DNA of 64,000 nucleotides from a virus. The DNA is taken from positions 186,001 to 250,000 of IMG/VR virus record IMGVR_UViG_3300038424_000251; one strand, given 5' to 3'. The notes under the pieces are model-generated. The model was not told the DNA's origin. It was given only the letters and a program-made list of their open reading frames with translations, and made no database searches. The position numbers were made by a program, and so were the translations under genes. Below are positions 1 through 64,000 of this stretch, in pieces. The number at the start of each line of letters is the position of its first letter. Positions within the stretch are counted from its first letter, which is position 1.

Positions 1-1
1 A

Positions 2-1015
2 ACCAACACACCCGCAGCAGCCGCCTCGTTCATCAAAGGAACGATGAATATTACCTTCAACACCCATCAGAATCCGCCGGGAACGAAGGGCATCCAAGAC
101 GTTTATGATATTAATATCAACGTCGCAAACAGCGCCGTATTCCACGGCAAAATGACTGACCGCCCGCAGATTATTGAGGGTATGTTCAGCAAGGCCATCA
201 CTCAACCCCGTTCGTTGAAGTATGACGTTGCTTGTGACGTTGTGAATCCAAAGAATCCAGCACAGACGAAAAATATTGGCCGCATGTATGGTATGGTGCC
301 GATTTCATCCGATGGTGTGTATAACTACGACAAAAGTTCTCTTGTGGTTGACATTCTGCCGATGGGTAACGCTGGTGGTTTTACAAGTAAATTCAGTGGG
401 CAAGCCGCGGGTAAGCCGCTTGTTCGTCCCTCAAATTGGACTGATACCATTCGTGAAACAGTCAACATCAGTCGTCTTGTGAATGGTAAACCTATGACCG
501 TCGCATTAAAGCGTTATGACAAGATGGACTTCCGCCAAGTGGTCATCGCCGAAGGACCAGTTCAAATTTATCAACCCGTAACTGTCAATGGTCAAATGTA
601 TTATGATTATGACAAAAATTGTTGGTTCTTCAACAACTTCACCGTTCAGTATGCCGAAGGTGGTATCGTGAAAGTTGACCGTGTTACCGGCACAATTCGT
701 TGGGTTGAAGACCCAAACCGCAAGAGCAACGGTCTTGGCCAATATGAATTCGATGTTCGTGTTAATGAACCGGCACCTGACGCTTCAAGCGCCTTTGCCG
801 CTCCAACTGACGAATCAGCGTTCTTCTCAAGTGATGCTACGGTGCCCGGCTTGAGTGGCACGATGAAATATAAAGACACAATGAATGCAAATGGTGATAC
901 GTTGGCATCGGCTGTGACGATTGACTTGAATGGTAATAACATTACCAAACAGGAAGTCATGGTTCTCGGTAAAGTGATTATCTTCGCCTCGGTAATTCCT
1001 ATGAATTCTGACTAA
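2..1015 (+). CDS. Unknown protein, 5' end outside window (possible virion protein)
   Basis: The frame is open from base 2 with no start, and its first codons (Ala/Pro-rich) read as coding, so the gene probably begins before the window; the first internal ATG is at 44. About 337 residues are visible. I recognise no family. The chain is rich in Asn, Val, Thr and Gly, has no membrane segment and looks like a beta-rich soluble protein. Its base composition is less AT-rich than that of the following small genes, which fits a structural or highly expressed gene, but this is inference. A 62-nt A/C-rich spacer without a recognisable promoter follows. Confidence 0.75.
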   Translation, partial: TNTPAAAASFIKGTMNITFNTHQNPPGTKGIQDVYDININVANSAVFHGKMTDRPQIIEGMFSKAITQPRSLKYDVACDVVNPKNPAQTKNIGRMYGMVPISSDGVYNYDKSSLVVDILPMGNAGGFTSKFSGQAAGKPLVRPSNWTDTIRETVNISRLVNGKPMTVALKRYDKMDFRQVVIAEGPVQIYQPVTVNGQMYYDYDKNCWFFNNFTVQYAEGGIVKVDRVTGTIRWVEDPNRKSNGLGQYEFDVRVNEPAPDASSAFAAPTDESAFFSSDATVPGLSGTMKYKDTMNANGDTLASAVTIDLNGNNITKQEVMVLGKVIIFASVIPMNSD

Positions 1016-1077
1016 TAACAATAATCAATCAAAACAACAAACAATACAACAAATAGTTAATACAACAAACTAAATAT

Positions 1078-1641
1078 ATGAAACAAACAATTGTTACATT
1101 CGCAGTTCTTACATTGGCTATTATTGGCCTCAACGCTGCTCAAACAAATCCTGTGAGCACCAATGACGCCACTACTACTCCAAAACTCAACACCAACTCT
1201 TTGAGCATGAAGGATGATGCTACTCCGAAAGAGTCTTACGAACTTACTATTGGTGGTGGTGGATTCGTTAATCCTACGACAAGTCAAACTCAATTTGGCT
1301 TGGATACTACCTTTTCTACAGACCCTATTAAGAAGTATCCCAATGTCTGGTTTGGAGTGGAGCAAGTTTTGTCTTGGCAACCTTCTGTTGCTGGTGAAAC
1401 AGATATTTATCCTGAATATGCATGGGATATTTACAAGGATTTGTGGCTCAACACTGGATGGTATGCTGGATTATCGTATGATTCGGATACTTCGGCTTGG
1501 CATACAGGTCCGGAAGCTTCCTTTGAATATTATGTCGGTGCCAATGCCTTTATCTATATTGGAGCAAGTTATGATGTGCTGAGTCGGGGAGTTGATAATT
1601 CTCAAATCCCATATAGATTTGGTATCGGTATAACGTTCTAA
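1078..1641 (+). CDS. Putative secreted outer-membrane beta-barrel-like protein
   Basis: 187 residues. The N-terminus is a classic signal peptide: Lys at position 3, a hydrophobic run to about residue 19, then Ala-Ala-Gln as a likely cleavage site. After a Thr/Asn/Ser-rich linker (20-50) the chain alternates hydrophobic and polar residues with many Gly, Tyr and Trp, and it ends in Phe (GIGITF), as outer-membrane beta-barrels do. No enzyme motif is seen. A barrel encoded by a phage could alter the host surface, for example by masking a receptor, but that is inference. It sits between the partial first gene and an RNA methyltransferase gene 17 nt downstream. Confidence 0.75.
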   Translation: MKQTIVTFAVLTLAIIGLNAAQTNPVSTNDATTTPKLNTNSLSMKDDATPKESYELTIGGGGFVNPTTSQTQFGLDTTFSTDPIKKYPNVWFGVEQVLSWQPSVAGETDIYPEYAWDIYKDLWLNTGWYAGLSYDSDTSAWHTGPEASFEYYVGANAFIYIGASYDVLSRGVDNSQIPYRFGIGITF

Positions 1642-1658
1642 ACAAAAGTAATTCAACC

Positions 1659-2270
1659 GTGACCCAAATAAAACCTGAAATCTACGGGAAAAACGCAAAA
1701 CCGCTGGGTCAGTACCCAGCGGTTGTTTTGGTTAATCCCAAGTATTCTGCTAACGTTGGTGCGGTACTTAGAGCAGCTTCGTGCTTCGGAGCAAAACAAC
1801 TTTGGTGGACAGGAAACCGTGTTAGGTTGGATGATGGGCAACGTCTCCCCCGTGAAGAACGGTTGAAAGGTTATAAGGATGTTGAACTTCGCCAGTTTGA
1901 TTATCCATTTGAACATTTTAAGGGTGAAGGAGTTACGCCAATTGCGATTGAACTATTGCCGGGGTCTGAATGTCTATGTGACTTTATTCATCCTCCTAAA
2001 GCGATTTATGTCTTTGGGCCAGAAGATGGCTCAATAGACCAAGTAACTCGAAGATTTTGTCATAGATTTGTAAGCATACCAACAAAACATTGCACAAATC
2101 TGGCAGCAGCAGTTTATTTAGTTCTCTATGACAGAATGTTTAAACACTGGATGCAAACAGGCGAAAAACCTGAACTTAATGAACAACGTGGATTCATTGG
2201 CGATGATGAACAATCAAACCAAGACGTTTGGAGAGAAGCTGGTTATAGAAATGGAGTAGCATTTATATGA
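1659..2270 (+). CDS. SpoU (SPOUT)-family tRNA/rRNA 2'-O-methyltransferase
   Basis: 203 residues from a GTG start. The three SpoU motifs are in order: motif 1 NPKYSANVGAVLRAASCFG near residues 26-44 (Asn and Arg as in the family), motif 2 VFGPEDGSI near 118-126, and motif 3 IPTKHCTNLAAAVYLVLYD near 140-158. Members form trefoil-knot dimers that methylate ribose 2'-OH groups of tRNA or rRNA using SAM. Length is close to small TrmL/TrmH-type enzymes. The target RNA cannot be told from sequence; a phage tRNA or a host tRNA modified during infection is plausible. The stop overlaps the start of the next tiny membrane gene (ATGA). Confidence 0.85.
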   Translation: MTQIKPEIYGKNAKPLGQYPAVVLVNPKYSANVGAVLRAASCFGAKQLWWTGNRVRLDDGQRLPREERLKGYKDVELRQFDYPFEHFKGEGVTPIAIELLPGSECLCDFIHPPKAIYVFGPEDGSIDQVTRRFCHRFVSIPTKHCTNLAAAVYLVLYDRMFKHWMQTGEKPELNEQRGFIGDDEQSNQDVWREAGYRNGVAFI

Positions 2271-2404
2271 AATTATGGAATATAGGTTATCTTATTGTTT
2301 TCCTATTACTAATGATAACAGGTCATTGGTTTATAGGTATTGTAGCAGCATTGATTTGGTATATGGGATATAAAATCAAACGTTTCTTTTTTTCTATTGA
2401 TTAA
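2267..2404 (+). CDS. Tiny membrane protein
   Basis: 45 residues. The start overlaps the methyltransferase stop by 4 nt (ATGA), typical translational coupling. Two hydrophobic stretches (about residues 7-17 and 20-35) with a Lys/Arg end suggest one or two membrane helices. No homology recognised. Confidence 0.55.
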   Translation: MKLWNIGYLIVFLLLMITGHWFIGIVAALIWYMGYKIKRFFFSID

Positions 2405-2413
2405 TTCACGAAT

Positions 2414-2707
2414 ATGGAAAATATAAAAATCATATCATTATACTGTATCGTCATTTTAATTGTTTCAATAACAGCTATATGGTTTTTGAATGGCGTGCAA
2501 GATTTTTTTGAATATCAATCCATTCTTGAAGACAACAATACTTCGTGGAATAGTTGGTATAGCCAAAATTGGTTCTATTCTCCTTACACTAATTTTAGAC
2601 TGTCTCAATATCCATCAACATTTCATATAGCAAAACTAACGGTGATAATAGCCAGATATGGATTGAAAAAGAGAAAAAGGTTGGTAACAAAACATTTTGG
2701 ACTATAG
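2414..2707 (+). CDS. Small protein with N-terminal membrane anchor, unknown
   Basis: 97 residues with one hydrophobic helix at about residues 6-26, then an aromatic/Asn-rich segment and a basic C-terminal tail (KKRKRL near 85-90). The stop is TAG, uncommon in this window. It begins 10 nt after the preceding tiny membrane gene. Function unknown. Confidence 0.55.
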   Translation: MENIKIISLYCIVILIVSITAIWFLNGVQDFFEYQSILEDNNTSWNSWYSQNWFYSPYTNFRLSQYPSTFHIAKLTVIIARYGLKKRKRLVTKHFGL

Positions 2708-2731
2708 ACTATAAAATGGATTTAATAAAAC

Positions 2732-2971
2732 ATGAATAATACAAAATACATTTGTAACGCAGCAAAAAATGGATATTGTATTTTTCAAATTTTATTTGCT
2801 GGTCCCAATTCCCGCACATTCTGTTCTGATGCTGTTCCTCATTTAAAAGGAGAAACCAACGATTGTTGCTGTAATAATTTATTAAATCATAATTGTGGAT
2901 GGGCAGCTAAAAGCACAAAAACCAATCCTAAGAAACTTTTTCCATCAGCTAGATGTACAAAAATTAAATAA
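2732..2971 (+). CDS. Small cysteine-rich protein, unknown
   Basis: 79 residues with 9 Cys, including a CCC cluster near residue 46, suggesting metal binding or disulfides. There is no signal peptide. It lies 3 nt before the RNA ligase gene and is probably co-transcribed with it. No family recognised. Confidence 0.55.
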   Translation: MNNTKYICNAAKNGYCIFQILFAGPNSRTFCSDAVPHLKGETNDCCCNNLLNHNCGWAAKSTKTNPKKLFPSARCTKIK

Positions 2972-2973
2972 TT

Positions 2974-3627
2974 GTGATAGAATATCCAACCATCTTACCA
3001 TCAGCAAGAGCACCGCACGCTCCGTGTGTTGCTTTTGAGAAATATGACGGTTCTAATATCAGAGTAAAATATACTAATAAAAAAGGGTTCTGTCTTTTCG
3101 GTAGTCGCACCCAATTATTCGATAAAGGCCATCCATTTTTAGGAGAAGCTGTAGATATTTTTTACAACAAATATCAAGACAAGTTGATTGACCTTATTGA
3201 AGAAATGTGGCCTCATGAACGTGAAGTAATTGCTTTCCTTGAATTCTTTGGGGATAATTCATTTGCTGGTTATCACGAAAAAGATGACCCGAAAGATTTG
3301 ATACTCTTTGATTTAATGATTGGTCATAAAAACCGAAAATTTCTATTACCTCAAGAATTTGTCAGACTTACAGCCAAAGTCAAAGTTGAAATTCCAACGA
3401 TAATGTATGAAGGCAATTTAAGCGACCAACTTATTTACGATATTCGTGACGGTAAATATGATACATTTAGTAAACGTAAAATATTTGAGGGCGTCGTTTG
3501 TAAAGGAACAGAACGAACCGGTGCTCATCGCGGTAATATTTGGATGGCAAAAATCAAAACACGGAAGTATTTAGATTTACTTAAAGGTAAATTTGGTGAA
3601 GAAGAAGCAAAAAAGTATGGTGAATAA
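2974..3627 (+). CDS. RNA ligase, Rnl2-like nucleotidyltransferase
   Basis: 217 residues from GTG. Nucleotidyltransferase motifs are visible: motif I EKYDGSN near residue 23, whose Lys would be adenylated; a GSRTQ segment near 43; motif III FLEFFG near 88; motif IV FEGVVCKG near 171; and motif V WMAKIKT near 190. The family seals RNA ends using ATP. It is short and lacks a C-terminal domain. It is one of three ligases in the window and probably takes part in repair of cleaved RNA. Its tail overlaps the next gene if that gene starts at 3617. Confidence 0.85.
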   Translation: MIEYPTILPSARAPHAPCVAFEKYDGSNIRVKYTNKKGFCLFGSRTQLFDKGHPFLGEAVDIFYNKYQDKLIDLIEEMWPHEREVIAFLEFFGDNSFAGYHEKDDPKDLILFDLMIGHKNRKFLLPQEFVRLTAKVKVEIPTIMYEGNLSDQLIYDIRDGKYDTFSKRKIFEGVVCKGTERTGAHRGNIWMAKIKTRKYLDLLKGKFGEEEAKKYGE

Positions 3628-4192
3628 CATGCGAAAAATGCTTAAAGATTTTTTGGATAATTCTTCTCCTGAACAATTAAGAGAAGAACTTAAAAAAGGA
3701 AACCGACCATTTTTTCAAACATTAAAAGACCCCACAATAATTCATATGAAAAATATAAAAGTCAATGTAACATTGGAATTTGAATTTCCATTTAATGAAA
3801 ATGATGAAGTTTATAAAACAGTCTTTGAGAATTTAGTTAACTATGCTCTTTGCGAACATCTTGAAGATGCAAGTTATTGGTTAGCAAAGAGTAAAGGGAA
3901 TAAAAAATCTACCGATTATGAGATTTATGTTCACCATAAACTATGGGCAGATGTATTGACAAAATCAGAACTAAATGTGAACTACGAAGTAATATTCCCC
4001 AAAGAACCAACTAAATCCTACTGGGTAAAAGACGATGGAATACACTGCCCTATCTGTGGTGTTGAAATGGATGGTTGTCATATTGGCTCATTTTGTAGTA
4101 AAGAGAAGGGCGGTTGTGGAAAATGGTGTGATGGACGTGCAGACCTAACAGATGCAGAAGCAGAAAAATTTAAAGAAATAATAATAAGATGA
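3617..4192 (+). CDS. Unknown protein with C-terminal zinc ribbon
   Basis: 191 residues if translation starts at ATG 3617, overlapping the ligase stop; ATG 3629 is an alternative. The last 50 residues hold a CPICG...C...C..WC cluster resembling a zinc ribbon. The rest is Lys/Glu-rich with no recognised fold. Its stop overlaps the next start (ATGA), so it belongs to the same transcription unit as the RNA ligase. Confidence 0.65.
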   Translation: MVNNMRKMLKDFLDNSSPEQLREELKKGNRPFFQTLKDPTIIHMKNIKVNVTLEFEFPFNENDEVYKTVFENLVNYALCEHLEDASYWLAKSKGNKKSTDYEIYVHHKLWADVLTKSELNVNYEVIFPKEPTKSYWVKDDGIHCPICGVEMDGCHIGSFCSKEKGGCGKWCDGRADLTDAEAEKFKEIIIR

Positions 4193-4347
4193 ATTCGCTT
4201 ATAACAGAAAAATTTAGAAAGTTAAAATTTCCTCAAAAAAGATTTTATGCTGAAAGACTTTTTTGTTTGGATTACTATGAACGATTAAAATACATTCAGT
4301 ATATGTTGACTATCTTTAAAGAAATTAAAAATTACTATGAAAATTAA
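4189..4347 (+). CDS. Small basic aromatic protein, unknown
   Basis: 52 residues, rich in Lys, Arg, Tyr and Phe. It overlaps both neighbours (ATGA at its start, 11 nt at its end), which supports it as a real coupled gene. Function unknown. Confidence 0.5.
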   Translation: MNSLITEKFRKLKFPQKRFYAERLFCLDYYERLKYIQYMLTIFKEIKNYYEN

Positions 4348-4525
4348 ACCTGACAAAAATGTTGAAGCTCCTCCAACTGAAATTATAACAGAAGGATACT
4401 ACAAACTTTTATGTGCTATCATTGGACATAAATTCCAATGGAAAACTACACCTAAAAAACATTACCAACAGCAAATATGTGAAGTATGTGGAATGACGGG
4501 TGAAACAAGAAAAAACAGAGCATGA
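4337..4525 (+). CDS. Small protein with CxxC motif, unknown
   Basis: 62 residues with a C-terminal CEVCG motif and upstream Cys/His that could form a zinc site. It overlaps the genes on both sides (ATGA with 4522). Such mini zinc-ribbon proteins recur across this window. Function unknown. Confidence 0.6.
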   Translation: MKIKPDKNVEAPPTEIITEGYYKLLCAIIGHKFQWKTTPKKHYQQQICEVCGMTGETRKNRA

Positions 4526-4869
4526 AAATTGCTGTAGTTGGTTCACGAACATTTAATGATTATGATTTATTAAAGAAATCATTGGACAACTTGTATCCAA
4601 ACATAAGTCTAATTATTTCTGGTGGTGCTAAGGGTGCGGATTCTCTTGCTGAAAAATATGCTAAGGATGAAGGGATTCCCACCCAAATTTTTAAACCTAA
4701 TTGGAAAAAGTATGGAAAAGCTGCTGGTTTTGTTAGAAACAAAGATATAATTGCTGCTTCAGATATGGTTATTGCATTTTGGGACTGCGTCTCGCATGGA
4801 ACTAAAAACAGCATTGAACACGCTTACACGATGAACAAACCTGTAATTATTGTTCCAGATTTTGTTTAA
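4522..4869 (+). CDS. SLOG-domain protein (DUF2493/YspA-like)
   Basis: 115 residues. It begins KIAVVGSRTF and has IISGGAKGADSLAEKYA at about 32-48, the hallmark nucleotide-binding loops of the DUF2493/SLOG family (related to DprA and LOG proteins). A later VIAFWD plus HGT segment completes the Rossmann-like fold. SLOG proteins bind nucleotides or cleave nucleotide derivatives; in phages they are common but unassigned. The 3' end overlaps, tail to tail, the leftward gene 4847-5539 by 23 nt. Confidence 0.85.
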   Translation: MKIAVVGSRTFNDYDLLKKSLDNLYPNISLIISGGAKGADSLAEKYAKDEGIPTQIFKPNWKKYGKAAGFVRNKDIIAASDMVIAFWDCVSHGTKNSIEHAYTMNKPVIIVPDFV

Positions 4870-5539
4870 CATCACAAGGTATCTTGTCAAATTCCAGATT
4901 ATATTTTTTACACAATGCTAAAGCTTTACGATATGCAAGAAAAGCTTCTTTTTCGTTACCGCTTCGTGATAGGGCTTTCAATTTTTTAATCTTTTTAAAT
5001 TCATCGGTAGTCAAAGAACCATAAATAAATTTACCGATTTCTTCTGGTTCAATAGTAACATCATCAGTAATAACATCCTCAAAAGATACACTATCACCCA
5101 ATTCATCAAGTTTTTGTTCTATTGCTAATGAATGTAGTATTCCTTTGATATACAATTTGGTTTCATCGCTAATCTCAAATCCGAATTCTTCAAGATAGTC
5201 TTTAAGCACTTCTTCAGCGGTTTTAGTAGTCTGCTTTATCTCTTCCTCTCTTAACATAAAATACAAGAAATTAAGAATAGGTGTGTAAATTGTAGGATAA
5301 AAAGTAGTATTACCTTGGAAAACTTCTTCTTCGGTTAATCCCCTCTTTTTCCCATCTGTAAGTAATTTTTGACGTTGCTTAGTTCCTTCAAGAATTTCTG
5401 TTTGATATTTTTTTGTGTATAATTTTGCTGCATCTAAAAGGTTTTGTTTATCCTTCTTGACCGCCTCTTTCTTTTTAGCCAATGCTCTAGCAAAATCTGG
5501 GTCATTTTGAAGAATTCTTACCAATGAATAGTTTTCCAT
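4847..5539 (-). CDS. Unknown charged helical protein
   Basis: 230 residues, rich in Lys and Glu with long predicted helices (about 15-75 and 190-220) and no membrane segment or catalytic motif. It is a lone leftward gene in a rightward block. No promoter of the TTGAC family is visible upstream, unlike most genes here. Its C-terminus overlaps the SLOG gene tail to tail. Function unknown. Confidence 0.7.
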   Translation of the reverse strand: MENYSLVRILQNDPDFARALAKKKEAVKKDKQNLLDAAKLYTKKYQTEILEGTKQRQKLLTDGKKRGLTEEEVFQGNTTFYPTIYTPILNFLYFMLREEEIKQTTKTAEEVLKDYLEEFGFEISDETKLYIKGILHSLAIEQKLDELGDSVSFEDVITDDVTIEPEEIGKFIYGSLTTDEFKKIKKLKALSRSGNEKEAFLAYRKALALCKKYNLEFDKIPCDVKQNLEQ

Positions 5540-5590
5540 AATTAATCATATATACATAGATATTTCGGAAAACGCCTTATTTTATAAGGC

Positions 5591-5619
5591 TTGACAGTAT
5601 ATAGAAAAAGTGATATAGT
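5591..5619 (+). promoter_or_regulatory. Promoter for gene 5628
   Basis: TTGACA, 17-nt spacer, extended -10 TGATATAGT. The ATG lies 8 nt after the -10, so the leader would be about 2 nt. Confidence 0.75.
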
Positions 5620-5627
5620 GCCCTATA

Positions 5628-5972
5628 ATGAAAAAATATACCATCGTTAGTAGGCGTTCCAATTTCGTTATGTGGCGTGTTCCCATTTGGGAGACATTCA
5701 TAACCGGCAAGAAAACCAAAAAGAATCCAAAAGGCATTTATGCAGGTCATCTTATCACAAAAAATTTACTCACTTTTGACTCATACAAAGAAACCAAAGA
5801 AATTGTAAAATGGTTAGATGATGTTAATTTTATATGTCAACATAAAATTGTAAATGTTGATAAAATTGCTGAAATTATAAAAACTACTAAAGGATTTTAC
5901 CCAAAAGGAAGTTATTATTATTGGAAAAAATATCTTCTTGATGATTCTGTATTTAAAAGAAAAAAGAAATAA
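5628..5972 (+). CDS. Unknown basic protein
   Basis: 114 residues, rich in Lys and Tyr, basic C-terminus (KRKKK). It is the first gene after a strong promoter and is nearly leaderless. The kinase gene starts at 5974, 1 nt after its stop. Function unknown. Confidence 0.7.
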   Translation: MKKYTIVSRRSNFVMWRVPIWETFITGKKTKKNPKGIYAGHLITKNLLTFDSYKETKEIVKWLDDVNFICQHKIVNVDKIAEIIKTTKGFYPKGSYYYWKKYLLDDSVFKRKKK

Positions 5973-5973
5973 C

Positions 5974-6459
5974 ATGATTTACTGGCTCATAGGTCAACCC
6001 GGTTGCGGAAAGAGTACTTTGGCAAAGCTTCTACAAGCAAAAATTGAAAAATGTCTGTATTTTGATGGGGATGACTTGCGTAAAATCTTTGGTAACTCAT
6101 ACTCTCCTAAACATTTTACAAGAGAATGGAGAGAAGAACAAACACGAGCTTTACAACGATTGATTACTTATCTTGTTGACCAAGGATTTAACATAATAAT
6201 TGCTACAGTTAATCCTTATAGAAATGTAAGAGAAGAATTCAAAAATTCAAGAATGGATATGAGGGAAATTTATATTCACAAAACTGATGTAAGAGAAAGA
6301 GAAAATTTTGCTGTTTCTGATTATGAGCCTCCTTTAGAAAACTTTATTGATATAAATACCACGGGTCACACTCCCGAAGAATCAGTAGAAGAAATCGTTC
6401 AAAAAGATATTTCATTGGGCATACTTGAACTTATGAAGAAATATCATGACTATAGATAA
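5974..6459 (+). CDS. P-loop kinase, APS-kinase/polynucleotide-kinase-like
   Basis: 161 residues. Walker A GQPGCGKST sits at about residues 6-14, then YFDGDDLRKIFG near 31-42 and a REEQTRALQRL helix, the pattern of adenylylsulfate kinase-type P-loop kinases, a superfamily that also includes RNA 5'-end kinases. In phages with RNA ligases such kinases often act on nucleic-acid ends, so a role in RNA repair is an attractive inference, but the substrate is unproven. I chose ATG 5974 because it directly precedes the P-loop strand; the longer frame would start inside the previous gene. The tail overlaps the next gene by 14 nt. Confidence 0.8.
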   Translation: MIYWLIGQPGCGKSTLAKLLQAKIEKCLYFDGDDLRKIFGNSYSPKHFTREWREEQTRALQRLITYLVDQGFNIIIATVNPYRNVREEFKNSRMDMREIYIHKTDVRERENFAVSDYEPPLENFIDINTTGHTPEESVEEIVQKDISLGILELMKKYHDYR

Positions 6460-6886
6460 AGTAACATCATTAGCTGACCTAGCATTCAAAGCTAAAACTA
6501 ATAAGTATTATAAAAAGTTAGCTATTATTGCAGCTGAATATCTCGGCGGTTATTTTGAACAGAAGACATACGAATATGCTATAAATACTTTATATAGAGT
6601 AGCTCGTTTCAATGACCCAAATTCATGTCTATCAGTAGTCAATGCAATAAATAATCTTAGAAATAGAGTAGAAGAAAACCCTGACCCTGTAGTTGAACGA
6701 CTCAAAAATATAAAAAAAGAAGATATGCCTTACAAAGACAACATATCATTTAATGAACGGATAAACGAAGAATGTGAACGCCGCCAAAGGCGACAATGGG
6801 AACAAATGATGGAAAGAGAATATGAAGAACAACATAGGCGATGGAGGTCTTACGATTGGATTCCCTACTATGACGACCATACGTAA
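6446..6886 (+). CDS. Unknown protein, first of a tandem paralogue pair
   Basis: 146 residues. The N-terminal half (VTSLADLAFKAKTN...YKKLA) aligns by eye with the N-terminus of the next gene (ITSLFDFFQKVKTD...YEEVA), including a shared Cys-containing helix further on. The C-terminal third is highly charged (Arg/Glu/Trp) and absent from the paralogue. It overlaps the kinase gene by 14 nt. Function unknown. Confidence 0.7.
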   Translation: MTIDKVTSLADLAFKAKTNKYYKKLAIIAAEYLGGYFEQKTYEYAINTLYRVARFNDPNSCLSVVNAINNLRNRVEENPDPVVERLKNIKKEDMPYKDNISFNERINEECERRQRRQWEQMMEREYEEQHRRWRSYDWIPYYDDHT

Positions 6887-6888
6887 AT

Positions 6889-7215
6889 ATGAAAAAAATT
6901 ACTTCATTATTTGACTTCTTCCAAAAAGTAAAGACAGACAAAAGGTATGAAGAAGTAGCACGTTATGCTTATACCTATAATATTGGCACATCTCCTACTC
7001 GTTTTAGATATGTGGATGCTGAAAGGTGGATTAAAGAGTGGATAAAAAATAATGAATCGGATACTTGTAAAGCGATGGTTCTTTATTTAAATGAATGTAT
7101 GGTTAAAATTTACCCATCAGAATACGAAGATTTAGAATTATTGAAAAATTTAGTTGAAGAAGATGATTGTGTTGAAGATGATTGTGTTGAAGGAAGCGAA
7201 GAACCCGAAGCCTAA
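6889..7215 (+). CDS. Unknown protein, second of a tandem paralogue pair
   Basis: 108 residues, a shorter paralogue of the preceding gene. It ends in a very acidic tail containing a direct DDCVE repeat (near residues 92-102). It starts 2 nt after the upstream stop. Function unknown. Confidence 0.7.
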   Translation: MKKITSLFDFFQKVKTDKRYEEVARYAYTYNIGTSPTRFRYVDAERWIKEWIKNNESDTCKAMVLYLNECMVKIYPSEYEDLELLKNLVEEDDCVEDDCVEGSEEPEA

Positions 7216-7232
7216 TAGTTAATAAACGAGGC

Positions 7233-7260
7233 TTGACTTATTATAGAATTATGATAGACT
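7233..7260 (+). promoter_or_regulatory. Promoter for RNA ligase gene 7267
   Basis: TTGACT, 16-nt spacer with TATAGAA tract, TGATAGACT. ATG 7267 is 6 nt after the -10, predicting a leaderless mRNA and favouring ATG 7267 over GTG 7264. Confidence 0.85.
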
Positions 7261-7266
7261 TTTGTG

Positions 7267-8361
7267 ATGAAAGTTGACCTACAATATATTGACTTGACGC
7301 AATTCATGGTACATGAGCGTATTTTGAATGGTGAAATGGTCTATTTGGTTCAACCTCAACATATTGGCGCAAAATGGGACCATGACAACAAAATTTTCCG
7401 TTCCTCTCTTTGGGATTCCAATGGTGAGCTTATTTCAGCAGGCTTTTACAAATTTACGAATTGGGGTGAATCGCCTGACGTTTTTCCTTTACCCAATTCT
7501 TTAAAAAATTCCACCATCGTTGAAAAAATTGATGGTTCATTACTCATTGTTTCAAAATGGAAAGGTAAATATATTTTAAGAACTCGTGGCACCGTTGACG
7601 CTACTCAACTTGAAAATGGTCATGAGCTTGAAATTTTTAAGCAAACTATTCTTCCGAATATTATAAACAATGATAATACTTGGAATGTCTCTTATTTGTT
7701 TGAATGGGTATCACCTACTCAAAAAATTATTCTTAATTACGGCGACCAACCTGATTGGTATTTAGTAGGTGTTGTAAAACATAATGATTATTCATTAGTT
7801 CCTCAATCAGAATTGGATGAATACGCTTCTTACAATTTTATGAAGCGTCCTACCACCTATACCTTTACCACCATTGAAGACCTTTTGTTGAATGTTGACC
7901 AATGGAAAGACAAAGAAGGCGTTTGTGTTTATTCCGATGGTGGGCAATCAATTCATAAAATTAAATCTACATGGTATCTTACCCTTCATCACATGAAATC
8001 AGAATTGGCTTCATTTGATAAAGTTATTGATGTATGGTTCAACTTTGGAAAACCCACTTACACTGAATTTTATGATAAAGTGTCCACTCAATTTGACCAT
8101 GAATTGGCAACTCAAATCCGTGGTGATATATCCCGTATTTGTGATGGTTGGAAAGAAGTTTTGAAAATTGAGGAAGGTATGGTTAATTTCGTTAAAAACG
8201 AACTTAGCAAATATCCTACTCGTAAATTACAAGCAGTGGTTACATTTCAATCGTATGGAAAAGGAACAAATCGTTCGTCTTATGTTTTTAAGTTATTGGA
8301 TGGTAAAACATTAAGTGATGAAGATTATAAAAAATTACTTTATCAAGTAACAAAAAATTAG
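7267..8361 (+). CDS. RNA ligase, T4 Rnl1 (RnlA)-like
   Basis: 364 residues. Motif I EKIDGSL lies near residue 87 (Lys is the predicted adenylation site), followed by RTRGT near 107, the YLFEWVSP motif III region near 141, EGVCVYSDGG motif IV near 219, and HKIKSTWY motif V near 231. Size and order match T4 Rnl1-type ligases, which reseal tRNAs cut by host anticodon nucleases in T4 (established for T4). The message should be leaderless from its own promoter. The stop is TAG. Confidence 0.88.
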   Translation: MKVDLQYIDLTQFMVHERILNGEMVYLVQPQHIGAKWDHDNKIFRSSLWDSNGELISAGFYKFTNWGESPDVFPLPNSLKNSTIVEKIDGSLLIVSKWKGKYILRTRGTVDATQLENGHELEIFKQTILPNIINNDNTWNVSYLFEWVSPTQKIILNYGDQPDWYLVGVVKHNDYSLVPQSELDEYASYNFMKRPTTYTFTTIEDLLLNVDQWKDKEGVCVYSDGGQSIHKIKSTWYLTLHHMKSELASFDKVIDVWFNFGKPTYTEFYDKVSTQFDHELATQIRGDISRICDGWKEVLKIEEGMVNFVKNELSKYPTRKLQAVVTFQSYGKGTNRSSYVFKLLDGKTLSDEDYKKLLYQVTKN

Positions 8362-8374
8362 AACATACAAAATT

Positions 8375-8575
8375 ATGATAATTCTAATCATCATATTATC
8401 CCTAATAATTTTGGCACTACTTGTTGTTATTTATTGCCTGAAAAGTGCCTTTGATTTTGAACGACAAAATGCTGAATATTTTCACAAGGAATATCATAGA
8501 AAGCTGAAAGAAATTCAAAATATGATAGACGCTGGTGCTATTAATTTTTCCAAAAAATGGAAAATTGAAGATTAA
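8375..8575 (+). CDS. Small single-pass membrane protein
   Basis: 66 residues. A strong N-terminal helix of Ile/Leu/Val (residues 2-23) is followed by a charged, coiled-coil-like tail. It lies 13 nt after the ligase gene. It could be a membrane-anchored accessory or lysis-type protein; function unknown. Confidence 0.65.
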   Translation: MIILIIILSLIILALLVVIYCLKSAFDFERQNAEYFHKEYHRKLKEIQNMIDAGAINFSKKWKIED

Positions 8576-8584
8576 TCTAATATT

Positions 8585-8872
8585 GTGCAACATACCCTCA
8601 CATCAATGTTTGCAGGAATGCTTCGCAAGCAAGGATATGATGTAATTGAATACGAATGTTTTGAGATTGTAGAATTCTCAAACTTTGTTTTGGAAGGTAT
8701 GATTCAATTTGACAAAGTAAGGAAAGTCCATCGTGTAAGATGGAAGTGTAAAAAAGGTTATTGTATTTTTGATGTTCCTATGGCTCCCGGCTATTCATCT
8801 TCTGAATTCAAACATGTGGGCGATTTGTTGAATTTCTTACAAAGGCGATTAATATGGAAAAGACAATACTAA
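8585..8872 (+). CDS. Unknown small protein
   Basis: 95 residues from GTG 8585 (ATG 8606 would give an 88-residue form). Cys and aromatic residues are scattered, with no membrane segment. It ends tail to tail with the leftward gene 8869-9063, overlapping by 4 nt. Function unknown. Confidence 0.6.
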   Translation: MQHTLTSMFAGMLRKQGYDVIEYECFEIVEFSNFVLEGMIQFDKVRKVHRVRWKCKKGYCIFDVPMAPGYSSSEFKHVGDLLNFLQRRLIWKRQY

Positions 8873-9063
8873 GCTTTGGTAATTTTTTGTTTTTCAATAC
8901 CAACCAATTGTTTGTAACATTCTCTGGCCTTTTTAATATCTTCCAATAAAGTAGCTTCGGTTTTACCTTCCTTTGTATAAACTTCAAGTAAGAAAGGAAA
9001 CATATCAGGCATAACAAATGCCCTTAAAGCAACTTTATCATCAATTATCGTTTCTCTTTTCAT
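8869..9063 (-). CDS. Unknown small protein
   Basis: 64 residues, acidic/basic helix-rich. It is the last gene of the leftward operon 8869-11528 and its start overlaps the preceding stop (ATGA). Function unknown. Confidence 0.65.
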   Translation of the reverse strand: MKRETIIDDKVALRAFVMPDMFPFLLEVYTKEGKTEATLLEDIKKARECYKQLVGIEKQKITKA

Positions 9064-9461
9064 ATCGTTTTAATAGTTTGTAGAAGAGCTTCGGCTCTTT
9101 GAGTAGCAGTAGCGGTGGTAAGTTTAAATAAATCATCTGGAGAACCAACAAATGTTCCATTATTAAATAAGCGTATTCCTAATATTTTACAAAGATGTGT
9201 CCAAAACATCCAATGTGGATAATGTGCAGGATTACTTGATGCCATATTGCCTTCTGGTAACTTTAGTATTGCCTCATTTATTGCATTGAGGTCATAAAAA
9301 TAATCGGGGATTTCTTTTCTAAAAAATTTCTTACCAAATCCTTCAACATCAACAAAGTTTGGAGGAAAACCATCAATACCATCTGCATCGTGATAATGAT
9401 ATTCTTCAATGTCTTTCCATCCACAAAACTTTGCAATCGTAATTCTTTGTTCATAACTCAT
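9060..9461 (-). CDS. Phage ABA-sandwich-like protein
   Basis: 133 residues. The pattern of DLNAINEA, HYPHWMFWTHLCKILGI and a final RAEALLQTI resembles small phage proteins with an ABA sandwich domain that occur in accessory regions; this is recognition by pattern only. Function unknown. It is coupled to the downstream gene 8869-9063. Confidence 0.7.
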   Translation of the reverse strand: MSYEQRITIAKFCGWKDIEEYHYHDADGIDGFPPNFVDVEGFGKKFFRKEIPDYFYDLNAINEAILKLPEGNMASSNPAHYPHWMFWTHLCKILGIRLFNNGTFVGSPDDLFKLTTATATQRAEALLQTIKTI

Positions 9462-9471
9462 AAATATCCTT

Positions 9472-9735
9472 TTAATTATTTATTTTATTCTCTTCTATCA
9501 CTACTACCGGTGGTTTAATAGGTTTAGGTAATTCCATCCATGCCTGAACTTTGAAGTTTTTAGCATCGGATTCTGATGCCATTCCGCTAAATATCCAAAC
9601 ATTGTTCCCATCAGGTTCTAAAAGATATGTAGCAATAACTACAACATCGCCATCAGTAACCAAATATCTAGCTCCTGATGCAGGAGGACTTTCCTGAATA
9701 GAAGTCCATTCAGAATTAAATTTATAATTTTCCAT
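9472..9735 (-). CDS. DUF551-like protein
   Basis: 87 residues. The layout W-x-SIQESPPASGARYLVTDGD... then WMELPKP near residue 67 matches DUF551, a small phage/prophage family of unknown function. It is part of the leftward operon. Confidence 0.75.
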   Translation of the reverse strand: MENYKFNSEWTSIQESPPASGARYLVTDGDVVVIATYLLEPDGNNVWIFSGMASESDAKNFKVQAWMELPKPIKPPVVVIEENKINN

Positions 9736-9762
9736 ATTTGTTATCTCCTTTTATAGAACAAA

Positions 9763-10068
9763 TTACTTTGTTAGTTTTTCTGATTCTGTAACTATTGGAG
9801 TAACATACCATTCTTTTTTCTTAAATGTTGGGTCAACCCAAGGTGTTGTATTGGGATTTGTAGTGAGTTGTGAATCCACATACCCGACTTCTGATTTAAA
9901 TTGTCTTAATAAATCATCAAGATATTGTTTAGCAATATTGACATTTTCTTCAACATCTTGAACACGATATTTTTCACCAGTCCACAATTCAATATCCAAT
10001 GAGCGGAAAATACTAAAAAGACTGTCTAGTATTTTTTCACTTGGTCTTTTTTCTCTACTTTCTCCCAT
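9763..10068 (-). CDS. Unknown small protein
   Basis: 101 residues, charged N-terminal half with likely helix, Thr/Pro-rich end. No family recognised. Leftward operon member, 27 nt upstream of the DUF551 gene. Confidence 0.65.
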   Translation of the reverse strand: MGESREKRPSEKILDSLFSIFRSLDIELWTGEKYRVQDVEENVNIAKQYLDDLLRQFKSEVGYVDSQLTTNPNTTPWVDPTFKKKEWYVTPIVTESEKLTK

Positions 10069-10078
10069 AATCTTTTAA

Positions 10079-10606
10079 TTATTGTAATGACTCTTTATAT
10101 AAATAATCCATATTTTCCAAAACCCCCTTTAAAGATATGGTATTAAATCGTTTTTCATCCGCTTTTCGCAGAAAATCGATAATATTTTGCGGAATACATT
10201 TTTTTTCTATATTATCATGAAAACGCTTGGATATTCCTTTATATTGAATAGATTCTTCTGCTTCTTCGGATGTATATCCTTTAGCCAAAAGAATTGCATA
10301 AGCTATGGATGGAGAACGGTTACGTCCAGCATAGCAATGAATTAGAACAGGTTTGTCCCCCTTGTAATATTCATTAACAACTCTCAAAGTTCCAAAGAAA
10401 GGAGAATAATCCCACCTACCTATCTCTTTGATAGGAAACCAAAAGGAAGGAATACCTACTTTTTGATAATTAAAAGTAGCGCCTACACTGTCTGATACAT
10501 TAACAACAGCACAATAATATTGATTAATAAGTTCTGGCTTAACTGATAGAATGTTATCCAATCCTTTTGGGGTTGGAGTTACTACAAATATTTGGGATTT
10601 GTTCAT
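10079..10606 (-). CDS. Dual-specificity/tyrosine phosphatase-like protein
   Basis: 175 residues. The catalytic P-loop HCYAGRNRS near residues 91-99 has Cys, Arg and Ser in place, and a following YAILLAKGYTSEEAEE helix matches DSP family proteins. The general-acid Asp may lie in the IGRWDYSPF segment. These enzymes remove phosphates from proteins or, in some members, RNA 5' ends; the substrate here is unknown. Its start overlaps the upstream zinc-ribbon gene by 53 nt, unusually long, but no later start preserves the fold. Confidence 0.82.
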   Translation of the reverse strand: MNKSQIFVVTPTPKGLDNILSVKPELINQYYCAVVNVSDSVGATFNYQKVGIPSFWFPIKEIGRWDYSPFFGTLRVVNEYYKGDKPVLIHCYAGRNRSPSIAYAILLAKGYTSEEAEESIQYKGISKRFHDNIEKKCIPQNIIDFLRKADEKRFNTISLKGVLENMDYLYKESLQ

Positions 10607-10760
10607 CTTTTTCTAAACATTTTATATATGCGTAGTTCCATTCACAATACCAACAAGTATAATAGAATCTTTGAAAAAGACCGTTATCTGTTATATCTGT
10701 AGGTATTGTATTATTAGCACCACACTTACTACATTTTACATTTGTTGTTTTATTTTTCAC
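10554..10760 (-). CDS. Zinc-ribbon protein
   Basis: 68 residues. CSKCG near residue 10 and CWYCEW near 36 form a four-Cys zinc ribbon. Its 3' end overlaps the phosphatase gene by 53 nt and its 5' end overlaps the MazG-like gene by 11 nt, so it is sandwiched in an operon. Function unknown. Confidence 0.6.
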   Translation of the reverse strand: MKNKTTNVKCSKCGANNTIPTDITDNGLFQRFYYTCWYCEWNYAYIKCLEKDEQIPNICSNSNPKRIG

Positions 10761-11001
10761 TTCTTTTTAGATTTGGTATAACAACATCTTCGGCCATTTT
10801 TTGTGCCATAGCAGACACTTGGATTAGTTCTTTAAGAAGATTATTTAGATTACGTTCTTCTGTTTGTTTTTTAACTTCATTCCAAGCTTCATCCAATTCT
10901 TCGAGAATTACAGCATACCCTTCATGGATAGAGAGTATAGGACCATGCTTCCGCCTAGCCCTTTTTAATTCTTCTCTAACTAAATTATTAAACTTCATCA
11001 T
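10750..11001 (-). CDS. MazG-like (dATP/dGTP diphosphohydrolase-type) protein
   Basis: 83 residues from ATG 11001; a longer form starting at 11034 is possible but would overlap the upstream gene by 47 nt. The sequence KHGPILSIHEGYAVILEELDE and a second KELIQVSAMAQ helix match the small phage family of MazG-type nucleotide pyrophosphohydrolases, with the acidic EExxE metal-binding helix visible. The likely role is hydrolysis of (d)NTPs to monophosphates. Confidence 0.78.
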   Translation of the reverse strand: MMKFNNLVREELKRARRKHGPILSIHEGYAVILEELDEAWNEVKKQTEERNLNNLLKELIQVSAMAQKMAEDVVIPNLKRSEK

Positions 11002-11242
11002 ATCCCAATAATTTTCCAATTTCTTTTTTTTCAAATGCTATTCTTTGTAAAATATATTCAAGTTGCAGTCTAAGTCTATTCTTTGCATGAGCAGTTTTAC
11101 ACAAATTATATTTATTGATTAGTTGAGTAGCTTCTTTAAGTGCCCATTCACCATTTTGCACATATAAAGCTTCATCATCTCCAATATTGTCATCATATTC
11201 TTCCATATAATAATTAATTTTCTGTTTGATTTGTTGCCGCAA
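10988..11242 (-). CDS. Unknown helical protein
   Basis: 84 residues, mostly helical with acidic N-terminal segment and Lys/Arg/Leu-rich C-terminal half. It overlaps its neighbours by 14-29 nt. Function unknown. Confidence 0.65.
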   Translation of the reverse strand: MRQQIKQKINYYMEEYDDNIGDDEALYVQNGEWALKEATQLINKYNLCKTAHAKNRLRLQLEYILQRIAFEKKEIGKLLGYDEV

Positions 11243-11528
11243 TCATTTTTAACTGGTTGAATTTGTTATCCAAAGCCAGTATTTTAGAAGTATCGTGTTC
11301 ACGCATCTTTATCTCATATTCTATTCGTTTTTGCAAGGCAATTATTTGTTTGCTCACTTCTTCTTTCTGGTCATAAAGTAAAGTAGCGTCATTCCATTTT
11401 GACATGAGTTTATCTGACTCTTTTCCTAAGAAATATACCGTTGCCAAATCGAGTTCTAGTTTTTCTTGAAATTCTTGAGCTTCTTTTAAAACTGTCTGTA
11501 GTTCTTTTTCCAAATTTTCTTTTTTCAT
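11214..11528 (-). CDS. Coiled-coil protein, first gene of leftward operon
   Basis: 104 residues from ATG 11528, chosen over the upstream ATG at 11546 because a -10-like TAAAGT sits 8 nt before it. The chain is almost entirely charged heptad-like sequence, probably a coiled coil. Function unknown. Confidence 0.65.
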   Translation of the reverse strand: MKKENLEKELQTVLKEAQEFQEKLELDLATVYFLGKESDKLMSKWNDATLLYDQKEEVSKQIIALQKRIEYEIKMREHDTSKILALDNKFNQLKMIAATNQTEN

Positions 11529-11536
11529 TGGATAAC

Positions 11537-11565
11537 ACTTTATCATACAATCAAAAATTACACAA
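11537..11565 (-). promoter_or_regulatory. Possible promoter of the leftward operon 8869-11528
   Basis: Extended -10 TGATAAAGT with a weak -35 (TTGTGT) 17 nt upstream; ATG 11528 follows 8 nt later. Weaker than the family consensus. Confidence 0.45.
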
Positions 11566-11605
11566 CTTTTTATAATCTAAACGGTTGACACATGTATATA
11601 AAAAA

Positions 11606-11634
11606 TGGACAAATGACCATTTTTACAATAGAAT
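11606..11634 (+). promoter_or_regulatory. Promoter for gene 11641
   Basis: TGGACA, 17-nt spacer, TAGAAT; the ATG is exactly 6 nt beyond the -10 (leaderless). One mismatch in the -35 relative to the family. Confidence 0.6.
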
Positions 11635-11640
11635 AAAATC

Positions 11641-11967
11641 ATGATTCAGGCGCAAATTATAATAAAAGATGAGCATGGAGAAAGTATCAGAGTATTTAAC
11701 GATGGTTCACCGTATGAAAAATTAAAAGCTGGTGATATTGTAGAAGTAGAAATGTGTGAACATGGAGATTTAAAAGATTATTTAGTTGATGCAACACATT
11801 GGAATTTTGGTCATTTTGGGAATACATTAGTTATACACCTTCAATCAGTCAATCCAAAACCGGAAGTTAAAATGACTGTTCATTTACCGCCTTGGTCATC
11901 GAATATTAGCCACTCCCTCTATCTACCACGCCCTTTATCACGTTTATCAAATATCCATACTTCTTGA
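11641..11967 (+). CDS. Unknown small protein
   Basis: 108 residues. The N-terminal 75 residues look like a small beta fold (alternating Ile/Val with Gly turns); the C-terminal 30 are Ser/Pro/Leu-rich and low in structure. Predicted leaderless. Function unknown. Confidence 0.65.
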   Translation: MIQAQIIIKDEHGESIRVFNDGSPYEKLKAGDIVEVEMCEHGDLKDYLVDATHWNFGHFGNTLVIHLQSVNPKPEVKMTVHLPPWSSNISHSLYLPRPLSRLSNIHTS

Positions 11968-11992
11968 CATTTGGATTTTTATATGATAGGAT
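11964..11992 (+). promoter_or_regulatory. Promoter for gene 11999
   Basis: TTGACA, 17-nt spacer, TGATAGGAT; ATG 11999 is 6 nt after the -10 (leaderless). The -35 overlaps the upstream stop TGA. Confidence 0.75.
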
Positions 11993-11998
11993 ATTATT

Positions 11999-12184
11999 AT
12001 GACACTAAAACTTTACGCAAATAGTAAAAATATTATAAAATTTCTAAATGAAGAAAATTCAATATCAGTAAGTCCTAAACTTGATTATCAATTCAATACT
12101 GAAATTATAATAGATACCAATGACTACCAAATTACTAATTCTGGAAGTTTATTCACAGTTCAGAAGAAAAAGTCAGTGGTCTAA
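11999..12184 (+). CDS. Unknown small protein
   Basis: 61 residues, Asn/Ile/Thr-rich and probably beta-structured. It lies 17 nt upstream of the large AAA+/protease gene and shares its transcript. Function unknown. Confidence 0.6.
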   Translation: MTLKLYANSKNIIKFLNEENSISVSPKLDYQFNTEIIIDTNDYQITNSGSLFTVQKKKSVV

Positions 12185-12201
12185 CAGACAATATTAAAAG
12201 T

Positions 12202-14136
12202 ATGGACACTGCAACGTTATCTTTAATCAAAAAGAAACAAGAAGAGTTAGATAATTTAAGAATACAGTTAAAAAAGGATTTCATTGGTCTTGATGATGTT
12301 GTTGACCAAGTTATTGAAAGTATAAAAGTTTGGTATATTTTTCCAGAACTACAAATTAGACCCACCATCCTATGCCTATGGGGGCTTACTGGCGTAGGTA
12401 AAACTGATTTGGTTCGTAAAATGGTATCCTACATTCGGATGCAGGATAGATTTCTTGAAATTGAAATGAATGGCAATGATTCTACATCAATTACTATTCA
12501 AGGAAAAATGGAAGAATCTTCACTTTCCCCAGAAGAACCATGTATTCTTTTCTTGGATGAATTTCAAAAATTTAGAACCATTACAGAACAAGGTGAACAA
12601 ATTCCAGAAAACAGAGCTTATTCAGATGTATGGACATTATTAAGTGATGGCAGGTTTCATGCTGATTTAAGCAAGAAAACTGAACTCCTTAGTGAACTTC
12701 TTTACAGTAAATATTATGCTGATTATGAGCGTGTTTACCATGATGAAAAAGAAGATAAAAAGAAAGAAGCTAAAGAAAGTAAAAGAATATACAAAACTGG
12801 CGTTTCTTTGGCTCGTCGCGTAAAACGTCTTTTTAAATTGGAAGATTCTGTTGAAGAAATCATGAAATATAGTGAGGACCAAATTTGTGACCTATACGAA
12901 AGATTTTCTAAAAACCCTACAATTTTTGAGGGTGAAATATACAAAAAACTGCTTATTATAGTTTCAGGTAATTTGGATGAAGCTTATAAAATTGCAAAGG
13001 ATGTTGACGAAGTTGATTTAGATGCTGATTGGTATCATGAATATAGTAAAAGAATTACCGTTTTGGATATTAAAAACGCACTAACCAAGAGATTTCGTCC
13101 CGAACAAATTGCTCGTTTTGGTAATACTCACATTTTGTATCCTTCGTTAAGTAAAAAGAATTATTATCAAATTATTAAGATGAAATGCAACCAAATTGGT
13201 GATTTAGTTACTTCAACCAAAGGTATTAAAATTCAATTTCATGATTCTGTATTTGAGACAATTTATAAGAATGGTGTATTCCCAACACAAGGCGTTAGAC
13301 CATTGCTTTCAACAATTACCAATATTCTTTCATCTGTATTACCTAATTACATTTATAATTGCCTATTGGATGATGCTACTTTATTGAGAGTAACTTGCCA
13401 CGGTAATAAAATGACTGGTATATTTAAGAGGAAAAAAATCGTTATAGAAATTCCTACCGTGCTGGAATCTCTCCGTGAAAAAATTGATGAAGATTCACGC
13501 CATGTTGTGGCAGTTCACGAATTGGGACACGCAGTTGTTTACACTTTATTATTTAATACTGTTCCTGCACAGATTTGCACGGATTCAATCACATCGTATT
13601 CTAATGGATTTATCCTTCGTCATGCAATGATGGAAAACAAAGAAACTCTTTTAAAAAAATTAACGGTAGGAATGGCTGGAAGAGCAGCAGAAGAAATAGT
13701 ATTTGGTGAAACATTTGCTAGTGCAGGTGCTGCAAAAGATATTGAAAATGCAACTAGCGCAGCTTGGAGTTATGTTGGTCGTTATGGATTTGGCGATTTT
13801 TGTGGCGCCATCACATCTAAAAGTAATGACAATGAATTTGAAATTTTTGACCGTGAAAAAATTGGTCAAATTACTGAATCATTGTTAAAAGAAGCAAAAG
13901 AACAAGCAAAAAGCCTTCTTCATACAAATCTCAAATTTTATCAAACTGCTCTTGGAACACTTATGGAAAAAGGTAAAATTTCTCCGAAAGAATTTGAAGA
14001 AATTGCAATGAATTTTGGTATTTCTGTGAAAGAAGTTAAAAGTGGAGAAAAACTAATGCTTGATTATGAAGAGCTTTCAAAGAAATTTCTTAACTCAAAA
14101 AGACTTTCCAAACCACGCAAAAAACACAACGCTTGA
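12202..14136 (+). CDS. AAA+ ATPase fused to FtsH-type (M41) zinc metalloprotease
   Basis: 644 residues. The N-terminal half is a Clp-type AAA+ module: Walker A GLTGVGKT at about 61-68, Walker B CILFLDEF at 114-121, and an RFRPEQIARFG segment near 298 resembling the ClpX/ClpB region that contacts the next subunit. A charged insertion (about 170-200) follows Walker B. The C-terminal half is an M41 peptidase: HELGH zinc motif at 439-443, then MAGRAAEEIVFG near 491 and the DIENATSAAW helix near 514 with the third ligand. FtsH itself has transmembrane helices and an FtsH-type AAA domain; here there is no membrane segment and the ATPase looks Clp-like, so this is an unusual soluble fusion. It probably unfolds and degrades specific proteins during infection. 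Confidence 0.85.
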   Translation: MDTATLSLIKKKQEELDNLRIQLKKDFIGLDDVVDQVIESIKVWYIFPELQIRPTILCLWGLTGVGKTDLVRKMVSYIRMQDRFLEIEMNGNDSTSITIQGKMEESSLSPEEPCILFLDEFQKFRTITEQGEQIPENRAYSDVWTLLSDGRFHADLSKKTELLSELLYSKYYADYERVYHDEKEDKKKEAKESKRIYKTGVSLARRVKRLFKLEDSVEEIMKYSEDQICDLYERFSKNPTIFEGEIYKKLLIIVSGNLDEAYKIAKDVDEVDLDADWYHEYSKRITVLDIKNALTKRFRPEQIARFGNTHILYPSLSKKNYYQIIKMKCNQIGDLVTSTKGIKIQFHDSVFETIYKNGVFPTQGVRPLLSTITNILSSVLPNYIYNCLLDDATLLRVTCHGNKMTGIFKRKKIVIEIPTVLESLREKIDEDSRHVVAVHELGHAVVYTLLFNTVPAQICTDSITSYSNGFILRHAMMENKETLLKKLTVGMAGRAAEEIVFGETFASAGAAKDIENATSAAWSYVGRYGFGDFCGAITSKSNDNEFEIFDREKIGQITESLLKEAKEQAKSLLHTNLKFYQTALGTLMEKGKISPKEFEEIAMNFGISVKEVKSGEKLMLDYEELSKKFLNSKRLSKPRKKHNA

Positions 14137-14160
14137 CTTTTTTTATAGTTGTGGTAGAAT
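14133..14160 (+). promoter_or_regulatory. Promoter for gene 14170
   Basis: TTGACT, 16-nt spacer, TGGTAGAAT. The TGA inside the -35 is the stop of the AAA+/M41 gene. ATG is 9 nt beyond the -10. Confidence 0.85.
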
Positions 14161-14169
14161 TCACTAAAT

Positions 14170-14355
14170 ATGCCACAAGAATTACCAATCACAACTTCTA
14201 AGTATAAGTGTCAGCGGACTGAGCCATTTAGATGTGATAATCAGAAGGATAATAAGATATTACATATTTGCACTATTTGTAATCCTAATCATTTGCATTT
14301 AGAATGTGGTATATGTGGGTATCAGTGGAATGAATTTGTTAAAAAGAATCAATGA
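14170..14355 (+). CDS. Zinc-binding small protein
   Basis: 61 residues with Cys at CTICN near 36 and CGICG near 47 plus upstream Cys, a likely zinc ribbon. First gene after its own promoter with a 3-nt leader. Function unknown. Confidence 0.65.
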   Translation: MPQELPITTSKYKCQRTEPFRCDNQKDNKILHICTICNPNHLHLECGICGYQWNEFVKKNQ

Positions 14356-14365
14356 GAATTAAACT

Positions 14366-14503
14366 ATGAAAAATAACCATATTGGTAGAGGATTAGCCAC
14401 AATTGCTGCAGCGGCGATGTGTAGTGTTATGTTATGGCAGACACAAGGACAATCAGGAATTGGTTGGTTCATTATTGCCTTAATTATTATATGGGGATTA
14501 TAA
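14366..14503 (+). CDS. Tiny membrane protein
   Basis: 45 residues with two hydrophobic helices (about 9-24 and 32-45). It fits between neighbouring genes with 3-10 nt gaps. Function unknown. Confidence 0.5.
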   Translation: MKNNHIGRGLATIAAAAMCSVMLWQTQGQSGIGWFIIALIIIWGL

Positions 14504-14506
14504 AAT

Positions 14507-14752
14507 ATGAAAAATCTACTAAAAAAATATTACGAACTTACGGTTATTCCCTCTATAGTATTAGGGTGTATTACTACCCTTGGATGGTACGGCTTCCATT
14601 GGGCAAATGAAGGCATAGTCTATGTTACATCGGGTGAAGTGATTTTTGCCTTTCTCTTTTTCCTTATTCTTATGACAATAGAAGATGTTTTTAAAATAGT
14701 CAAACCTTTTGTTACCAATTTTTATAAAAAATATGATGGTAATAATTTTTAA
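14507..14752 (+). CDS. Small membrane protein (two helices)
   Basis: 81 residues; hydrophobic helices at about 11-29 and 43-60, basic ends. It follows another tiny membrane gene and overlaps the next one, suggesting a membrane-protein operon. Function unknown. Confidence 0.6.
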   Translation: MKNLLKKYYELTVIPSIVLGCITTLGWYGFHWANEGIVYVTSGEVIFAFLFFLILMTIEDVFKIVKPFVTNFYKKYDGNNF

Positions 14753-15098
14753 ATATTTATTTACATTTGCTTTAGGACTTACTTTTGGTTTCTATTTGCT
14801 TCCTCTGATTGTTGAAGAAATAAAAGAATGTCTCTTATTTACCTCTAACAAAGCTGCATATATTGCTAAAAATGCAGAAAAAGTAGAAAAACAATCAATC
14901 ATCAAATCTAGGGTTTTCAAAGATAGGTTGGAAGAAATTCTAAAAACTATTAAAGAAAGAGCATCAGAAGAACATACCTCCGTTAGAATTACTTTCATTG
15001 ATTCCTGTAAAACTGATAAACAAATCAGAATAGCTCTTAAAAAACGAGGATTTCAGAGTGAAAGAGAGTCTGACAATAGTTTGCTAATTTATTGGTAA
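14733..15098 (+). CDS. Membrane-anchored protein with soluble C-terminal domain
   Basis: 121 residues from ATG 14733, overlapping the previous gene by 20 nt. A strong N-terminal helix (3-27) precedes a Lys/Glu-rich coiled-coil-like segment and a small alpha/beta C-terminus (VRITFIDS...). Function unknown. Confidence 0.6.
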   Translation: MMVIIFKYLFTFALGLTFGFYLLPLIVEEIKECLLFTSNKAAYIAKNAEKVEKQSIIKSRVFKDRLEEILKTIKERASEEHTSVRITFIDSCKTDKQIRIALKKRGFQSERESDNSLLIYW

Positions 15099-15119
15099 AT
15101 TTGTCAAACAAAGTAAGGC

Positions 15120-15147
15120 TTGACTTTTACCATACTTCGGTTATAAT
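15120..15147 (+). promoter_or_regulatory. Promoter for gene 15157
   Basis: TTGACT, 16-nt spacer, TATAAT (perfect -10, without the upstream TG). ATG 9 nt beyond. Confidence 0.8.
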
Positions 15148-15156
15148 AACAGTAAT

Positions 15157-15477
15157 ATGTTCAATACATTTTTCAAAGGCAGTGTGGATGAGCTTTTAAA
15201 TCACGTTGCTACTGCTCCAAAGTCGGAGATTGACAAAGTAGGCAATGGAAATAAACGTGTAAGCAGAGAAGAAGCCATTGAAATGACGATGGATGATTTA
15301 AAAATTCCCCGTGAAAAAGCGGAGAAAATTGTTACAAAAATCCAACTTGAAGAATATCACAAAATTGCTCAAGGTTTAGTTGAAAAGGGGCTTCTTGAAA
15401 TTACTGAATATGATGAAGAATTTCAACCAGTTTATGGTGTCACGGAAGCCGGGAAAAAATTTGCTAGTCTTTCTTAA
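15157..15477 (+). CDS. Winged-helix-like small protein
   Basis: 106 residues. Helices with SREEAIEMTMDDLKIPREKAEKI and a final GVTEAGKKFASL resemble a winged-helix DNA-binding fold, but no precise family is recognised. Predicted 3-nt leader. It could be a regulator; low certainty. Confidence 0.65.
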   Translation: MFNTFFKGSVDELLNHVATAPKSEIDKVGNGNKRVSREEAIEMTMDDLKIPREKAEKIVTKIQLEEYHKIAQGLVEKGLLEITEYDEEFQPVYGVTEAGKKFASLS

Positions 15478-15486
15478 TGATATGTC

Positions 15487-15702
15487 ATGAAAAGACCGAA
15501 AATCAAATATGTATCAATAAAGTTGCCGGCAGATATAAATGCTTATCCTGTTGACAAATCCGGTAGTCCAAAATTACCTAATTATACTTCCAAATATTTG
15601 AGAAATTATGGAAGAAAGCTATTTAATATTCTCCTAAATAAAATTCCATCCAGTATATACACTGAATTGGTTCGTTGTATTAAACAAAAAGAAAAACTTT
15701 GA
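15487..15702 (+). CDS. Unknown small basic protein
   Basis: 71 residues, Lys/Arg/Tyr-rich. Its N-terminal KLPADINAYPVDK resembles the AITADESYPVYN segment of the protein encoded at 15754, so the two may be distant paralogues. Function unknown. Confidence 0.6.
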   Translation: MKRPKIKYVSIKLPADINAYPVDKSGSPKLPNYTSKYLRNYGRKLFNILLNKIPSSIYTELVRCIKQKEKL

Positions 15703-15706
15703 ACGC

Positions 15707-15734
15707 TTGACTTTTTATAAAACTCTAGTAAACT
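15707..15734 (+). promoter_or_regulatory. Promoter for gene 15754, with duplicated -10
   Basis: TTGACT, 16-nt spacer, TAAACT at 15729. A second identical CTAGTAAACT decamer follows immediately (TAAACT at 15739), which would place the start 9 nt after it. Confidence 0.75.
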
Positions 15735-15753
15735 CTAGTAAACTTTAGCCATT

Positions 15754-15966
15754 ATGAAGAAAAGAACCAACATATCAGTCGCCATAACAGCAGATGAATC
15801 ATATCCTGTTTACAATTTGGAAAAGATAAAAAGAGGCGAAAAACCTTCTGCAAAATTAAAACTTCCAATAAGATTATTTAATGAATATCAATCAGTAACA
15901 AAACGAGTGAATGAATTACACGTTGCCATAAGAACATTAGTTGAACAACAACATTTATCTCCATGA
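15754..15966 (+). CDS. Unknown small basic protein
   Basis: 70 residues, basic, with C-terminal helix (SVTKRVNELHVAIRTLV). Possibly related to the preceding gene product. It overlaps the start of the next gene by 4 nt (ATGA). Function unknown. Confidence 0.6.
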   Translation: MKKRTNISVAITADESYPVYNLEKIKRGEKPSAKLKLPIRLFNEYQSVTKRVNELHVAIRTLVEQQHLSP

Positions 15967-16601
15967 GAATTGCTATTTTAAGTTGGGGTTCGTTAATACA
16001 AACGGGTGTCCAAAGAGGTTTGTTAATTGACGGGGATTGGCATATAGGTGGCCCAATACTTCCCCTTGAATTTTCCCGTATCAGTCAGTCAGGCGAAAGA
16101 GCCGGTTGTCTAACACTTGTCATTGATGAGCAAAACGGTGTAAATGTTCCAACACACTACGCCCTTAGTTCTTATACTAATCTAAACAATGCTATTTTTA
16201 ATCTTAGAACAGTAGAAAGAATTACACTAATATATAGCATAGGATATGTTAATATTACCAATAATACCGAACGTGAGTTTGCACGAAGAAAGCATCCAAT
16301 TGCTTGCAATACTATTAAAGCATGGGCACAAACTAATTGTTTTGATGCAGTTATTTGGACGGGTCTTCTATCAAATTTTGAAGAAAAGACAGGCATACCA
16401 TTTAGTGTAGAAACTGCTGTTCAATATCTTAGTCACTTGAGAGAACCAATAACATCCCGAGCGTTTGAATATATTCGTAATACACCTGCAGAAGTTATAA
16501 CTCCACTTCGCAGAGTTGTAGATGATTCTCTTTCTGTTACCCCTACTCCCATAAGGGATGAAGTACCACCCCCCTTTTCTTTTCATTTTAGGCCATTATA
16601 A
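15963..16601 (+). CDS. Gamma-glutamylcyclotransferase-like conserved protein
   Basis: 212 residues. The opening RIAILSWGSLI, then GPILPLEFSRIS near 31-42 and CLTLVID near 50, is a pattern I associate with a family of conserved bacterial proteins resembling the gamma-glutamylcyclotransferase fold. The activity is not certain and no catalytic Glu can be fixed by eye. It is followed 23 nt later by the radical SAM gene and may work with it. A proline-rich C-terminus is odd. Confidence 0.7.
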   Translation: MRIAILSWGSLIQTGVQRGLLIDGDWHIGGPILPLEFSRISQSGERAGCLTLVIDEQNGVNVPTHYALSSYTNLNNAIFNLRTVERITLIYSIGYVNITNNTEREFARRKHPIACNTIKAWAQTNCFDAVIWTGLLSNFEEKTGIPFSVETAVQYLSHLREPITSRAFEYIRNTPAEVITPLRRVVDDSLSVTPTPIRDEVPPPFSFHFRPL

Positions 16602-16624
16602 CTTTACATTAAAGCCTAACACGC

Positions 16625-17647
16625 ATGAGAATGTTTAATAAAGAAAGACGTTATCCAATTTCAAAAGAAAACGAAATTGAAACATTTAAGAAAGAGCTTG
16701 AATATTATCGCAACTACAATGTGTATAATATTAGGTTATTCGGGTATAGAATCATTAATATCTACAAAAACATAAATGTTCAAGTTGTCATTAGTAAAAA
16801 TTGTAATTATTCTTGCCCATTTTGTATAGAAAACGACCATACTATCAATGAGGAAATTGAATCTCCTATAGGCAAAATTTTTGATTCTATTATTGACCAA
16901 TATACTGGCCAAGGAATTACACCCAGCGTATCAATTACAGGCGGCGAGCCCACTTTATTTCCTGAAAGATTAAGAGAGATTTACCAAATTGCTATTAAAA
17001 GATGGGGCCTCTCGCGTGTCAATATAAATACCAACGGAGTTAACCCTGATATTCTTGAAGAAATGAAAGGTATCAGGGTTAATCTTTCACGTCATCATTA
17101 TTGTGAAACAAAAGCTGACATGATTTTTGGTAAGAAGTCTGATTATGTCATTGGCAGTAATATCACAATGCAATGTGTAATGATGAAAGGTTTTATTGAT
17201 TCCGTTGCTGAAATAAAGAAATATATGGATTTCTTCATAGCAATGAGAGCTGATGGATTTTCTTTCCGTGGAATGTCAAAACTCGACGCCAGCAAAGAAT
17301 ATGTCAGAGAAATTGATTTTAGCACCACTCATGCCATTGACTTCTTTTCTATTGTAAATGAAGTATCAAATGACCCGGCTTTTGAATTTGTTCAACAAAA
17401 AATTGGCGACCATTATTTTTATGAGATTTACAAATATAAAGGGAAACCTGTTCGTTTTACTTATTCCAATTTTGAATTTCTAAGAAAAGTTGAAACCGAA
17501 GAACGAAAAAATGGTAAATCCTACAGTCGTGCTACCATTATTTCTCCATCTGGCAAGGTTTACACGGGTTGGACATACAATATCAATGAATTAACAATAC
17601 CATCATCATATCATTTTTTTAGTGGTGCATCTATTTCCATCGCTTGA
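16625..17647 (+). CDS. Radical SAM protein
   Basis: 340 residues. The iron-sulfur motif CNYSCPFC (CxxxCxxC, Cys 60, 64 and 67) and the SAM-binding GGEPTLF near 103 are clear. The remainder is a plausible TIM-barrel with no extra C-terminal Cys cluster (no SPASM). The reaction cannot be assigned; it is not obviously viperin-like or QueE-like. The neighbour upstream is the cyclotransferase-like gene. The stop TGA is embedded in the -35 of the next promoter. Confidence 0.85.
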   Translation: MRMFNKERRYPISKENEIETFKKELEYYRNYNVYNIRLFGYRIINIYKNINVQVVISKNCNYSCPFCIENDHTINEEIESPIGKIFDSIIDQYTGQGITPSVSITGGEPTLFPERLREIYQIAIKRWGLSRVNINTNGVNPDILEEMKGIRVNLSRHHYCETKADMIFGKKSDYVIGSNITMQCVMMKGFIDSVAEIKKYMDFFIAMRADGFSFRGMSKLDASKEYVREIDFSTTHAIDFFSIVNEVSNDPAFEFVQQKIGDHYFYEIYKYKGKPVRFTYSNFEFLRKVETEERKNGKSYSRATIISPSGKVYTGWTYNINELTIPSSYHFFSGASISIA

Positions 17648-17671
17648 CAATCAATATGAAGATGATATAAT
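17644..17671 (+). promoter_or_regulatory. Promoter for gene 17681
   Basis: TTGACA, 16-nt spacer, TGATATAAT with perfect -10; ATG 9 nt beyond. -35 overlaps the radical SAM stop codon. Confidence 0.82.
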
Positions 17672-17680
17672 AACTTCATC

Positions 17681-18070
17681 ATGAAAAACATACTAACAAA
17701 ATTAGCCAACAACAAATTTGTTTTATATTCCATTCTTGCCTATTCATTTGCTGCCCGAGTGCTTTTTGAATTTGGGGTGCCTATTGGAGCATTTTTTGTT
17801 TTAAGTTTTAAGACTGCTTCAATTCTTTTTTCTCTCTTAATCCTCTGGCAGTTGGTAAGTTATGTAATTCTTATCAAAGCACAGCAAGAAAATAAGAAGA
17901 AAGTAACCGTTTATTTTGATAATCCCACCGATGCAGGGAAATTTGAGAGCAGACTTAGCCATTTAAGAAATATGCTTCGTTTTGATTTGGGTAGAAATGA
18001 AGATGTTACAGAAACTATTGATGATTTGAAACAAACACTTGAAAAAAGTAAAATGATTCTGAACAGTTAA
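17681..18070 (+). CDS. Membrane protein with charged C-terminal tail
   Basis: 129 residues, two hydrophobic helices (about 14-30 and 37-65) followed by a soluble helical region rich in Lys/Glu/Asp. Function unknown. Confidence 0.68.
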   Translation: MKNILTKLANNKFVLYSILAYSFAARVLFEFGVPIGAFFVLSFKTASILFSLLILWQLVSYVILIKAQQENKKKVTVYFDNPTDAGKFESRLSHLRNMLRFDLGRNEDVTETIDDLKQTLEKSKMILNS

Positions 18071-18093
18071 ACAACAAAATTGGAATAAAAATT

Positions 18094-18297
18094 ATGTTAA
18101 GCACAATTTTTTTAATTATTTATTACACTCTATTATTAATCGCATTTGGACTGATTGCCTTTGGAGTTTGGTTTACTATTTGGTTTTTCCGCAAAGAAGC
18201 GCAATATAAGCGAGAAGATGCCGAATCTTTAGATGCTTGGAATAAAATGACATCAGAAGAACGAAAAGCAAGTGGAAGAGCAAATCGTTTTTGTTAA
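18094..18297 (+). CDS. Small single-pass membrane protein
   Basis: 67 residues; hydrophobic helix at 3-30, then a charged tail ending SGRANRFC. Same transcript as the preceding membrane gene. Function unknown. Confidence 0.6.
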   Translation: MLSTIFLIIYYTLLLIAFGLIAFGVWFTIWFFRKEAQYKREDAESLDAWNKMTSEERKASGRANRFC

Positions 18298-18322
18298 TTA
18301 AAATAATGGAGAGCGGTGACGC

Positions 18323-18350
18323 TTGACTTTCTATAAAAGTATGGTAGAAT
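18323..18350 (+). promoter_or_regulatory. Promoter for rIIA-like gene
   Basis: TTGACT, 16-nt spacer with TATAAAA, TGGTAGAAT. The ATG is 45 nt downstream, one of the few promoters here with a true leader (about 39 nt). Confidence 0.83.
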
Positions 18351-18395
18351 GTTTGTGTTGTTGAGAGAGAACGCAAACAAATAAGAACGCTAATT

Positions 18396-20741
18396 ATGAT
18401 ACCCGTAAAAGATTGTCCCGATGTAGTTCATCAAACCACTCCTATTGCTCGCATTGACATGGGTAAAATGGATGAAGAATCCATTCGTGTGATGTTGGAG
18501 CAATCACGCGATGGATTTTATTCAAACAAGGAATTGGCTCCCATTAGAGAATATTCAACTAATGCACGGGATGCACACGTTGAATCCAATTGCCATAGCA
18601 GACCAATCGAAGTTACATTACCTTCTCAATTGTCTCCCGAACTTCGTATTCGTGATTTTGGCAAAGGTCTTTCATTTGAAAGATTATGTGACGTTTATTT
18701 TCACTATTGGAAAAGCACAAAACGCGGTTCCAATGATACGAATGGTTGTTTGGGTATAGGTAGCAAATCAGCAATGGCTTATTGTGACGCCTACACCGTC
18801 ATTTCAATTTGTAATGGTGAAAAGATTGTTGCTACAGGTCAGAAAAATGGATATGCTGATGTTATTTTCCGTGGTCAAAAAGATAACAGTGAAGTAGATG
18901 GTATAGAAATTGTTATTCCTATTCAGCAAAAGGACATCGCAAAATTCATTCACGAAGCGATGGAATTCTTCAAATATTGGGATATTCGTCCTGTTTTTCA
19001 TAATATTGAAGAAGATACTTTAAAAGAATCATTCAATATTATGGATACCAAGCCTTTCCTTTCGGGGGAAGGTTGGGCAATTCGCCCTTCTGGTTATGGT
19101 AATAGCGAATCAAAAGCTATTATGGGGTTTGTTCCCTATTCTATTGATTGGGAACAGGTTAAGAATAGTATTCCACCTGAAATTAACCAAAAAATTCATG
19201 GTATATTTGATTTTCTCCAAGAAAATCTTACCACACTTTATTTTAGTAATGGCACCTTGTCGTTTACGCCCAACCGTGAATCACTTCAATACAATGAACC
19301 TACGGTAAAAGCTTTAAGTGAGAAACTTGTATCTATTTATGAGAGCCTTCTAAATCTCATTACTGATAAAATTTCCGATGCTCCGAATATTTGGGAAGCG
19401 AAAATTCGTTACAATCGTATTTTTCGAAGAGAATTAGAGGGATTTGACAAAGAATCAATGTATAGCGGCAACCTCAGCACACTTGAAAGAATCTTAAAAG
19501 GCCGTATTCAATGGAAAGGCATTACTATTGAAAATGGCTTATTTGAAGAATTACATGAGTGGGATAAAAACGATGGTAAATTGGACTCTAATCAATACAG
19601 AAGCAGTAGTGAATCTATGCCTGTATTAAATACTTATGTTAAAGACGATGACAGAACAGGCATTAAATCTTGTAGTAGGAGAAGCCGAAGGCGTTGGAGA
19701 AGCTATAGTAATAATCAAATAATCGCTTCACCAAAATCTGTGGTAATTATTCAAGATACTGATAAAAATTCTTTAGCCAAAGGTCTGGCTCGTTGGTTTC
19801 TTTACAAATCCAACAAAGACGTGTCACAGGTTTATGTTCTTAATTTGTCAAATTCAGCTGTTAAGACAGCTTTCTTCAAACATTTCAATTTTGACACGGT
19901 GCCTGTTTCTTATGTGTCACAAAATGAACCGTTAATCAAATCATATTTGAAAAGTATTAGAGCGCCTCGCGGAAGTGGAACTGGTTCTCCCCGTGAATCC
20001 CAACCTCTTTATTGCCCATTTGTGGAAATAACAAATCGGCGAACTGCAAATTATGTTTCTGAACCATCTTGGAATTATGAAAATGTTAATGCCCGTGGAG
20101 TTGAAGGTGGTGGTTTTTATGTAGTTTATGCAAAAAATTTCTTCACCTACGATGGTAAAGACATTGAACACGGTTCAAGTGGATATTTTTGGCAGGCTAT
20201 CTATGACTTAGCTCTAATAGTTGGTGAAAACATACCAAAAGTTTATGGTATTCATCCAAAAACTGCCAACTCTGTTTGGTTCAAAGAAGCGATTGAAGAA
20301 GGTTGTTGGACAAATCTCTTTGATTGGGTGAAGGAAAATATTGATAAATTACCAAAAGATATTATCAAAAAAGTTTCAGCCTATTGTGATATTGAATATA
20401 ATCGTGTAGGAACTATCCCTGCTGAAACTTTGGCTCTCTTACTGGTTGATGGTAACGGAATTGCAGCTAAATATTTCAAGGAAATTGCCGACTTTGGTAA
20501 ATATTGGAATACTAAAAACATTCCTACATTCCTTAATATTCCGGGTTGGAAATATGATGAAAACAACACAAAATATTTTGAGAAACTAAATGAAGAAATG
20601 AAAAAGAAATATCCTCTTTTGTTCAGAGTAGCTCAAACGTGTGTAATAGGCAATTGTGACCAAAATAGTTGTAATACATTAAATTCTGATTTAGCAAAAG
20701 AATTGGCCAATTATATCAACATGGTTGATGTTTATGCTTGA
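18396..20741 (+). CDS. rIIA: rIIA-like protein (GHKL ATPase)
   Basis: 781 residues. The N-terminal GHKL ATPase domain is clear: N-box REYSTNARDAH near 50-60, G1 box DFGKGLS near 88-94, G2 box GCLGIGSKSAMA near 115-126. Overall length is close to T4 rIIA (about 725 residues) and the rIIB-like gene lies nearby at 21311, the same pairing as in T4-like phages. In T4, rIIA/rIIB act at the membrane and overcome RexAB exclusion (established). A Ser/Arg-rich stretch near 420-440 may be a flexible linker. Transcribed from its own promoter with a real leader; the stop overlaps the next -35. Confidence 0.85.
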   Translation: MIPVKDCPDVVHQTTPIARIDMGKMDEESIRVMLEQSRDGFYSNKELAPIREYSTNARDAHVESNCHSRPIEVTLPSQLSPELRIRDFGKGLSFERLCDVYFHYWKSTKRGSNDTNGCLGIGSKSAMAYCDAYTVISICNGEKIVATGQKNGYADVIFRGQKDNSEVDGIEIVIPIQQKDIAKFIHEAMEFFKYWDIRPVFHNIEEDTLKESFNIMDTKPFLSGEGWAIRPSGYGNSESKAIMGFVPYSIDWEQVKNSIPPEINQKIHGIFDFLQENLTTLYFSNGTLSFTPNRESLQYNEPTVKALSEKLVSIYESLLNLITDKISDAPNIWEAKIRYNRIFRRELEGFDKESMYSGNLSTLERILKGRIQWKGITIENGLFEELHEWDKNDGKLDSNQYRSSSESMPVLNTYVKDDDRTGIKSCSRRSRRRWRSYSNNQIIASPKSVVIIQDTDKNSLAKGLARWFLYKSNKDVSQVYVLNLSNSAVKTAFFKHFNFDTVPVSYVSQNEPLIKSYLKSIRAPRGSGTGSPRESQPLYCPFVEITNRRTANYVSEPSWNYENVNARGVEGGGFYVVYAKNFFTYDGKDIEHGSSGYFWQAIYDLALIVGENIPKVYGIHPKTANSVWFKEAIEEGCWTNLFDWVKENIDKLPKDIIKKVSAYCDIEYNRVGTIPAETLALLLVDGNGIAAKYFKEIADFGKYWNTKNIPTFLNIPGWKYDENNTKYFEKLNEEMKKKYPLLFRVAQTCVIGNCDQNSCNTLNSDLAKELANYINMVDVYA

Positions 20742-20765
20742 CAATTTATAAAAATGTGATATACT
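20738..20765 (+). promoter_or_regulatory. Promoter for gene 20772
   Basis: TTGACA, 16-nt spacer with TATAAAA, TGATATACT; ATG 6 nt beyond (leaderless). -35 shares the rIIA-like stop codon. Confidence 0.85.
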
Positions 20766-20771
20766 TCCATT

Positions 20772-21110
20772 ATGAAAAGCAAATCCAAAATACAAGAATT
20801 TTTAGAACGAAATAAAATTGTTTCGTTTGGCGGTCTTTACTTCGGTAAACCCATCATTGGATTGGATTTGTTTGAAAAAGAAATTTGGATTACACAAGAA
20901 TGTGAAACAGGCCACAATATCGGCGTTCACGTTTCTTGTCGTGGCGATGATGAAATCATTGTTGGGTGGTCTGAACTTGGATGGGTGTTATATGGAAAGA
21001 AATTTGTTGAAAAACTCATTAAAGAATTTAAAGAAAGTTTTCCTGAATTCGATGTTCATGAATATGACCATTTGCCTTTTGTCAAAAACTACATCAAATT
21101 TAACAAATAA
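20772..21110 (+). CDS. Unknown small protein
   Basis: 112 residues, mixed alpha/beta, no membrane segment, many aromatic and Gly residues. Predicted leaderless. It lies between the rII genes; function unknown. Confidence 0.7.
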   Translation: MKSKSKIQEFLERNKIVSFGGLYFGKPIIGLDLFEKEIWITQECETGHNIGVHVSCRGDDEIIVGWSELGWVLYGKKFVEKLIKEFKESFPEFDVHEYDHLPFVKNYIKFNK

Positions 21111-21114
21111 AAAT

Positions 21115-21267
21115 ATGGATAATTTAATTGAAAAACTTTTGTATCAAGATTCTTGGTGGTGTCCAAGAGAATTTAAACCTATTGTATTTTCTGTTGGCAT
21201 CGGCGTAGTCATTGTTATTGGTATTATCATTAGTCTGTTGATGAACCATTCGTCGCTTGACAAATAA
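21115..21267 (+). CDS. Tiny single-pass membrane protein
   Basis: 50 residues with a clear C-terminal helix (about 25-42, Val/Ile/Gly). Its last codons contain the -35 of the rIIB promoter. Lying between rIIA and rIIB, it may be a membrane partner, but that is inference. Confidence 0.55.
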   Translation: MDNLIEKLLYQDSWWCPREFKPIVFSVGIGVVIVIGIIISLLMNHSSLDK

Positions 21268-21284
21268 TAACAAAGGTGTATAAT
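21257..21284 (+). promoter_or_regulatory. Promoter for rIIB-like gene
   Basis: TTGACA, 16-nt spacer, TATAAT; ATG 26 nt downstream, giving about a 20-nt leader. Confidence 0.8.
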
Positions 21285-21310
21285 AAATACCGTCAACTAA
21301 AAAACCGATT

Positions 21311-22321
21311 ATGAATATTACATTTATCCCGAAAAGGTCTGTAACGCTTGTCACTTCTGACTTCCGCGTTCTTACCGCAACCAAAGATAACCCAAACTGG
21401 CCCAAAATTGAGGCTGCCATCAAAACTAACGATGAACAATCTCTTATTGGCGCCATTTCAATCAAAGAATCAATTCGCCGATTTGGCAGTGGCGTAAAAG
21501 GGTGCGGCGATATTACTATTAAGAACGACAACATTTTTTACCGTGGAGTAAAACTTTTCGGTGAAGATGTGAATCGTATTCTATCTTATCTCCGCGGTGG
21601 TTTTCCTGTGGAAAGCATGATTCTCTTTCTTGAAGCAAAACTTCGTAACAAATACCCCGAATCCGTAGCTTCTTTATACTCATTTTTGGAAAACAAGGGT
21701 ATGCCCCTTACTGACAACGGCACCATTTTGGGATACAAAGGCGTTGGAACTGATTATTTTTCAATTAATACTGGTTCCGAACCTTTAATTGAAGGAATTC
21801 GTAACGAACGTGGCGCTATCCGTAATCAAATTGGCGATACTGTTTGGATGGACAGGTGTTATGTTTGTGCTGATAATTCTCAACCGTGTGGTCCCGGTCT
21901 TCATATTGGTTCAAAGAATTATGCTACAGGTTGGGCTGGTGCTGGGCACGTAATGGTAGCTGAATTCTCACCCGAATATGTTGTTTCGGTTCCTAATTGT
22001 GAGCATGAAAAACTTCGTGCTTCCCGTTATCGTATCGTAGGTGAACTTCGTGGTGACGTTCTTAACGATACTTATGATAGCAATTATGTTCGCCCGGATG
22101 GTGCTACTGACCCCGATACTCTTAATATCGAAGGCGAAACGGATTGGAGTAATCTATATAAAGTTAGTGACTGGTCAAAGGGCAATTCCAAGGGTGTCAA
22201 GGATGGAAGAAGCCATCAAAAACGCCTTTTCTATGAATGTGACAAGGGGCGAACATTCAAGAAATACTCAAATGAATGGATAGACGGTTACTTATCAGGA
22301 TATAGAACTGGTAGAGAATAA
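21311..22321 (+). CDS. rIIB: rIIB-like protein
   Basis: 336 residues. The block LTDNGTILGYKGV near 137-149, then DTVWMDRCYVCADN near 176-189, CGPGLHIGS near 193-201 and VVSVPNCEHEKLR near 223-235 match the conserved region of phage rIIB-like proteins. The pairing with rIIA 3 kb upstream supports the call. Several conserved Cys/His suggest a metal site. In T4 it works with rIIA; the exact biochemistry is unknown. A strong terminator follows, then a homing endonuclease gene. Confidence 0.82.
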   Translation: MNITFIPKRSVTLVTSDFRVLTATKDNPNWPKIEAAIKTNDEQSLIGAISIKESIRRFGSGVKGCGDITIKNDNIFYRGVKLFGEDVNRILSYLRGGFPVESMILFLEAKLRNKYPESVASLYSFLENKGMPLTDNGTILGYKGVGTDYFSINTGSEPLIEGIRNERGAIRNQIGDTVWMDRCYVCADNSQPCGPGLHIGSKNYATGWAGAGHVMVAEFSPEYVVSVPNCEHEKLRASRYRIVGELRGDVLNDTYDSNYVRPDGATDPDTLNIEGETDWSNLYKVSDWSKGNSKGVKDGRSHQKRLFYECDKGRTFKKYSNEWIDGYLSGYRTGRE

Positions 22322-22383
22322 ATTTCCTCTCACAAAAACGACACGTCTAATTAGCGTTCCACGTTGTCGTCGGAAAAAAGCAA

Positions 22384-22421
22384 GAGGCGTTCTATTTCGG
22401 GTGGAACGCCTCCCTTTTGTT
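22384..22421 (+). terminator. Rho-independent terminator after rIIB
   Basis: Perfect 9-bp stem GAGGCGTTC/GAACGCCTC with an 11-nt loop, followed by CCTTTTGTTT. Confidence 0.85.
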
Positions 22422-22428
22422 TATCAAT

Positions 22429-23211
22429 ATGCCAGAAACATCTATTATAAAGATAGGAAGAATTTATTTGATAACAAATCTAATAAACAATAAAAAGTAT
22501 ATTGGAATAACTACACGCACCGTAGAAAAAAGGTTTAAAGAACACATCCGAACATCAAATAATGAAAAATATTCTTTCCTCATAAATAAATCCATTAAAA
22601 AATATGGAAAAGAAAATTTTAAAATTGAATTGGTAAAAGAATTGTATGATACTACTGAAAACGAATTGTTGTTTGAAGAGTCGTTTTACATAAATAAATA
22701 CAACACACTAATTGATAATGGTTGTGGTTATAATTTATTAAAATATGATGATGGTCATCTAATTTTCAGTAAGGATATGAGAAAAAGAATGAGTGAATCT
22801 CATAAAGGAGAAAAAAATTATAATTTTGGAAAACATTATACGGAGGAAGAAAAAATCAAACAATCTTTATCACATATAGGAAAACAAATCGGAAAAGATA
22901 ATCCTTTTTTTGGAAAAACTCACACAAAAGAAACCAAAGAACTAATATCGTCAATTCACAAAGGAAAAATAACATCAAAAGAAAGTAGAAAAAAGATGTC
23001 CATTTCTCAAAAGCTAAGATTTGAAAATGTGAATAATTGTTTTAATATTGATTTCACAACAAGGAAATTTAAGAACATTCTTACAGGCGAAGAATTTGTA
23101 GGACTCAGACGCAATTTTAGGAGAAAATATGACTTGAAAAAATGTAGTGTGAATGCCTTAATAAATGGCCGATTAAAAATTCTTAAAGGATGGATTTTAG
23201 TTGAGGCTTGA
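22429..23211 (+). CDS. GIY-YIG homing endonuclease
   Basis: 260 residues from ATG 22429. GRIYLITNL near 9-17 and KKYIGITTR near 22-30 form the GIY-YIG signature; catalytic Arg (KRF) and a later Glu (LLFEESFYI near 86) are present. The C-terminal half has repeated NUMOD-type segments (MRKRMSESHKGEKN, KQSLSHIGKQ, ISSIHKGK) used for DNA binding. It stands alone right after the rIIB terminator, typical of freestanding homing genes that sit beside the locus they cut. Stop TGA overlaps the next promoter. Confidence 0.88.
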   Translation: MPETSIIKIGRIYLITNLINNKKYIGITTRTVEKRFKEHIRTSNNEKYSFLINKSIKKYGKENFKIELVKELYDTTENELLFEESFYINKYNTLIDNGCGYNLLKYDDGHLIFSKDMRKRMSESHKGEKNYNFGKHYTEEEKIKQSLSHIGKQIGKDNPFFGKTHTKETKELISSIHKGKITSKESRKKMSISQKLRFENVNNCFNIDFTTRKFKNILTGEEFVGLRRNFRRKYDLKKCSVNALINGRLKILKGWILVEA

Positions 23212-23235
23212 CTTCTTATAAAATTGTGGTATTAT
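23208..23235 (+). promoter_or_regulatory. Promoter for gene 23249
   Basis: TTGACT, 16-nt spacer with TATAAAA, TGGTATTAT; ATG 13 nt beyond. Confidence 0.82.
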
Positions 23236-23248
23236 AAATGATAACACT

Positions 23249-23467
23249 ATGAAAAACATTACTGCGAAACAAATCATAGACGCTTTGTTTGAATATATTG
23301 AAATAATGGGGTGTGGAAAAGCTGAAAAGTTAGGTGCCGAAGAAACAGAGTTTATGGCAAATGTTTGCCAATCTGATGAAGGTATAATGTTTGATGGTTT
23401 TGACGGTGATGCCTTCATTGACAGAAAACGATTTACAAAATTTATCAAAGAAAAATTCAGAAACTAA
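23249..23467 (+). CDS. Unknown small acidic protein
   Basis: 72 residues, helical at both ends, acidic centre (DGFDGDAF). No family recognised. Confidence 0.65.
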   Translation: MKNITAKQIIDALFEYIEIMGCGKAEKLGAEETEFMANVCQSDEGIMFDGFDGDAFIDRKRFTKFIKEKFRN

Positions 23468-23471
23468 TTTT

Positions 23472-23618
23472 GTGTTACGCAAATTATTCATTTGGCTTTT
23501 CGGTGGTTGTCGCCACAATTGGAGTAAATGGCGTGAAAATTTTGCCGGTTCTTCCTTTCAATGCCGTGAATGTTCAATATGTGGTAAACGTCAGGAAAAA
23601 ATGATATACAGATGGTAA
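23472..23618 (+). CDS. Mini zinc-finger protein
   Basis: 48 residues from GTG 23472, 4 nt after the upstream stop. Contains C-x2-H-N-W and CRECSICGK, a probable zinc site. It overlaps the next gene by 7 nt. Confidence 0.5.
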   Translation: MLRKLFIWLFGGCRHNWSKWRENFAGSSFQCRECSICGKRQEKMIYRW

Positions 23619-24052
23619 AATTTGAAATTATAGTTCAGCCGTTGATTGCCGCAATGCTCCAAGACAGAATAGTATGCGATGTTACAGAATCTCATATTAT
23701 TCACCCTTTACTTGGAAAAATATCTTCATGGCGTGGTTCTGTTGAAGAAGAATATTTTTCAATTTTGTTTGCAAAAGGGGTTCTCACCGTTTCATTGGTG
23801 GAAAGAGAGTACAACTTGGGAAGTTCTGTTATCAATTATGCTATTTCTGAACATTTATCCAAAATATTAAAGGAAAATAAAGACAATACAGCTTTGAGAA
23901 CGGCAGCCATTCTTGATTACCACACAAGACAAAGCCCAAGAGAACAAAGCGAAGTTTCTTTTATTGATGTAATGGTGATATTGGAATGGCGGTATGCTGA
24001 ACGAGCTAAAATCTATTATAATCCGTTGGACGAATACATTGGACAAATATGA
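23612..24052 (+). CDS. Unknown protein
   Basis: 146 residues, mixed helix/strand, no recognised motif and no membrane segment. Overlaps both neighbours by 4-7 nt, indicating a compact operon. Confidence 0.68.
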   Translation: MVKFEIIVQPLIAAMLQDRIVCDVTESHIIHPLLGKISSWRGSVEEEYFSILFAKGVLTVSLVEREYNLGSSVINYAISEHLSKILKENKDNTALRTAAILDYHTRQSPREQSEVSFIDVMVILEWRYAERAKIYYNPLDEYIGQI

Positions 24053-24252
24053 AAAAGAAAATTTTCAGGCAAATGTTGATTTATCGTGGAAACTCTACAA
24101 GTTTTGAATCATTTGTTGTAGCAACCGACTCAAAAGCGCTTACTTGGGAATTGCGTGGGCATGGTGAAACTCCTGCAGAAGCGGCTGAAAATGGATGGAA
24201 CAAATTTAATAGTAACGAAACCACTTGGAAAAATTTTGGTCGCGTAACTTAA
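24049..24252 (+). CDS. Unknown small protein
   Basis: 67 residues; WELRGHGETPAEAAENGWNKF near 33-53 looks like a small beta-hairpin-helix unit. ATGA overlap with the preceding gene. Function unknown. Confidence 0.62.
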   Translation: MKKKIFRQMLIYRGNSTSFESFVVATDSKALTWELRGHGETPAEAAENGWNKFNSNETTWKNFGRVT

Positions 24253-24257
24253 ATAAT

Positions 24258-24518
24258 ATGTTTACATTATCTTCACCATTCATTGAACCTGCTAAGTTCA
24301 ACGACAGAATTCATGGAACTAAATCAGGAGATACTGACTATAAACGTAATACTTACGCATTATGTCAGTGTGTTGATTTAACCAAGTTGAGTATTATTTT
24401 AGAAAAAATGGTTAACGAAGATAAACTCAATCCTCAGATAGCAAATGTTTTTATGACACAAGCAAGAGTATTGTTGGCTTCAATGCTTTCTGAAAATAAT
24501 AGGATTCATGATTTATGA
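24258..24518 (+). CDS. Unknown small protein
   Basis: 86 residues from ATG 24258 (the longer frame would begin inside the preceding gene). Helical C-terminus. ATGA overlap with the next gene. Function unknown. Confidence 0.6.
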   Translation: MFTLSSPFIEPAKFNDRIHGTKSGDTDYKRNTYALCQCVDLTKLSIILEKMVNEDKLNPQIANVFMTQARVLLASMLSENNRIHDL

Positions 24519-24673
24519 AAAAATATAAATTCAACAATGAAGAAGTAAAGATTGTCGAACCTCTTAATATTAAAGATAAAGATGGAACTTGGGTTCAAAT
24601 CGAATATCTTACAGGTGAGAACAAAGGAGCAAGACAACCAATAACATTGGAAGAATTAATGGAAATTACATGA
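24515..24673 (+). CDS. Unknown small protein
   Basis: 52 residues, a small beta-rich acidic protein (KIVEPLNIKDKDGTWVQIEYL). Coupled by ATGA to both neighbours, which supports it as real. Confidence 0.55.
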   Translation: MKKYKFNNEEVKIVEPLNIKDKDGTWVQIEYLTGENKGARQPITLEELMEIT

Positions 24674-24873
24674 ACAAAGCATTCCCCATGATAGACGGGC
24701 CACCGATTGAATGGGAAGAAGCTGAAAAAATATACAAAATTTATTACTGTTTATTTGGTAACATTCAATCACTTGAAGAAATTGCCAAACGTGGTGGTTT
24801 TAGATATAGTGAAGTCGAATACATGAAAAAAGAATATGAAAATAAAAAATGTAGTTGTAATAAAAATTTATGA
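24670..24873 (+). CDS. Small helix-turn-helix-like protein
   Basis: 67 residues; the segment SLEEIAKRGGFRYSEVEYMKKEY near 36-58 is compatible with a helix-turn-helix, and the tail has two Cys. Overlaps the next gene (ATGA). Function unknown. Confidence 0.55.
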   Translation: MNKAFPMIDGPPIEWEEAEKIYKIYYCLFGNIQSLEEIAKRGGFRYSEVEYMKKEYENKKCSCNKNL

Positions 24874-26360
24874 AAAAATTGTTTATCGGAATAATATTCC
24901 AAATAACACTTTTTGGAAGTATTCAGTTCTCCACCGCTCAATTATATAACATTGTAGATTTAGGACCTTGCGCACCATACGCTATTAATAATGAAGGTCA
25001 AATTGTTGGTGAGATGTCTGGTAGTGCTTTTTTAAGATATAGTGATGGCACTATAACTAATTTAGGGAGTCTGCCCGGCAGTCCTTATAGTAGCACAGCA
25101 TGTAGTGTTAATGATAACGGAACGGTGGTTGGTTATAGTTATATACCACCGAACGGCTCTATAACTCATGCCTTCTTATGGAGCAGCAATTCCGGAATGA
25201 TTGATTTGGGAACTTTAGGTGGTTCTGATATGGATAGCCAAGCAGATGGTATTAATAATAGTAACCAAGTGGTCGGCTATTCTCAAATAAGAACAACAAA
25301 TGGTCCCATTTTCATGCGTGCTTTTTTATGGAGTAGTAAAAGCGGGATGATTAATTTAGGACTTATTAATCCCACTGATACTGACAGTAGAGCATATAGT
25401 ATTAATAATAGCGGTAAAATAGTTGGTGAATCCTTTCCTTCAAGTGGAAATTCACATGCATTTTTATCTAATAGTAATAGGATGACAGATTTAAGTTTTC
25501 CTGTCCCTTTTAACGGTAGCACAGCATATAGTATCAATGATGAAAATCAAATTGTTGGTTGTAGTGTTCCTCCCGGCATTTCACATGCTTTGTGGTGGAA
25601 TTCTAATAGTAATAAAATGGTTGATATAGGTACATTAGGTGGATGGGTAAGTATAGCAAATAGTATTAATAACAAAAATCAGATTGTAGGATATTCCTAT
25701 ATAGATCCTATCCCCATATCCGGAGTGACACCTACATCAAGTGCCTTTTTATACAGTGGTAGTGAATTATTTAATCTTAATTCATTAATTTCAACTAATT
25801 CTGGATGGTATTTACACTATGCCATTGCTATCAATGATAATGGACAAATTATCGGCTGGGGCACTAATCCTTCGGGTCAAAGTGACGGATTTTTACTCAA
25901 TTTAGTCTCTTCACCAACTCTTACCATAAATATTTCCAATCATTATATAATTTTGGAGTGGTCAACTAATTTTTCAAATTTCATATTGGAATCCACCACA
26001 AACTTATTGCTTTCACACTGGAACATTGTTTCCAATACTCCAACCATTACTAATGGAAATTATACTGTAATTCTACCAACTGTTAACAAACAAATGTTTT
26101 TTAGATTATATGAGGCAATTCAATATCAACCTGTATTACTAACTCTCAATATTACAAATGTTTCTAATTATGTGATTTTGACATGGGGACCAGCAGCTAA
26201 TGTTTCAAGCAGCTTTATATTGGAATCTACTCCAAGTTTGGCTCCAACTGCAGTATGGAATGTCGTTTCTACTAATTCTCCTGCTATTATTGAAGGTCAA
26301 TATACTGTAACTAATTCTATATCTGGTCCATCTATGTTTTTCCGATTGCGATTAAATTAA
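24870..26360 (+). CDS. Secreted HAF-repeat protein with Verrucomicrobiota-type C-terminal modules
   Basis: 496 residues. A signal peptide (residues 1-24, ending STAQ) is followed by about seven repeats of the HAF type, each with an INNxGQIVGxS-like core and HAFLW-like strand (about 35-330). Two C-terminal modules (about 350-415 and 422-496) contain LESTTNL...WNIVS and end in MFFRL. HAF repeats are known from extracellular bacterial proteins, and the last modules resemble those of Verrucomicrobiota proteins. This is unusual cargo for a phage; it may be a host-derived surface or depolymerase-like protein, but no catalytic domain is seen. Confidence 0.82.
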   Translation: MKKLFIGIIFQITLFGSIQFSTAQLYNIVDLGPCAPYAINNEGQIVGEMSGSAFLRYSDGTITNLGSLPGSPYSSTACSVNDNGTVVGYSYIPPNGSITHAFLWSSNSGMIDLGTLGGSDMDSQADGINNSNQVVGYSQIRTTNGPIFMRAFLWSSKSGMINLGLINPTDTDSRAYSINNSGKIVGESFPSSGNSHAFLSNSNRMTDLSFPVPFNGSTAYSINDENQIVGCSVPPGISHALWWNSNSNKMVDIGTLGGWVSIANSINNKNQIVGYSYIDPIPISGVTPTSSAFLYSGSELFNLNSLISTNSGWYLHYAIAINDNGQIIGWGTNPSGQSDGFLLNLVSSPTLTINISNHYIILEWSTNFSNFILESTTNLLLSHWNIVSNTPTITNGNYTVILPTVNKQMFFRLYEAIQYQPVLLTLNITNVSNYVILTWGPAANVSSSFILESTPSLAPTAVWNVVSTNSPAIIEGQYTVTNSISGPSMFFRLRLN

Positions 26361-26406
26361 TAATTTTCATCATGGATTTGGAAAATAAAAGAATAAAGTA
26401 AGAGGC

Positions 26407-26434
26407 TTGACTTTTTCTATATTTCTGATAAACT
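26407..26434 (+). promoter_or_regulatory. Promoter for gene 26441
   Basis: TTGACT, 16-nt spacer, TGATAAACT; ATG 6 nt beyond (leaderless). Confidence 0.85.
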
Positions 26435-26440
26435 TTAACC

Positions 26441-26689
26441 ATGAACGCAATCACAGACTCAATAGCCATAAATCATAGTGGTTGGGATGATATTGGCGAA
26501 TACGGCGATATTCAACTTTACGATGCTACGTTAGTTGTGGATACACCAAAATTGAAGAAAGGCACAAAAGTTGATGTTGTTGCCTTCTTATTTTCAAAAA
26601 GTCAGTGCGAAATCTACAAGAAACTTGGCAAAGGACCTACATCAGTAGAAATTGTTGATAAATTTCCGCTAAAACTTGTTGTAGCTTAA
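26441..26689 (+). CDS. Unknown small protein
   Basis: 82 residues, beta-rich, ends IVDKFPLKLVVA. Leaderless. It lies 6 nt upstream of the third RNA ligase gene and shares its transcript. Confidence 0.68.
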   Translation: MNAITDSIAINHSGWDDIGEYGDIQLYDATLVVDTPKLKKGTKVDVVAFLFSKSQCEIYKKLGKGPTSVEIVDKFPLKLVVA

Positions 26690-26695
26690 TGACTT

Positions 26696-27649
26696 ATGGG
26701 TTACGCACATATTGAAAATCTTTACAAGAATCAGTGGATTCTTCTGTTCAAGGAATGTTATGCGCTTGAAAAGATTCACGGAACAAGCGCGCATATCCAT
26801 TTCAATCCACCCGTTACGCCCACTTCAACGGGTCGACTGACCTTTTTCGCTGGTGGTGAGAGCCACAATAAGTTCTTATCACTATTCAACGAGGCAGAAC
26901 TACTGAAAGCCTTTAATAACCTTGGTATTCCTTGTGATAAATCCGTTACTGTTTACGGTGAAGCCTATGGTGGTAAATGTCAAGGAATGTCGCATACTTA
27001 CGGTCCAAATCTCAAATTTATTGTATTTGATGTTCAGATTGGCGATTGTTGGTTGAATGTTCCCGATGCTGAACAGGTTGCTAAGAAATTGGGCCTTGAA
27101 TTTGTTCATTATATCAAAGTTTCTTTGGCAAAAGCTACAATAAATGGCCTTGGTATTTTAATTGTTGAAACATCATTGAGCGGTGTTGACCAACAAAGAG
27201 ATGCATGTAGCGTTCAATCCGTTAGAAACGGTGTTACTACTGCTGAAGATTACATGGCAGGCAAAGGAAAGAAACGTGAAGGCGTTGTTCTTCGGCCTTT
27301 AATTGAACTTACTATGAATAATGGTGAACGAGTAATTTGTAAACACAAAGGCGAAGAGTTTAAGGAAACCGCCACTCCCCGACCTGTCGTTGACCCGTCA
27401 AAACTGAAAATGTTGGAAGACGCAAACGCCATTGCAAATGAGTGGGTAACAGCAACAAGATTACAACACGTTATTGACAAGATTCCCGGTCATTGTATGG
27501 AGAAAATGCGAGAAATTATTTCAGCAATGACCGAAGATGTATTGCGTGAGGCAAAAGGTGAAATTGTAGAATCCGATGCGGTAAAGAAAGCTATTTCTAA
27601 AAAGACTGTAGAAATGTATAAGAATTTTCTTAAATCACAAATGAAATAA
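26696..27649 (+). CDS. RNA ligase, Rnl2/DRB0094-like
   Basis: 317 residues. Motif I EKIHGTSAH near 24-32 (Lys for adenylation), a FFAGGESHNKF segment near 50, VYGEAYGG near 84 (motif III), FIVFDVQIG near 103, REGVVLRPL near 194 (motif IV) and VICKHKGEEF near 212 (motif V). The C-terminal 100 residues form a helical domain. Ligases of this type join RNA ends in ATP-dependent reactions. Third such enzyme in 24 kb. Confidence 0.88.
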   Translation: MGYAHIENLYKNQWILLFKECYALEKIHGTSAHIHFNPPVTPTSTGRLTFFAGGESHNKFLSLFNEAELLKAFNNLGIPCDKSVTVYGEAYGGKCQGMSHTYGPNLKFIVFDVQIGDCWLNVPDAEQVAKKLGLEFVHYIKVSLAKATINGLGILIVETSLSGVDQQRDACSVQSVRNGVTTAEDYMAGKGKKREGVVLRPLIELTMNNGERVICKHKGEEFKETATPRPVVDPSKLKMLEDANAIANEWVTATRLQHVIDKIPGHCMEKMREIISAMTEDVLREAKGEIVESDAVKKAISKKTVEMYKNFLKSQMK

Positions 27650-27753
27650 TGAAAAATTTCTTTCAATGGTTATGGGCAGCAGTAAGATTTATTCCTGCTG
27701 CTTTAATTCTTACGATGTATAAATCTTTAAAGGAACGTTCAAAGAAAAAATAA
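27649..27753 (+). CDS. Tiny membrane protein
   Basis: 34 residues with one hydrophobic helix (5-24) and a basic tail (SLKERSKKK). It overlaps the ligase stop by one base. Could be chance, but packing and composition support it. Confidence 0.45.
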   Translation: MKNFFQWLWAAVRFIPAALILTMYKSLKERSKKK

Positions 27754-27757
27754 CAAA

Positions 27758-27952
27758 ATGAACGCTCAAGAAGAAATTTTAGGATTGACTAATCTCTACA
27801 ATAGGTTGGCTTCCTTGATTGGCCGAAAAATCACAAGGGATGAACAGAGGAAACTTTCTGTTATTCATGATGATTGTCTTATTTTTGATAATTTCAGTGT
27901 TTCTCTAAAAACAGGAACATTTTGTTCTTATTTAATTTCTAAAATAGAATGA
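27758..27952 (+). CDS. Unknown small protein
   Basis: 64 residues, helical N-terminus. ATGA overlap with the next gene. Function unknown. Confidence 0.6.
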   Translation: MNAQEEILGLTNLYNRLASLIGRKITRDEQRKLSVIHDDCLIFDNFSVSLKTGTFCSYLISKIE

Positions 27953-28206
27953 AATCATCTTATCGCTCTTTCTCTATTCGGAAGCATAATGATGGATATA
28001 ATGCTTTCGTTGGTTTTACTCGTATATTTTCACAAGACCTTCCTAATGTTCACCGCACAAAAATAGCAATAAATTTATGGAGAAAATATCACATGAACTA
28101 TAAACGATTCTGGGGATATTTTAGATTCCTTCTTATTAACCGTTACAATTATAACGGAATATACGGAAAACTTATTCCTATTAAAACATTGGAGAAAACC
28201 AAGTGA
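27949..28206 (+). CDS. Unknown basic aromatic protein
   Basis: 85 residues, rich in Arg, Lys and Tyr/Phe, strongly basic; might bind nucleic acid. Coupled to the preceding gene. Function unknown. Confidence 0.58.
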   Translation: MKSSYRSFSIRKHNDGYNAFVGFTRIFSQDLPNVHRTKIAINLWRKYHMNYKRFWGYFRFLLINRYNYNGIYGKLIPIKTLEKTK

Positions 28207-28209
28207 CGC

Positions 28210-28237
28210 TTGACATTTTATAAAAGTGTGATAAAAT
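28210..28237 (+). promoter_or_regulatory. Promoter for gene 28244
   Basis: TTGACA, 16-nt spacer with TATAAAA, TGATAAAAT; ATG 6 nt beyond (leaderless). Confidence 0.87.
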
Positions 28238-28243
28238 TTTACC

Positions 28244-28528
28244 ATGAAACTATTTGTATTCTTACCATCTAAATTTTGGGGTTATTGCGGCGGCATGGCT
28301 ATTGCCACGGGCAATACGTTTGAAGAAGCTGCAAAATCTATCCAAGACCATGAAGATAAAATTCATGACGCCATGAAATGGGACATAACTCTTATGAAGT
28401 TTCTCCGAAAAGATTTTGAAAAAGAGCCAAGAAGTTGTGAAGAAGTGGACAGTTGGGTATTGTTATATGAAATTACTGTAACTTCTAAGCAGTCTCCCAT
28501 TTGTGAAATCAATTTTAACTATGCTTAA
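28244..28528 (+). CDS. Unknown small protein
   Basis: 94 residues. The N-terminal block (YCGGMAIATGNTFEEAAKSI) looks like a compact alpha/beta domain. Leaderless. Function unknown. Confidence 0.7.
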   Translation: MKLFVFLPSKFWGYCGGMAIATGNTFEEAAKSIQDHEDKIHDAMKWDITLMKFLRKDFEKEPRSCEEVDSWVLLYEITVTSKQSPICEINFNYA

Positions 28529-28540
28529 CAAATTGGGGTA

Positions 28541-28801
28541 ATGAAAAATAATGAATTCAAAGTTGGTGACAGAGTAAAATCAGCATCCAAAAAAGATGCT
28601 TTCGATATAGCCTGTGGTTTTGCTACTCCAAAGAAAATCACAACTAAAACGGAATTTGAAGTCGCTGTTATTGTTGAGAATGGAATAACTGACGATATGG
28701 GCACAAAACAAAGTGGACTTATTATTATTCCTCTTTATGAAGATAGAAACGAATTTTTCTGGCCGTATGTGTGGAATTTCAAAAAGTTTGTGAAAATTTG
28801 A
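28541..28801 (+). CDS. Unknown small protein
   Basis: 86 residues; opens FKVGDRVKSAS, reminiscent of SH3/KOW-like beta barrels. Function unknown. Confidence 0.65.
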   Translation: MKNNEFKVGDRVKSASKKDAFDIACGFATPKKITTKTEFEVAVIVENGITDDMGTKQSGLIIIPLYEDRNEFFWPYVWNFKKFVKI

Positions 28802-28805
28802 TTTT

Positions 28806-29075
28806 ATGAAACAAGTTACAGTTAACTTAGATTTTTCCAAAGTCTATGAATCACGCCCGAATGATGGAATGGTTGGTAGTATAATCTTAAAAGCACTAAA
28901 AAGTAAGAAAATTAAAATAATAAAATTTCGTTATACTTATGTCGAATCTAAATATGGGATATCTGAAATGCCACGAGATTTAATTTTAGCATCATTTATA
29001 AATGACCACTATAAAGGATTTGAGTGGTATTTAGATAGATTATCTGGAAAATACACATTTACATTTAAAAATTGA
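28806..29075 (+). CDS. Unknown small protein
   Basis: 89 residues, Lys/Tyr-rich, mixed structure. Same operon. Function unknown. Confidence 0.62.
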   Translation: MKQVTVNLDFSKVYESRPNDGMVGSIILKALKSKKIKIIKFRYTYVESKYGISEMPRDLILASFINDHYKGFEWYLDRLSGKYTFTFKN

Positions 29076-29096
29076 CATCAAAGTTGTAAAAATTGT

Positions 29097-29348
29097 ATGA
29101 AACTAAATATCCCTGAAATCTGTGATGAACCGATGGAATACATATACAAAGGATTTGAAGGAATGTTCATTCCCGGCAACAAAGTTCCAACAAATCGTAG
29201 ATTCCAAAAAGCATCATCAGTAATCCTTTTAATTCGTGCATGGAATTATTGTGGAGCGTTTATTAAGACACCCCAAATACCACCACGAAAAGCAACAGAA
29301 AAAGAATACGAACTTATTTACAACGCATTTAATTCTCAAAACAAATAA
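29097..29348 (+). CDS. Unknown small protein
   Basis: 83 residues, Pro-rich, ends with a charged helix. Function unknown. Confidence 0.62.
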   Translation: MKLNIPEICDEPMEYIYKGFEGMFIPGNKVPTNRRFQKASSVILLIRAWNYCGAFIKTPQIPPRKATEKEYELIYNAFNSQNK

Positions 29349-29352
29349 TAAT

Positions 29353-29670
29353 ATGGAAAAGCATTACGGAAAAGTAGTAATAAGTAGAAATAAAAAAGGG
29401 CAAAACTACGTTCGTGTAGAAAAACTGGATACAGACCATGTTTATCTTAGTCGTTCGCCTCGTCAGGCAGTTAGTAATTTTGATATTGCCGTTCAAAGAA
29501 ATGATAAATGGTATTTCGTTCAGTGGATTAATCCTCATATTGAAAGTTGTTTGGGCGGAGGCAAATTTGATACTTTGCAAGAATTAATCCAATGTGCAAT
29601 TGATAACGGTGATACTGTTTATGAATTTGAAGAATATGCTTCTGCGGCACATTTAGCTAACAACGGTTAA
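29353..29670 (+). CDS. Unknown small protein
   Basis: 105 residues from ATG 29353 (the longer frame lies in the previous gene). Alternating beta pattern with GKFDTLQELIQCAI helix near 75-89. Function unknown. Confidence 0.62.
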   Translation: MEKHYGKVVISRNKKGQNYVRVEKLDTDHVYLSRSPRQAVSNFDIAVQRNDKWYFVQWINPHIESCLGGGKFDTLQELIQCAIDNGDTVYEFEEYASAAHLANNG

Positions 29671-29673
29671 TTT

Positions 29674-29961
29674 ATGAAACAATCTATTACTTATTCTACG
29701 CCACACAGCGTTTATTTCATTTCTGGTGGTGTATATGGTGGAACAATTTCAGCACCTACACGAAAACAATTATTGGAAGAAATAAAGAAATTTTGTGATA
29801 AACACAAAAACGAAGCAGAAGTGATTACATTCGGACCCATTAAAAAGACAGTGGAAACATGGGAAGTTAAAGGAAAGTTCACAATTTTTAGAGAAATCAC
29901 CAATACATTTCTAAACGGTGGTAAAAATTTGAGAAAATTTTACAAAGAAATAAATCTATGA
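29674..29961 (+). CDS. Unknown small protein
   Basis: 95 residues, beta-rich N-terminus with Gly motifs (ISGGVYGGTIS), Lys-rich end. ATGA overlap with next gene. Function unknown. Confidence 0.62.
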   Translation: MKQSITYSTPHSVYFISGGVYGGTISAPTRKQLLEEIKKFCDKHKNEAEVITFGPIKKTVETWEVKGKFTIFREITNTFLNGGKNLRKFYKEINL

Positions 29962-30191
29962 ATAAAAAATACCTAATCCTTAGTCGTTGTGAAGATGAAG
30001 TCGGTTACGATGTCGTCACAAAATCAGAATTAAACAAAAAATTACAAAGTGGAGAATATGAAGGATATACTTTTCTTGATGGCACCGAGAAAATTGATTT
30101 AGAATACTTTCCATCCAAGTCCGTTCTGATTATGGCTGGTGAATTTGTTATACCAAAACCGAAAAAAGTTGTCACAGAATGGGAAGTGTGA
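29958..30191 (+). CDS. Unknown small protein
   Basis: 77 residues, acidic, mixed alpha/beta. Last gene of the 28244-30191 operon; the next promoter follows within 15 nt. Confidence 0.62.
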   Translation: MNKKYLILSRCEDEVGYDVVTKSELNKKLQSGEYEGYTFLDGTEKIDLEYFPSKSVLIMAGEFVIPKPKKVVTEWEV

Positions 30192-30205
30192 TAACGTGTT
30201 AACGC

Positions 30206-30233
30206 TTGACTTTTTACAAATTCCTGATAAACT
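30206..30233 (+). promoter_or_regulatory. Promoter for membrane-gene cluster at 30244
   Basis: TTGACT, 16-nt spacer, TGATAAACT; ATG 10 nt beyond. Confidence 0.86.
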
Positions 30234-30243
30234 ATTCAACATT

Positions 30244-30771
30244 ATGAAAAATCTATCGCTAATTCTATCCATTGTCGGCATTTTAATTTTGAGCTGTGAA
30301 ATTCGATTGGGTATTTTGAGCAGTTACAACTATGAGAAACACTATTCTCAACTGTGGTCATTGGCTGAAAAATCTTCAACGATTCCAGCAAAACAACAAT
30401 ATATTTCCCAATTTCTCAATACTCTAAAACAAGGTAAAACAAATGGAGATTTTGCTGAATACGATGCTCTTTTTCTCAAAACACCAAATAACAATTTTGA
30501 CGCCAATCTGAAAGCTTTGGAAACTCTTTCCGCACGGTTGACCGAAATTCAAAGTATGGATCCTTCGTCTTTTCAATATAACACCGCAATTCAACAGATT
30601 ACCGCACAAGAACAAGGTGAGGCTGGACCAATGTTATCAGTATTTCAAGGATGTTATGATTTGAATAATTATTTCTTTATTTGGAACTGGGTAGGTGGAA
30701 CGCTTGTCATATCTTCCTTGCTTTTAATCATTGTATTCGGATTGGTAAGACTTATGTGGGATCTAACTTAA
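30244..30771 (+). CDS. Membrane protein with large central soluble domain
   Basis: 175 residues from ATG 30244. Hydrophobic helices at 5-25 and about 148-170 flank a helical soluble domain (26-145), so both termini probably face the same side with the domain across the membrane. It is the first gene of a membrane-protein cluster (30244-31562). It could be an exclusion or lysis-regulating factor; no family recognised. Confidence 0.7.
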   Translation: MKNLSLILSIVGILILSCEIRLGILSSYNYEKHYSQLWSLAEKSSTIPAKQQYISQFLNTLKQGKTNGDFAEYDALFLKTPNNNFDANLKALETLSARLTEIQSMDPSSFQYNTAIQQITAQEQGEAGPMLSVFQGCYDLNNYFFIWNWVGGTLVISSLLLIIVFGLVRLMWDLT

Positions 30772-30775
30772 CATT

Positions 30776-31378
30776 ATGAAAATAAAAACACTAATCGTAG
30801 CAACATTCATATCTCTATTCGCATCGGCGATTCCTGTTTTCGCCACTGAAACCAATACTCCGGCTACCAATAATCCATCATTATTGGAGCAGGCAAAAAC
30901 TACAGCGCATACGATTGTAGCAACCAATCTTAATGAAGTTGTTATCAGTATGCTCCAAGGCGTCAAAACCGCCAGTGGTGAAATCTATGACGCTTCCAAA
31001 ACTGCCATTATAAAGTCAGTTGACTTTGCTTCGGAGCAGGCACCGTTGGTGGTAAAAGAATTTCTCCACTGGAAGATGGCACAAGCAGTTATTTATGCTA
31101 TCATTTGGATTATTCCGTCATTAGCTTTCTTCTGGTTTGCTCGGAAAGCTCGTCTTCTTGCTAAATCAGACAAAATTCCCGAAAATGACAAATACACTAC
31201 CGACAAAGGCGATTTGGCAGGGTGGAAGTGGTTTTTCAGAATTGTAGGAATAATTTTATTAATGATTAATCTTTCAATAAATGGTATGACTATTACTCAA
31301 ATTTTGGTGGCACCCCGCGTATATTTGATTGAATACGTGGTTAATAGCATACAAGGTATGCAGCAACACCATAACTAA
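30776..31378 (+). CDS. Secreted/membrane protein, paralogue of 33030
   Basis: 200 residues. Signal peptide (1-23, ending VFATE), a helical segment (about 35-100), then hydrophobic helices near 100-122 and 150-175. The block MLxGVKxASGEIY near 60 and VAPRVYLIEYVVNSIQG near the end are shared with the protein at 33030, so the pair arose by duplication. The layout suits a periplasmic domain tethered to the inner membrane. Function unknown. Confidence 0.72.
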   Translation: MKIKTLIVATFISLFASAIPVFATETNTPATNNPSLLEQAKTTAHTIVATNLNEVVISMLQGVKTASGEIYDASKTAIIKSVDFASEQAPLVVKEFLHWKMAQAVIYAIIWIIPSLAFFWFARKARLLAKSDKIPENDKYTTDKGDLAGWKWFFRIVGIILLMINLSINGMTITQILVAPRVYLIEYVVNSIQGMQQHHN

Positions 31379-31385
31379 AATTTTT

Positions 31386-31562
31386 GTGAAAATAATACGG
31401 TCAATTAATCAATGGTATGACAGAGTAAGAGAGCCATACAGATTTTTACTAGCCATATCAGTCATTACAGGCTTTATTATCTGTTCTTTATATTTTAGAC
31501 CAATGGGTATATTGCTCCTTCTGATTCTTTTAGTATTACGACTATACTATCTTTATGCTTAA
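31386..31562 (+). CDS. Small membrane protein (two helices)
   Basis: 58 residues from GTG 31386. Two hydrophobic helices with a short Arg/Pro hinge. Overlaps the next gene by 8 nt. Function unknown. Confidence 0.52.
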   Translation: MKIIRSINQWYDRVREPYRFLLAISVITGFIICSLYFRPMGILLLLILLVLRLYYLYA

Positions 31563-31833
31563 ATATGCAAACGAATTCACGGTAACAGGTACTGGGCCTG
31601 TTCCCGTGGATATGATGCGATATGACCGATGCACACCATTGACACAAGAAGATGCTGCTTTTGCAGACCGTGAAATACATTGCTTAAATCATTCATCTCT
31701 TCCAGAAATTTCAATACAAATGATTAGGTTCACCGAAGGAAATGGGAAGCACCATGCTGACCATCCAGCAACTGGACGGTGGAATAGCTTTGGTTGGGAC
31801 GTGTCTAATGTAAGTTGGCGAAAATTGGAGTAA
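31555..31833 (+). CDS. Unknown small protein
   Basis: 92 residues, His/Asp-rich in the second half (GKHHADHPAT), perhaps metal-binding. Function unknown. Confidence 0.6.
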   Translation: MLKYANEFTVTGTGPVPVDMMRYDRCTPLTQEDAAFADREIHCLNHSSLPEISIQMIRFTEGNGKHHADHPATGRWNSFGWDVSNVSWRKLE

Positions 31834-31841
31834 GAGAAAAC

Positions 31842-31870
31842 TTGACTTTCTCAAAGAATCGTGATAGACT
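31842..31870 (+). promoter_or_regulatory. Promoter for gene 31880
   Basis: TTGACT, 17-nt spacer, TGATAGACT; ATG 9 nt beyond. Confidence 0.8.
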
Positions 31871-31879
31871 ATTTTCCTA

Positions 31880-32062
31880 ATGAAAAGAACGCTATCAAAA
31901 CAAAAGAGAAATCGGAGAGCACTCCGAAAAAATTCTCCTGCGGAAACTAGAGAAAATAAAGCTACTAAGGCTCTTGAAACTATTCTAGCAATGTCAGAAA
32001 TATATTACAACGATTCTAAATTTATTCTAATATCTAAAATAGCAAGAGAAGGATTGGAATGA
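31880..32062 (+). CDS. Small very basic protein
   Basis: 60 residues with a strongly basic N-terminal third (KRTLSKQKRNRRALRK), likely nucleic-acid binding, then an acidic helix. ATGA overlap with next gene. Confidence 0.62.
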   Translation: MKRTLSKQKRNRRALRKNSPAETRENKATKALETILAMSEIYYNDSKFILISKIAREGLE

Positions 32063-32418
32063 AAACTCAAAAATTTCCAATAATCGGTTACATTGCCGTT
32101 TGGCCTTCCAATAGAATTGTCAAGGTAAAGGTTGAACCTTGTAAAAATAATCCTCTGTATCCTTTTGTTCTAATATCTTTGGAAAAAGGTGTGAAGTTAG
32201 GAACATTGCAATCTAACAGATTTCATATCGCTGACCCCTCACTCATTACTCTTTACAAATCACGCAAAGAAGGTGAGAAGGCCGAATTGGAAAAGCTACA
32301 CGACCAATATTTACAAGAAAAGCGAGAATTGAGAAAACAACAAGAAAGAGTAAAATTGGCAAACAAACAAATTGCCGAATACAAAGCATTTGGGCAAATT
32401 CAAACCGTTTATGCGTAA
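32059..32418 (+). CDS. Unknown protein with C-terminal coiled coil
   Basis: 119 residues; beta-rich first 65 residues, then a long charged helix (68-112). Overlaps the next gene by 8 nt. Function unknown. Confidence 0.65.
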   Translation: MKTQKFPIIGYIAVWPSNRIVKVKVEPCKNNPLYPFVLISLEKGVKLGTLQSNRFHIADPSLITLYKSRKEGEKAELEKLHDQYLQEKRELRKQQERVKLANKQIAEYKAFGQIQTVYA

Positions 32419-32797
32419 TTTATTAAAACTAATAAACGCCTTATCAAATTGTCCAAGAACTGCAGATGGATTAAAAAAAGAAGGCATTGACAACGCTTTG
32501 GAAATTGCCAAAGAATATCCCAATTTGTTCACTGTTTCATTTTTAGTTTCAACACCTATAATTTCTTTACGTTTTATGAATGAAAAATCACAAAGAATAC
32601 AATGTGGAAAAGGTTCAAGACCCCGACCTGTAAAGGGTAATGTTTACCGAGAACGGTTTGATAAAATTTTTGGAAAGAAAAAGAAATCGATTGAAAAAAA
32701 GAAAGAAAAAACATTGTGCCCTCATTGTGCAACACTTAATTTGATTCAGGAATCTCCGTGGATTGAAAAGTGTCTTAAATGTGGTTGGTCAAGATGA
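32411..32797 (+). CDS. Unknown basic protein with C-terminal zinc ribbon
   Basis: 128 residues from ATG 32411. The end LCPHCATLN...CLKCGW is a four-Cys zinc ribbon; the middle is Lys-rich. Possibly nucleic-acid binding. Stop overlaps a 24-codon frame that is probably not a gene. Confidence 0.65.
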   Translation: MRNLLKLINALSNCPRTADGLKKEGIDNALEIAKEYPNLFTVSFLVSTPIISLRFMNEKSQRIQCGKGSRPRPVKGNVYRERFDKIFGKKKKSIEKKKEKTLCPHCATLNLIQESPWIEKCLKCGWSR

Positions 32798-32992
32798 ATT
32801 TATTGGATTTGTTGGGAAGAATATCAAAAAGAACTACCTCTCTTGTAGAGATGTGGACGTTAGTTTGATTTTCACTTTCCAATAGATACACGCTACAAAT
32901 TGAGATTTTGGGATTTGGATTATTCAGTAAATCCAAATAATTATCAAGGTTTGTTCTATAAAGCGGTAAGTGGATGTATAGGAACTCCACGC

Positions 32993-33020
32993 TTGACTTT
33001 TTACAAAACTATTCTAAACT
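32993..33020 (+). promoter_or_regulatory. Promoter for gene 33030
   Basis: TTGACT, 16-nt spacer, TAAACT; ATG 9 nt beyond. A 160-nt gene-free stretch lies upstream with no other recognisable element. Confidence 0.82.
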
Positions 33021-33029
33021 TATCAAACT

Positions 33030-33608
33030 ATGAAATCACTATTCTCAATCGTTGTTATGTCGTTGTTAGCATTGACCGTTCCGGTTTTTGCTCAAACCAA
33101 TACTCCTACTACTTTGGAACAAGTAAAGAATACCGCAACTGCCGTGGTATCAACCAACTTGAACCAAGTTCTTATTGAAATGCTTTCTGGTGTGAAAGAC
33201 GCCAGTGGAGAAATTTATGGAGCTTCCAAACAGGCAATCCACAAATCTGTTGATTTTATTGCCGAACAAGCTCCTGACGTGATTAAACAATTTCTCATGT
33301 GGCGATTGTTCCGCGCAGTAACTTGGGCTTCTATTTTCACATTTATAGCAGGTGTTTGTCTGTTTTTTTCCTATAAACTAAAAAAATATCAATCAAAAGC
33401 GAGCACAGAAAGTTATGGCGACCCATCTGAACACCAAGTAACTACACTTTTCAAGTGGATATTAGCAGTTGTTGCCTGTTTATTTATAACATTTGGTGTT
33501 GGTGCAAATGCATTTGAAATAGTTAAAATCAAAGTGGCACCGAAAGTTTACATTATTGAATATGTAATTGACACTATTCAAGGTCATCAAAATACTAACC
33601 ACCGATAA
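33030..33608 (+). CDS. Secreted/membrane protein, paralogue of 30776
   Basis: 192 residues. Signal peptide (1-21, ending VFAQ), helical segment with MLSGVKDASGEIY near 51-63, hydrophobic helices near 99-118 and 145-170, and the shared end VAPKVYIIEYVIDTIQG. Same architecture as 30776 with about 45 percent visual identity in the conserved blocks. Two copies, each with its own promoter, suggest a dosage or hetero-oligomer role at the membrane. Function unknown. Confidence 0.72.
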   Translation: MKSLFSIVVMSLLALTVPVFAQTNTPTTLEQVKNTATAVVSTNLNQVLIEMLSGVKDASGEIYGASKQAIHKSVDFIAEQAPDVIKQFLMWRLFRAVTWASIFTFIAGVCLFFSYKLKKYQSKASTESYGDPSEHQVTTLFKWILAVVACLFITFGVGANAFEIVKIKVAPKVYIIEYVIDTIQGHQNTNHR

Positions 33609-33639
33609 AATTACCATAATATTCATCATTAATTAGTTT

Positions 33640-33852
33640 ATGAAAACAAGTGAATGGAAAATTGTCATTATTGTATCAATTGTATTTATGGTGGGGTTTT
33701 ATGTAGGATATGAAATTTGTAAAAACAATATGAGATATGATGCCATAAATGCTGGCGTTGCTCACTTTGTCACTATTAATAAAGACAATCCTTATAATGA
33801 ATTTCCTCATAGCGAATTTCAGTGGATTACAAACACTGTTATAAGGAAGTAA
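33640..33852 (+). CDS. Small single-pass membrane protein
   Basis: 70 residues; helix at 7-25, then a short periplasmic-type tail. Follows the paralogous membrane gene. Function unknown. Confidence 0.6.
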   Translation: MKTSEWKIVIIVSIVFMVGFYVGYEICKNNMRYDAINAGVAHFVTINKDNPYNEFPHSEFQWITNTVIRK

Positions 33853-33892
33853 CGTATGAAGGAAAGCCTTATTACATATTATTAATAATAAT

Positions 33893-34081
33893 ATGGCACA
33901 AAAAATAGTTACAAGCACAAGCCCAAGAATCTTTGAAGAAAAAGTTAATCAACTTCTTGAAGATGGATGGAAAGTAGTTCCCGGTTCAATGATTAATTCT
34001 GTTTCTTCTCATTATGATAAAACGTGGAGTAGAAGCGAAGTTAATTATCTTTGTTCGGTTGTATTGGAAAAATCAACTTAA
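33893..34081 (+). CDS. DUF1737-like small protein
   Basis: 62 residues. The pattern FEEKVNQLLEDGWKVVPGS near 14-32 followed by a short C-terminal strand matches small DUF1737/DUF4177-type proteins. Function unknown. Confidence 0.65.
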   Translation: MAQKIVTSTSPRIFEEKVNQLLEDGWKVVPGSMINSVSSHYDKTWSRSEVNYLCSVVLEKST

Positions 34082-34086
34082 GATTT

Positions 34087-34383
34087 ATGGGAGAATTAAC
34101 CATAGAAGATTACAGAAAACGCCTTGAACAAGCGTATGATATGTGGGATAGTGGTCTTGAAATCCACGATGGAACTAATGGTGATTTAATACCTATCAAA
34201 GATTGGATAGAACAAGTTGAAGGTGTTGGCTTTATTGATTACGATGGCCATGGCGTATTTTCTTTCAAACGGGCTGATGGAGTATGGATAAAAGGTAGAT
34301 TGCATATTCACCCTTCTGACATTACAAAATTTAAAATAACACCGCCTGCGTGGGCAACTCATGTGTTATGGTTTAATAGATAA
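34087..34383 (+). CDS. Unknown protein
   Basis: 98 residues from ATG 34087. Helical N-terminus, then a GxxFIDYDGHGVF beta region near 55. Function unknown. Confidence 0.62.
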   Translation: MGELTIEDYRKRLEQAYDMWDSGLEIHDGTNGDLIPIKDWIEQVEGVGFIDYDGHGVFSFKRADGVWIKGRLHIHPSDITKFKITPPAWATHVLWFNR

Positions 34384-34387
34384 AATT

Positions 34388-34708
34388 ATGTTAGAATTTG
34401 TTAAAAAATTTTTCAGAAGAAACTTAACTCCTATTGATTATTCAAAAGTTATTGAAGTCGGCGATACTATTGGTTTCACGTATGCTAGTTATTATCACGA
34501 AGGCATAGTTGAAACTATTTTGAATTTAAATGAAAGTAATGATGATGTAAAATATGTCATAAAAATTACACGAGATGATTCTCCTAGATATTTTTCTAAC
34601 TGGATAGGTAGGACTGAAATAATTGATTTAAGTTATACTTATTGGACAATTATTAAAAAATATAATGTTACAGAAATACCAGTTGATGTTTCTTTTAAAA
34701 ATAAATAA
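34388..34708 (+). CDS. Unknown protein
   Basis: 106 residues from ATG 34388; VGDTIGFTYASYYHEGIV near 30-47 suggests a small beta barrel. Function unknown. Confidence 0.6.
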   Translation: MLEFVKKFFRRNLTPIDYSKVIEVGDTIGFTYASYYHEGIVETILNLNESNDDVKYVIKITRDDSPRYFSNWIGRTEIIDLSYTYWTIIKKYNVTEIPVDVSFKNK

Positions 34709-34709
34709 T

Positions 34710-34913
34710 ATGAACGGTAGTTATTACAAAGAATGGTTAAAAGAACAAAATCCTGAAAATCCAGTGTGTGAAATGTACTCTGGCTTCATTATAATGTTAT
34801 TCTTATTTTGTGGTGGTATTGCTCTTACTTTGTCAGCACATTTATTATGGTGTATAGTTGTAGTGTTATTTTCAATATTAGGAATGTATCATTGGGGAAA
34901 ATTGATAATATAA
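34710..34913 (+). CDS. Small membrane protein, followed by an in-frame extension
   Basis: 67 residues with two hydrophobic helices (about 23-42 and 45-60). Directly after the TAA stop the same frame stays open to 35201 and looks like a continuation (see next feature). Function unknown. Confidence 0.55.
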   Translation: MNGSYYKEWLKEQNPENPVCEMYSGFIIMLFLFCGGIALTLSAHLLWCIVVVLFSILGMYHWGKLII

Positions 34914-35201
34914 TGGTGGTTTTATAATCATAACATTAAAATACAGAAAGAACTTGAACAAGAACGAAAAGAAGCCGAACAAGAACGGTACAAATATGCT
35001 ATAATTCAACTTAAAGAAATAAAAAAGTTGATAGACGAATTTCTTAAAAAAGGTGAAGAAATACAGCATAGAAATATGAAACAAGTTTCACCCGGTCTTT
35101 GGATTAACAAAGATTCCACGATGGAAGAAGTTCTTAAATGGTTAAATGATATGATTCCCAAAGAAAAGTAAAATATGATGAAAGGCCAACTAGTATATGA
35201 T
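34914..35201 (+). pseudogene. Open frame without start codon, in frame with 34710-34913
   Basis: 95 sense codons follow the TAA at 34911 in the same frame. They begin with aromatic residues and continue as a charged coiled-coil (KIQKELEQERKEAEQER), a natural continuation of the membrane protein upstream. There is no ATG until 35076 and no GTG in the early part. Either a nonsense mutation split a gene, stop readthrough occurs, or translation starts at a rare codon. The end overlaps the next gene by 27 nt. Confidence 0.45.
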
Positions 35202-35372
35202 AAAGAGGGAAAGTTGATTTCCCACAGACGTTGGTTTAAGGTAATATTTAATCCAATTTTGAGAAAATTTGGTTGGCAGATTGTGACTCAAATTGATAAG
35301 AAAGAAAATTTTATCGGGTATATATTAAAGAAATACGAAAATTCCAAAAATCATGAACATAATAATTTTTAG
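35175..35372 (+). CDS. Unknown small basic protein
   Basis: 65 residues from ATG 35175 (a second ATG follows immediately). Lys/Phe-rich; no motif recognised. Overlaps the next gene by 20 nt. Confidence 0.58.
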   Translation: MMKGQLVYDKEGKLISHRRWFKVIFNPILRKFGWQIVTQIDKKENFIGYILKKYENSKNHEHNNF

Positions 35373-35670
35373 CAAAAAATGCTGTCAGTGGTTTAAGGGC
35401 TGGCGTCAAAAACACAAAAAATTGTATTTTAACTTGATTGTTGCTCTTGTGGTGTTTGGAGGTATGCTTCCTTCCTGCCTTGTATTTTCCGTGTTTGGGA
35501 TGGTTGTGCATCATGTAACTTGGCAAATAAACTTTGCTTTACTAATTGGAGGTTACATACTATTTGTTTTTGGTTCTCTATTAGGTGCTCTTGTGGGATA
35601 TGTAAGCCTTCTTGCGGAAAAATATTATTTTTTAGAAAACTCCGATTCTATTGACAAGATTAAATCTTAA
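35353..35670 (+). CDS. Membrane protein (two helices)
   Basis: 105 residues; basic N-terminus, hydrophobic helices at about 26-48 and 57-82. Function unknown. Confidence 0.62.
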   Translation: MNIIIFSKKCCQWFKGWRQKHKKLYFNLIVALVVFGGMLPSCLVFSVFGMVVHHVTWQINFALLIGGYILFVFGSLLGALVGYVSLLAEKYYFLENSDSIDKIKS

Positions 35671-35683
35671 CAATTTATCATAT

Positions 35684-35720
35684 ACCCTATAGGGATAGTG
35701 GTAGTAGGACTCCCACTAGC
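35684..35720. repeat. Intergenic palindromic element (TAGTA family)
   Basis: Perfect palindrome CCCTATAGGG followed by TAGTGG...CCCACTA arms, between a stop codon and a promoter. One of at least six related elements (see findings). Confidence 0.6.
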
Positions 35721-35722
35721 GC

Positions 35723-35750
35723 TTGACTTTTTATAGAAGTATGATAAACT
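35723..35750 (+). promoter_or_regulatory. Promoter for gene 35763
   Basis: TTGACT, 16-nt spacer with TATAGAA, TGATAAACT; ATG 12 nt beyond. Confidence 0.86.
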
Positions 35751-35762
35751 ACTATATTGGTT

Positions 35763-35921
35763 ATGAAATTGAAAAACCTAATAGTTTATCCTATTCTTGG
35801 AATAGCCTGTTTGTTGGCTTTATTATCCGTTCCATCTATCTTAATGGTCGGCATTGCTTTTGCCATTGACGGTCAAGAAAATGAAACACTTGGTCAATAT
35901 CTTGAAAGGAAAGAAATTTAA
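35763..35921 (+). CDS. Small single-pass membrane protein
   Basis: 52 residues; hydrophobic segment 7-35, charged tail. First gene after its promoter. Function unknown. Confidence 0.58.
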   Translation: MKLKNLIVYPILGIACLLALLSVPSILMVGIAFAIDGQENETLGQYLERKEI

Positions 35922-35925
35922 ATTT

Positions 35926-36162
35926 ATGAAATGTAAATCTCCACTGACACCGTTGTTCATAGTTTTAACAACTGGCTTTACCGGCATTTTTGCGTTCATA
36001 TCCACTTTAACTTTATGGACACAAAGATTTCCAAAACTTGGAGCAGTGATTAGTATAATCATTGCTATTATTTTTGTCCTACATTGGTATTGCTTTTGTC
36101 GTTTTCATGACGAGTTGAGAAAAGAAGCCGGATGGAAGATTGAACCACCCACTAAAATATGA
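35926..36162 (+). CDS. Small membrane protein (two helices)
   Basis: 78 residues from ATG 35926; helices at about 10-28 and 37-56, Cys/Phe-rich turn, basic tail. ATGA overlap with next gene. Confidence 0.6.
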   Translation: MKCKSPLTPLFIVLTTGFTGIFAFISTLTLWTQRFPKLGAVISIIIAIIFVLHWYCFCRFHDELRKEAGWKIEPPTKI

Positions 36163-36536
36163 AAAATAGAATAATTAAATTCAGAGTTTGGGACAAAACC
36201 GAAAAAACCTTTTGGAATACCGATAATGGTCTTTACTTCTGGTTACATGGTGAAAGTGCAAAAGAACTTGCTGGTGGTATTTCTATTGCCTTCTTTATAG
36301 GAAGAAACCAAACCTTTATTGTTCAACAATTTACTGGCTTAAAAGACAAGAATAGCAAAGAGATTTACGAAGGAGATATTGTTGAATTATGTGGAGAAGC
36401 TATAATTGCGTGGGAGGAAAGTATTTTTGAAGTAAAATATTACGCAAACCGATTTACTCCCGAAAATATTTGTAATCCCAATGAAATAAAAGTAATCGGA
36501 AATATTGGTGAGAATAAAGATTTACTCAAAAGATAA
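36159..36536 (+). CDS. YopX family protein
   Basis: 125 residues. RIIKFRVWDKTEKTFW at the start, QFTGLKDKNSKEIYEGDIV near 67-85, and a final VIGNIGEN match the YopX phage family. The family is widespread in phages, forms a beta-rich fold and has no known function. Confidence 0.85.
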   Translation: MKNRIIKFRVWDKTEKTFWNTDNGLYFWLHGESAKELAGGISIAFFIGRNQTFIVQQFTGLKDKNSKEIYEGDIVELCGEAIIAWEESIFEVKYYANRFTPENICNPNEIKVIGNIGENKDLLKR

Positions 36537-37082
36537 ATGAAACTTTGTCGTCACGAAAATAACGTTTTAGCGTGGAAAGGAGACGCTGCACTTTTATTTG
36601 TCGCTCGGTTGATTCTAACCAAAATATACCCTTCTGAGATACCTATTAAATTTCTGATGGCACGCCAAGAAAGAATCGTTTCCAACCATTCTCTAAGCAA
36701 TTACTGTAAACGTCATAATTTGAAATATGGGTGCAACGTCTTGGAAATCAAGATTGGACAAATGATTTTTGATAATATCAGTGAGGCCGAAGAAATTGTG
36801 AAAGATATTATCAAGAATGATATGGTGATTAGAAAAATGGATGCAGAACAACTTGTTGATGGTAAACTTAACTTGGAATTCTTTAAAAAGAATCAAGTCA
36901 CTGAAAGAATTAGATTGGAAAAAAGGTTGTTCTTCCAGAAAGCAAACGCCTTGAATCTCATTCCTGCAAAAAAACGTTATATTTTTCCTTATTTTAAGAA
37001 AATTTGTAATTTCTGTCTGGCGTGTAAATATTCATTTGACATTTTCACAAGAAAAGATATAATTACTACAACCGAACAATAA
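36537..37082 (+). CDS. RNase III-like fold protein (tentative)
   Basis: 181 residues. WKGDAALLFVARLILTKIYP near 13-32 and ERIVSNHSLSNYCKRHNL near 46-63 resemble the RNase III core (GDAVL helix and the VSN..L helix), followed by a region with several Glu/Asp (SEAEEIVKDII near 82). The canonical ELLFGD-type signature is altered, so activity is uncertain. It abuts the YopX gene directly. Confidence 0.55.
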   Translation: MKLCRHENNVLAWKGDAALLFVARLILTKIYPSEIPIKFLMARQERIVSNHSLSNYCKRHNLKYGCNVLEIKIGQMIFDNISEAEEIVKDIIKNDMVIRKMDAEQLVDGKLNLEFFKKNQVTERIRLEKRLFFQKANALNLIPAKKRYIFPYFKKICNFCLACKYSFDIFTRKDIITTTEQ

Positions 37083-37083
37083 A

Positions 37084-37365
37084 ATGCCACCTATCATTTA
37101 TGCCATAAGAGTAAATGAGAATAGAAGTGAAATTTTAAAGGTATTAAAAATCCTTTTTGCTCATGGTTATGTTTTTGATACAAATAAAAGATTAAGAACA
37201 ACAGATTCATTTCTCAAATGGTATGATGGTGATTTTATACATTGGAAGTGGATTGTTCTTAATACTGATTCAACGTGTAAAGCGGTTGTTACCGCATATT
37301 ATGATATACCTTACGGTTTTATAGAAACAACCGCTGAAGCGTTTATTGAATTAAAATTAAAATAA
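37084..37365 (+). CDS. Unknown protein, paralogue of 38420
   Basis: 93 residues; the pattern RVNENRSEILKVLKILFAHGYVF aligns with GRNRERIEKVLTTLFKYGYVF of the protein at 38420, and the remaining halves also match around the Trp-rich strand. Function unknown. Confidence 0.65.
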   Translation: MPPIIYAIRVNENRSEILKVLKILFAHGYVFDTNKRLRTTDSFLKWYDGDFIHWKWIVLNTDSTCKAVVTAYYDIPYGFIETTAEAFIELKLK

Positions 37366-37370
37366 ATAAA

Positions 37371-37880
37371 ATGAAAAAAAGAATCTACATAAAAGTGTTT
37401 GGTAAAAAGAAATTAATTCGTATAAATCATGGTTACGGTCAAAGTGGAGTTGGTATTTTACCTGATAGAAGTAACACGTATATTACAAGAGATTTTTGGA
37501 TGGATGGTTACAGTTACTTTGTAGAAGAAACAATAAACATTGGATGGAAATTTGCTGAAGATGGTAATACTTTTATACCTCTTTCTCCATTGCCAGAAAT
37601 TGACAGACGGTGGTTATCCAGAAAATTTGAACAGAAAGTAAAGAGTACCTTGAAATTGTTGAAAAAAGCTTACACCAGAAATATCAAATCTCACAGACAA
37701 GAACAAATGAAACTTTTAGAAGAAATAGGAAAAGTTGGAAAGTTTATAAATGTTCAATCGCCTGTAGTGAATCAACCTTCATGGAATGGTTTGCTTAAAG
37801 ATTTAAAAACGTTCGGTGAGAGTTTTAAGAAGGCAAGAATAAAGGGTCCAATTATCAATGCTGCTGGGGAAAGAATATGA
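37371..37880 (+). CDS. Unknown basic protein
   Basis: 169 residues; beta-rich N-terminal half, Lys/Arg-rich helical middle (80-125). ATGA overlap with next gene. Function unknown. Confidence 0.66.
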   Translation: MKKRIYIKVFGKKKLIRINHGYGQSGVGILPDRSNTYITRDFWMDGYSYFVEETINIGWKFAEDGNTFIPLSPLPEIDRRWLSRKFEQKVKSTLKLLKKAYTRNIKSHRQEQMKLLEEIGKVGKFINVQSPVVNQPSWNGLLKDLKTFGESFKKARIKGPIINAAGERI

Positions 37881-38194
37881 AACTTCAAATATACAAATAT
37901 AGAGGCAGTTGGTCAAGTGGAATAGGTAAATGGTTGTTTGTCAATTTGACAGGGTATTCCAAAGCTAGTGTTAAAGATTACTTTGATAGAATTAATTCCG
38001 ACTGGTCATTTGGTGAACACTATCGCGGTGTGAACTGGAAAAAAGTAAGTAAACCATCAAAGGAATTTCTACAAGAAGAATTGGAACGGTTGGAAGATAA
38101 ACAAGAATCAATTCGTAAAAGAATCAGAAGCGTCCTTGAATACATCCAAGAAAATAACGTGGTTTTCAGTGACGGTGATAAAAAAAAGAAATAA
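37877..38194 (+). CDS. Unknown protein with C-terminal coiled coil
   Basis: 105 residues; N-terminal Trp/Gly segment, then a charged helix (60-90) and Lys tail. Function unknown. Confidence 0.64.
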   Translation: MKLQIYKYRGSWSSGIGKWLFVNLTGYSKASVKDYFDRINSDWSFGEHYRGVNWKKVSKPSKEFLQEELERLEDKQESIRKRIRSVLEYIQENNVVFSDGDKKKK

Positions 38195-38197
38195 TAT

Positions 38198-38413
38198 ATG
38201 GCAGAAGTGGTAATCAATGAACCAAGTGTTTGCATATATTGTAGAGGAAACAAACGATACTTTATGGTTAACTCTGATGAACTTGCTTATCTGATAAGAA
38301 CATTTAACAATATATGGTATTGTCAAAAAGCAAAAGAGTATCAAACGATTGATACTTCCGGAGATATTCATTACTTTATATTTGATTACAAATATAATAA
38401 AATACACAAATAA
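38198..38413 (+). CDS. Unknown small protein
   Basis: 71 residues, Tyr-rich, two CxxC-like Cys near 10-13 (CIYC). Function unknown. Confidence 0.6.
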   Translation: MAEVVINEPSVCIYCRGNKRYFMVNSDELAYLIRTFNNIWYCQKAKEYQTIDTSGDIHYFIFDYKYNKIHK

Positions 38414-38419
38414 ATAAGT

Positions 38420-38722
38420 ATGAAGTATAAAATCCATGTTGGTAGGAATAGAGAAAGAATTGAAAAGGTTCTTACCACGCTTTTTAAATATGGTTATGTA
38501 TTTACAAAAACAAGAAGAATAAGAGATTTCAATATCATAAGAAATGGACACTGGTGGAATGATATGACACGTTATTGGGAGTGGATTATTACAGGTTACG
38601 ATGAGGATTGCAAAATGGTGGTAGGTGCAAGTGATATGACATGGACAGACTTTATGGAAGTTTCATTGGAAGAATTTATTAAATTGAATACGGTAAATAA
38701 GAATAAAACTCAACATACATAA
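38420..38722 (+). CDS. Unknown protein, paralogue of 37084
   Basis: 100 residues with the conserved helix-strand block described for 37084; Trp-rich centre, Lys/Asn tail. Three genes separate the two copies. Confidence 0.65.
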   Translation: MKYKIHVGRNRERIEKVLTTLFKYGYVFTKTRRIRDFNIIRNGHWWNDMTRYWEWIITGYDEDCKMVVGASDMTWTDFMEVSLEEFIKLNTVNKNKTQHT

Positions 38723-38726
38723 AAAT

Positions 38727-38954
38727 ATGATAAACCAAGAAACAAAAGCATTTGCTGAAAGTATTATGAAGAATGTTGGTGAAGAAGCAGACAAGCTTTA
38801 CCATGATGGAATGAGTATTGTTGGGGATAATGTAAATACTGCTATCCATTTTCTTTCACAATCAACGGTATTGTATGCGGTAGGAAAATCAATAGCAAAA
38901 GCAATCGTTGAACATACACCTGTTCCACCAAATCCTGACGGTGAGAAGAAGTGA
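38727..38954 (+). CDS. Unknown small helical protein
   Basis: 75 residues, amphipathic helices, Pro-rich end (HTPVPPNPDGEKK). Last gene before the next promoter. Confidence 0.62.
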   Translation: MINQETKAFAESIMKNVGEEADKLYHDGMSIVGDNVNTAIHFLSQSTVLYAVGKSIAKAIVEHTPVPPNPDGEKK

Positions 38955-38957
38955 GGC

Positions 38958-38985
38958 TTGACTTTTTATAAGCGCATGGTATCAT
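38958..38985 (+). promoter_or_regulatory. Promoter for gene 38992
   Basis: TTGACT, 16-nt spacer with TATAAGC, TGGTATCAT; ATG 6 nt beyond (leaderless). Confidence 0.85.
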
Positions 38986-38991
38986 GAAATA

Positions 38992-39186
38992 ATGAAAACT
39001 CCAAAATTCAAGATAAACGATGTAGTCACATTTGACGGCTCACCAAAGAATATAACGGCCATTGCCCGCGTAAGTTACATCATTTACGACAAATTTCTTA
39101 AAAAATTTACATACACTTTGGAAGGATGGTGCTGTAAGTTTGAAGAAGAAGAATTGACTCTTTTTAACGGTTCTGTTGAAGGTTAA
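38992..39186 (+). CDS. Unknown small protein
   Basis: 64 residues; KFKINDVVTFDG start suggests an SH3/KOW-like barrel, similar in style to the proteins at 28541 and 58728. Leaderless. Confidence 0.65.
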   Translation: MKTPKFKINDVVTFDGSPKNITAIARVSYIIYDKFLKKFTYTLEGWCCKFEEEELTLFNGSVEG

Positions 39187-39191
39187 AAGAT

Positions 39192-39500
39192 ATGAGCAAA
39201 ACAAGACCAGCAGCCAGTTTTGATGCAACGTATTCCACATACGAAAACTCAAAACAAAGGCCATTATCAAAACACTTGGTTGACCTAATTATTGAAAATT
39301 TCATCAAAGTGGAAGTGGGTGGTTGGGGAACAAAAATGAAAATCATTGTCAAACAAGGTGCAAAAGTTAGCACGCGCACCGATGAACACGGAGTAACAAC
39401 CATTTACTGTGAACCACCCAAAGACGTTAAAACGTCTATAATGACTCACGAACAACTTACAGAAACGGTAAAAAAAGTGGTAAATGCTATAGAAGGATAA
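39192..39500 (+). CDS. Unknown protein
   Basis: 102 residues, mixed fold, Thr/Val/Lys-rich. Function unknown. Confidence 0.63.
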   Translation: MSKTRPAASFDATYSTYENSKQRPLSKHLVDLIIENFIKVEVGGWGTKMKIIVKQGAKVSTRTDEHGVTTIYCEPPKDVKTSIMTHEQLTETVKKVVNAIEG

Positions 39501-39508
39501 AAACAGAT

Positions 39509-39913
39509 ATGATTACATTTTTGATGACTTTATCAATAGTTGTGGTAATGCTTCTTATTAAAAAGAAAAGCAGAAAATTCTTTTTCTATGTAATTTTTCC
39601 TCTTTGGTTTGTACTAATTTTCTTTAGTTATTCAGGTGCATGTTCACAAGAGAATTTTTCTTTAATTATACCAACATTTCTGATGGTATCAGGTTGTATG
39701 ATGAACTATTCGGTAATAACGTTGAATAAGGGAAAAATGCCGGTATCAGAGAATTTTGATGGTAACATTGAACCGTATAATTTGTCTCATTGCTTAATAA
39801 ATCCAAAGACAAGATTGAAGTGGTTTGGAGATATTATTGACTTTAGAATTTCATACGTATCCATTGGGGACGTATTGATTACTGTGGGAGCTTTGTTATT
39901 TTTTGTATTGTAA
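39509..39913 (+). CDS. Multi-pass membrane protein
   Basis: 134 residues; about four hydrophobic helices (2-18, 24-42, 48-70, 112-134) with a loop of basic and polar residues between the third and fourth. Function unknown. Confidence 0.65.
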   Translation: MITFLMTLSIVVVMLLIKKKSRKFFFYVIFPLWFVLIFFSYSGACSQENFSLIIPTFLMVSGCMMNYSVITLNKGKMPVSENFDGNIEPYNLSHCLINPKTRLKWFGDIIDFRISYVSIGDVLITVGALLFFVL

Positions 39914-39929
39914 AAATGATAAGTGAATT

Positions 39930-40031
39930 ATGAGAAAACTTTTAGAATTTGTAGATAACACGCCACCTTGGGTTTTATTTTTACTGACAGGAATTGCCTT
40001 TCTGCTGACTGCATTAAGTATAATTTTGTAA
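39930..40031 (+). CDS. Tiny membrane protein
   Basis: 33 residues with one hydrophobic helix (14-33). Short, but well placed between genes and similar in style to other tiny membrane proteins here. Confidence 0.42.
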   Translation: MRKLLEFVDNTPPWVLFLLTGIAFLLTALSIIL

Positions 40032-40054
40032 TAAAAACAAAAGATGGTTATAGT

Positions 40055-40294
40055 ATGTTAAAAAAATTCTTTCATAAACTGAAATGGGTGTATGGAACCT
40101 GCACAAGCGGAGAAGATAAACATATACATACACAAACAGCCAGACGAAACCGATTCACTGGCGAAGTGCAGTTCATTCTTTGGCATAAAGGTGAGAAGCA
40201 AGGCGATTATCTTTACACAGAAGATTATTGGCATAATTATAATGAATATTGGTGGCCGAATTTTAGGGAAAATGAATTAAATTTCTCACAATAA
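40055..40294 (+). CDS. Unknown small aromatic protein
   Basis: 79 residues from ATG 40055; Trp/Tyr/His-rich (WHNYNEYWWP near 63-72). Function unknown. Confidence 0.55.
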   Translation: MLKKFFHKLKWVYGTCTSGEDKHIHTQTARRNRFTGEVQFILWHKGEKQGDYLYTEDYWHNYNEYWWPNFRENELNFSQ

Positions 40295-40318
40295 TTAGCT
40301 GAATACGTATCTAAATTT

Positions 40319-40492
40319 GTGAAAATAAATGAACAAGTTCCTGAACAGATTTGTCCTGAATGCAAGGGTAAAGGTGAGCTAAGAAGGTTCAAGATATACG
40401 TTGGATGTTACTCTATTGGTTGTTGGAAATGTAAAGGCAAAGGAACCATCCCTATATCCACAGAGGGAGTAGTACCACCCTCACTTGTATAA
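40319..40492 (+). CDS. DnaJ-type zinc-finger mini-protein
   Basis: 57 residues from GTG 40319. Two CxxCxGxG elements (CPECKGKGE and CWKCKGKGT) as in the DnaJ central zinc domain. The 3' end encodes the palindromic TAGTAC element, giving a Val-Val-Pro-Pro tail. It might act as a chaperone-like or RNA-binding zinc module. Confidence 0.6.
   Translation: MKINEQVPEQICPECKGKGELRRFKIYVGCYSIGCWKCKGKGTIPISTEGVVPPSLV
40450..40483. repeat. Palindromic element (TAGTA family) inside gene 40319
   Basis: CCCTATA, then GAGGG-AGTAGTACCA-CCCTC arms, read through as coding sequence. Member of the dispersed family. Confidence 0.55.
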
Positions 40493-40512
40493 ATATTTAC
40501 ATATCACTCTCT

Positions 40513-40543
40513 AGCCCTATTGAGGGGTGAGTACCCCCAGCGC
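40513..40543. repeat. Palindromic element (TAGTA family)
   Basis: GCCCTAT followed by GGGGT-gag-TACCCC arms and CAGCGC; close match to the element at 59955. Confidence 0.6.
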
Positions 40544-41219
40544 TGTTCTCGTCGAAAGCGTTATGTGACTGGTGGATTAAATGAGGCTGAATATCTACAA
40601 TGATTGTTTGTAGAAATAGGATAGTTTAAAGAGCTAGATAGTGTGTGCGTTTTCTTAAAATATTGTAAAAATCAGGCTCTTAAATTTAAGTAATTGTGTG
40701 AATGAATGTCGGTTGGTTACAGCTCTAAGAGCCAGAATTTCCCCATGCTGGTTAGATCATGATTATACTATTATACAGGGCTTTCTAGGTACTTTTTAAA
40801 ATTGTACTTAATATTAATTATAAGTACTTTTAATAATTTAACTAGGTACAGAAGTACTTCTAAGTACTATCATGATCGCCCAAAAAATTATTTTATTTTG
40901 CGTTGTGCGCTTTTAAATTTTATATTCAGAAAGCGCTTAATTCTAAAAAAATTAGGATTTAGCTCTTAAAAATATTTTTTCAGAGAACAGCGCTTTTTAG
41001 GATTCTATAAATAATAGAAAAGGATGGGTTTGGCGAAGTTTATCGTTAACGCTGCGCAAAACGCAGCCAGTTTCATCTTTAACGATAATAATAAGAAATG
41101 ATTTTGAAATGTTTGTATAAACGCCACGGCGCATGGTATTGTGAGATATGGATGCCAATATGGCGAAGAAATTTGAAGAATTGTAGTATCTACCTTCCGG
41201 AGCCCGTAGGTCGCCTCAC
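40539..41219. other. Non-coding block with nested inverted repeats (possible replication origin or large RNA)
   Basis: No credible gene lies in this 750-nt stretch. A perfect 12-bp inverted repeat AGCGCTGTTCTC/GAGAACAGCGCT (40539-40550 and 40983-40994) encloses it. Inside are GGCTCTTA/TAAGAGCC (40675-40682, 40726-40733), ATCATGAT at 40756 and 40869 flanking four GTACTT and further AAGTAC repeats (40789-40868), and GCGCTTT/AAAGCGC (40907-40913, 40930-40936). To the right is a hairpin flanked by TATCGTTAA/TTAACGATA (41041-41087). A leftward promoter (41226-41253) would transcribe the whole block. Iteron-like GTACTT repeats and AT-richness fit an origin; the long-range pairing fits a large structured RNA. 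I cannot decide from sequence alone. Confidence 0.6.
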
Positions 41220-41225
41220 ATAGAT

Positions 41226-41253
41226 ATGTTATCAAATGTTTATAGAAAGTCAA
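41226..41253 (-). promoter_or_regulatory. Leftward promoter into the non-coding block
   Basis: TTGACT, 16-nt spacer with TATAAAC, TGATAACAT on the minus strand. No gene follows; it would transcribe the inverted-repeat block. Its -35 holds the stop codon of the HNH gene. Confidence 0.8.
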
Positions 41254-41702
41254 GCGTTACTGTTATGTTTTACAATATCCACACAAAGATTTATAAAATC
41301 AGGATGTGACATATAGTGTTTAGCAATATTGGCTTCTTTTATGGTCAATCTTATGTTAGAAATATCACTGGTTCCACCATTACGCAAAGGAATAATATGG
41401 TCAGGAGAAACGTTACCACCACTCAATTTACGACCTGTTAATGCGCATATAAGTTTTTGTTGTTTAGCTAATTTCCATATATCCCATCCTGTAATAATTG
41501 ATGTTCTATCTTTTCTCTTTATAGAATAAGCTATTCTTAAACAGGCATGTCGCCAATAATAACGCTTTCTACTTTCATTTACACCGTTTCTTCTTTGAGG
41601 ATTTGTCTTATTTTTCCAATAATTTACTTTCCATTTTTGGCGGTATTGATTGTATTTTTCTGGATTTTCTCTTTTTAATTTTTCAATATAAGTTTCTTTC
41701 AT
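41250..41702 (-). CDS. HNH endonuclease (homing type), paralogue of 60056
   Basis: 150 residues from ATG 41702. Basic N-terminus, then LICALTGRKLSGGNVSPDHIIPLRNGG (Cys, DHI, and N..GG of the HNH fold) and ISNIRLTIKEANIAKHYMS. The same arrangement is found in the protein at 60056. Located beside the repeat-rich block, as a freestanding homing gene would be. A leader of about 100 nt with a GAGCG/CGCTC hairpin precedes the ATG. The stop overlaps the next leftward -35. Confidence 0.8.
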   Translation of the reverse strand: MKETYIEKLKRENPEKYNQYRQKWKVNYWKNKTNPQRRNGVNESRKRYYWRHACLRIAYSIKRKDRTSIITGWDIWKLAKQQKLICALTGRKLSGGNVSPDHIIPLRNGGTSDISNIRLTIKEANIAKHYMSHPDFINLCVDIVKHNSNA

Positions 41703-41810
41703 ACCAATAAATAGAGCGCAATTAATGTTTACGCTCAAATTGATAACATTGTGGTATGCGCCATAAATTACTATACAATTCAGGAATTAGGGGATCTTCG
41801 GTGTGATTTT

Positions 41811-41838
41811 ATTATATCATAGTTTTTATATTTGTCAA
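41811..41838 (-). promoter_or_regulatory. Leftward promoter for HNH gene
   Basis: TTGACA, 16-nt spacer with TATAAAA, TGATATAAT on the minus strand; leader of about 100 nt before ATG 41702. Confidence 0.78.
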
Positions 41839-41866
41839 GCCTTCAACTGTGTTTTCATGTCAGCGC

Positions 41867-41894
41867 TTGACTTTTTATAAAGTTTTGATATATT
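41867..41894 (+). promoter_or_regulatory. Promoter for gene 41901
   Basis: TTGACT, 16-nt spacer with TATAAAG, TGATATATT; ATG 6 nt beyond (leaderless). Divergent from the HNH promoter. Confidence 0.85.
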
Positions 41895-41900
41895 GAACTT

Positions 41901-42245
41901 ATGGCAAAACACTCTGAAAAGTTCTTAAAAACGTTGGATGATGAACTGAATTATTTGATTGAATTACCGCCTGCGGAAATCAAGTGTATTCTAAATTTGG
42001 GGATATACAACAATATACCGGAAAACATTGCTGATATTGTGAATGAAATATGTCAGCGCTTTCACTCACCTACAATTCTAGTGGGAAATGAAGGAAGCAG
42101 AGTAATATATGTCAAAGATTATTCAGGTAATATTACCACAAAGGATTTTGTCTCATTTATGGAAACACTAGCAGGGAAATACAATGCTGATGAATATACA
42201 TTTCGTGGCGATATACCGTTGACATATCGACTTTGGTGGGATTGA
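41901..42245 (+). CDS. Unknown protein
   Basis: 114 residues, mixed alpha/beta, no motif. Leaderless. Function unknown. Confidence 0.68.
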   Translation: MAKHSEKFLKTLDDELNYLIELPPAEIKCILNLGIYNNIPENIADIVNEICQRFHSPTILVGNEGSRVIYVKDYSGNITTKDFVSFMETLAGKYNADEYTFRGDIPLTYRLWWD

Positions 42246-42248
42246 TTT

Positions 42249-42464
42249 ATGAAAATCGTTTCTGCATACCATTTGGATGCTAACCACAAATACACTGATT
42301 TACCTGAATTGGAAAATAAAGAGGGTAAAAGTTACAATGCTCTTTTTCTTCTCTTAAAAGAGGGCGACCATGCAACTGTTGAAGTTCTGGGCAGAGGATA
42401 TAAGGAAATTTGGATTGAAGATGGTAAGCAGTGGATTCAGAGAAATTTTGCTTACGAATATTAA
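42249..42464 (+). CDS. Unknown small protein
   Basis: 71 residues, beta-rich (TVEVLGRGYKEIWIEDG). Function unknown. Confidence 0.62.
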   Translation: MKIVSAYHLDANHKYTDLPELENKEGKSYNALFLLLKEGDHATVEVLGRGYKEIWIEDGKQWIQRNFAYEY

Positions 42465-42472
42465 TTTCTTCA

Positions 42473-42694
42473 ATGGAACCGCCAATCTTTGACCATAAAC
42501 TTTGGGCAGATTGCCAATTAAAGGCAACTGGTGCAAATGTTCACAAATTGAAAAACCAGATGTCAATTTACATAAGTGAATTCCAGTTAGTGGAGCAATG
42601 CGGTAAAAGTTGGAATGACCCTTTTGACGGTGGCATACGAGCGGACCTTGTTAAAAAGGTTGAACAGGAGTTGAGGAAAGAACTTAACAAGTGA
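42473..42694 (+). CDS. Unknown small protein
   Basis: 73 residues from ATG 42473; helical, charged C-terminus. Function unknown. Confidence 0.6.
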   Translation: MEPPIFDHKLWADCQLKATGANVHKLKNQMSIYISEFQLVEQCGKSWNDPFDGGIRADLVKKVEQELRKELNK

Positions 42695-42697
42695 GGC

Positions 42698-42725
42698 TTG
42701 ACTTCTATAAAAATTCTGATAAATT
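42698..42725 (+). promoter_or_regulatory. Promoter for DUF932 gene
   Basis: TTGACT, 16-nt spacer with TATAAAA, TGATAAATT; ATG 9 nt beyond. Confidence 0.86.
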
Positions 42726-42734
42726 AAAACCGTT

Positions 42735-43628
42735 ATGAATAAAACAAACTTAGTTCTTCATTGTGGCGCTCGAGCAATTGACCGCCAAACTCTATCACTC
42801 ATTCCTTGCCCACAGGCAACGGAAACATGGCATCCAATCCCACATATTCGATTGGTGCAAGAAGTTGAACGTTCATTAGCCGCTTCTGGCATGAAAATTG
42901 TCGTTGAAGCTTACGGAGTAACTGAAGGTAACGCTCGAATGTTCGGGTTACTTCAGATTGCCAATGGTCAAGATAGCGTTGACTACGCTTATGTAATTGG
43001 AATTCGCGGGTCCATTGATAAATCACTTTCACGGGGCTTGGCTGTTGGCTCAAGTGTCTTTGTGTGTGATAACTTGGCTTTCAGCTCTGAAATCGTTTTT
43101 CACCGCAAGTCAACCAAGAATATCGAAGAGGATATTCCGCGGATGGTTGACACTGCTATTGGCCAGCTCTCAAAGCGATACAATGACCAAGGCAAACGGA
43201 TTGACACTTACAAGGCTACAGCGCTGAGTGACAAGGATGCTGCTTGGCTGTTAGCAGAAATTGCTGGCGATGTTTTTCCGTGGCAGAAATTTGGGGATAT
43301 TTACAAGGAATTCAAGAATCCCCGCCATCCTGAATTCGGCAAGAAAAATTTGTGGGCGTTGTTCAATTCAGTGACGGAAAATCTCAAGCCCCGTGCTGAG
43401 TCAAAGGCAAGTGGTTTGTGGACACTACCTGCTCGCACTGGCAGACTTCACAAAATTTGTGATGATTATGCCGGCTTGGTAATTGATACCACTGCTGAAG
43501 TGACGCCGGTAACACAAACGGAAGTCGTCGTAGCCGAAGCTCAACCTGCTGTGGTTTTACATGATGAAATAATTACGGCTCCGGCAATTCCGGGCCCCGA
43601 AGCAGCGCATTCTGGTTCTATGGAATAA
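42735..43628 (+). CDS. DUF932 family protein
   Basis: 297 residues. The body (HIRLVQEVERSLAASG..., GLLQIANG, AYVIGIRGSIDKSLS, VFVCDNLAFSSE) matches the DUF932 phage/plasmid family, which commonly has a C-terminal extension. The last 45 residues are Pro/Ala/Val-rich and disordered. Codon use is richer in GC than neighbours. Role unknown; members are often near ssDNA-handling genes in plasmids. Confidence 0.82.
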   Translation: MNKTNLVLHCGARAIDRQTLSLIPCPQATETWHPIPHIRLVQEVERSLAASGMKIVVEAYGVTEGNARMFGLLQIANGQDSVDYAYVIGIRGSIDKSLSRGLAVGSSVFVCDNLAFSSEIVFHRKSTKNIEEDIPRMVDTAIGQLSKRYNDQGKRIDTYKATALSDKDAAWLLAEIAGDVFPWQKFGDIYKEFKNPRHPEFGKKNLWALFNSVTENLKPRAESKASGLWTLPARTGRLHKICDDYAGLVIDTTAEVTPVTQTEVVVAEAQPAVVLHDEIITAPAIPGPEAAHSGSME

Positions 43629-43645
43629 TTCAAGACCGGTCATAG

Positions 43646-43676
43646 CCAAGCCCTAGGGGAAACCTTGGGGCTTGAC
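43646..43676 (+). terminator. Hairpin overlapping the next promoter
   Basis: CAAGCCCTAGG and CCTTGGGGCTTG form a stem around GGAAA. Its 3' arm contains the first bases of the following TTGACT, so it could terminate upstream transcripts or modulate the promoter. No T-run follows directly. Confidence 0.5.
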
Positions 43677-43699
43677 TTTTATAAAAATTTTGGTAAATT
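43672..43699 (+). promoter_or_regulatory. Promoter for gene 43706
   Basis: TTGACT, 16-nt spacer with TATAAAA, TGGTAAATT; ATG 6 nt beyond (leaderless). Confidence 0.83.
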
Positions 43700-43705
43700 A
43701 AAAAT

Positions 43706-43864
43706 ATGATTATACTACCATTAGGATTAGCCCTCGGTGTATTTTGTGGAAACTTTGTCATTTACGGAATTTTACAACATAATGTAAAGAAAGGTTTGTT
43801 CATTGGTGGATTAGCCGGTATTCTATCATTTATTCTGTTGTCTCTTTTTAATTGGCTTTTTTAA
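43706..43864 (+). CDS. Small membrane protein (two helices)
   Basis: 52 residues; helices at 2-22 and 30-52 separated by a basic loop. Leaderless, own promoter. Function unknown. Confidence 0.6.
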   Translation: MIILPLGLALGVFCGNFVIYGILQHNVKKGLFIGGLAGILSFILLSLFNWLF

Positions 43865-43885
43865 CTATTTAGTATAACAAACAAT

Positions 43886-44131
43886 ATGGAAAAAATACCC
43901 GCAATCGTTGTTAAAGTGGTTCCTTCAAAAATAGAGAAGGATGCTTTTAGCGGTAAACGTTATGAAGTAGGCAACTATGTTCTTGTTCAGGAGATTGCGT
44001 CAGGCGCACTTCATACATTTATCAATGGTTCAATAAACGGAGTGAAGCCTGAATTACGAGTGGTTGACACAGGGGGAAACATTACATGGCAAAGGTCTGC
44101 AAGTTACAATCTTCCTTTCTTCAGCGCTTGA
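43886..44131 (+). CDS. Unknown small protein
   Basis: 81 residues, beta-rich; ends Ser-Ala with its stop TGA inside the next -35. Function unknown. Confidence 0.65.
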   Translation: MEKIPAIVVKVVPSKIEKDAFSGKRYEVGNYVLVQEIASGALHTFINGSINGVKPELRVVDTGGNITWQRSASYNLPFFSA

Positions 44132-44155
44132 CTTTTTCTAAAATGGTGGTAACGT
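44128..44155 (+). promoter_or_regulatory. Promoter for a rightward non-coding RNA
   Basis: TTGACT, 16-nt spacer, TGGTAACGT; no gene follows before the converging terminator. Confidence 0.78.
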
Positions 44156-44161
44156 TTCGGT

Positions 44162-44300
44162 GACCGGCCAGTCGGGGGTTCGTTAGCAAACTACCAAAAA
44201 GCTGACATGGGGGATGGGTAAGTTAGACGGTATTGGCTCCGTGGAAAGCCAAACTCTGGTAAAAAGTAACGGCGCTGACGATAGTAAAGTCGGCGCCGTT
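44162..44300 (+). ncRNA. Candidate small RNA (rightward), facing sRNA-a
   Basis: Region between a promoter and a GC-rich hairpin, with no rightward ORF. Contains local stems such as GGCT...AGCC near 44236-44250. Its 3' end is undefined because the hairpin has no T-run on this strand. Function unknown. Confidence 0.5.
44255..44300 (-). terminator. Terminator for sRNA-a
   Basis: 12-bp stem (44268-44279 with 44289-44300, one G-T pair) followed on the minus strand by ACTTTTTACC. Confidence 0.8.
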
Positions 44301-44381
44301 CACGTGCGTTTATAATAATTATCGATAAAGGAATCATCGCAGGCTCCGGTCCCCTACTCTCTGGAGGTTTATCTCCACAAC
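44258..44381 (-). ncRNA. sRNA-a, member of four-copy small RNA family
   Basis: Leftward transcript from the promoter at 44388-44415 to the terminator. It contains the family core GAGTAGGGGACCGGAG...GATGATTCCTTTATCG. The 31 bases 44327-44357 are identical to 60691-60721. Confidence 0.75.
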
Positions 44382-44387
44382 GGTAAT

Positions 44388-44415
44388 AGTCTAACAAAGT
44401 TTTTATAAAAGTCAA
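44388..44415 (-). promoter_or_regulatory. Promoter for sRNA-a
   Basis: TTGACT, 16-nt spacer with TATAAAA, TAGACT on the minus strand. Confidence 0.82.
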
Positions 44416-44416
44416 G

Positions 44417-45112
44417 CTAAATCTTTTGATAGACAAGCCCGCCAGTGGAATCGATGAGTCGTTGCCATCCTTCGGGAGCTTTGCAAGGTTCATCATAATG
44501 GTAAAAATATTTTGGTAAATTTGCCAAAATAATAGTGCCGGGTTTAGCATCTTGAGCGAGTTTCTTTTCTAATTCTATTTCCAGCTCGTTCTTGTGAAGA
44601 GGACAATAGAAATAAAGAATGTCAAATTGATTATATCCTGTATAAGTTAGTGCGTTTCCTTGAATGAAAAAATCACGGTCACAACGGCAAGAACCATATT
44701 GACGAAAAATATAGTCTGCATTTAGCTTACTAAACAACCCTCGTCCAGCTTCAATCAGTTCTTTCCTCAATTCCAAACCGAAAGCGTCAAATCCAAAACA
44801 ACTGGCTAAAAACACTTTTTGCCCAACGCCACAACCAACATCGAGAAATTTTATTTTGGATATTTGTGTAGATGTCAAATGTAACTCTTTGACAACAAAT
44901 TGGAGTTGTTGAATGAAATCGTTTATTCCAAGATGGATGCATTTATATCCACTATCAGCATCCACATGACGCTGATATTTTTGGTCAGCAGTTTCACCGA
45001 TTGTTTCATTGGCTTTTTGTGCTTCAATCTCAAACATCTTGTCAACGAGATTGCGAAAGCATCGGTCCATCAGAGAAGAGTCAGCCCGGTTATAATCGAG
45101 CAAAGAATTCAT
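44417..45112 (-). CDS. Class I SAM-dependent methyltransferase
   Basis: 231 residues from ATG 45112, which follows the upstream stop by one base; the longer frame (45169) would overlap that gene by 56 nt. Motif I is FLDVGCGVGQKVFL near 92-105, then FGLELRKELIEAGR near 113, and ILYFYCPLHKNE near 163 in the motif IV position. The substrate is unknown. The fold resembles Dot1/tRNA-type and small-molecule methyltransferases. Confidence 0.8.
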   Translation of the reverse strand: MNSLLDYNRADSSLMDRCFRNLVDKMFEIEAQKANETIGETADQKYQRHVDADSGYKCIHLGINDFIQQLQFVVKELHLTSTQISKIKFLDVGCGVGQKVFLASCFGFDAFGLELRKELIEAGRGLFSKLNADYIFRQYGSCRCDRDFFIQGNALTYTGYNQFDILYFYCPLHKNELEIELEKKLAQDAKPGTIILANLPKYFYHYDEPCKAPEGWQRLIDSTGGLVYQKI

Positions 45113-45113
45113 G

Positions 45114-45296
45114 CTATTCTCTTTCGTGAAATCCAATTTGGAAAATTTGGGGTTTGCTACCAATAGCAAGGGGAATGAAGTCTATAGCTTCGTGAGTTTC
45201 TTCGTTCCCGTAGTCACGAAGCTGAACGGGTTGCTTCAATTCCAACGGTGACATTTCGTAAAGTTTTTCCAACAGTTCTTGATATGTTAGTGCCAT
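45114..45296 (-). CDS. Unknown small protein
   Basis: 60 residues, helical N-terminus (ALTYQELLEKLYEM). Stop TAG. Co-transcribed with the methyltransferase. Confidence 0.65.
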   Translation of the reverse strand: MALTYQELLEKLYEMSPLELKQPVQLRDYGNEETHEAIDFIPLAIGSKPQIFQIGFHERE

Positions 45297-45305
45297 ATAA
45301 ATGGT

Positions 45306-45333
45306 AATTTATCAAAGATATGAAAAGAGTCAA
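45306..45333 (-). promoter_or_regulatory. Promoter for genes 45114-45296 and methyltransferase
   Basis: TTGACT, 16-nt spacer, TGATAAATT; ATG 9 nt beyond on the minus strand. Confidence 0.84.
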
Positions 45334-45343
45334 GCGTTGTCAA

Positions 45344-46051
45344 TTAGGATTGGAGTCTGTTACTACCTACCGATACAATGGATGATTTACGAGTCCACCT
45401 TTCGATAAGCTTGAAATAAGCTTCCTGCTCAGTTTTACCGTGACCAAACGGATTTTCTGCTGACGGGCAAATTTCGGATGGTTGAGGACACCAAACCATG
45501 ATGCCGGTTGCATCGTTTATGGCAAGCAATGGATGATTACAAATAGGACACGTTTCTTTCAAGGTGCGGGCATCTTCGACAATCTTTTTGACTTCTACCA
45601 CAGGGTCAATTTTGACTTTCACTGACGGAGTGATACCGGTTGGTTCAACCTTCAAAACTTCCACTACCAAAGGAATTTCAACGGTTGGCGTTGTGTCAGG
45701 TTTCGCTTCCACCTTGGCAGTTTCGGTTGACTCGGATAGTAATTTTGGTGATTCAGCTGCGGGAACAATTACGGGTTCAGTTGGAACAGTTGGCGGAATA
45801 ACGGCTGGTGTTGGTGTTACAGGTGCTGGTGAAGGGGTGACGATAGGAACAGGTTGACCGTCTGCCAATTTCCACAATTTTGACGGTTTTCCTTTTCCGG
45901 CAGATGGCCGGTTTCCGGCAGTCACGATTACGCCACTTTTGATGGCTTCTTGATACCGTATCCAGACTTGCTGGTTGGTTTGATTATTGAACTTCGCTAA
46001 TTCCGTGTGGGTGAAAACTCCACTTGGAAATTTTAATGGTGTTTTATTCAT
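45344..46051 (-). CDS. Winged-helix-like protein with Pro-rich linker and C-terminal zinc ribbon
   Basis: 235 residues. The N-terminal 65 residues (TELAKFNNQTNQQVWIRYQEAI...KLWKLAD) resemble a winged helix. Residues 70-160 are Pro/Val/Thr-rich and disordered. The C-terminus has CPICNHPL...WCPQPSEIC, a zinc ribbon. The divergent neighbour at 46242 shares the winged-helix plus Pro/Ala-tail plan. Predicted leaderless. Could be a DNA-binding regulator. Confidence 0.72.
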   Translation of the reverse strand: MNKTPLKFPSGVFTHTELAKFNNQTNQQVWIRYQEAIKSGVIVTAGNRPSAGKGKPSKLWKLADGQPVPIVTPSPAPVTPTPAVIPPTVPTEPVIVPAAESPKLLSESTETAKVEAKPDTTPTVEIPLVVEVLKVEPTGITPSVKVKIDPVVEVKKIVEDARTLKETCPICNHPLLAINDATGIMVWCPQPSEICPSAENPFGHGKTEQEAYFKLIERWTRKSSIVSVGSNRLQS

Positions 46052-46057
46052 AAAGCT

Positions 46058-46085
46058 AGTTTATCAGCATTCTATAAAAAGTCAA
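46058..46085 (-). promoter_or_regulatory. Promoter for gene 45344-46051
   Basis: TTGACT, 16-nt spacer with TATAGAA, TGATAAACT; ATG 6 nt beyond (leaderless). Confidence 0.86.
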
Positions 46086-46157
46086 GCGTTAATTGAATTT
46101 CTCAAATATCGTTAAAGTTTTCAATATTGATATTCTCCAAAGAAGTTTTTACAGGGC

Positions 46158-46185
46158 TTGACTTCTTATAGAAATGATGTAAAAT
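46158..46185 (+). promoter_or_regulatory. Promoter for gene 46242
   Basis: TTGACT, 16-nt spacer with TATAGAA, TGTAAAAT; followed by a 50-nt A-rich leader. Confidence 0.8.
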
Positions 46186-46241
46186 GTTTTCACAATCGAA
46201 ACAAACATAAAACAAAAACAAATCAAAAACCATAAGTAAAT

Positions 46242-46760
46242 ATGAGTAAAAACGCAAAGAACGCTCGCAAGGGCAAGAGTCAAAAGGGTGAATGGGGCCA
46301 TATTGGAGCACCCCCGAAGAAAACCAACTGGCCCAAACGGCCATTCACGATGGCTACTTTGTTCAGTCGCAATGAGCATCAGTGCGAATTGTCACTCCGA
46401 AACAAGGTGGATGCCGGCGTGAAGGATGGAACAATTCTGGAGCTCCAGTCGAAGAAACAAGCTCACGGTGCGGTTGGCCGCCCGAAGTCTGTTTTCGTAT
46501 TGAAGGAAAACTACGACAAAAGCACCATGACTTTGGCAACCGCCAAGGTGAAGAAAACCAAGGTGGCTCCCGTTTCTACCCCTGTCGCAGCCGCTCCGGC
46601 GTCTGTAGCAGTTGCACCGGCCGCACCCACAACGGCAGCACCCGCCGAAGCTGCTTCTACCACTGCTCCCCCGCCTGCTCAGTCAGCACCCGCAGTGAGT
46701 GAACCAGTTTCCTCTCCGGCAGCTGAAACCGCTCCGGCGATTCAGCCGGCTGTTGGTTAA
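46242..46760 (+). CDS. Basic winged-helix-like protein with Ala/Pro-rich tail
   Basis: 172 residues. Lys-rich N-terminus, a compact domain (about 30-90, FTMATLFSRNEHQ...VGRPKSVFVLKEN) similar in plan to the N-terminus of the divergent 45344 product, then a 70-residue Ala/Pro/Ser-rich disordered tail of higher GC. Looks like a small nucleoid- or DNA-binding protein. Followed by a strong terminator. Confidence 0.72.
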   Translation: MSKNAKNARKGKSQKGEWGHIGAPPKKTNWPKRPFTMATLFSRNEHQCELSLRNKVDAGVKDGTILELQSKKQAHGAVGRPKSVFVLKENYDKSTMTLATAKVKKTKVAPVSTPVAAAPASVAVAPAAPTTAAPAEAASTTAPPPAQSAPAVSEPVSSPAAETAPAIQPAVG

Positions 46761-46781
46761 GCTGTTGAAATACAATACAAA

Positions 46782-46824
46782 ACGGGGCTCGTGTAGTCAA
46801 TGATACGAGCCCTGTTTCCTTTTC
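46782..46824 (+). terminator. Rho-independent terminator after gene 46242
   Basis: 11-bp stem (46782-46792 with 46805-46815, one mismatch/wobble) followed by TTCCTTTTC. Confidence 0.84.
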
Positions 46825-46829
46825 AGGGC

Positions 46830-46857
46830 TTGACATTTTTCAAATGTTTGGTAGAAT
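46830..46857 (+). promoter_or_regulatory. Promoter for gene 46864
   Basis: TTGACA, 16-nt spacer, TGGTAGAAT; ATG 6 nt beyond (leaderless). Confidence 0.86.
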
Positions 46858-46863
46858 ATTACC

Positions 46864-47064
46864 ATGATGAATTTGTTAGGAATACTTGTAATCGTTTTCA
46901 GTGTACTATTATTTTCATTAATAGTGATGTATTTCCTTTTCTTCCTGCCTGCTTATTTAAAAGCCATAACGGGTGTAAAGCTGACATTATGGCAGAAATT
47001 TTGTTATAGGGGTTATTATTGGTGTCGTCTGGTCTTCGTCATCATTAAAACGATTTTGTCCTAA
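46864..47064 (+). CDS. Small membrane protein
   Basis: 66 residues with a long hydrophobic segment (4-32) and a second weaker one (55-65) around a basic aromatic loop. Leaderless. Function unknown. Confidence 0.65.
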   Translation: MMNLLGILVIVFSVLLFSLIVMYFLFFLPAYLKAITGVKLTLWQKFCYRGYYWCRLVFVIIKTILS

Positions 47065-47067
47065 CGC

Positions 47068-47095
47068 TTGACATTTCTTAAATGTTTGATAAAAT
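47068..47095 (+). promoter_or_regulatory. Promoter for gene 47102
   Basis: TTGACA, 16-nt spacer, TGATAAAAT; ATG 6 nt beyond (leaderless). Confidence 0.86.
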
Positions 47096-47101
47096 ACCCA
47101 C

Positions 47102-47299
47102 ATGAAACGGAAAAAGAAAAAGAGTAATGTTATCACAGCTTACCAATACAAGGGCTACACCATTTATATCTGTGATCATAGTGAAGGTTACTATGCTTCC
47201 ATTGCAGATGCAGATGGAGAGTATGTTGACTGTTCTCCGTATCGAAATGACATTCCAAGTGTCAAGGAATGTGCAGAAAACACTATTGACCAACTATGA
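47102..47299 (+). CDS. Unknown small protein
   Basis: 65 residues; basic start (KRKKKK), then a beta-rich domain YKGYTIYICDHSEGYYASI resembling small antitoxin-like folds. ATGA overlap with the next gene. Function unknown. Confidence 0.65.
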   Translation: MKRKKKKSNVITAYQYKGYTIYICDHSEGYYASIADADGEYVDCSPYRNDIPSVKECAENTIDQL

Positions 47300-47595
47300 A
47301 ATTTAATTTAATTGCGTTTCCGAGTGATAGATTCACTTATGATAAGCATACTTTTACCTTCACAAGTGAAGCATCAGATATGGATGACCGCCATCTTCAG
47401 CGCATTTATAACGATGCTTGTGATGTTGGATTTGCGGTTAAATTGTTTACAGATGAAATCGTTACCTTCGTATTATCAAAAGTTGTGAAGGATAAAGGGG
47501 GTGATATTACATCATGGGAATATGTTCTTACTGAGGAAAGTATTCGCCAATATCCCGTATATTCTTCTTTCAAGGCAACGGTATTTAATGATTGA
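47296..47595 (+). CDS. Unknown protein
   Basis: 99 residues, beta/alpha mix, no motif. Coupled to 47102. Function unknown. Confidence 0.65.
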   Translation: MKFNLIAFPSDRFTYDKHTFTFTSEASDMDDRHLQRIYNDACDVGFAVKLFTDEIVTFVLSKVVKDKGGDITSWEYVLTEESIRQYPVYSSFKATVFND

Positions 47596-47598
47596 CGC

Positions 47599-47626
47599 TT
47601 GACTTTCCGTAATTGTTTGGTATAAT
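47599..47626 (+). promoter_or_regulatory. Promoter for helicase gene
   Basis: TTGACT, 16-nt spacer, TGGTATAAT (perfect -10); ATG 6 nt beyond (leaderless). Confidence 0.87.
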
Positions 47627-47632
47627 TCGGTT

Positions 47633-49081
47633 ATGAATTTTGACACAACCGGTTTATTACAGCCGCAATTTAAACATGCTGAATTTCTTGTCAATTCTCT
47701 TGAGCAAAACGGTATTGCATGGGATGGTTCCGCAACTGGCACAGGTAAAACTTATGCAGCTTGTGCTATCCTTCGTCATCTTAAATGTAAGTTCGTAGTT
47801 ATCTGTCCTAAACTTGGTATTCCTACATGGAAGTTAGTGCTTGAATCCTTTGGTCTAAAACCTGAATTCATCATTAATTATGAGAAATTAGCCCGTGGTA
47901 ACACTTCATTTTACAAAAGAATTTCTCAAAAGAAGTATAAGAAACTCTACAACATTGGCAAGGATATTGAAGTCCCTGAATTTCTTCGGGCAATGTTCAA
48001 GATTCCAAAAGACTGGCTAATTGTATTGGATGAGAGTCATAAGATGAAGGGCGTTGACTCTTTGAATGCTGGAATTCTTTTTAATATTAAGATGCAAGGA
48101 TATAAATGTCACTTAATGTCAGCGACACAAGCAACGTCTCCGCTGGACATGAGAGCATTCGGTTTTGCAATGAACCTTCACAATGGTCAAATGAAGGAAT
48201 TTAAGAAGTTTGCTGAATCTGCTGGTGCGCAGTGGATTGGTAAATGGGGACGACAATATTTTGATTCGGAAAATACAGAATCAATGGCAAAAATTCAAGC
48301 TGTTCGTGAACATCTTTATAATTTCAGAAAAGTAGGGTCGCGTCTCACTCGAAGGGACATGAAGGATATTTTTCCGCCTACACAAGTTGTGGCTGAAGCT
48401 TATGACATGGGCACCGCATCCGATAAGATTCAGGAAGTTTATGATGAAATGGAATCAGAATTAGATTTACTGGAGAAACGGTGTGAATCTTACAAAGACC
48501 ATGTTCTTGCTGCCATCATAAAGGCAAGACGAAAAGCTGAAATGTTAAAAGTTCCTACTATCGTTGAAATGGTGGCAGACTATAATACAGAAGGCCGTTC
48601 AGCAGTTATTTTTGTTAATTTTACTGATACCATTGAAGCAATCGTTTTACGCCTTGGGAAAGAATTTAATCCTGCTTTGGTCGGAAAAATTTACGGTGAA
48701 CAATCGATGAAGCAACGGCTTCAAGACATAGACGAGTTTCAAGCTGACAAAAAACATTTCATGGTGGCAAATCTTGCTGCTGGTGGCCAATGTATTAATT
48801 TGCATGATATTTTGGGCAATCGCCCGCGTTCATCGGTCATCAATCCATCATGGTCAGCAATTGCTGTTCTCCAGTCAGCCGGACGAATTGATAGAGCTTA
48901 TGCTCTTTCGGATGTTTATCAAAGATTCTTATACGCAGCGAGAACGATTGAAGAAAATGTTTGCAGACGGTTTAATGATAGAAACCGTTTTGTTACTGCT
49001 CTGAATGACGGCACCTTATCGGATGCTGATTTAATCCCTACGGAAAGATTATTCAGATTTGCCAAAGGAATGAATATCTGA
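47633..49081 (+). CDS. SF2/SNF2-like DEAD/H-box helicase
   Basis: 482 residues. Motif I ATGTGKTYAA near 34-43, motif Ia VVICPKLGIPTW near 55, motif II LDESHKMKG near 134-142 (DESH), motif III LMSATQATS near 160, motif V-like AAGGQCINL near 381 and motif VI QSAGRIDRAY near 417. ATP-dependent translocation on nucleic acid is expected; related phage proteins remodel replication or transcription complexes, but the role here is not determined. Leaderless transcript. Confidence 0.86.
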   Translation: MNFDTTGLLQPQFKHAEFLVNSLEQNGIAWDGSATGTGKTYAACAILRHLKCKFVVICPKLGIPTWKLVLESFGLKPEFIINYEKLARGNTSFYKRISQKKYKKLYNIGKDIEVPEFLRAMFKIPKDWLIVLDESHKMKGVDSLNAGILFNIKMQGYKCHLMSATQATSPLDMRAFGFAMNLHNGQMKEFKKFAESAGAQWIGKWGRQYFDSENTESMAKIQAVREHLYNFRKVGSRLTRRDMKDIFPPTQVVAEAYDMGTASDKIQEVYDEMESELDLLEKRCESYKDHVLAAIIKARRKAEMLKVPTIVEMVADYNTEGRSAVIFVNFTDTIEAIVLRLGKEFNPALVGKIYGEQSMKQRLQDIDEFQADKKHFMVANLAAGGQCINLHDILGNRPRSSVINPSWSAIAVLQSAGRIDRAYALSDVYQRFLYAARTIEENVCRRFNDRNRFVTALNDGTLSDADLIPTERLFRFAKGMNI

Positions 49082-49098
49082 TAAGGTATTTATTTCGC

Positions 49099-49314
49099 AT
49101 GGGTGCCAAATATTATTTTAAGAAATGTTTGATATGTGGTCGACCAGTGAATGGAGCAGACCAACCTTATATCTGTAATCGTTGCACTGCGGAAGGATGG
49201 ATAAAATCACCTGACCCTGACCCCGAAAAAAAGTTTGGTCTTTGGAAATCATTATGGTATCTTATAACATATAAACCATATATGAAAGTTTCGAGAGGCT
49301 TGACGAAAAAGTAA
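49099..49314 (+). CDS. Zinc-ribbon protein
   Basis: 71 residues with CLICGRP near 9 and CNRCTAEGW near 27, a four-Cys zinc ribbon, and a basic C-terminus. Function unknown. Confidence 0.65.
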   Translation: MGAKYYFKKCLICGRPVNGADQPYICNRCTAEGWIKSPDPDPEKKFGLWKSLWYLITYKPYMKVSRGLTKK

Positions 49315-49333
49315 TTCATGGTAGTATTTATTT

Positions 49334-49522
49334 GTGAACATTCCACAAATGAAAGTGAAGTGTAAGAATGGACATGAATGGTTTATTATGTTACCGCCTT
49401 GGTGGGCAGATTTACATTCAATTCACATGAATTGCCAAAAGTGCGGTGAAAGGCCTGACAGTTTTATGGTAGGGCCTTATCATGTCATTCCCGATGAACG
49501 CAGGAGTAGCTCAACTGGATAG
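49334..49522 (+). CDS. Zinc-ribbon protein overlapping tRNA-Arg
   Basis: 62 residues from GTG 49334 (ATG 49349 is an alternative). CKNGHEW and CQKCGERP form a zinc site. The last 8 codons run into the tRNA-Arg gene, so the stop TAG lies in the tRNA D-loop. Confidence 0.58.
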   Translation: MNIPQMKVKCKNGHEWFIMLPPWWADLHSIHMNCQKCGERPDSFMVGPYHVIPDERRSSSTG

Positions 49523-49576
49523 AGCATCTGCCTTCTAAGCAGATGGTTCCGGGTTCAAGTCCCGGCTCCTGTACCA
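49500..49576 (+). tRNA. tRNA-Arg (anticodon TCT)
   Basis: 77 nt with encoded CCA. 7-bp acceptor (one G-T), D stem GCTC/GAGC, anticodon stem TCTGC/GCAGA with loop CTTCTAA, T stem CCGGG/CCCGG with loop TTCAAGT. Reads AGA, a codon favoured by AT-rich phage genes. Confidence 0.93.
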
Positions 49577-49582
49577 AAATTT

Positions 49583-49798
49583 ATGATTTTACAAACAGCT
49601 AATGATTTGTTGCTCTGTGAAATGGAAAAAAGTCATGGATTGAGACAATCCCTAGACGAAGCACATCAAATAATTGATGAACAAGATGAATCAATCTGGA
49701 AGTTGCAACAAACAATTTTTGCTTTACAATATCCCGAATTATGGGCAAGAATTAAAGCAAACGCAGTATCTCCTTTAAGGGAACTGATAACAATATAA
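49583..49798 (+). CDS. Small coiled-coil protein
   Basis: 71 residues; helix with heptads (about 12-50). Function unknown. Confidence 0.62.
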   Translation: MILQTANDLLLCEMEKSHGLRQSLDEAHQIIDEQDESIWKLQQTIFALQYPELWARIKANAVSPLRELITI

Positions 49799-49804
49799 GA
49801 TTTT

Positions 49805-49969
49805 ATGAAGAATGTGCCTGAACATGAAAAGATATTTGTAGTATTTCCGTCATTTGGTTACTGGGAAATTGACGGTAAGCCAGTTTCTTCGAGAGAAGCT
49901 TTCGCTAATTATTCAAAGGCTGTTTGGAAGCCATCGGAGATTGCTCTTCATCCTGAACGGTATTATTAA
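49805..49969 (+). CDS. Unknown small protein
   Basis: 54 residues; aromatic, mixed fold. It starts 7 nt after the preceding stop. Function unknown. Confidence 0.52.
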   Translation: MKNVPEHEKIFVVFPSFGYWEIDGKPVSSREAFANYSKAVWKPSEIALHPERYY

Positions 49970-49985
49970 ATAATAACTTCATCGC

Positions 49986-50013
49986 TTGACAAAATATAAA
50001 AACTGTGTAAAAT
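49986..50013 (+). promoter_or_regulatory. Promoter for gene 50023
   Basis: TTGACA, 16-nt spacer with TATAAAA, TGTAAAAT; ATG 9 nt beyond. Confidence 0.85.
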
Positions 50014-50022
50014 CATAACATT

Positions 50023-50409
50023 ATGAAAAAAGCATTCACGTTGATTGAGTTAATGATTGTTGTTGCAATCCTTGGTCTTTTGGCTGCTATTGTTGTTGGT
50101 GGTAGCGGCGGTTGTAGTGTCAGTGATGGAACAAGAACAGGCACCATTTCAAAATTCAGTAACAAAGGCATCTTTGTCAAATCGCATGAGGGTGAATTGA
50201 TTTTGGGCGGTGTTATTCAAGGTAAGTCAGCATCGGCTAACGTTTGGGAATTCAGTTGCTTAAATCAGTCATTGGTCCCTGCTCTTGAGTCTGCGGTGGA
50301 TAATGGTAACATGGTTTCTTTGAAATATCATCAAACACTTTTGTATAATCCATTCCGAAGAAACACAAGTTATTTGATTACCAGTGTCACGGTGGTAACA
50401 AACAGGTAA
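50023..50409 (+). CDS. Type IV pilin-like signal fused to a small phage domain
   Basis: 128 residues. The first 30 residues are a textbook type IV prepilin leader and helix: KKAFTLIELMIVVAILG with the Phe after the short basic leader and Glu at +5. A Gly-Gly-Cys-Ser follows, then a beta-rich domain starting SVSDGTRTGTISKFSNKG and continuing with EGELILGG and WEFSC, a domain seen as a small lipoprotein in other phages and bacteria. The pilin-type N-terminus could be processed by host prepilin peptidase and anchor the domain at the inner membrane. Unusual fusion. Confidence 0.75.
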   Translation: MKKAFTLIELMIVVAILGLLAAIVVGGSGGCSVSDGTRTGTISKFSNKGIFVKSHEGELILGGVIQGKSASANVWEFSCLNQSLVPALESAVDNGNMVSLKYHQTLLYNPFRRNTSYLITSVTVVTNR

Positions 50410-50492
50410 AATTTTATTCCCTTGTCTGATAGGGTTATTGAAAGACCGGACTTTCACAATTTTTTGCCGATACTAAAGATTGAAGATTAGTT

Positions 50493-50684
50493 ATGCCAGA
50501 TAATTTCATAAGAAACCGCGAAGGTAAAATCATTGGTCGCCAAGATGGCAATTGGCTTCGTGATGGTAGTGGAAAGCTTGTTGCTAGACATGATAAGGGT
50601 GATAATCGAACCAGAACGCGTGAAGGTAAAATTGTAGGTTCTGGTGACCAGAGATTGAGGGAATTAGGAAAATCAGAGGCTTGA
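50493..50684 (+). CDS. Small repeat protein (REGKI-type motif)
   Basis: 63 residues with three short repeats of the form REGKIIGRQDG / GSGKLVARHDKG / REGKIVGSGD. Highly charged, no hydrophobic core. Stop TGA lies in the -35 of the giant RNA promoter. Confidence 0.65.
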   Translation: MPDNFIRNREGKIIGRQDGNWLRDGSGKLVARHDKGDNRTRTREGKIVGSGDQRLRELGKSEA

Positions 50685-50708
50685 CATTTTTTGGTTCTTT
50701 GATACTAT
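50681..50708 (+). promoter_or_regulatory. Promoter for the giant structured RNA
   Basis: TTGACA, 16-nt spacer, TGATACTAT; predicted RNA start near 50715. Confidence 0.83.
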
Positions 50709-50714
50709 TTATTC

Positions 50715-51600
50715 GTTGTCCAGTGGTAAAAGTCGCCGGTGAGCGATGTTCCCATTGGAATTAGCCAAAGCTGGGAGATGACTAGAACGTGACAGTAAAG
50801 CGTTCTTAGCTTAAATAAAAGCGCCGGGAACAAATACCGAAACACCGGAGACAGTTGAAACCCAATTGTTAGGAAAAGAGAGTAAGAAGATTACTCGTGG
50901 CCGCTAAGCGACCCGAAGGTTGAGACTACAACGTATCGGCGTAATGCTGATGGTAATGTGGAAAGAAATGAATGCTCCGAAAGGGGCCGTCTGGAGTCGG
51001 CTAAGTAAGAAACTTGGTCCATGCCGGTCTAAGTTTCTGAGGATGACCAGATGAAATTGTAGAGGCTGTATTGCCGATTGGCTGAAAGCGGCAACTTTCA
51101 TAACCAATCATCCAGCCCATGAATTTTTTGTTGGCATATAGGTTCCTGAATAAGGACATTTAGGTTGGCTCAAACCCTTAAAGATTCCTACCTGCTACCG
51201 TGAACCACCAACAAAGCTTGATAATCTATTAAGTTGTGATAAGATAATTTTTTGTTGGTGAAAACAGTAAGCTGCTGCGAGGGTAATGCAAGACGATATT
51301 GTTTCCTCTAAAACTCTCCATCAATAAAAGACGTTCTTTGAATAATTTTGTGTTCCGTGACTGAGTAACTGCTACCGTTAGCAGTAAAGTAACATGAAGG
51401 TGAAGAATCTTTATGGATACGAAAGTAGCCGGAGTAAGTAAGGTAAAGGATGACTAAGTAGGCCAACTGAAAAATCCTTTGTAATCACGCTAATAAGCCA
51501 TAACGGCGTGGTTTAGGAATCGACGGGTTCCAACTGACTGAATAACTGAAAGGTAAGAATAGTCGAAGGTAACAAGCGAATCCTTCCGGAACGCATTTGA
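50715..51600 (+). ncRNA. Giant structured RNA, GOLLD/ROOL-like, upstream of tRNA-fMet
   Basis: About 885 nt with no rightward ORF, GC-richer than the surrounding genes, starting just after a promoter and ending immediately before tRNA-fMet. Many stems are visible: AGAAACTT/AAGTTTCT (51008-51015, 51031-51038), TGCCG/CGGCA (51072-51076, 51089-51093), ACTGCTA/TAGCAGT (51368-51374, 51379-51385) with a 4-nt loop, and TTGTTGG at 51128 and again at 51252 that can both pair with CCAACAA at 51208. Large ornate RNAs of the GOLLD and ROOL classes are known beside tRNA genes in phages; size and context fit, but I cannot verify the class without covariance models. Confidence 0.78.
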
Positions 51601-51602
51601 AT

Positions 51603-51679
51603 AGCGGGGTGGAGCAGCTCGGTAGCTCGTCACGCTCATAACGTGAAGGTCGCTGGTTCAAATCCAGCCCCCGCAACCA
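51603..51679 (+). tRNA. Initiator tRNA-fMet (anticodon CAT)
   Basis: 77 nt with encoded CCA. Strong resemblance to E. coli tRNA-fMet (GCGGGGTGGAGCAG start, CCCCGCAACCA end). It has the initiator hallmarks of an unpaired position 1:72 (A:A here, C:A in E. coli) and a purine 11:pyrimidine 24 pair. It lacks the usual three G:C pairs next to the anticodon loop: the stem is TCACG/CGTGA. Loop CTCATAA. T stem GCTGG/CCAGC. Confidence 0.9.
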
Positions 51680-51686
51680 ATTTTGT

Positions 51687-51751
51687 CGGTGATAGGTAGA
51701 AGCAGCAGTCGGTGTTAGTTATTTGCGCTCCCTATCACCGGCGCCCTTTTT
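51687..51751 (+). terminator. Terminator-like hairpin after tRNA-fMet
   Basis: Perfect 10-bp stem CGGTGATAGG/CCTATCACCG (51687-51696, 51731-51740) with a 34-nt loop, followed by GCGCCCTTTTT. It may end the giant RNA plus tRNA transcript. Confidence 0.7.
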
Positions 51752-51937
51752 ATGGGATTATTCGGAAAATTATTAAAAACCGGCTTCGATGTGGTAACAG
51801 CGCCCATTGAAGTTGCGAAAGATGCAGTAACTCTTGGTGGGTTGTGCACCGATGAAGAAGAGACTTATACGAGTCAACGATTGAAACGTCTTCAAAAGGA
51901 TAGCGAAGAAATTCGAGAAGAAATTGACGAGCTGTAA
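51752..51937 (+). CDS. Small conserved phage-type protein
   Basis: 61 residues; GLFGKLLKTGFDVVTAPIEVAKDAVTLGG opening is a pattern often seen in small phage/prophage proteins of unknown role, then a charged helix. Starts straight after the hairpin T-run. Confidence 0.65.
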   Translation: MGLFGKLLKTGFDVVTAPIEVAKDAVTLGGLCTDEEETYTSQRLKRLQKDSEEIREEIDEL

Positions 51938-51987
51938 CTCATTAAAATTTTTGTAGTTTTCATCTTCCGGGGACTACTTATTCATGT

Positions 51988-52060
51988 GCGGACTTGGTGT
52001 TCTGGAGCACGGCAGGCTTCCAGCTTGCAGGGAAAGGTTCGATTCCTTTAGTTCGCTCCA
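51988..52060 (+). tRNA. tRNA-Gly (anticodon TCC)
   Basis: 73 nt with encoded CCA. 7-bp acceptor (one G-T), D stem GTGT/GCAC, anticodon stem GCAGG/CTTGC with one G-T and loop CTTCCAG, T stem AAAGG/CCTTT with loop TTCGATT. Reads GGA. Confidence 0.88.
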
Positions 52061-52064
52061 CAAT

Positions 52065-52143
52065 GGCCCTATATAGACTAATTGGATAGGTCGCAAGCCC
52101 TTCAAGCTTGAGAACGTGGGTTCAAATCCCCGTGGGGCTACCA
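52065..52143 (+). tRNA. Degenerate tRNA, Glu-like (anticodon TTC)
   Basis: 79 nt with encoded CCA, 4 nt after tRNA-Gly. Acceptor GGCCCTA/TGGGGCT pairs, D stem GACT/GGTC and anticodon stem CAAGC/GCTTG are good. Oddities: four instead of two nucleotides between acceptor and D stem, C instead of T at position 33, and a bulged T in the T stem. By pairing the anticodon is TTC (Glu). It may be decaying or deliberately unusual. Confidence 0.6.
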
Positions 52144-52177
52144 CCCTATACTACGGGTGCCCCACATTAATTTTGTT

Positions 52178-52615
52178 TTAGGCTGGTGGGTTGTAAGATT
52201 CAAGTTGAATTGCTCCTGAACTGGAGATGCGATTGCGTAGGAATTTCTTGAATTGATAACTATACTTACCGTTATCTTCTTCAGTCCGCTCCAATCCAAC
52301 CAGATATTTTTCATTCAATGAAATAACTTGAACAATACGGAACTTGTCCCAATCTCCACGGTGAGGATAACGAAATGATACAATTACAATTGGTTTTTTT
52401 GTTGCATCGGGTTTGGTAGTGATTACTGCTCTTGAAACTGATTGCTTCGTATGGCGTCTGCGGAAGAAAATATAATTAGTATAATGGCGGACTGGTTTTC
52501 CAATGGAGTTATGAGTCTTCGCGATTATTGAAGGATTGATTATGTTTTGATAAATGTCACCTTCACGAATTATTTCATCCGATTTAAGTTTTCGATAGTT
52601 ATCTGGAATTTTCAT
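52178..52615 (-). CDS. Unknown protein
   Basis: 145 residues, beta-rich with basic central part. No family recognised. Own promoter with about a 3-nt leader. Confidence 0.68.
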   Translation of the reverse strand: MKIPDNYRKLKSDEIIREGDIYQNIINPSIIAKTHNSIGKPVRHYTNYIFFRRRHTKQSVSRAVITTKPDATKKPIVIVSFRYPHRGDWDKFRIVQVISLNEKYLVGLERTEEDNGKYSYQFKKFLRNRISSSGAIQLESYNPPA

Positions 52616-52624
52616 ATTTTTGTT

Positions 52625-52652
52625 ATTTTACCGAAATTTTTACAAAAGTCAA
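52625..52652 (-). promoter_or_regulatory. Promoter for gene 52178-52615
   Basis: TTGACT, 16-nt spacer, TAAAAT; ATG 9 nt beyond on the minus strand. Confidence 0.8.
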
Positions 52653-52660
52653 GCCTTTAT

Positions 52661-52688
52661 ATGGTAGAGGGTAGTACTACCACCCCTT
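52661..52688. repeat. Palindromic element (TAGTA family)
   Basis: GGTAGTACTACC, a perfect 12-bp palindrome just after the stop of the upstream leftward gene. Confidence 0.62.
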
Positions 52689-53100
52689 AGTCTCCCCAAG
52701 TCTTGAGATTAAGAGCCTTCTGTTTTGCTTCCAAATCTTTGTAAAGAATGCGTTTACGATTTTCACCCTTGGCAAAACGGCGCTGGACTTTCTTGATAAT
52801 CTGATTGGCGACTTCGGGAATATTGACGCCTCCAATGAATGGCGCAACGGCAACTAAAATTTCACAACCCGATACGTGAATTAATTCCGAAGGCCCGGTA
52901 AAATCATTATCACGCGTTTTTATAACATTTGGAGTGTCCGCAATAGCATCCATTAACTCACAGACTTTTGGAGATGCTTTTTCCCGAAGAATTCCACTTC
53001 GGTAAACACTGTTGCCGGAAAGAACACGGTCAAAAACCAGTTTAACATAGTGAGCGCTGCCACCACCCTGAATTTCATAACGGTATGTGTAATTCATCAT
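52687..53100 (-). CDS. Unknown protein
   Basis: 137 residues; beta N-terminus and a Lys/Arg-rich helical C-terminus (KKVQRRFAKGENRKRILYKDL). Predicted leaderless. Function unknown. Confidence 0.7.
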   Translation of the reverse strand: MMNYTYRYEIQGGGSAHYVKLVFDRVLSGNSVYRSGILREKASPKVCELMDAIADTPNVIKTRDNDFTGPSELIHVSGCEILVAVAPFIGGVNIPEVANQIIKKVQRRFAKGENRKRILYKDLEAKQKALNLKTWGD

Positions 53101-53106
53101 AAATTT

Positions 53107-53134
53107 ATTTTAACAAAATTTTTATAAATGTCAA
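53107..53134 (-). promoter_or_regulatory. Promoter for gene 52687-53100
   Basis: TTGACA, 16-nt spacer with TATAAAA, TGTTAAAAT; ATG 6 nt beyond (leaderless). Confidence 0.84.
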
Positions 53135-53142
53135 GCCTTATA

Positions 53143-53165
53143 CGGTGGGGAGTAGTACTCCCCGA
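53143..53165. repeat. Palindromic element (TAGTA family)
   Basis: GGGGAGTA and TACTCCCC arms separated by one base, right after the stop of the GP88-like gene. Confidence 0.62.
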
Positions 53166-53169
53166 GCAC

Positions 53170-54039
53170 TTACGAAAAGTAGCCAGTCTTGACACTTACA
53201 GTTTTGGACCCCATTCGAATAATTTTCTGTTTACCATAACCGCCCATGCCTATATCTATAAGTTTTTTCCACGCTTTGGCAAAGAAACTGCCTTCCGGCT
53301 GTGTTCCGTGAAGTAACAGTGCGAAGTTGCCACCGTTACCGTAAGCGTGGCTATCGTCATGGTCTATTGGTAAACGAAGTTTTTTTGCTTCTTCTAATGA
53401 AGAAACGACTACCGAATAGCGAAGCTTATATTTTTTGATTAAATCATCATGCGTGCCACCATAAGAAGCTGTTAATTTGAAATTTTTCGGTATGGTTTTG
53501 AGTCGTTTAATCCAAAATGGCAACGCCTTTGTGTAAGCGTAGAATAAACGATTTGGATGGCGTCTTGCAATTTCCATCCATGCATCAAAATAAGTTTGAT
53601 TGAAAAAATCTCCCGCAACGTGTGCGCGGGTTGGTCTGCCCCATTTTGCCGGTGGTAACGATGCTTCTATTAATCTAACCACTGCGGACTTACTTTTTCG
53701 GCACGCAGCCAAAAGTAAAAAGAAGTTATGCCACCGTGCAAGTCTGACGTTAGGCCGCAACACTTCATCGATGGCGGTGAAACAACGGTATTTCGTTTCC
53801 GGACCGTCTTGAATAATGTATTTGCGTCTGTCGCCAACATCGTGACGTTTTCGGGGATTATGAATGGCGCAACTCCGGCAATCTTTTGCAAAGGGACAAC
53901 TATGACCTGCCGGAAGTGAAAGAGTGATAACGTCATCCAGTTTTAGATTGCGTTCGCCGAATTTCAGTGTATCTTTGTCTGCATTGAAACCGTTGCGGTT
54001 TAATACTGACTCCATAAATGATTTCATTGATTCAATCAT
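53170..54039 (-). CDS. GP88-like phage protein
   Basis: 289 residues from ATG 54039, picked because the promoter -10 ends 10 nt upstream of it (the longer frame to 54108 would start before the RNA does). LPAGHSCPFAKDCRSC near 42-57 with several Cys, RCFTA near 86, and HVAGDFFNQTYFDAWMEIAR near 140-160 followed by FYAYTKAL match the GP88 family from phages. Function unknown. Confidence 0.8.
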   Translation of the reverse strand: MIESMKSFMESVLNRNGFNADKDTLKFGERNLKLDDVITLSLPAGHSCPFAKDCRSCAIHNPRKRHDVGDRRKYIIQDGPETKYRCFTAIDEVLRPNVRLARWHNFFLLLAACRKSKSAVVRLIEASLPPAKWGRPTRAHVAGDFFNQTYFDAWMEIARRHPNRLFYAYTKALPFWIKRLKTIPKNFKLTASYGGTHDDLIKKYKLRYSVVVSSLEEAKKLRLPIDHDDSHAYGNGGNFALLLHGTQPEGSFFAKAWKKLIDIGMGGYGKQKIIRMGSKTVSVKTGYFS

Positions 54040-54049
54040 TGTGGATGAT

Positions 54050-54077
54050 AACTTAACAGAATTTTTATAGAAGTCAA
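54050..54077 (-). promoter_or_regulatory. Promoter for GP88-like gene
   Basis: TTGACT, 16-nt spacer with TATAAAA, TGTTAAGTT; ATG 10 nt beyond. Confidence 0.78.
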
Positions 54078-54334
54078 GCGCTGGAAAGTTGACTATTGAG
54101 TTTTGCAACCAAAGTTCGCTTACGTTTGAATTCTACAAGAATTTGTGACCGAGTGACTTGATAATCTTCCAGTTCACATTTTATTCTCCAGTTAAGTAGA
54201 AATTCCTTTGAAGTAACATACATGCCATTAAATTTAGTCCAGATGCCATAATCTCCATCCTTCAATTCACCGTCATAAATTGAGGAAGTTACATTATCAT
54301 TTTCATCAAAATGATAAATAATTTTACCTGACAT
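54074..54334 (-). CDS. Unknown small protein
   Basis: 86 residues; acidic beta-rich first half, basic helical second half. Predicted leaderless; the stop overlaps the next leftward -35 region. Function unknown. Confidence 0.68.
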   Translation of the reverse strand: MSGKIIYHFDENDNVTSSIYDGELKDGDYGIWTKFNGMYVTSKEFLLNWRIKCELEDYQVTRSQILVEFKRKRTLVAKLNSQLSSA

Positions 54335-54340
54335 GCGGAT

Positions 54341-54368
54341 AATTTATCAAAGAAATTGGATTTGTCAA
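54341..54368 (-). promoter_or_regulatory. Promoter for gene 54074-54334
   Basis: TTGACA, 16-nt spacer, TGATAAATT; ATG 6 nt beyond (leaderless). Confidence 0.86.
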
Positions 54369-54453
54369 GCGTTGATAATTTTATAACGATAAAGTAATTT
54401 AAAGATCCTCCGGTCCCCCACTCTCCGGCGTTTTTCAGCCACATCTTTACTAT
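54369..54453 (-). ncRNA. sRNA-c, member of four-copy small RNA family
   Basis: About 85 nt between a promoter and the next promoter, with the shared core (GAGAGTGGGGGACCGGAG then TTACTTTATCGTT). No ORF fits. Confidence 0.72.
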
Positions 54454-54459
54454 GGGGAA

Positions 54460-54487
54460 ATATTACCATTGTTTTAAGAAATGTCAA
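54460..54487 (-). promoter_or_regulatory. Promoter for sRNA-c
   Basis: TTGACA, 16-nt spacer, TGGTAATAT; nearly identical to the promoters of sRNA-b and sRNA-d. Its -35 holds the stop of gene 54484. Confidence 0.83.
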
Positions 54488-54690
54488 GCGTTGCTTCTTG
54501 ACTTTGGTGGAGTGCGGTGCTGGATAATCTGATATGCTTGTTTGCAACGCCACGCAAGAGCTGGGTAATTTATATCTTTGCCCCTATTGCAACGAAAATT
54601 ATCAGCAAGACAAACAAACATTTGTTCCAGTTGGTCTGGTTTAAGTTTGAAAATTTTGCTTAAGAATTCGGAAAATTCTTTTTCATCCAT
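54484..54690 (-). CDS. Unknown small protein
   Basis: 68 residues, helical, Cys/Arg-rich second half. Overlaps the HNH gene upstream by 8 nt. Function unknown. Confidence 0.62.
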   Translation of the reverse strand: MDEKEFSEFLSKIFKLKPDQLEQMFVCLADNFRCNRGKDINYPALAWRCKQAYQIIQHRTPPKSRSNA

Positions 54691-55081
54691 ATACAGTTTT
54701 TATATTATCAGAAGGTTTTAGTTTGGCAAGCACTTCACGAACGGTGGATAATGGTTTAATAATCTTCGGTTTACCACGGGGAGATAAGGAAAATCCCTGA
54801 CTTCGTTTTAAGATTTCAGCACGAGATAAAGAAAGGGTTTCTCTTACAGACCTGTTATGATTACACTCAAAACATGCCAACACTTTGCGTTTTTGACTTC
54901 TCTTTTTTTTCTTTACCCATCGATGGACATTATAACGGGAAACCACATGGTCAATTGTTGCCATGAGTGGGTCAGGCTGCCCCTTTATTGTAGGTTCACA
55001 TATAAGTTTTGTGACTCTTCTGCACCAATGACAACGGGGGTCTTTTTTGTGTAATTCCTCTTTGAGTGTTCGATTACTCAC
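54683..55081 (-). CDS. HNH endonuclease
   Basis: 132 residues. CHWC near 17, TIDHVVSRY near 43-51 and CFECNHNRS near 74-82 form a zinc-bound HNH fold of the McrA type. Basic flanks. Overlaps neighbouring small genes. Could be a homing or DNA-processing nuclease. Confidence 0.82.
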   Translation of the reverse strand: MSNRTLKEELHKKDPRCHWCRRVTKLICEPTIKGQPDPLMATIDHVVSRYNVHRWVKKKKRSQKRKVLACFECNHNRSVRETLSLSRAEILKRSQGFSLSPRGKPKIIKPLSTVREVLAKLKPSDNIKTVYG

Positions 55082-55284
55082 TGATTTTGGAAATCGGTTA
55101 ATTCTTTAACCAAAGTTGATGGGTCAATCCGTTCGATGAAAATTGCTTTTCTTCCTTTATGAGCAACAATACTGAAATTATGAATTCTAACTCTGCGGAG
55201 AAATGATATAGTATCATCAATTGAGCAATAACGAGTGTAAACTTCTGCTGATTTATTCAGAACCAAAATTTCCAATCTGTTCAT
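55078..55284 (-). CDS. Unknown small protein
   Basis: 68 residues; mixed fold (FSIVAHKGRKAIFIERID). First gene of the HNH operon, ATGA overlap with it. Function unknown. Confidence 0.64.
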   Translation of the reverse strand: MNRLEILVLNKSAEVYTRYCSIDDTISFLRRVRIHNFSIVAHKGRKAIFIERIDPSTLVKELTDFQNQ

Positions 55285-55291
55285 GATAATA

Positions 55292-55319
55292 ATTATATCG
55301 GATGTTTAGATTTTGTCAA
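55292..55319 (-). promoter_or_regulatory. Promoter for gene 55078-55284 and HNH
   Basis: TTGACA, 16-nt spacer, TATAAT; ATG 7 nt beyond. Confidence 0.82.
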
Positions 55320-55322
55320 GCT

Positions 55323-55463
55323 TTATTGGATAAAACCTTCTCTTAATGCTTTGTAGAAGAAACTGGAAACTTGATAAGGTTTGGGTGCTTTACAAGTGTT
55401 GATTAAATTAAGACGAAATTTAACCCATATTCTTTTCAGTATTTTTGGATTTAATTTAATCAT
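55323..55463 (-). CDS. Unknown small basic protein
   Basis: 46 residues from ATG 55463, coupled to the upstream stop (ATGA). Lys/Arg-rich, may bind nucleic acid. Confidence 0.5.
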   Translation of the reverse strand: MIKLNPKILKRIWVKFRLNLINTCKAPKPYQVSSFFYKALREGFIQ

Positions 55464-55861
55464 ACTGTGGTATCTTTCTTTTTGAAAAGAATTTCCATTT
55501 TTTCGTCCCAATCTATTGACCGTTGAGCAACAGGACGGGGAAGGCAAAGGTGCCCTCTTTCGTCTTGATATATTCCGTTGAAGTGATAACCGTCAAGAAT
55601 GGGAACATGAACAACGTGAACAATGTTTTTTAGAACTTTTGTGACGATACAATTTGCGTAACCATCTGCAACTTGGAATTTGATATGGCGTCCGGGGTTT
55701 AGACCGGGACGGTTTGCCATATCTAAAGTTGCCAGTCGATTTTCCAGTAATGTCAATTCTTCACGCCATTTAATTCCATCACCATAAGAAAGTTTACCGT
55801 GAGTTTCAGCATCGGCCACAATTTGTTTAATGGCTTTATCAATTGTTTGTTTTAAACTCAT
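55460..55861 (-). CDS. Unknown protein
   Basis: 133 residues; helical N-terminus, beta barrel-like middle (GRHIKFQVADGYANCIVTKV). Predicted leaderless. Function unknown. Confidence 0.7.
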   Translation of the reverse strand: MSLKQTIDKAIKQIVADAETHGKLSYGDGIKWREELTLLENRLATLDMANRPGLNPGRHIKFQVADGYANCIVTKVLKNIVHVVHVPILDGYHFNGIYQDERGHLCLPRPVAQRSIDWDEKMEILFKKKDTTV

Positions 55862-55867
55862 AACGGT

Positions 55868-55895
55868 AATTTACTAAAATTTTGTAGAAAGTCAA
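55868..55895 (-). promoter_or_regulatory. Promoter for gene 55460-55861
   Basis: TTGACT, 16-nt spacer, TAGTAAATT; ATG 6 nt beyond (leaderless). -35 holds the stop of gene 55892. Confidence 0.84.
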
Positions 55896-56170
55896 GCGTT
55901 CTCAAAGGTAAAACCGAATTCAGACATCATTCCCGTAATCATGTAGATTTTCACATCGCGGGGAAGTTTTGTGTCTCGAAGAGCCTGAATTGCGTATTTT
56001 TCACCTTCTCGTAATTGATTTGTTCGGTCAACTACTTGCCAAGGGCGAAGGTCACGGCGAAGATTATTGAGAATGTTGGAAACTTTTCGCCACAAAATCT
56101 TATCATCCTTGACTCTAAGGATTAAAAGTTTGTAATGACGAATAGAGCCAAAAGATTCCAAGTTGGTCAT
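55892..56170 (-). CDS. Unknown protein
   Basis: 92 residues, basic helical. Ends Asn-Ala with the stop in the next -35. Function unknown. Confidence 0.66.
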   Translation of the reverse strand: MTNLESFGSIRHYKLLILRVKDDKILWRKVSNILNNLRRDLRPWQVVDRTNQLREGEKYAIQALRDTKLPRDVKIYMITGMMSEFGFTFENA

Positions 56171-56178
56171 ACAACTCT

Positions 56179-56207
56179 ATTTTAGTGTTCAAAAGTAATA
56201 CCATCAA
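56179..56207 (-). promoter_or_regulatory. Probable promoter for gene 55892-56170
   Basis: TTGATG, 17-nt spacer, TAAAAT; ATG 8 nt beyond. Weaker than consensus and inside the upstream tiny gene. Confidence 0.5.
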
Positions 56208-56304
56208 TTATGGTAGCCACAAGAATTACAACAACTAACGGCCCAACCCATAATGGAAATGTAATACAAAGAAATACAAATCCAACTAATTTTAGAATGT
56301 TCAT
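56182..56304 (-). CDS. Tiny membrane protein
   Basis: 40 residues, hydrophobic through most of its length (4-35). Own promoter, leaderless. Function unknown. Confidence 0.58.
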   Translation of the reverse strand: MNILKLVGFVFLCITFPLWVGPLVVVILVATIIDGITFEH

Positions 56305-56310
56305 GGTATT

Positions 56311-56338
56311 CTTATACCACACTTTTTATAGAAGTCAA
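56311..56338 (-). promoter_or_regulatory. Promoter for gene 56182-56304
   Basis: TTGACT, 16-nt spacer with TATAAAA, TGGTATAAG; ATG 6 nt beyond (leaderless). Confidence 0.82.
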
Positions 56339-56341
56339 GCC

Positions 56342-56608
56342 TTAGTCCCGGCCCCAAGGAATATCATCGGTTCCAAAAGTATCAGGATTTCGTTTTTTTC
56401 CACCAACTTTGAGGCTGGTTACTTGAACATTGATAGAATTAGGTGAAGTCTCATTTTTATCACCAACGATAGTCAGACCATCAAATCTCTCAGCTATGGT
56501 TTCCATTCCTTGATTGATCAATCCTTTAATTGAATTTTCGTCCAGAAATCCGCTTTTTTCATCGGAATGAACTATAACTTTTAGAGTGACTTCAAAGGTG
56601 TTTATCAT
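56342..56608 (-). CDS. Unknown small protein
   Basis: 88 residues; beta strands, then Lys/Asn/Pro-rich tail (VGGKKRNPDTF). Leaderless. Function unknown. Confidence 0.68.
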   Translation of the reverse strand: MINTFEVTLKVIVHSDEKSGFLDENSIKGLINQGMETIAERFDGLTIVGDKNETSPNSINVQVTSLKVGGKKRNPDTFGTDDIPWGRD

Positions 56609-56614
56609 GGCGGT

Positions 56615-56642
56615 AATTTATCAAAGATTTTATAGAAGTCAA
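56615..56642 (-). promoter_or_regulatory. Promoter for gene 56342-56608
   Basis: TTGACT, 16-nt spacer with TATAAAA, TGATAAATT; ATG 6 nt beyond (leaderless). Confidence 0.86.
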
Positions 56643-56648
56643 GCCTTT

Positions 56649-56795
56649 CTACGAACCACCTTCAAAATTAGGATACTGTCGGGGGTCATCATCAACAAAA
56701 GGTTGAAGTTTCAATTTGTTTGATTTACGAGACTTTTGCTGTTTGGCTTTGCGCCAACGTTCATTCTTACTGTCATGTCTGTAACTTTTACCCAT
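56649..56795 (-). CDS. Small basic protein
   Basis: 48 residues with a very basic N-terminal half (KSYRHDSKNERWRKAKQQKSRK) and an acidic/Pro second half. The stop is TAG. It follows the structured element 56796-56995, which would form its leader. Confidence 0.55.
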   Translation of the reverse strand: MGKSYRHDSKNERWRKAKQQKSRKSNKLKLQPFVDDDPRQYPNFEGGS

Positions 56796-56995
56796 AAATT
56801 GGTGGCCAGTCTGGGTCTTCTCCAGTTACCAACGCCTCTTGGTCAATCGTAGTCAAATCCAAGCACTCCCTACGATTTAGTCAGCATCCGCCTTTTACGG
56901 CTCTGGCCATTAAATTGACGGGGTTCCTACTACACGAAGCTTATGGGCCTTCGCCGCCACTCAAACTTTATACTGTTCGGTTACCCCGTTTAAAA
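56796..56995 (-). ncRNA. Structured leader or small RNA, multi-branched
   Basis: About 200 nt with no gene. On the minus strand: helix ACGGGGT/ACCCCGT (56983-56989 with 56918-56924), helix TGGCCAG/CTGGCCA (56903-56909 with 56803-56809), an 8-bp hairpin AATCGTAG/CTACGATT (56870-56877 with 56845-56852), and smaller stems. It lies downstream of gene 56998 on the same transcript and upstream of gene 56649. Could be a riboswitch-like leader or processed RNA. Confidence 0.62.
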
Positions 56996-56997
56996 TC

Positions 56998-57297
56998 TTA
57001 TGACCTGCTTGGCCGCTTTGTTTTAGCAGCTCTTACCACTTCGGACTTTGATGTCCGCCTTGGTGACGTTTCTTTTTCAGTCACCGTTGCTACTGGTGCT
57101 TGAGCAGGTTGCTTTTCCTTCAATTGTATAAGCCGAGCAAGTTCTCGTTGACTTCCACCACGGTTGGTAACAAGAGTAATTTTGTCTGCTCGTGATAGTC
57201 TGTTATATTTGAGTTGCCGAGTTTCGGCTTCTTCCCGTTTCCGAGCCTTGCGAACATCGGCCTTTTTGTGTGAGTAACCTTTTTCTTTTCTTGCCAT
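56998..57297 (-). CDS. Basic coiled-coil protein
   Basis: 99 residues, Lys/Arg/Glu-rich N-terminal helix (ARKEKGYSHKKADVRKARKR) and a Pro/Thr/Lys-rich tail. Possibly nucleic-acid binding. Function unknown. Confidence 0.66.
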   Translation of the reverse strand: MARKEKGYSHKKADVRKARKREEAETRQLKYNRLSRADKITLVTNRGGSQRELARLIQLKEKQPAQAPVATVTEKETSPRRTSKSEVVRAAKTKRPSRS

Positions 57298-57306
57298 AAT
57301 GATGAT

Positions 57307-57334
57307 ATTTTATATCTTTTTATAGAATTGTCAA
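57307..57334 (-). promoter_or_regulatory. Promoter for gene 56998-57297
   Basis: TTGACA, 16-nt spacer with TATAAAA, TAAAAT; ATG 9 nt beyond. Confidence 0.82.
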
Positions 57335-57337
57335 GCG

Positions 57338-57991
57338 TTAGTTGGTTCTATATGAAAATCTGAAAAATTCAATAGGGGGATAACCGGGTCCAATAGGTGC
57401 GTTTACACTTGCAAGTGGAGTATTATTATGATTACTTGCATAAATAGACCATAATGGATTACCAAGATTGGTTGAAGCCCACAATGTCCACGATGTTGCA
57501 TTTGTTGGTATCCACGGTAATGAAATAGTTAAATTAGTTATTGGATAATTTGTCCATGTATATCCTACTGGTATGTAAAATATATTAGTTCTATGTAAAA
57601 CAGGACTATAATTAGTTTGCCAGTAGCCTACTAAATTTGTTGTTATATTAACTCGAAGATTTGGTGTAGATAACAATTGAAAATCTGTTGAATAATGTAT
57701 TGTTGGTGAAAATGAACCTTCAAGTTTATTTATATCATAAGAACTGATTACAAAATAATAAACTGTTTTTGGTAATAAATTAGAAATTGTTTGGTTTGTT
57801 ATACTTGCGTTACTATTAGTGATAACACTTGTATAAATTCCTAAAATAGTACCGTAATAAACTTTATAACCAGCTACAGCTGGATTTACACTTTTGTTCC
57901 ATCCTACGGTAAGAGTAGCACTTTCAGTGGTTGAAGTTAGAACTATTACTAATGATAGAAGAGTTCCTAAAAATTTTGATAAATGTTTCAT
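57338..57991 (-). CDS. Secreted protein with fibronectin type III-like domain
   Basis: 217 residues. Signal peptide (1-24). Residues 25-100 look like an FN3 domain (LTVGWNKSVNPAVAGYKVYYGT...VYYFVISSYDI). The rest contains a TLWASTNLGNPLWSIYASN segment and ends in EFFRFSYRTN, again in the style of Verrucomicrobiota exported proteins. No enzyme motif. May decorate virion or host surface. Confidence 0.75.
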   Translation of the reverse strand: MKHLSKFLGTLLSLVIVLTSTTESATLTVGWNKSVNPAVAGYKVYYGTILGIYTSVITNSNASITNQTISNLLPKTVYYFVISSYDINKLEGSFSPTIHYSTDFQLLSTPNLRVNITTNLVGYWQTNYSPVLHRTNIFYIPVGYTWTNYPITNLTISLPWIPTNATSWTLWASTNLGNPLWSIYASNHNNTPLASVNAPIGPGYPPIEFFRFSYRTN

Positions 57992-58001
57992 GTTGAATGA
58001 T

Positions 58002-58029
58002 ATTTTACACGTTTTTATAAAATTGTCAA
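58002..58029 (-). promoter_or_regulatory. Promoter for gene 57338-57991
   Basis: TTGACA, 16-nt spacer with TATAAAA, TGTAAAAT; ATG 10 nt beyond. Confidence 0.83.
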
Positions 58030-58238
58030 ATGTTTTGAATCACTTCAAATGAAGTTTTTGGAACATCCAATAAAACAGAATCGTTTTCCAGCCAAATGTC
58101 AACGAAACTTCGTCCCTGAGTTTCTTCTATGGAATAAACGTCAATGGTATCATTCGGGTAAAAGGTTTTTTCACCCGGCATATCGTTACCTTCATCATAG
58201 TCAACCGTGGTCAACTTTAAAAATTTCACTTTTTTCAT
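58026..58238 (-). CDS. Unknown small protein
   Basis: 70 residues from ATG 58238. The upstream ATG at 58247 would lie before the predicted RNA start, so the later one is preferred. Acidic, beta-rich (VDYDEGNDMPGEKTFYPNDTIDVY). Function unknown. Confidence 0.66.
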   Translation of the reverse strand: MKKVKFLKLTTVDYDEGNDMPGEKTFYPNDTIDVYSIEETQGRSFVDIWLENDSVLLDVPKTSFEVIQNI

Positions 58239-58248
58239 ATCATCCATA

Positions 58249-58276
58249 ACTATAGAAGGATATGAAAAAAAGTCAA
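58249..58276 (-). promoter_or_regulatory. Promoter for gene 58026-58238
   Basis: TTGACT, 16-nt spacer, T-rich, TATAGT; ATG 58238 is 10 nt beyond. Confidence 0.78.
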
Positions 58277-58291
58277 GCGCTTATTGATGAC

Positions 58292-58468
58292 TTAATTAGG
58301 CTGAAGTTCGTTGAATGGCAACCCTTTAGCTTGTTCCTTGAAATAATCTGGGTTATCTGTAATATTCACGAAAAGTTTCGGGTCAATATTTGATGCGGTT
58401 GCTAACCGTTCACCCGTTTTAGGGTCAATAAGAATTAGCACTTTTGGATTCAATGGTAACGGTGTCAT
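58292..58468 (-). CDS. Unknown small protein
   Basis: 58 residues; PNPKVLILIDPKTGERLATA start looks like a beta-hairpin fold. Own promoter, nearly leaderless. Function unknown. Confidence 0.6.
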   Translation of the reverse strand: MTPLPLNPKVLILIDPKTGERLATASNIDPKLFVNITDNPDYFKEQAKGLPFNELQPN

Positions 58469-58475
58469 ATTTTAT

Positions 58476-58503
58476 ATCTTACTGTGGAATTAGAAAAAGT
58501 CAA
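58476..58503 (-). promoter_or_regulatory. Promoter for gene 58292-58468
   Basis: TTGACT, 16-nt spacer, TAAGAT; ATG 7 nt beyond. Overlaps the end of the tiny gene 58500-58574. Confidence 0.8.
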
Positions 58504-58574
58504 GCCTTTTGACGAAGAATAAGAATTATGACTACAATACCAAATCCAGCTAAAACAACGGTATAAGGTTCCAT
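58500..58574 (-). CDS. Tiny membrane peptide
   Basis: 24 residues, one hydrophobic helix ending RQKA; stop embedded in the next -35. Very short, so tentative, but architecture matches other genes. Confidence 0.42.
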   Translation of the reverse strand: MEPYTVVLAGFGIVVIILILRQKA

Positions 58575-58577
58575 ATT

Positions 58578-58724
58578 TTATGTATCACCGTATGTTAATG
58601 ATTCATCATTGCGTTCACGAAGGAATTCTCGATAAGCAGGTAATTTGTTAAGTTCTTCTAATACTTCTACAGAATCAGGAAGTCGTTCCTCTTCTATGTC
58701 AATTTCTTCTGAATCTGATTTCAT
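58578..58724 (-). CDS. Small acidic protein
   Basis: 48 residues, highly acidic N-terminus (SDSEEIDIEEER). It starts 3 nt after the stop of gene 58728. Function unknown. Confidence 0.55.
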   Translation of the reverse strand: MKSDSEEIDIEEERLPDSVEVLEELNKLPAYREFLRERNDESLTYGDT

Positions 58725-58727
58725 TAT

Positions 58728-58910
58728 TTATTCCAATAAATTAACTTGGTCAGGGTCACAATCAAAACAATCTCCCTTTTGGTCCTCAACTGTGATTAAA
58801 AGGCCATCGTGACGGATTATTTTCACCGTTCCCAAAAACTCATGCCAATCATCTTCGGCTTTTGGAGTAACCATAACTGCTTCACCAACTTCAAAACGAT
58901 TTTTAATCAT
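58728..58910 (-). CDS. SH3/KOW-like small protein
   Basis: 60 residues; FEVGEAVMVTPKAEDDWHEFLGTVKIIRHDG resembles a small KOW/SH3 beta barrel. Leaderless. Function unknown. Confidence 0.66.
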   Translation of the reverse strand: MIKNRFEVGEAVMVTPKAEDDWHEFLGTVKIIRHDGLLITVEDQKGDCFDCDPDQVNLLE

Positions 58911-58916
58911 GGCGTT

Positions 58917-58944
58917 ACGTTATCACGATTCTATAAAATGTCAA
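58917..58944 (-). promoter_or_regulatory. Promoter for leftward gene 58728-58910
   Basis: TTGACA, 16-nt spacer with TATAGAA, TGATAACGT; ATG 6 nt beyond (leaderless). Confidence 0.85.
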
Positions 58945-58956
58945 GCGTTTGGATGC

Positions 58957-58984
58957 TTGACATTTAAAAAATCTATGGTAAATT
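58957..58984 (+). promoter_or_regulatory. Promoter for gene 58991
   Basis: TTGACA, 16-nt spacer, TGGTAAATT; GTG start 6 nt beyond (leaderless GTG). Divergent from the promoter at 58917, 12 nt apart. Confidence 0.85.
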
Positions 58985-58990
58985 GATATT

Positions 58991-59275
58991 GTGAATGTAG
59001 AATTAATGGAACATGAGTTGAATTTACTCAATGGTAAAACCATTGTTATTGTTCGGGATGGATTTGGAACGCAAAGTGATTCATGGGTTGGTCAGTTAAC
59101 GGTATTGCCTGAAAAATATCCTCTTGGTTTTCATTTTCAAAGTACAGATTTTGCAATATATTTCACCGCAGATGATGTTCTTAAACTTGATGACTCAATT
59201 GACAAAATAACTGCAAAAATTATTCGTCTAAAAGGACCAAACGATTATGCCCAAGTCTATCAAATCTCACATTGA
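58991..59275 (+). CDS. Unknown protein
   Basis: 94 residues from GTG, placed by the promoter at +1. Beta/alpha mix. Overlaps the next gene by 29 nt. Function unknown. Confidence 0.68.
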   Translation: MNVELMEHELNLLNGKTIVIVRDGFGTQSDSWVGQLTVLPEKYPLGFHFQSTDFAIYFTADDVLKLDDSIDKITAKIIRLKGPNDYAQVYQISH

Positions 59276-59558
59276 CCGCCATACCCAAGCTGCATCAGTA
59301 GTAGCTTCTCACAGTTATTTTGTCATTGCTGAGATTTCTAGTAATGAGAACCCCGGTTTACTGGTGGGAACAGAAGTAAGGAAATATAAAGACCCCGAAG
59401 CCGCTCCCAGTCGATTTTGGAATGGATTATATTGGACATCTTTTGTTCTTTGCCCGAATGGTGAAATACGAAAAGTTTGTTGTGATGTTCTGAAACCAAG
59501 GAATACTGATACATACTTTAAACGTCAACAAAAGATTTTTCCTCAAATCGCCGCTTGA
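59247..59558 (+). CDS. Unknown protein, related to 61397
   Basis: 103 residues. The block RFWNGLYWTSFVLCPNGEIRKVCCDVLK resembles YARWFCNVVTPICPNGEMGDVYVAEIK of the 61397 product. The stop TGA is inside the next -35. Function unknown. Confidence 0.68.
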   Translation: MPKSIKSHIDRHTQAASVVASHSYFVIAEISSNENPGLLVGTEVRKYKDPEAAPSRFWNGLYWTSFVLCPNGEIRKVCCDVLKPRNTDTYFKRQQKIFPQIAA

Positions 59559-59582
59559 CATTTTCTAAAAGTTTCGTATATT
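59555..59582 (+). promoter_or_regulatory. Promoter for gene 59592
   Basis: TTGACA, 16-nt spacer, TATATT; ATG 9 nt beyond. Confidence 0.8.
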
Positions 59583-59591
59583 TAAGCCATT

Positions 59592-59819
59592 ATGAACAAT
59601 ATGGCATTGGAACGAGCCCAGAAATGGTTTACGGAACTTGAAGTCCGAACCGAAGCTCGCCAGAATTGTCTTTTGGTCAATCGTGACGATATCGATAAAC
59701 TATTCGGTATTGGTGTTATTTATGATACTGTTTTGGTGGAACTTAAAACTGGGTTGAATTACAGTCGTTACTATTGGACAAAGAAAGACCGTGAATGGCT
59801 TTATCTTGAAACACTTTAA
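59592..59819 (+). CDS. Unknown small protein
   Basis: 75 residues; helical start, beta end rich in Tyr/Trp. Function unknown. Confidence 0.66.
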   Translation: MNNMALERAQKWFTELEVRTEARQNCLLVNRDDIDKLFGIGVIYDTVLVELKTGLNYSRYYWTKKDREWLYLETL

Positions 59820-59823
59820 TTTT

Positions 59824-59946
59824 GTGAAAATGGTATTAAAGAAACCTACAAGACCATTCAGAGTAGTATTGAAGTATTGGTTTCCAAGAAGACTTACACT
59901 AGCTTGTAATCCAAGAATTCATGCTTGGCTTTGGTGGAATTTTTAA
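59824..59946 (+). CDS. Small basic protein
   Basis: 40 residues from GTG 59824, Arg/Lys/Trp-rich. Just downstream of 59592; tentative. Confidence 0.42.
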   Translation: MKMVLKKPTRPFRVVLKYWFPRRLTLACNPRIHAWLWWNF

Positions 59947-59954
59947 CTCCATTA

Positions 59955-59986
59955 ACCCTATAGTGGGCGGGATAGTACCCCCAGCG
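59955..59986. repeat. Palindromic element (TAGTA family)
   Basis: CCCTATAGTG then GGGCGGGATAGTACCCCC and CAGCG, closely matching 40513-40543. Confidence 0.6.
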
Positions 59987-60055
59987 GAAAATAAAATTAA
60001 GGACCCCCCGCGCTATTTTTCTGCGTTTTGGTGCCGCAAAAGATATTTATGGGGT

Positions 60056-60604
60056 ATGAGGAAAGAGTTAAAAGAAAAACTGAAACAAGACTCAAAACGG
60101 TATAAACACTACAAACAGAAGCGTAAAGAAGCATATAAACGAAAAATAAAAAGAATTAGGAATGACCCTATTCGTTATGAAAAATTAAGAAAAAAATGGA
60201 AGCGCTACTATGAAAAAATTACAGTAATATCAAGAGAAAAGAAAATGGAGAGGCGCAGTAAATCTCCCTATTGGCAAAAGAAGATGGGTTATCAAAGATA
60301 TAAATGTCATACATTTCAACTAATGGCTAGACATACTAACCGATTATGTAAGATTGGTAAGATAACTGCTTTAGACTTATGGAGCCTCGCAAAAAAACAG
60401 GGACTGCGCTGCCCAATTTCTGGAGAAAAATTAACCATTGAAAACATTTCGGTTGACCACATTATACCACGAAGCAAGGGCGGCACCAATATATTAGAAA
60501 ATCTAAGATTGGTGACAAGAGCCGTTAATACAGCAAAACACACTATGTCCGATGCTGAATTTTTCTCATTCTGTCAAAATATAGTCAATCATCATATCGC
60601 ATAA
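60056..60604 (+). CDS. HNH endonuclease (homing type), paralogue of 41250
   Basis: 182 residues from ATG 60056. Highly basic N-terminal half (many Lys/Arg/Tyr), then LRCPISGEKL, SVDHIIPRSKGGTN and NLRLVTRAVNTAKHTMS, as in the protein at 41250-41702. Probably a mobile freestanding homing nuclease. No promoter of the family lies directly upstream. Confidence 0.82.
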   Translation: MRKELKEKLKQDSKRYKHYKQKRKEAYKRKIKRIRNDPIRYEKLRKKWKRYYEKITVISREKKMERRSKSPYWQKKMGYQRYKCHTFQLMARHTNRLCKIGKITALDLWSLAKKQGLRCPISGEKLTIENISVDHIIPRSKGGTNILENLRLVTRAVNTAKHTMSDAEFFSFCQNIVNHHIA

Positions 60605-60644
60605 TATCACCTATTTTTGAGCACACTACTTTACGCTTACCACG

Positions 60645-60673
60645 AATTTAACATAAAATTCAATTATTGTCAA
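60645..60673 (-). promoter_or_regulatory. Leftward promoter antisense to the HNH gene
   Basis: TTGACA, 17-nt spacer, TAAATT on the minus strand. It points into the HNH gene from its 3' side and has no leftward gene to express. Confidence 0.62.
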
Positions 60674-60780
60674 GCGTGACCATTAACGTTAAAGGAATCA
60701 TCGCAGGCTCCGGTCCCCTACCCTTCGCTTTCTTCGCTAGTCTGGCTTTCGGTGTCGCCGCCAACCCATTCCCAATTTCT
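60674..60780 (-). ncRNA. sRNA-b, member of four-copy small RNA family
   Basis: About 105 nt between two leftward promoters. Contains the family core; 60691-60721 is identical to 44327-44357. Confidence 0.74.
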
Positions 60781-60786
60781 GAAAAC

Positions 60787-60814
60787 ATTTTACCATTGTT
60801 TTAAGAAATGTCAA
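60787..60814 (-). promoter_or_regulatory. Promoter for sRNA-b
   Basis: TTGACA, 16-nt spacer, TGGTAAAAT on the minus strand, near-identical to those of sRNA-c and sRNA-d. Confidence 0.84.
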
Positions 60815-60829
60815 GCGCCACCGCAACGC

Positions 60830-60857
60830 TTGACTTTCTAAAAGAAATTGATAAAGT
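60830..60857 (+). promoter_or_regulatory. Promoter for gene 60869
   Basis: TTGACT, 16-nt spacer, TGATAAAGT; ATG 11 nt beyond with ACAAT before it. Confidence 0.82.
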
Positions 60858-60868
60858 GGTATCACAAT

Positions 60869-61366
60869 ATGAGCAACATTTCAACAAGTTATCTGGATGT
60901 CGCATTGGACCCGAAAAAGTCTCACGCGACAATTGACGGAGTAATCAAATTAATTGAATTGTCTAAAATTGAATTTGATACTATTGTTTTTCGGGGAATG
61001 TCGGGTGCTCTTATGGCTCCGATAGTTGCTCATCAACTTGAAAAATTTGTCACCATTTGCAGAAAACCTTCTGATGATTCTCACGCCGGTTGCGGCCGTC
61101 TCGAAGGCCATGTTGGAATGAAAAAATATATCATTTTTGATGATTTTATTTCTTCCGGCAAAACGATTCAATCAATACTGGATACTATTAAAGACCATTA
61201 TGAATTTGAGAATGAAACCGAACCAAACTGTGTTGGTATATTTCTTTACAGGTCGGAACGGTCTATGCCTTTTTCTGGCAAAAATAATAGAGACGATATA
61301 CCTGTTTTTTCACATACCCTTGGCATGGGAAATAAACCAATATTCACTGGCGTTAAAGAGGCTTGA
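60869..61366 (+). CDS. Phosphoribosyltransferase-like protein
   Basis: 165 residues from ATG 60869. YIIFDDFISSGKTIQSI near 87-103 is the PRPP-binding motif of type I phosphoribosyltransferases, and VFRGMSGALMAPIVA near 40 matches the N-terminal strand-helix. Possible nucleotide salvage or a regulatory PRTase. The stop is inside the next -35. Confidence 0.78.
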   Translation: MSNISTSYLDVALDPKKSHATIDGVIKLIELSKIEFDTIVFRGMSGALMAPIVAHQLEKFVTICRKPSDDSHAGCGRLEGHVGMKKYIIFDDFISSGKTIQSILDTIKDHYEFENETEPNCVGIFLYRSERSMPFSGKNNRDDIPVFSHTLGMGNKPIFTGVKEA

Positions 61367-61390
61367 CAGTTTCAACTTTTTTGGTAAATT
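61363..61390 (+). promoter_or_regulatory. Promoter for gene 61397
   Basis: TTGACA, 16-nt spacer, TGGTAAATT; ATG 6 nt beyond (leaderless). Confidence 0.85.
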
Positions 61391-61396
61391 ATTGTT

Positions 61397-61621
61397 ATGA
61401 AAAATCTTTGTGGTAAGACGCGACCAAAGGACAAACCTTACGAAGTATGGCGTTCATTTGATGGAACATGGACGTGGAATGTTCTGAAAAAATGGCAGGC
61501 AGACGATAACAAACCTTATGCACGGTGGTTTTGTAATGTTGTCACTCCCATTTGTCCCAATGGTGAAATGGGCGACGTTTATGTTGCTGAAATCAAAGCC
61601 AATGCCGTGAAAGTGGCTTGA
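61397..61621 (+). CDS. Conserved small protein (YARWFC motif)
   Basis: 74 residues; PYEVWRSFDGTWTWNVLKKWQ and YARWFCNVVTP form a pattern I have seen in small phage/bacterial proteins of unknown function. Related to the 59247 product. Stop within the next -35. Confidence 0.7.
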   Translation: MKNLCGKTRPKDKPYEVWRSFDGTWTWNVLKKWQADDNKPYARWFCNVVTPICPNGEMGDVYVAEIKANAVKVA

Positions 61622-61645
61622 CATTTTATAAACATTGTATAAACT
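61618..61645 (+). promoter_or_regulatory. Promoter for gene 61657
   Basis: TTGACA, 16-nt spacer with TATAAAC, TAAACT; ATG 11 nt beyond. Confidence 0.83.
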
Positions 61646-61656
61646 TCAATCACAAT

Positions 61657-61863
61657 ATGAAAACACACTTTAAGCTTCCGATAACGAAAATGTGTATTGT
61701 TGTGTGGTATCGCAACAATGTAAAACACGAGCAACTGATTGCTACTCCTGCTAACAATGACCGGCTTGTGAATACTATGCTAATGGACCACAAGGTTGGT
61801 TATTCCGAAATTCGTGCTGTTAAACCCGTTGAAGCACAAGGTTTAATTGGTCAACGTTTCTAA
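61657..61863 (+). CDS. Unknown small protein
   Basis: 68 residues, mixed fold, basic N-terminus. Function unknown. Confidence 0.65.
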   Translation: MKTHFKLPITKMCIVVWYRNNVKHEQLIATPANNDRLVNTMLMDHKVGYSEIRAVKPVEAQGLIGQRF

Positions 61864-61877
61864 TAACAATTAACGTT

Positions 61878-62033
61878 ATGAAAATTGAAATTCCTGACAA
61901 ATTGATTGAACGCATTCAACGTCAAGTTGGAATCAGTGGTTACGATGAACCTACTACGGAAAAAGAATTAACAGATTTTATTGTTTCTTCCGTGGAAGAA
62001 AATTTGACAAGGGATTTTGGCCGTGATGAGTGA
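61878..62033 (+). CDS. Unknown small acidic protein
   Basis: 51 residues, helical, acidic C-terminus. 14 nt after the previous stop. Function unknown. Confidence 0.55.
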   Translation: MKIEIPDKLIERIQRQVGISGYDEPTTEKELTDFIVSSVEENLTRDFGRDE

Positions 62034-62036
62034 AGC

Positions 62037-62064
62037 TTGACATTTCTCAAAACAAATGTAAACT
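62037..62064 (+). promoter_or_regulatory. Promoter for gene 62076
   Basis: TTGACA, 16-nt spacer, TGTAAACT; ATG 11 nt beyond. Confidence 0.83.
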
Positions 62065-62075
62065 GATTTTACAAT

Positions 62076-62327
62076 ATGAAAAAAGTTTACGTTGTAGCAT
62101 GGGAAAGCAGGGACGGTAACGGGGTTGAATGGTATCATACACCCGAAGCTGCTGACAAAGCTTTTCACGAAGAAAAGAAAAATTGTGAAATTTTCCGCAG
62201 TCGTAATTGGGCAGCTTATCGTTTTGATTTTCCAACAATAATGTCATGTCGCCGGATGATTTCCCATGATGTTGAATGTAACTATCTTAACCATTTGATG
62301 TTACCGACAACGATTAAATACCCCTAA
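62076..62327 (+). CDS. Unknown small protein
   Basis: 83 residues; KKVYVVAWESRDGNGVEWYHT is a compact strand-turn block followed by an amphipathic helix. Function unknown. Confidence 0.68.
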   Translation: MKKVYVVAWESRDGNGVEWYHTPEAADKAFHEEKKNCEIFRSRNWAAYRFDFPTIMSCRRMISHDVECNYLNHLMLPTTIKYP

Positions 62328-62333
62328 CAAAGC

Positions 62334-62361
62334 TTGACATTTGTTAAAACAATTGTATCAT
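62334..62361 (+). promoter_or_regulatory. Promoter for gene 62373
   Basis: TTGACA, 16-nt spacer, TGTATCAT; ATG 11 nt beyond. Confidence 0.82.
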
Positions 62362-62372
62362 GTCATCACAAT

Positions 62373-62810
62373 ATGACAAACACAATTGAATTAAACAAAA
62401 ATTTCTTCTTCGGTGGTAACGCAACTTTCACTGTTGAATCAGACGTGACTCACGCGTGGCGAACGTATAAAATTCGCCGCTTCAAGAAAACCGAACGGTT
62501 TCATAATCCTTCTTATGGTGTCTTTTTGTTGGCCGGTCCTGACAACGAAAATAGTTACGCGTATATCGGAATGGTTGACAAGGCCACCGGTTTCTTCCGC
62601 CTGACATCCAAAAGCAAACGAAATGAAAATTCCTCCGATGTCATTATCTTTAAGTGGGTTATGCAAGGTGTATTTAACGGAATGACGTTAAAAAATGGAA
62701 CGATTCACCATGAAGGGAAATGTGGCTGCTGTGGCCGCACTCTAACAGTCCCGGAATCAATTCGCCGTGGTATCGGACCAGAATGTTGGTCAAGGATTTA
62801 CGGGGCTTGA
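62373..62810 (+). CDS. DUF6011-like zinc protein
   Basis: 145 residues from ATG 62373. The end CGCCGRTLTVPESIRRGIGPECW matches DUF6011-type C-terminal zinc motifs of phage proteins. The first 110 residues are beta-rich. Stop in the next -35. Function unknown. Confidence 0.76.
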   Translation: MTNTIELNKNFFFGGNATFTVESDVTHAWRTYKIRRFKKTERFHNPSYGVFLLAGPDNENSYAYIGMVDKATGFFRLTSKSKRNENSSDVIIFKWVMQGVFNGMTLKNGTIHHEGKCGCCGRTLTVPESIRRGIGPECWSRIYGA

Positions 62811-62834
62811 CAGAAACAATTTTTTTGGTAAATT
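62807..62834 (+). promoter_or_regulatory. Promoter for gene 62851
   Basis: TTGACA, 16-nt spacer, TGGTAAATT; ATG 16 nt beyond. Confidence 0.82.
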
Positions 62835-62850
62835 GATATTAAATAAAATT

Positions 62851-63249
62851 ATGGGTAAAATCATTGTTACAAATCCGTTTAATCAAATTGACGAAATGTT
62901 TAAGGATTATGTTCGCCCAGCGGAATATAATCAGCCGTTTGATTACTTAATGGCTGTTTGTGGTCGTATTGATTCACCCGGTCCACGGGATGAACGGTGG
63001 GAATACATTCGTGACGCAGGAATGGGATTGATTGAAAGAGTGTTGAAACGTCAACCGATTGGTGCAGGACCACATTATTTTGTTTTTCCTGACCGTTGGA
63101 TGGTACCCGGAGAAGCAATGGAGTTTGAATGTGCATTGCAGGAAAATCCCGACGCGAAAAAGTTCAAACGTGTTTATGTTGTGACGCATCAACCTTATCT
63201 TGTTAGTGGATGTTTACGAGAACAATGTCGAATTGTTCGGAAGGCTTGA
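62851..63249 (+). CDS. Unknown protein
   Basis: 132 residues from ATG 62851, mixed alpha/beta, several conserved-looking Gly/Trp/His. The stop TGA is inside the next -35. Function unknown. Confidence 0.7.
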   Translation: MGKIIVTNPFNQIDEMFKDYVRPAEYNQPFDYLMAVCGRIDSPGPRDERWEYIRDAGMGLIERVLKRQPIGAGPHYFVFPDRWMVPGEAMEFECALQENPDAKKFKRVYVVTHQPYLVSGCLREQCRIVRKA

Positions 63250-63273
63250 CATTTCTAAAAAGAAATATAAACT
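63246..63273 (+). promoter_or_regulatory. Promoter for gene 63285
   Basis: TTGACA, 16-nt spacer, TAAACT; ATG 11 nt beyond. Confidence 0.82.
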
Positions 63274-63284
63274 ACCATCACAAT

Positions 63285-63593
63285 ATGATTAACGTCACTC
63301 TTGAAACGCCCGAATTCAAATCATGGATGCAGGGCATCATCGATAAAAACAGGGCCTACATGGCCGCAAGTTTTCCATCATTGGATGTGCCCACAATAAC
63401 GGCTACCGAAGGCAGTCGATATATTCGTGTCATGCGAGACAATTCCGCTCATGCTTTCATTGACCGCACCAACGGCGACGTGCTTAAACCGGCATCATGG
63501 AAAGCACCCGCCAAACACGCAAGAGGCAACATTTTTGATACTTTTAACGGATTGGGCAGCATGGGACCTTATGGACCGGCGTATCTTCGTTGA
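63285..63593 (+). CDS. Conserved phage-type protein (KPASWKAPAKHARGN motif)
   Basis: 102 residues from ATG 63285. RYIRVMRDNSAHAFIDRTNGDVLKPASW is a block I recognise from small phage proteins of unknown function. GC-richer than neighbours. No further terminator. Confidence 0.74.
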   Translation: MINVTLETPEFKSWMQGIIDKNRAYMAASFPSLDVPTITATEGSRYIRVMRDNSAHAFIDRTNGDVLKPASWKAPAKHARGNIFDTFNGLGSMGPYGPAYLR

Positions 63594-63604
63594 AAGACGA
63601 AGGC

Positions 63605-63632
63605 TTGACATTTCTTAAAACAATGGTAAAAT
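63605..63632 (+). promoter_or_regulatory. Promoter for sRNA-d
   Basis: TTGACA, 16-nt spacer, TGGTAAAAT; RNA start near 63639. Confidence 0.85.
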
Positions 63633-63638
63633 TTTCTT

Positions 63639-63720
63639 ACAATAAAGTTTGAGGCCGACTGAAAAGCGCCAAGAGTAAGGGACCAGAGAGTGCGTTGATT
63701 ACTTTATCGTTAAAAAGTGA
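63639..63720 (+). ncRNA. sRNA-d, member of four-copy small RNA family
   Basis: About 80 nt between two promoters. Shares with sRNA-a, -b and -c a core of the form GAGTAAGGGACCAGAG...GATTACTTTATCGTTAAAAA and has no ORF. Confidence 0.74.
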
Positions 63721-63723
63721 CGC

Positions 63724-63751
63724 TTGACATTTTCTAAAACTAATATAAATT
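63724..63751 (+). promoter_or_regulatory. Promoter for gene 63763
   Basis: TTGACA, 16-nt spacer, TAAATT; ATG 11 nt beyond. Confidence 0.8.
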
Positions 63752-63762
63752 GTTACTACAAT

Positions 63763-63951
63763 ATGAAAAAACACAAATATTTTGTTCTCGTTGAGGAATC
63801 TGAGTCAATTCCTTCTCCCAAAATTTACGAAATTACAAGCAACGTTCCTCTTATAGAAGAACAAATTGAAAACGTCTTAGTTGATAACAACATTTCTTTT
63901 GTTGACAGCACTTTTCAAATTGTTGACGCCCCAATAAAAATTGAGGCTTGA
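63763..63951 (+). CDS. Unknown small protein
   Basis: 62 residues from ATG 63763; small beta/alpha acidic protein ending IEA with the stop in the next -35. Function unknown. Confidence 0.65.
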   Translation: MKKHKYFVLVEESESIPSPKIYEITSNVPLIEEQIENVLVDNNISFVDSTFQIVDAPIKIEA

Positions 63952-63975
63952 CATTTCTTAAAAGTAATATAAACT
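63948..63975 (+). promoter_or_regulatory. Promoter for gene truncated at window end
   Basis: TTGACA, 16-nt spacer, TAAACT; ATG 63987 is 11 nt beyond. Confidence 0.8.
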
Positions 63976-63986
63976 ACCGGCACGAT

Positions 63987-64000
63987 ATGACAAAAACATA
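63987..64000 (+). CDS. Start of a gene cut by the window edge
   Basis: Only the first four codons (Met-Thr-Lys-Thr) are visible after a family promoter with the usual 11-nt gap. Nothing can be said about its product. Confidence 0.5.

Follow-up and report, generated by a model that had tools for sequence, protein, structure and literature searches.

The DNA that we analyzed (the window) is a stretch of 64,000 nucleotides, G000:C1:186001-250000 of a virus record of 365,299 bases with 33% G+C, in whose genome ARAGORN finds 53 tRNA genes. At positions 50,681 to 51,679 of the window, a promoter, a long region without coding capacity and a tRNA-Met gene follow one another on the plus strand. The features of the locus, in window coordinates, are as follows.

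50493-50684, plus strand: small 63-aa ORF with NREGKIIG repeats, the upstream neighbor, outside the RNA; kept in four relatives
50681-50708, plus strand: sigma70-type promoter TTGACA-16-TACTAT with an extended -10 (upstream TG), of the phage's own promoter family
50715-51592, plus strand: large structured non-coding RNA of ~880 nt, its ends predicted by promoter position and by the final conserved helix
50720-50758, plus strand: 5′ hairpin enclosing an inner hairpin, also conserved in G043
50766-51351, plus strand: variable middle, not alignable between relatives
51128-51258, plus strand: TTGTTGG/CCAACAA repeats, local to the window phage, no conserved switch
51218-51245, plus strand: possible internal promoter, TTGATA-16-TAAGAT, weak, inside the RNA
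51352-51592, plus strand: conserved 3′ domain of 241 nt, closed by GUUCCG/CGGAAC, with 11 helices and 67 pairs
51569-51580, plus strand: loop of the last hairpin, approximately GUAACAAGCGA, invariant in all three sequences of the family
51603-51679, plus strand: tRNA-Met(CAU), initiator-like, 10 nt 3′ of the RNA, with an A1:A72 mismatch
51685-51751, plus strand: hairpin element 3′ of tRNA-Met, conserved in G043
51988-52060: tRNA-Gly, 308 nt past tRNA-Met and behind a small ORF (51752-51937)
52065-52143: weak tRNA-Glu, 34.9 bits

The promoter belongs to a type, TTGAC(A/T)-16-TANNAT, that has 86 matches in the genome, many of them with a T/A-rich spacer and a position a few bases 5′ of an ATG. 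A counterpart lies at the equal position in the related loci L195, L186, L187 and L193 and in the related genome G043. We rejected TTGTTGG as a general start-site motif of these promoters, as it accompanies only one of the 86.

An initial annotation of the sequence had described ~885 nt without a rightward ORF and with a family promoter, and both parts were borne out. All three plus-strand frames of 50715-51602 are closed, with 20-30 stops per frame and a longest open stretch of 48 codons, and ORFs on the minus strand across the RNA region do not exceed 67 aa. No conserved protein ORF, which the annotation had named as evidence against an RNA, crosses the region. The stretch that holds the RNA (236407-238180 of the record) is the second-longest in the genome without an ORF of at least 70 codons, and its G+C content of 43% is the highest among ORF-free stretches of at least 450 nt. 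Upstream, at 50023-50409, a small ORF carries a prokaryotic N-terminal methylation (pilin-type) motif.

The annotation had also placed three tRNAs directly after the RNA. This is accurate for tRNA-Met; tRNA-Gly is separated from it by the small ORF and tRNA-Glu lies beyond, the latter being the tRNA that had been called degenerate. tRNA-Met carries the 1:72 mismatch that is a mark of initiator tRNAs (A1 at 51603, A72 at 51675). Its anticodon stem reads UCACG/CGUGA and lacks the three G:C pairs of an initiator. In the window phage only, the hairpin 3′ of tRNA-Met, which spans 51685-51742, is followed by TTTTT, a U-run absent in G043, and the two elements together probably form the transcript end in this phage. 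At L195:11355-11630, 3′ of the tRNA-Met of that locus, ~270 nt are ORF-poor and apparently structured and end in a T-run.

Homologues and conserved structure of the RNA

Similarity at the DNA level did not lead to homologues. Searches of GenBank phages matched the tRNA alone and, with the other homologues as queries, returned nothing. An exact 22-mer had a sole match in IMG/VR, a contig with identical sequence wherever the two overlap, and no homologue was detected by DNA comparison in 36 records that encode related terminases. After these failures, homologues surfaced through syntenic tRNA intervals and neighboring proteins. A terminase search yielded related phages, in which tRNA mapping revealed a shared order, tRNA-Arg ... 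tRNA-Met ... tRNA-Glu, and the upstream small ORF, together with a helicase further upstream, led to the locus in L186, L187 (part of G019), L193 and L195 (part of G037). In G030 and G026 the tRNA order is kept, but the slot holds only coding-type sequence.

L195 and the window RNA can be aligned in the promoter and the last 241 nt. A 16-base pattern taken from the last hairpin identified an extra relative, L204 (part of G043); pattern matches in L188 and L199 were rejected as chance, and a scan of genome contigs with the pattern gave 16 stretches, none convincing. A covariance model built from the window phage and L195 (model R1) matched L204 with 243 bits (E = 2e-96). The same model found no second copy in the genome of the window phage, and of 37 records that it was run against, 35 gave no hit. 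The family as we define it thus comprises three sequences, from the window phage, L195 and L204, all metagenomic and none from a cultured phage. The order promoter, RNA, tRNA-Met is common to all three, with tRNA-Met on the same strand, and the 63-aa ORF was not found at the G043 locus. The gap between RNA and tRNA-Met is 10 nt in the window phage, ~63 nt in L195, where it contains a promoter-like site, and ~85 nt in G043, where it contains an extra hairpin.

The initial annotation had proposed that homologues be aligned and examined for covariation. In the 3′ domain, which is 75-83% identical among the three phages, 21 of the 67 pairs show changes on both sides, and 98% of pair cells are standard, a percentage flattered by the fact that the structure used for counting was itself predicted from these three sequences. 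The alignment itself was built by sequence, without fitting to structure. Shuffles gave 8.1 ± 2.2 double-changed pairs and reached 21 in none of 500 trials, while slid controls gave 0-3. With shuffled columns, the number of covarying pairs averaged 4.4 with a maximum of 11, compared to 21 in the real alignment. RNAalifold assigned the alignment an energy of -75.7. The opposite strand gave -42.6, and shuffling of columns within conservation classes gave -37.4 ± 4.3 (z = -8.9).

Conservation extends to the loops. Among unpaired columns of the 3′ domain 87 of 111 are invariant, versus 80 of 134 paired columns, as would be expected if loops contact tertiary sites or partners. The invariant loop of the last hairpin is a candidate for such a tertiary or ligand contact. 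At the other end of the RNA, the 5′ hairpin keeps 14 of 14 pairs in G043, with two double changes. The region between these elements varies in length from ~590 nt in the window phage to ~200 nt in G043. It includes the TTGTTGG copies at 51128 and 51252 and the CCAACAA at 51208, which are present as the initial annotation reported; the alternative pairing that it suggested for them did not hold up, as G043 lacks this part of the RNA and L195 does not preserve it.

Folding of the single sequence gave a minimum free energy of -255.5 kcal/mol for the whole RNA, with z of about -3.4 to -3.6. Since z was equal or lower in 5 of 36 random windows of the same genome (the energy itself was lower in none), we dropped single-sequence folding as weak evidence. 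The decisive support for RNA structure is covariation, not folding energy alone. The annotated giant structured RNA before an initiator tRNA is therefore upheld by a structure conserved, with compensatory changes, in three phages.

Relation to GOLLD, ROOL and other known families

Because the initial annotation had called the RNA GOLLD/ROOL-like and proposed a search with the covariance models of both families, we compared the locus with Rfam. The whole window, searched with all 4227 models, contained matches to tRNAs only, and a permissive scan of 50500-52200 to E = 5 added only matches at chance level. At the RNA locus, the GOLLD model (RF02032; curated gathering score 150 bits) found nothing at E ≤ 10. 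The ROOL model (RF03087; 99.1 bits) likewise had no match there, in a search in which no positive control matched either. Membership in GOLLD or ROOL thus fails on the covariance models, and the resemblance is one of kind, confined to size and setting. The annotation had anticipated a new class if known models did not match, and the lack of any Rfam match, combined with structure conserved in three phages, agrees with this. We found no earlier description of the RNA in the open-access literature.

A true GOLLD is present in the same genome. It lies at G000:C1:267988-268453 (locus L228), scores 165.5 bits, above the cut-off, and is located within the main tRNA array, outside the window and ~31 kb past the window RNA. 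A promoter of the same type lies ~600 nt upstream of it (267374). By blastn, the best pieces shared by the two RNAs are at most 16 nt long and not significant. Thus, this phage appears to encode another giant RNA in addition to GOLLD, with no similarity between the two that we could detect. GOLLD had no match in 11 further related records, most of them fragments and none with a matching control. The genome also encodes a tmRNA (G000:C1:260388-260791, L179; RF00023, 103.6 bits), outside the window; with GOLLD, the tmRNA and 53 tRNAs in one genome, translation-linked RNA can be considered a theme of the window phage.

GOLLD is a large phage RNA of ~0.8-1 kb that lies near tRNA genes, has a conserved 3′ region and a variable 5′ region, and binds ribosomes in pull-downs (PMC12286853). 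ROOL, a large RNA of phages and prophages that is often near tRNA islands, has no known protein partner (PMC12286853). The window RNA resembles both in being a large phage RNA with tRNAs nearby, and differs from both in lacking a covariance-model match and from GOLLD also in sequence. As in GOLLD, its 3′ part, here the 241-nt domain, is conserved and the rest less so. By this analogy, the RNA is best read as built on the GOLLD plan, with a variable 5′ part and a conserved 3′ domain, although the sequences differ and a true GOLLD coexists in the genome. GOLLD forms a homo-oligomeric nanocage (14-mer) and its expression is raised during lysis. What the window RNA has in common with large structured phage non-coding RNAs in general is a structure with compensatory changes and the absence of a conserved protein-coding frame.

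Taken at the level of sequence comparison, the anatomy of the gene, its conserved structure and locus, and its independence from GOLLD are established, and we conclude that the window RNA is almost certainly genuine, has a conserved structure and belongs to no known family. It is very unlikely to be a highly divergent GOLLD or ROOL missed by the Rfam models. The similar size, phage setting and tRNA neighbor, and for GOLLD the shared plan, would fit such an origin, but this reading is largely refuted by the absence of matches to either model, also in the permissive scan, and for GOLLD by the bona fide member elsewhere in the genome with which blastn finds only short pieces in common. Since mobile elements are drawn to tRNA arrays, and the middle region is highly divergent among relatives, we also considered a remnant of a mobile element or intron (group I/II, HEARO-like) or a decayed coding region. 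This appears extremely unlikely, as there is no match to intron or HEARO models and no ORF, the position and strand before tRNA-Met are fixed in all carriers, and the compensatory changes indicate selection on the fold. The chance that the region is ordinary non-coding spacer, structured by accident, is close to negligible: its single-sequence folding energy is unexceptional within the genome, but the covariation and strand-specific alignment energy refute chance, and a 243-bit model match with conserved synteny also speaks against it.

The slot before tRNA-Met and a proposed role of the RNA

In L186, L187 and L193, a different structured RNA, which we call type A, lies between the promoter and tRNA-Met. 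It occupies the same place (tRNA-Arg, small ORF, promoter, RNA, tRNA-Met) and, like the window RNA, combines conserved blocks with variable inserted hairpins and shows compensatory changes; in type A the blocks are nearly identical, with the hairpins inserted between them. Model R1 detected only tRNAs and noise at these loci, and pairwise similarity between type A and window-type RNAs is at shuffle level except for a single 5′ match of 30 nt that L193 shares with L195. On this sequence evidence we treat type A as a positional counterpart of the window RNA. Type A contains a conserved internal promoter-like site, TTGACA-N17-TATAAT, and promoter-like sites inside or 3′ of the RNA occur at L195 as well as at the three type A loci.

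As the size, setting and plan of the window RNA are as reported for GOLLD, we propose a free scaffold acting on translation. One transcript would run from the phage promoter through the RNA into the initiator tRNA, and the RNA would be released when RNase P cuts at the 5′ end of the tRNA. The freed and abundant RNA could then serve as a scaffold in the takeover of translation during infection, as proposed for GOLLD and ROOL. We hold with moderate confidence that, taken as a whole, a new family of giant phage RNAs acting as scaffolds is the best explanation; the free-scaffold mechanism, drawn by analogy, is a more tentative part of it.

The main rival is that the RNA is a structured leader of the tRNA-fMet transcript, which serves to time, protect or regulate how the initiator tRNA is made or processed and does not exist as a separate RNA. 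The 10-nt gap in the window phage and the shared promoter fit a leader, as do the conserved element 3′ of the tRNA and the three related phages in which a structured RNA of another sequence separates a promoter from the same tRNA-Met. We nonetheless consider a leader fairly unlikely. The spacing between RNA and tRNA varies (10, ~63 and ~85 nt), and a 241-nt domain with 11 helices and highly invariant loops seems to exceed what a leader would need. Due to the longer gaps in L195 and G043 and the promoter-like site in L195, coupling of RNA and tRNA appears loose, and the two need not be one unit.

A bolder reading is that the RNA represents a new class of giant ornate phage RNAs whose structure is unrelated to that of GOLLD or ROOL, and that it forms an RNA assembly of its own and, with the phage initiator tRNA, redirects translation initiation. 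We regard this as rather improbable. If true, a clade of jumbo phages would have a single slot in front of tRNA-fMet that is occupied by large RNAs of separate origins, and one phage would run two giant RNAs at once. To our knowledge, few RNAs of such size and complexity have been found in bacteria and their viruses. An extra family before an initiator tRNA, in the same genome as GOLLD, would provide another independent system in which to study the function of giant phage RNAs, and its placement points to translation initiation as one process to examine. With its 241 nt, the 3′ domain is small enough to be probed and to have its structure determined.

Two further observations concern the tRNA genes of these phages. 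The genome of the window phage has a tRNA gene with anticodon CUA (G000:C1:266814-266888, assigned by ARAGORN as Pyl), also found in G019 and G037, which is possibly an amber suppressor. Between tRNA-Met and tRNA-Glu, the three type A loci carry a second structured RNA of ~122 nt (L187:4430-4550, L186:3942-4063, L193:5863-5983), which had no Rfam match in scans covering the loci and in which 9 of 36 pairs show compensatory changes.
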